Translations under genes and position numbers: made by a program | Origin: Sulfuricella sp. | GTDB lineage: Bacteria > Pseudomonadota > Gammaproteobacteria > Burkholderiales > Sulfuricellaceae | Reading direction: 5' to 3' | Length of the DNA stretch: 8,328 nucleotides | Assembly (NCBI GenBank): GCA_019911785.1 | Contig: JAIOJM010000067.1 | Coordinates: 1 to 8,328, forward strand | Shown here: positions 1 through 8,328 of the stretch, piece by piece | Position numbering within the stretch: position 1 is the first letter of the stretch | How the letters are laid out: every line of letters begins with the position of its first letter | The notes under the pieces: generated by a model | Databases searched by the model: none | The model's input: only the letters and a program-made list of their open reading frames with translations | What the model was told of the DNA's origin: nothing

Positions 1-367
1 CCCTGTCGAGATGCTGGCGTCGAATGGGGGAGATTGCGAAGATTATTCCATTGCCAAATACCTGACTCTCAAGGATTTGGGGATACCGGTGGAGCGGATG
101 CGCATTACCTACGTCAAGGCACTGAATCTCGGCGTCTCGCACATGGTGCTGGCCTATTACCCCACGCCGGACTCGGACCCCTGGATTCTGGATAACCTGG
201 CTGAAGACATTCGCCTCGCTTCCAGACGTACAGACCTGGAACCGGTATACAGCTTCAACGACGACGATCTATGGGCAGGATCCGGGCCGGGGAAAAAGGG
301 TGGCGCCAGCCAGGTTCGTCTGTGGCGGGAATTACAGGAAAAGCTCGCGCGCGAACAGAAGATGTAA
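1..367 (+). CDS. Transglutaminase-like cysteine peptidase (BTLCP/LapG-type), 5' end missing
   Basis: Only the C-terminal part is present. The frame is open to the left edge, so the ATG at base 11 is internal (the reading before it is P-V-E). Numbering from that Met, the catalytic Cys is C9 in GGDCEDYSIAK, the His is H44 in VSHMVLAY, and the Asp is D61 in WILDN. This C-H-D order and spacing, and the later YSFNDDDLW block, are those of the bacterial transglutaminase-like cysteine proteinase family (DUF920, PF06035). Its best-known member, LapG, is a periplasmic calcium-dependent protease that releases biofilm adhesins under control of LapD. No LapD-like protein or adhesin is visible here, so LapG function is an inference and no symbol is given. 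The stop is TAA at 365-367. The gene converges on the cytochrome c gene to its right. Confidence 0.87.
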   Translation, partial: PVEMLASNGGDCEDYSIAKYLTLKDLGIPVERMRITYVKALNLGVSHMVLAYYPTPDSDPWILDNLAEDIRLASRRTDLEPVYSFNDDDLWAGSGPGKKGGASQVRLWRELQEKLAREQKM

Positions 368-541
368 CAATTTACGTGATAATGGGCCGAAATTGATATT
401 CGATTCTTTAATCAGACAGGCTGCCAGAAGGGGGGCTCCTCCCACCTCGAAACGGCTTGACGCCTTGCCAACCACGCCGGCACCCGGACTGACGTTGATG
501 GTTTCCATCTCGGCCATACAGGGTTGGCGGGCGCCTCGTTA
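368..541. other. Convergent intergenic gap without a clear terminator
   Basis: This gap separates the peptidase gene (plus) from the small cytochrome c gene (minus). No hairpin followed by a T-run was found in either direction. The only short GC-rich self-complementarity is around 430-445 (a G-run followed by CTCCTCCC), with no T-tract. On the minus strand the frame following the double TAA stop of the cytochrome gene stays open to 332, with an ATG at 517. That ORF lacks a good ribosome binding site and was not called as a gene. Confidence 0.5.
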
Positions 542-883
542 TTAGAGTGAGAGTATCCAGTCGGCCAGATTTTTCTGCTCGTTAATGTCCTTGGTATCGA
601 TGAGCTTGTGCTTCTCTTCCTTGCCGTCTGAAAGCTTGACCATCGGCTCCGTGGTGAAGTTGGTAATCAGCTTGCTCTGGCCATCGGCCTTGCCCTTGTA
701 TTTAGCCGCAACTTTCTTGTAGGAAGGGCCCTTTTTGGTCTTGTCGACAGCATGGCACTTCATGCAGTCGTTCCGTTTTGCCAGAGCCTTCGCGGCATCT
801 GCATCAATGGCGACAGCCTCGGTAGACATGACCGTGACGGCAGAAAATGCAAACAACATGCTGGCGATAATTTTGTGTTTCAT
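542..883 (-). CDS. Small periplasmic mono-heme class I cytochrome c
   Basis: The 113-residue product begins with a Sec signal peptide (about residues 1-25, cleavage after AVA), giving a mature domain of about 88 residues. Heme attachment is CMKCH at residues 40-44, followed by the GPSYKKVAAKYKG block typical of c551/c552-like electron carriers. The C-terminal helix ends in NLADWILSL. The usual GPxPM loop carrying the axial Met is absent. Counting back from W109, the ligand position falls near H92 (in EKHKL), while the only nearby Met is M81. A ribosome binding site GGGAG lies at 891-895, 7 bases from the ATG. The gene starts 36 bases after the b/c cytochrome gene on the same strand and is probably co-transcribed with it. 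Its likely role is as soluble electron shuttle for that membrane protein (inference). It ends in two consecutive TAA codons. Confidence 0.92.
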   Translation of the reverse strand: MKHKIIASMLFAFSAVTVMSTEAVAIDADAAKALAKRNDCMKCHAVDKTKKGPSYKKVAAKYKGKADGQSKLITNFTTEPMVKLSDGKEEKHKLIDTKDINEQKNLADWILSL

Positions 884-919
884 TTTATTTCTCCCGATCT
901 GATTAATAAGAAATTCCGG

Positions 920-2926
920 CTAGTTGGTCATGGCGCCGGCAAACCCGACTATCACCAGGACCAGTAGCGTCAGGCCGATGGCGATCAGCGCCAGGCCCAG
1001 GATCTTGGAGCCCAGGGTCATGGGCCGCGACGGCGCATCCACCAGATACTTGTCCAGCTCGCCCGTATCCACCAGGCGCTGATACTGGGCCGGATGCTCG
1101 CGGCGGAACTCTTCCAGCGACTGGGTGCCGGTGAACATCACGATGTCCGGCGGAGGCAGCTTGTCCGGCCGGAAGTGGTTGTTGAAGAAGTGCACCGTGA
1201 AGAGGAACACCGCCGCCAGGAAGGCTTCCTCGCCATGCACGATGGTGGCGACGTTGAATATCCACCCCGGCAGGTAGGTCGCGGTCACGGTCGGGAAGGC
1301 CAGCAGCAGGCCGCTGGCGCCGATGATGGAGACCCCCCAGAACACCGCCCAGTAGTCGAACTTTTCGAAGTAGGTCCAGCGGTCGAAGCGCGGTTTCTCG
1401 CCCTTGCCGAAAAACCACTTGAACATGCCCACGCAGTCCTCAAGGTCCTTCCAGTTCGGCACCAGCGAATCCGGGCCGAACCAGCGGAAGCTCCTGTCGC
1501 GCAGCAACTTCTGCATCACGTAGACGAAGTGGATGAAGAAGATGCCGATGAACAGTGCGGCAGCCACCCGATGGATCAGGGCGAGGCCGCGGGCGCCGCC
1601 AAGCGCCTGGGCTACGACCGGCGCCCATCCGGTATGGGAGAACAGCGCCGCGGTACCGGTCAGCACCAGCGTCATGGTGATCAGGGCGAAAGCCAGGTGG
1701 GCGATGCGCCAGCCTGCCGGGAAGCGCTGGAAGAACTTCTTCTCGTCCTGCGGCAGCCCCTCGGTACGCACGTGCGGAACGGTCTTGTGCGCCTTGCGAT
1801 CCTGCCATTCGCGGTAATACCACAAGCCGGAATGCAGCCAGAAGAAGGCGAATACGCCGATCAGCAGGGCAACCATGAACTTGGTGGCGATCCACACTTG
1901 CGGATACTTTGCGAAATCGTGGCTATTGGCATGGGGGCCGAAGGTGGCGAAGCCGGCGGTGGCCAGCGGCCGTTTCTTGCCGTCATGGCACTCCTTGCAG
2001 GTCTTCAGGCGGTTGTCGGGGTGCACCTTCGACTTGGGGTCCTTCGCCGACAGAATTCCGTGGCTGCCGTGGCAGTTGTAGCACTTGGCCGTTTCGGCAT
2101 AGCCGAGCTTGGTGACCTGGCCGTGATAGGTGTCGCGGTACGTTTTTAGGTTTTCCTTATGGCAACTGCCGCATTCCTCGTTGTTGAGGAGCTTGAACGA
2201 GTCCAGTGAGGTATTGGTGATCTCGTGGTTGGTGTGGCAACTGGTGCAGACGGGCGCCTTGGCATTGTTCTTGTCGAGAACTTCCTTGCCATGGACGGAC
2301 TCCGCGAATGTTTCGAGCTGCTCGTCGTGGCATTTCTCGCCGCACAGTGCGGGAACCTCATTGCGCCACGCGACGTATTGCGGGCTCTTCTTGTCGGCCG
2401 GCACGTTGAAGCCGTGCGTGTTATGGCACTCGGTGCAGTTGGCATTAGGCTGCGTCGGATTGTCCGTGTTCGGACGCGCATGGAAGGATTTCTTGTAGGC
2501 CTCGATATTCTTGGCTACGGTTTCCAGCCGCGGCTGGGCGCCAGTCGTGCCGGCCTGCTTCGCCTTGTCCCACAGGGCCTGGTGGCACTGCGCGCAGTCG
2601 GGCGCCTTGGCGCCGCTCTTCTGATGCGGGCTGACGTTATCGGTGATGTCGGTGTGGCAGGCGACGCATTCCATCTTGGCATGCACGCTCTTGCCGTATT
2701 TATCCGGGTCAATGTCATGCAGCGGACGGCTTTCCCCGTCGGCCCCCGGCACTTCGAGTTTGCCCTTCTTGCCGTCGTGGCAGGTCTGGCAGGTGGCGTT
2801 GTCGAGTGTTTGCGATGCATGAGCTGCTTTTTGGATGTCGGCGGCAGTGACTGGCAATGTCGTCAGGGCGCCCGCCACGCAGACAACGGCGGCCATGACC
2901 CACTTCGCAAATTGACTGGTATGCAT
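920..2926 (-). CDS. Inner-membrane nonaheme c / b-type cytochrome fusion (CbcL-like quinone oxidoreductase)
   Basis: The 668-residue protein has a signal peptide (about 1-29), a periplasmic multiheme domain (about 30-340) and a membrane domain with six predicted helices (roughly 346-366, 404-428, 447-470, 524-545, 555-583, 640-663). Nine heme c sites are visible, starting at C46, C87, C111, C164, C195, C227, C252, C282 and C310. Eight are CxxCH and the fifth is CGEKCH (CX3CH). Additional His residues (such as H70, H82, H101, H149, H171, H212, H234, H268, H289) could give bis-His ligation. The membrane part resembles HydC/FdnI-type diheme cytochrome b; candidate b-heme ligands are H410, H452, H466, H564 and H579. 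Nine c hemes joined to such a b domain is the layout of Geobacter CbcL, which oxidises quinol toward extracellular acceptors. Orthology is not proven, so no symbol is given. The first ATG is chosen because it yields a complete signal peptide; its ribosome binding site is weak (GGAC). Confidence 0.93.
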   Translation of the reverse strand: MHTSQFAKWVMAAVVCVAGALTTLPVTAADIQKAAHASQTLDNATCQTCHDGKKGKLEVPGADGESRPLHDIDPDKYGKSVHAKMECVACHTDITDNVSPHQKSGAKAPDCAQCHQALWDKAKQAGTTGAQPRLETVAKNIEAYKKSFHARPNTDNPTQPNANCTECHNTHGFNVPADKKSPQYVAWRNEVPALCGEKCHDEQLETFAESVHGKEVLDKNNAKAPVCTSCHTNHEITNTSLDSFKLLNNEECGSCHKENLKTYRDTYHGQVTKLGYAETAKCYNCHGSHGILSAKDPKSKVHPDNRLKTCKECHDGKKRPLATAGFATFGPHANSHDFAKYPQVWIATKFMVALLIGVFAFFWLHSGLWYYREWQDRKAHKTVPHVRTEGLPQDEKKFFQRFPAGWRIAHLAFALITMTLVLTGTAALFSHTGWAPVVAQALGGARGLALIHRVAAALFIGIFFIHFVYVMQKLLRDRSFRWFGPDSLVPNWKDLEDCVGMFKWFFGKGEKPRFDRWTYFEKFDYWAVFWGVSIIGASGLLLAFPTVTATYLPGWIFNVATIVHGEEAFLAAVFLFTVHFFNNHFRPDKLPPPDIVMFTGTQSLEEFRREHPAQYQRLVDTGELDKYLVDAPSRPMTLGSKILGLALIAIGLTLLVLVIVGFAGAMTN

Positions 2927-2975
2927 GTTTTTTGTCCGATGATGAGATGTGGCTGGTCAATCGACCGGTAGCATC

Positions 2976-3023
2976 AAAAAACAGCCTGCCCTGGCCTGAT
3001 TGCCAGACACCGGACAAGCTGTT
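2976..3023 (-). terminator. Intrinsic terminator after the EB_dh-type cytochrome gene
   Basis: Read on the minus strand, AACAGCTTGTCC (3023-3012) pairs with GGGCAGGCTGTT (2991-2980), a 12-bp stem containing two G-T wobbles. A smaller inner TGGC/GCCA stem is possible. The hairpin is followed by six T residues (2981-2976). It begins 10 bases after the stop codon of the upstream cytochrome gene and ends about 50 bases before the ATG of the b/c fusion. It should reduce or stop read-through between the two genes. Confidence 0.8.
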
Positions 3024-3032
3024 GGCGCCGGA

Positions 3033-4346
3033 TTACGGCAGCTTGACGGCGTTGATGTCCACCTTGACGCCCTTCTTGACACCTAGCCCCAGGGTTTTCT
3101 CGAAGGAAATCTGGTGGCCGCGCGTGGTGATGTTGTCGTCATGCACGGCAAAGCCCACGTTGTATACGCCACCGGCCTTCAACGTTTTGTCGTCATCATT
3201 GGTCAGACCCAGCGGGCGGATCATCACTACCGTCCACATGCCGTCCTTCCAGCTGGCGATGGCGTTGTTGTCGGCGGCCGAGCCCTTGGCATCCTCGCGA
3301 CTCGTGATGTAGTCGGGAATCATGTCGCCTTCCTTCCAGCCAGCGTTCGGATCAAACGGCACCGCGTTCTGCTCGCGAATCAGGAAGTGATCGCCCTTGC
3401 GCAGATCCAGCGCCTTGATCGACTTGTAGCCGACTTTCTTTTCGTCCCACATGAATTTCGGTGCATGCGTCGTCTTGTCGGCATTGCCCGCGAACATGTT
3501 CTTGCCGGCATCGAAGTTGCGCCATTCGAGAACGTAACCGTCGTCCGCCATGCCCACCGGGTGGCTGCGATGCGCACGCCACTGGATCAGGTCGACGAAG
3601 TAGCCAGCGGCCTTGAGTTTGGCGATTTCTTCCACCGTCTTGCCGGTTTTCCAGTCGGACGCGTCGGTGCGGCTGTCGGGCAGATACTTGCGCACATCGT
3701 TTTTCTTGAGCGCAGTCAGCATCGGATTGGCGGCGACTTCTTCCTTGGTGAATTGTTTCGGTGCATCGCGCGAGCCGTCATGGCAGGTCAGCCAGCAACC
3801 CTGCTTGGCGAAGCCGGCCACCTTGCCATCGTCGAGCATGATCGACATCCGGTCTTCATAGATGCCGGGCTGCTTGCCTTCCTGCACGACCTTATCCAGC
3901 TTGGGATAACCCCAGACTTTCCATTCCTTGCCATCGAAGCGCAGGTACTGGTGTTCGGTGCCGGGATAGGGATTGTCGGTTTTCCACTGGAAGCGCAGAT
4001 AGGCGTTCTTGTCGTCGTACGCGGCCTGTACCTTGAGTTCCTTGTAGCCCGACTTGCCCGGTACCGCCATGGGCTCCAGTCGACCGCCTTTCACGATCTT
4101 GTTGCCCATGTCCTTTTCGGCATCTTCTTCATCATGACAGGACAGGCAAGCGTCGCCGCGCTTGACCTCTGCCGCGGCATTCTTGTGGTCGTCGCTACGC
4201 ACCCATTCATAGGTTGATTGACCGGGATAGAACAGCGGAACTTTGACTACGGGAATCTTGGGCCAGTTGATCTTGGCCGGGTCGGCGGCCAAGGCGGATC
4301 CTGCGGTCAGAGCGGCAAAGGCCAGGATAAATGCGCTTTTGTTCAT
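3033..4346 (-). CDS. Periplasmic c-type cytochrome with ethylbenzene-dehydrogenase-type heme-binding domain
   Basis: The start chosen is the ATG at 4344-4346. It has AAGGGG 6 bases upstream (4353-4358) and gives a clean signal peptide (residues 1-20, ending SALA) in a 437-residue protein. A longer frame from 4385 would overlap the sigma-54 promoter and place 13 residues before the signal peptide. Two heme c motifs are seen: CLSCH at 67-71 and CWLTCH (CX3CH) at 184-189. The rest matches the EB_dh / cytochrome c-552-DMSO-reductase-like heme-binding family (PF09459), including the C-terminal signature VHDDNITTRGHQISFE near 401-416. In ethylbenzene dehydrogenase the related gamma subunit binds heme b through Met and Lys, but here c-type sites are built in and no molybdoenzyme subunit lies nearby. 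Its likely role is periplasmic electron carrier for the downstream b/c fusion (inference). It is the first gene after the sigma-54 promoter. Confidence 0.9.
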   Translation of the reverse strand: MNKSAFILAFAALTAGSALAADPAKINWPKIPVVKVPLFYPGQSTYEWVRSDDHKNAAAEVKRGDACLSCHDEEDAEKDMGNKIVKGGRLEPMAVPGKSGYKELKVQAAYDDKNAYLRFQWKTDNPYPGTEHQYLRFDGKEWKVWGYPKLDKVVQEGKQPGIYEDRMSIMLDDGKVAGFAKQGCWLTCHDGSRDAPKQFTKEEVAANPMLTALKKNDVRKYLPDSRTDASDWKTGKTVEEIAKLKAAGYFVDLIQWRAHRSHPVGMADDGYVLEWRNFDAGKNMFAGNADKTTHAPKFMWDEKKVGYKSIKALDLRKGDHFLIREQNAVPFDPNAGWKEGDMIPDYITSREDAKGSAADNNAIASWKDGMWTVVMIRPLGLTNDDDKTLKAGGVYNVGFAVHDDNITTRGHQISFEKTLGLGVKKGVKVDINAVKLP

Positions 4347-4384
4347 GGTAATCCCCTTCAGTGAATAAGGTGTAACCAAGAACA

Positions 4385-4400
4385 AGCAAGGGCTATGCCA
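4385..4400 (-). promoter_or_regulatory. Sigma-54 (-24/-12) promoter for the cytochrome module
   Basis: The minus strand reads TGGCATAGCCCTTGCT, which fits the consensus TGGCACG-N4-TTGCW at every position except CG (here TA). The GG and GC doublets have the required 10-base spacing. The predicted transcription start is near 4374, leaving about 27 untranslated bases with an AAGGGG ribosome binding site before the ATG at 4346. The gene just upstream encodes a GAFTGA-type sigma-54 activator, which makes a chance match unlikely. Confidence 0.85.
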
Positions 4401-4461
4401 TCATCAATTCCGCAGTTTTAGCGAGGTTTTCTGATTTCTGGATATAAAAATTCAATAGAAT

Positions 4462-4499
4462 TGTCACTAATTAACGACAGCCGTCACTAATCGGTGACA
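4462..4499. promoter_or_regulatory. Tandem dyads: probable enhancer sites for the NtrC-type regulator
   Basis: Two 18-base dyads lie 20 bases apart, about two helical turns: TGTCACTAATTAACGACA (4462-4479) and CGTCACTAATCGGTGACA (4482-4499). Both start with GTCACTAAT. The second has perfect GTCAC/GTGAC arms with a 6-base spacer; the first is imperfect. Their centres are about 96 and 116 bases upstream of the predicted sigma-54 start, which suits upstream activator sites. The second dyad overlaps the last codons and TAG stop of the response regulator gene. Assignment to that regulator is inference. Confidence 0.68.
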
Positions 4500-5857
4500 A
4501 AACCCCAGCGCTTCATTCGCACATAAAGATTCTGGCGCGGAATCCCGCTTAAACGGGCCGCTTCGGAGATATTGCCGCCGGCCGCTTCGAGCAGGCGGCG
4601 CAAGTATTCCCGCTCGAACTCGGCACGGGCATCCTGGTAAGCGAGCGCCTGCGCCGGAGCAGCGCTGTCCGGGTGGCCGTCCTCGGGTCGGTGGTCGGTG
4701 GCCGGACTGAGATGGATGGCGTCGATGGCCCCGCCGGGCTGAAGCGCGACGACGCGTTCGATGCAATGTTGAAGCTCGCGCACGTTGCCCTGCCAGCGGC
4801 AGGCTTCCAGGGCGCGCACCGCTGCCGGTGTGAAGGGGCCGCATTCCTTGCCGAACTTGGTATTGTAGTGATCGAGAAAGTGGGCGGCCAGGCGGATGAT
4901 GTCGCCCTCCCGCTCGCGCAGGGGCGGCAGGTGTACCGCCACCACGTTGATGCGATAGTACAGGTCCTCGCGGAAGCGTCCGGCCTTGACTTCGCCGGCG
5001 AGGGAGCGATTGGTGGCGCAGATCAGGCGGAAATCGGTGGTGCGCGGCTGGGTGCTGCCGATCCGGGTGAAGCTGTGATCCTGCAGCACGCGCAACAGGC
5101 TGCTCTGCAGCTTGGGGCTCATGTCGGCGATCTCGTCGAGGAACAGGTTGCCGCCATGAGCCTTCTCGAAATAGCCGGGATTCGCCTGGCTGGCGCCAGT
5201 AAAAGCGCCCTTCTCGTAGCCGAAGAGCAGGCTTTCCAGCAACGACTCCGGCAAACCTCCGCAGTTGACCTCGAGGTAGGGCTTGGAGGAACGCGTGCTC
5301 CAGGCGTGGATGAGCTTGGCGATGAGATCCTTGCCGGTGCCGCTCTCCCCCTCCAGCAGCACGGTGGTATCCAGGCCGGCGACTTGGCGGATCTGGCCCA
5401 GCAGCCGCTCCATGGCCGGCGACCGGCCAACGACATCCGGCGCACCCTCGGCCGCAAGGCGGGAGCGCAGGCTGTCGATTTCGCGATAGGCACGGTCCAG
5501 CTCGAGCGCCTTGCCGATCACCGCCTCCAGCGCCTCCAGGTCTTCGAACGGCTTGGTCAGGTAGTCGAACAGGCCTTCGCGCACCGCCGCCACCGCATCG
5601 CGCACGTCGGCGAAACCGGTGATCAGAATCGCCACCAGCTTCGGCCGTCGCGCCCGGAACTCGCGCAGCAGTTCGAGCCCGTTATCCCTGGGCAGACGCT
5701 GATCCATCAGCACCAGGTTGAAATCCACTGCGGCAAACAATTTCCGCGCTGCCGCCCCGTCCTCGGCCAGATGCACTTCGGCGGTCTTGCGCATCAGTTG
5801 CTCGATGAGCGTCCGGGTGTAGCGGTCGTCGTCGACGACCAGGATTTTAGGCACCAT
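4487..5857 (-). CDS. NtrC-family sigma-54-dependent response regulator
   Basis: Starting at the ATG at 5857 (456 residues) gives the standard receiver N-terminus MVPKILVVDDD; an ATG at 5917 would add 20 residues with no receiver homology. The receiver domain (about 3-120) has acidic pocket D9-D11, phospho-acceptor D52 in LVLMDQRLP and K102 in LTKPF. The AAA+ domain (about 143-375) shows Walker A GESGTGKD (170-177), the sigma-54 contact loop GAFTGA (217-222), Walker B NLFLDE (237-242) and arginine-finger region FREDLYYRIN (295-304). A Fis-type helix-turn-helix (about 425-452) ends the protein. All key catalytic residues are present, so it should be a functional activator. The start overlaps the kinase stop by 11 bases, suggesting translational coupling. 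The sigma-54 promoter and dyads directly downstream point to the cytochrome genes as its target. I cannot assign it to a named regulator. Confidence 0.95.
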   Translation of the reverse strand: MVPKILVVDDDRYTRTLIEQLMRKTAEVHLAEDGAAARKLFAAVDFNLVLMDQRLPRDNGLELLREFRARRPKLVAILITGFADVRDAVAAVREGLFDYLTKPFEDLEALEAVIGKALELDRAYREIDSLRSRLAAEGAPDVVGRSPAMERLLGQIRQVAGLDTTVLLEGESGTGKDLIAKLIHAWSTRSSKPYLEVNCGGLPESLLESLLFGYEKGAFTGASQANPGYFEKAHGGNLFLDEIADMSPKLQSSLLRVLQDHSFTRIGSTQPRTTDFRLICATNRSLAGEVKAGRFREDLYYRINVVAVHLPPLREREGDIIRLAAHFLDHYNTKFGKECGPFTPAAVRALEACRWQGNVRELQHCIERVVALQPGGAIDAIHLSPATDHRPEDGHPDSAAPAQALAYQDARAEFEREYLRRLLEAAGGNISEAARLSGIPRQNLYVRMKRWGFVTD

Positions 5858-7628
5858 GTTCAAGCTGACCCGATTTGTTCTCTTCCGGTAACCAGATTGC
5901 AAATTTCGTGCCATCACCGGGTAGGTTGCTGGCGGTCACAGTCCCGCCGTGCAACAGCGCCACGTGCTGCACCACCGGCAAGCCCAGGCCGGTGCCGTCG
6001 CCGCGGGTGGTGAAAAAAGGCAGAAATATCTTGTCCATAACGTCCGGGTTTATGCCCTTGCCATGGTCGGTAACCGAGAGCTCCCAGCCTGGCGTGCCGC
6101 TGTCCGAGCTCACTGCTCGCTCGAGAGCAATGACGATTGCACCCTCGTCGACGCTTGCCTGGGCTGCGTTGAGCAGCAGGTTGAAGAGGGCGTGCCGGAT
6201 CAGGATCGGATCGACGGTGAGGACGACCGGTTGCTCGGGCAGTCGAGTTTCTACCGGGCAGTGCCGGCTCTCGGTCTGACGAAACAGCAGAACGGTCTCT
6301 TCGATCACCTGTGCCATGGGGGTGGGCATGCTTTCGAAGCAGGAAACCTTGGAAAACCGGAGCATCGATTGAATAAAGGCGTGGCAGTCTTCGCCAGCAC
6401 GGTGTATCTCCGTCAGCAGCGCGCGGGTTCGGGCCGGGTCATCGGCTTCACGGGCGGCCAGCTGGGCGAGGTTTACCACTCCGACCAGGGGATTGTTGAG
6501 CTGATGGGCGATCTCGCCGACCATCGTGCCCAGGGCGGAGAGCTTTTCAATTTGCAGGATACGTTGATGTTCGGTACCGAGGCGCAGAAGCTGGTGCTCG
6601 AGATCGTGCTGGCGCTGGTAATCGCGCTCTACCCGGTCGAGGGCGAAATAGAAAAGGCCCAACACACCGGCGCCGGCGAGCAGACTCAGCAAAGTCACCG
6701 CTATGACCGACCTCTGAAACGTCTTTTGCAGCGCCGTGATGTCGCGCATCACCACCAGTTCGCCGATATGGCGCCCTCCGGCATCGTCGAGCGACAACAT
6801 GGCCAGATGCAATACGCGGTTGCCGTCCTCGAATACCTCGGCACCCCCGACGCGCAGGCTGGCGAGGACACTGTCGTTCAGGGCAGAGGGCACTTGCCCG
6901 GTGGTCTGCGCCACCGTCACATGGGAGCCAAAGCGATCCCAATTTCCTTGCCGGTTGAGCAGAGCCAAGCCGTGATGCCATTGTTGCGGCGACAGAAAAT
7001 GCTTGTCCACCAGCACAATCAAGTCCACCGACAGGCTGTCGCGGATTTCCTCCACGAGATACTCGATCTCTTCGCCGATCTCGAGATAACCGAGGACGCT
7101 ATCGCCCCGCTTCCATGGCGTCACCAGCCGCAACGTGAGCGTCCCCAGCGGTCCCAGCTCGAGCCCGTGCACGGCTTTCCCCTGGTCCCTCGCCTTGGCC
7201 ATCGTCGCCCGGTTGATCAGATCGCCAAACTCGCCAGGACTATGCAGGCGCAGCACGTTGATCAGGTCGGGGCTATTGAAGTAGAGATGCGTGATGCGAT
7301 GATCGGCGCGCAAGGTCTCGAACAGTGGCCCGGCTTCGCGTGTCAGCGCGGCGCGGTCGAGACTGGCGAACGCCGTCTCGATGGCGTGATTGTCCATCAT
7401 GGTGCGCAACACGGCCTGCATCAGATTCGTATCCTTGCCGAGCTTCTGGTCGACCAGCTTTGCCACGGCAGCCACGCGTTCAGCAAGATCGCGGTCGCGA
7501 ACCCGGACCTCCACGAAGTACGCCGTCGCCGCAAAAGCGCCCAGGATGAAGGTGAGCACGATCGCGAACGGCCAGATGAAGGCTGCCTTTACACGCCGGG
7601 GTTTTCTGCCAAGAGATGCTGATTTCAC
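5847..7628 (-). CDS. Membrane sensor histidine kinase with periplasmic Cache-like sensor
   Basis: Numbered from the GTG at 7628 (593 residues): a basic N-terminus, first transmembrane helix about 15-38, a periplasmic domain of about 270 residues, second transmembrane helix about 308-330, and a coiled-coil linker to about 361. The HisKA H-box is GEIAHQLNNP with H375, and the HATPase domain has N-box FNLLLNAAQ, G1 DHGKGI and G2 GDGTGLGL. The periplasmic stretch with ITHLYFNSPD, RLHSPGEFGD and GLELGPLG resembles double-Cache sensors (dCache_3 type), which bind small ligands; the ligand is unknown. The start is uncertain. A TTG at 7724 would add 32 residues but sits directly after a hairpin and lacks a convincing ribosome binding site; the GTG site is also weak. 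It partners the overlapping sigma-54 response regulator. No PAS domain or C-terminal receiver is present. Confidence 0.92.
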   Translation of the reverse strand: MKSASLGRKPRRVKAAFIWPFAIVLTFILGAFAATAYFVEVRVRDRDLAERVAAVAKLVDQKLGKDTNLMQAVLRTMMDNHAIETAFASLDRAALTREAGPLFETLRADHRITHLYFNSPDLINVLRLHSPGEFGDLINRATMAKARDQGKAVHGLELGPLGTLTLRLVTPWKRGDSVLGYLEIGEEIEYLVEEIRDSLSVDLIVLVDKHFLSPQQWHHGLALLNRQGNWDRFGSHVTVAQTTGQVPSALNDSVLASLRVGGAEVFEDGNRVLHLAMLSLDDAGGRHIGELVVMRDITALQKTFQRSVIAVTLLSLLAGAGVLGLFYFALDRVERDYQRQHDLEHQLLRLGTEHQRILQIEKLSALGTMVGEIAHQLNNPLVGVVNLAQLAAREADDPARTRALLTEIHRAGEDCHAFIQSMLRFSKVSCFESMPTPMAQVIEETVLLFRQTESRHCPVETRLPEQPVVLTVDPILIRHALFNLLLNAAQASVDEGAIVIALERAVSSDSGTPGWELSVTDHGKGINPDVMDKIFLPFFTTRGDGTGLGLPVVQHVALLHGGTVTASNLPGDGTKFAIWLPEENKSGQLEHGA

Positions 7629-7725
7629 GCTCGAAAGTGTGCGCCTGTGTTCGGCGGGTTGCAACTGTCGATAGCCGAAGGCCGAATAATCCTGATTTCT
7701 GTGTTGACCCCACGAATCCGGCAAA

Positions 7726-7740
7726 CAGGGCCGTGCCCTG
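7726..7740 (-). terminator. Compact hairpin downstream of the glutaredoxin-like gene, possible weak terminator
   Basis: The minus strand reads CAGGGCACGGCCCTG, a perfect 6-bp stem with a 3-base loop, followed by only TTTG. It lies about 65 bases after the stop of the DUF4124/glutaredoxin-like gene and about 100 bases before the preferred kinase start. The short T-run makes termination efficiency doubtful, though it may separate the two transcription units. Confidence 0.4.
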
Positions 7741-7804
7741 ACGCAACGGCCACGCTCCTCAGGCTAAATGGGGGTAGGAATTCGACGAAACGCAAACAGG
7801 CGCA

Positions 7805-8328
7805 CTACTTGCCCGCGCCGCCGTTAACGGCAGGTTTCTGCTCGATCCTGGTTGGCGCCGGCTCTTTCTGCTTGGGCCTCGGGAATGGGGCGCTCTTGGG
7901 ATAGCCGGCCTCGTCCAGCGCCGCGTTCCAGGCTCCAGGCGCGTACCCCTTCAGGCGGGTTACCGTGCCGACCGCCAGCACCGGCACTTCCAGGGCACCA
8001 ATCAGCTTCTTCAGCTCCGCCTGGACTTCCGGCGTGCCGGCATCTTTTTCGTTGAACGGGACGCCGCGCTGGGTCAGATGTTCGCGCGCCTTGGTGCAGG
8101 CATCGCCGCACCCGGAATTGTACAAGGTAACCGGGAAATTCTTTGCTGCCAAGCGGGAAGCATAGGGTAGCTGGACGTCATCCGCCGGCGGTGTACCGAG
8201 GGTCTTTTCCTCGACTTTCCTGGCCGCGGAAGGCGGCGGGGGCTGTTCGGAATAATGCACCTTGCCATCAAGGTCCACCCACCGGTAAAGGGAGGCGGAT
8301 TGCGCCGAATACACCGCGAACATGCAGA
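7805..8328 (-). CDS. DUF4124 / glutaredoxin-like exported protein, 5' end missing
   Basis: An ATG occurs at 8321-8323, but the frame is open to the window edge and the residues after it (FAVYSAQSA, then SLYRWVD) look like the end of a signal peptide, so the true start probably lies outside. Numbering from that Met: a DUF4124 segment (about 11-30, LYRWVDLDGKVHYSEQPP), a linker, then a thioredoxin-fold glutaredoxin-like domain (about 63-142). This domain has a C72-GDA-C76 pair and a probable cis-Pro at P114 in VPVLAVG. The spacing is CxxxC rather than CxxC, so normal dithiol glutaredoxin activity is not assured. The C-terminus (about 145-172) is Pro/Lys-rich and probably disordered. It likely acts in the periplasm or at the envelope; its substrate is unknown. 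A link to heme-Cys chemistry of the neighbouring cytochromes is conceivable but unsupported. Confidence 0.85.
   Translation of the reverse strand, partial: CMFAVYSAQSASLYRWVDLDGKVHYSEQPPPPSAARKVEEKTLGTPPADDVQLPYASRLAAKNFPVTLYNSGCGDACTKAREHLTQRGVPFNEKDAGTPEVQAELKKLIGALEVPVLAVGTVTRLKGYAPGAWNAALDEAGYPKSAPFPRPKQKEPAPTRIEQKPAVNGGAGK

Follow-up and report, generated by a model that had tools for sequence, protein, structure and literature searches.

Five genes of a Sulfuricella sp. contig (JAIOJM010000067.1), all encoded on the minus strand between positions 7628 and 542 of the 8,328-nt stretch of DNA that was analyzed (the window), form a regulated redox locus. The locus somewhat probably encodes a sigma-54-controlled relay that passes electrons between quinone and periplasm, in one direction or the other, with EB_dh in place of MtoAB. 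In the encoded order, the genes specify a dCache histidine kinase (HK), a sigma-54 response regulator (RR), EB_dh, a nonaheme-c/cytochrome-b fusion and a monoheme cytochrome c. The first-pass annotation had described these five genes and a sigma-54 promoter, each of which was recovered on this strand at the coordinates given below. Its view of a self-contained, regulated redox locus also agrees with the window, from which a catalytic oxidoreductase, a porin and an outer-membrane cytochrome are all absent.

The gene-neighborhood check that it had proposed indicates that the five genes travel together, and the contrary outcome, named there as a refutation, did not arise. The same genes lie adjacent and on one strand in 10 other genomes, some of them close relatives of each other, with gaps between called genes of no more than 305 bp. 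Genes in the loci were called with our own codon-usage script and not a standard caller, which makes their starts approximate and may have overlooked small genes. In the 10 other loci, HK is kept upstream of RR (58–89% identity), and the RR proteins are 71–95% identical to that of the window. The effector genes are arranged EB_dh-MtoD-MtoC in nine relatives and EB_dh-MtoC-MtoD in locus L135 and the window. A chance neighborhood of unrelated respiratory genes would fit the several other neighbors that EB_dh and MtoC each have, but it was rejected as extremely improbable in view of the ten other block copies and the RR-linked promoter and palindrome.

HK (5847–7628, minus strand) contains the Pfam domains dCache_3 (a periplasmic sensor), HisKA and HATPase_c. 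Its start codon is ambiguous: GTG at 7628 or possibly TTG at 7724. RR (4487–5857, minus strand) is assigned to the NtrC-type sigma-54-dependent regulators by its Pfam receiver, Sigma54_activat and HTH_8 domains and by NCBIfam. Its translation contains GAFTGA, which we take to be the sigma-54 activator motif. All three elements of a sigma-54 two-component system, namely an NtrC-type regulator, a −24/−12 promoter and an upstream activator site, are recognized here at the sequence level.

The candidate −24/−12 promoter TGGCATAGCCCTTGCT (4385–4400, minus strand) begins 54 bp upstream of EB_dh and scores 19.4 of 20.4. Promoters scoring at least 18.2, a threshold chosen after a first set of scores had been seen and reached by 2% of shuffled sequences, precede each of the 16 EB_dh genes that immediately follow RR, window included, vs 2 of 31 other EB_dh genes. 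An upstream GTCA-N8-TGAC palindrome is found at 12 of the 16 RR-adjacent loci, window included, vs 1 of the 31 others; the loci in these counts are related, and the rates are not independent trials. In the window, the palindrome GTCACCGATTAGTGAC (4483–4498, minus strand) overlaps the last codons of RR and is a candidate RR enhancer site, followed by an imperfect second copy, GTCGTTAATTAGTGAC (4463–4478, minus strand), with two mismatches to GTCAC-N6-GTGAC. Motif matches with at most two mismatches show no excess in the window alone (4 vs 3.5 and 4 vs 3.0 by chance), so the evidence for promoter and enhancer is their conservation across relatives. The proposed promoter with enhancer sites thus held up as a matching, RR-linked pair conserved in RR-adjacent loci. 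A composite of palindrome and promoter occurred in 6 of 15 genomes, with a single match per genome that always lay just behind the RR gene, and its reversed-pattern control matched none. The strict palindrome GTCACNGANNAGTGAC matched 5 of 15 genomes, every time at an EB_dh/RR locus. This search took strict patterns only and could overlook weaker regulon sites, and the figure of one target per genome comes from those six genomes. Sigma-70 promoters and terminators were not above chance between positions 400 and 7900. The comparative evidence is strong that RR would act on GTCAC-N6-GTGAC and drive the EB_dh operon.

A second candidate sigma-54 promoter lies inside the kinase gene. TGGCACGAAATTTGCA (5898–5913, minus strand), at the 3′ end of HK and 56 bp upstream of the RR start, matches the sigma-54 promoter pattern with zero mismatches. 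The internal promoter scores 19.7–20.4 of 20.4 in 12 of 13 relatives with an RR at least 71% identical (20.4 in L166); the exception among these close RR genes is L163, at 16.4. It precedes none of four more distant RR genes (58–63% identity), and the L162 RR was outside this test. Synonymous sites under the promoter run against codon usage in the 12 genes considered, with a log10 figure of −20.2 that treats related loci as independent and therefore overstates the case. In the same 12 genes, no enhancer site with fewer than three mismatches was found within 300 bp upstream. Both of these analyses excluded L163 and L166. The position of the internal promoter suggests feedback on the regulator.

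EB_dh (PF09459, Pfam E 4.6e-68; 3033–4346, minus strand) is a diheme c-type cytochrome with a gamma-subunit-like fold. Its c-heme sites are CLSCH at residues 67–71 (4134–4148, minus strand) and an atypical CX3CH, CWLTCH, at residues 184–189 (3780–3797, minus strand); sequences shorter than 340 aa were dropped from the heme-site comparison. The family is large, with 2,798 homologues among 7,995 candidates scored, and c-heme sites were checked in part of them. The fold matches the heme-b gamma subunits EbdC (2ivf_C) and NXR-C (7b04_C) of the type II DMSO reductase family, and EB_dh may possibly hold a heme b as well. Unlike these gamma subunits, the window EB_dh has two covalent c-heme sites, is about twice the length of EbdC and belongs to a block without alpha and beta genes. 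A partial parallel is the "alternative NxrC" of Nitrospina gracilis, in which, according to the portion of the paper available (PMC3578206), a DMSO-reductase-like heme-b domain is combined with one to three c-heme sites and which is proposed there to be a nitrite oxidoreductase subunit; the window EB_dh shares this combination but sits with MtoC and MtoD and not with NxrA/B.

These likenesses would suit a role of EB_dh as gamma subunit or exit cytochrome for a molybdoenzyme whose genes lie elsewhere, with MtoC and MtoD linking the enzyme to the quinone pool. Molybdoenzyme genes do adjoin EB_dh at other loci, and they are Arr/Phs-like and not type II. In L144, EB_dh immediately follows Arr-like alpha, beta and chaperone-cluster genes; in L154, it is grouped with NapC, TtrB/NrfC-like FeS, NrfD-like and Phs/Psr-type alpha genes; and L139 likewise has FeS and NrfD-like genes. 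However, the window contains no alpha or FeS beta gene, no gene labeled as catalytic alpha or beta was seen near the 10 block loci (the scan covered ArrA-like labels within 6 kb), and the partners of EB_dh vary and include fumarate reductase. We regard the molybdoenzyme explanation as rather improbable.

The fusion protein (920–2926, minus strand) combines a nonaheme c N-terminal half with a b561-type membrane C-terminal half. Eight of its heme sites are CXXCH and one, at residue 195, is CX3CH. All nine are conserved across 20 aligned sequences, window included, and the residue-195 position is always occupied (CX3CH in 14, CXXCH in 6), which marks it as a real ninth heme site. The b561 domain (PF01292) scores 30.0 bits, just below the Pfam cut-off of 30.1, and five hydropathy peaks exceed the threshold after residue 340, where the MtoC family usually has six TM helices. 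An AF2 model built with 20 sequences reached a pLDDT of 55 and was not used. The monoheme cytochrome c (542–883, minus strand; one CXXCH) has 4xxl as its best PDB match (E 3.5e-30), followed by an engineered c555 trimer (1.6e-16) and c551 (1e-8). In the accessible part of PMC4412085, 4xxl is the MtoD of S. lithotrophicus. A window His aligns with the 4xxl His in the distal-ligand region and is compatible by alignment with the His95 of that text, a numbering that is not structure-based. The two proteins are recognizable, on these sequence grounds, as members of the MtoC/MtrH and MtoD families, and two of the three effectors consequently have a known setting.

In that setting, both often accompany porin-cytochrome conduits and are known from iron-oxidizing bacteria, and the genes for MtoC, MtoD and CbcL-type proteins have a proposed role in extracellular electron transfer. 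In the sections available of PMC6295460, MtoC/MtrH occurs in mtoABCD and mtrABC clusters of D. aromatica, G. capsiferriformans and R. ferrireducens, and comparison within the family brought out no trait by which quinol oxidation could be told from quinone reduction. The window resembles those clusters in its nonaheme-c/b561 fusion and MtoD-type cytochrome, clustered on the quinone side of the respiratory chain, but has EB_dh and a sigma-54 two-component system instead of MtoA, MtoB and MtrC. The fusion also shares with Geobacter CbcL a nine-heme N-terminal half and a b-type membrane half, whereas the cluster differs and CbcL is ~35% identical to MtoC/MtrH in the same source.

The locus could accordingly be a detached half of an Mto conduit. 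MtoC and MtoD would then serve MtoAB or MtrCAB elsewhere, or a conduit lost in the recent past, with EB_dh as an additional shuttle in the periplasm. Both MtoC and MtoD typically accompany mto/mtr genes, and MtoAB-linked relatives are 55–78% identical to the window MtoC. Many of its genome relatives lie in mto/mtr clusters. In trees from which MtoC sequences shorter than 550 aa were dropped, the window MtoC falls inside a MtoAB-rich set of 17 rows (SH-aLRT 96) and groups with the MtoAB-linked MtoC of Sulfuricella T08. EB_dh itself is co-located with MtrA, MtrB and MtoC in L051 and, with MtoD in addition, in L136. Membership in a complete Mto pathway was rejected, as neither an MtoA/MtrA decaheme nor an MtoB/MtrB porin is encoded in the window; for the window organism, this absence covers the window only. 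An MtrB match is present in 3 of 10 block genomes, one of them just a 66-aa C-terminal remnant ~4 kb behind MtoC. Against a detached half, the other seven, several of which are draft MAGs, gave no MtrB/PioB match. These include G264, whose EB_dh is 89% identical and whose main contig holds 3.13 of ~3.2 Mb. EB_dh and MtrB were not significantly associated across 199 genomes (9/25 vs 47/174, p 0.35). The detached-conduit explanation is unlikely on this balance.

EB_dh might instead be the terminal component, a ligand-binding or reductase cytochrome that acts on a small molecule, for example a nitrogen oxide, with MtoC and MtoD supplying the electrons. Around heme 1 it shows a weak likeness to cytochrome c″ (1e8e, E 0.032), and a short Sulfurisoma paralogue encoded next to a cd1 nitrite reductase gave a DUF1924 match under the cut-off (E 0.00029); DUF1924 is presumably the SHP family. 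A cytochrome d1 domain occurs in 8 of 10 block genomes. Both matches are weak, however, and the association of EB_dh with cd1 nitrite reductase in 199 genomes is not significant (20/25 vs 107/174, p 0.08), which makes a terminal function very doubtful.

The pairing of EB_dh with MtoC is real but not exclusive. MtoC lies within 6 kb of EB_dh at 21 of 46 loci and is missing from that range at 25, so the pairing is optional; other neighbors include NapC, Arr/Phs-type molybdoenzymes, fumarate reductase and MtoAB. NapC/NirT, like MtoC a module of the quinone side, is beside EB_dh at nine of the 46 loci, and at six loci (L154 and L162–L166) a NapC-family tetraheme protein occupies the place of MtoC together with a two-component system. 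These proteins resemble the CymA/ImoA-NapC quinol dehydrogenases, which have four c hemes and ~200 aa, whereas MtoC has nine c hemes and a b561 domain. The 46 EB_dh genes, among them a gene fragment (L161) and a sequence that lacks c-heme sites (L170), and the 94 MtoC genes mix MtoC-centered and EB_dh-centered retrievals. One search for relatives used the best 80 of 408 confirmed, and three homologue searches scored ~8,000 candidates each and listed 120 of them. L161, L170 and sequences shorter than 350 aa were dropped from the EB_dh tree. A single clade of the 11 block MtoCs was rejected (p-AU 0.0009), which indicates that modules were swapped and the pairing recurs.

In the relay that we prefer, the dCache kinase would sense a periplasmic signal and phosphorylate RR, as its domains suggest. 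RR would bind the palindrome just behind its own gene and drive EB_dh-mtoC-mtoD from the −24/−12 promoter, and the intragenic promoter may provide feedback on the regulator. By family knowledge, MtoC would exchange electrons between quinol and its nine c hemes. EB_dh, which would stand alone as a gamma-subunit-like protein and carry two c hemes and perhaps a heme b, would take the place of MtoAB and, with MtoD, form a periplasmic relay or adapter. This adapter may donate electrons to, or accept them from, a redox enzyme whose genes lie elsewhere. More tentatively, and short of an even expectation, MtoC and MtoD may have split from the outer-membrane wire more than once and been built into an inducible periplasmic module around EB_dh. 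EB_dh would then act as a universal adapter, with MtoC or NapC as the quinone module on one side and, on the other, interchangeable partners: molybdoenzymes, fumarate reductase, MtoAB or none in the vicinity. RR would make itself and the operon via two sigma-54 promoters, one inside the kinase coding sequence.

In literature largely without subscription journals, no paper was found that describes EB_dh, MtoC and MtoD together or joins MtoC with "ethylbenzene dehydrogenase". MtoD and ethylbenzene dehydrogenase both occur in the available text of PMC10654088, in unrelated sections. "Candidatus Nitricoxidivorans" has an EB_dh (L164) that is 43% identical; "ethylbenzene" is absent from the main text of its paper, and the passages available from it gave nothing on EB_dh expression. 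The combination suggested by the first-pass annotation to be undescribed stands as such in this literature, but MtoC/MtrH and MtoD are known conduit partners. Its overall interpretation is likewise retained for a regulated redox locus of co-traveling genes and revised for the effectors, which are partly recognizable, and its quinone-to-periplasm flow is widened to a flow that may run either way.

For the widespread, uncharacterized EB_dh family, the block supplies a set of partners that can be tested. The sigma-54 promoter inside the kinase gene, with its synonymous constraint, is a regulatory feature testable in its own right. With one promoter, one regulator and three effector genes, the block is a ready-made inducible system. 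If most block genomes lack a porin-cytochrome conduit, MtoC and MtoD alone should not be taken as a signal of extracellular electron transfer.

The five genes of the block are encoded on the minus strand and span positions 7628 to 542 of the window. The first gene encodes a sensor kinase with dCache_3, HisKA and HATPase domains, and the second encodes an NtrC-type sigma-54 response regulator (RR). They are followed by genes for a PF09459 (EB_dh) protein of 437 residues, a fusion of a nonaheme c-type and a b-type cytochrome (MtoC, 668 residues) and a monoheme cytochrome c (MtoD, 113 residues). The block is flanked by a LapG-like cysteine protease gene (2–367, plus strand), truncated by the window end so that its 3' part remains, and, upstream of the kinase, by a DUF4124/glutaredoxin-like gene (8326–7805, minus strand). 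The gene content proposed in the first-pass annotation is correct: five genes lie on one strand, and the window contains no molybdoenzyme, porin or outer-membrane cytochrome gene.

The protein families are supported by comparison with known cytochromes. The nearest solved structure to the small cytochrome is 4xxl (E 3.5e-30), which PMC4412085 reports to be the Sideroxydans lithotrophicus MtoD, a class I cytochrome with bis-His ligation and a potential of +155 mV. Window MtoD aligns with 4xxl along the whole length and has a histidine in the distal-ligand region. The nonaheme-c/b protein is a member of the CbcL/MtoC/MtrH family, as outlined in PMC6295460. At the fifth heme site of MtoC (window 920–2926, residues 195–200), CX3CH is found in 14/20 sequences and CXXCH in 6/20, reflecting a one-residue indel.

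MtoC is commonly found near an outer-membrane conduit. PMC6295460 places mtoA, mtoB and mtoD together with mtoC in Dechloromonas aromatica and Gallionella capsiferriformans, and mtrABC with mtrH in Rhodoferax ferrireducens; PMC8805035 reports betaproteobacterial mtrCAB adjoined by mtoC and mtoD. MtoC neighborhoods were sampled at 80 loci (the best 80 of 408 relatives) from an alignment of the window's protein, and there the DmsE/MtrA-type decaheme, the MtrB/PioB porin and the OmcA/MtrC decaheme are repeated neighbors. Across all 117 loci, comprising these 80 and 37 fetched from other genomes, 94 MtoC genes were counted, with MtoD (71), MtrA (39), MtrB (34) and EB_dh (21) located within 6 kb. 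At five loci (L044, L048, L064, L067 and L075), MtoC and MtoD adjoin an ArrA-like molybdoenzyme set that falls well under the ArrA cut-off (L048, 963 of 1600 bits).

The adjacent, same-strand five-gene block was identified at 6 of the best 80 of 408 MtoC loci (L002 from Sulfurisoma sediminicola, L023, L029, L032 from a Thiobacillus denitrificans MAG, L037 and L059) and at 4 of the 37 fetched loci (L135, L155, L156 and L157). Gene order and spacing were confirmed in all ten, so that the five genes grouped by the first-pass annotation recur as the same adjacent set in 10 other loci. On this comparison, the block is real and not isolated to the window. Nine of the ten have the order EB_dh-MtoD-MtoC, and only L135 matches the EB_dh-MtoC-MtoD order of the window. 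L135, whose genome shares its family with Sulfuricella sp. T08, is also the nearest relative of the window block (RR 95%, EB_dh 89%, MtoC 90% and MtoD 98%). By this kinship, the window probably derives from a Sulfuricellaceae-like betaproteobacterium. A few kilobases downstream of the L135 block, cytochrome c maturation genes for CcmE, a CcmC-like protein, CcmB and an ABC ATPase are located (1528–4198, minus strand). The distribution of the EB_dh gene is patchy. At E 1e-80 or better, EB_dh is present in 4/399 genomes of the order and 5/369 of the class (both counts including the center genome, G002), in 1/22 genomes of the family of G264, which is G264 itself, and in 25/199 genomes of the family of G016.

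Regions upstream of 47 EB_dh genes were scored for sigma-54 promoters. A -24/-12 promoter reaching 18.2 or more out of 20.4, a threshold picked after the scores were known, precedes all 16 EB_dh genes directly downstream of RR, window included, versus 2 of the remaining 31 (shuffled controls, 2%). The palindrome GTCA-N8-TGAC, a candidate enhancer, accompanies 12/16 RR-adjacent EB_dh genes versus 1/31 others (shuffles, 0.4–0.9%), being absent from L037, L059, L154 and L155. In L162, one exception among the 31, a second kinase gene sits between RR and EB_dh, which is consistent with the RR-adjacency rule. A whole-genome search for the palindrome–promoter composite returned exactly one match each in 6/15 genomes and none in 9/15 (reversed-pattern control, 0). 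The match immediately precedes EB_dh in five of these genomes; the remaining match, in L162, follows directly on RR. Because each matching genome has a single match, at the EB_dh/RR locus, RR looks dedicated to the EB_dh operon as judged by strict patterns only.

A second, zero-mismatch -24/-12 site (5913–5898, minus strand) is located inside the 3' end of the kinase gene, 56 bp before RR. It occupies the same place before 12 of 13 tested relatives' RR genes of at least 71% identity (scores of 19.7–20.4); it is absent before RR of L163 (16.4) and before all four RR genes of 58–63% identity. In the window and 11 relatives, the first codon of the site ends in T in 12/12 genes although the residue it encodes differs among them (D, G, H, N or S), and the Phe/Ile codon likewise ends in T in 12/12. 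This T-ending Phe/Ile codon accounts for only 4–21% of choices in 9 of these genes and for 33–52% in 3, window included. Codon usage in these 12 genes argues that conservation of the site is not merely that of codons. A search of the 300 bp upstream turned up no enhancer-like site, and feedback on RR through the internal promoter is therefore a proposal. L163 (1024–5936, minus strand) and L166 (10224–14500, plus strand) carry a second kinase/RR pair, with an RR 75–78% identical to that of the window, next to a 7-heme cytochrome; the L163 cytochrome is followed by a separate b561 gene, an arrangement resembling MtoC split in two.

Trees of MtoC and EB_dh were built by quick searches without bootstrap. 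The MtoC tree (88 rows) rejects the 11 block members as one clade (p-AU 0.0009): window and L135 group with an MtoAB-linked MtoC of Sulfuricella T08, L002 groups with another MtoAB-linked MtoC, and the remaining members lie elsewhere. The EB_dh tree requires 5 changes for the 11 members. The block would have been either assembled several times or subjected to in-place replacement of MtoC. Among the 10 block-bearing genomes, several of which are draft MAGs, MtrB/PioB has no match in 7, a full match in two and a 66-residue remnant in one. This C-terminal MtrB remnant, at L157 (2138–2371, minus strand), lies about 4 kb from the MtoC of an intact block. Across the 199 family genomes, EB_dh shows no association with MtrB (9/25 versus 47/174) and no significant association with cd1 nitrite reductase (20/25 versus 107/174). 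A short, 289-residue EB_dh paralogue of Sulfurisoma (L171, 8478–9347, minus strand), with CXXCH and CX3CH motifs and a weak DUF1924 match, adjoins a cytochrome cd1 nitrite reductase gene.

No description of the five-gene combination was found in the literature searched, nor of the pairing of an EB_dh-type cytochrome with a CbcL-like protein that the first-pass annotation had called unfamiliar. Taken by its MtoAB definition, the Mto pathway does not include the window block, which would function in the manner of that pathway's inner half. A role for MtoD as a free relay is weakened by the argument, in PMC13390432, that its potential is too high for reducing ImoA and that PmcA is preferred over MtoD.

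The neighbors of 46 EB_dh genes include MtoC (21), NapC/NirT tetraheme (9), FrdA (5) and MtrA (2). In L144, EB_dh is preceded by a TorD-cluster gene along with Arr-like genes for alpha and beta subunits; L154 has the order RR-EB_dh-NapC-FeS-NrfD-like-Phs-type alpha; and in L136, MtoD, EB_dh, MtrA and MtrB share the strand opposite to that of MtoC. At L147 (5551–12445), L148, L149 and L168, FrdA-FrdB and two further small genes immediately precede EB_dh and MtoC, all on one strand and with no two-component system. On these neighborhoods, EB_dh is a mobile partner of quinone-side modules that is bound to no single enzyme. Comparison among loci establishes the block, its promoter and enhancer and the protein families; the signal, the direction, the partner, a heme b in EB_dh and the feedback on RR are inferences. 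We favor a sigma-54-switched relay between quinone and periplasm in which EB_dh would occupy the place that MtoAB has in mto clusters.
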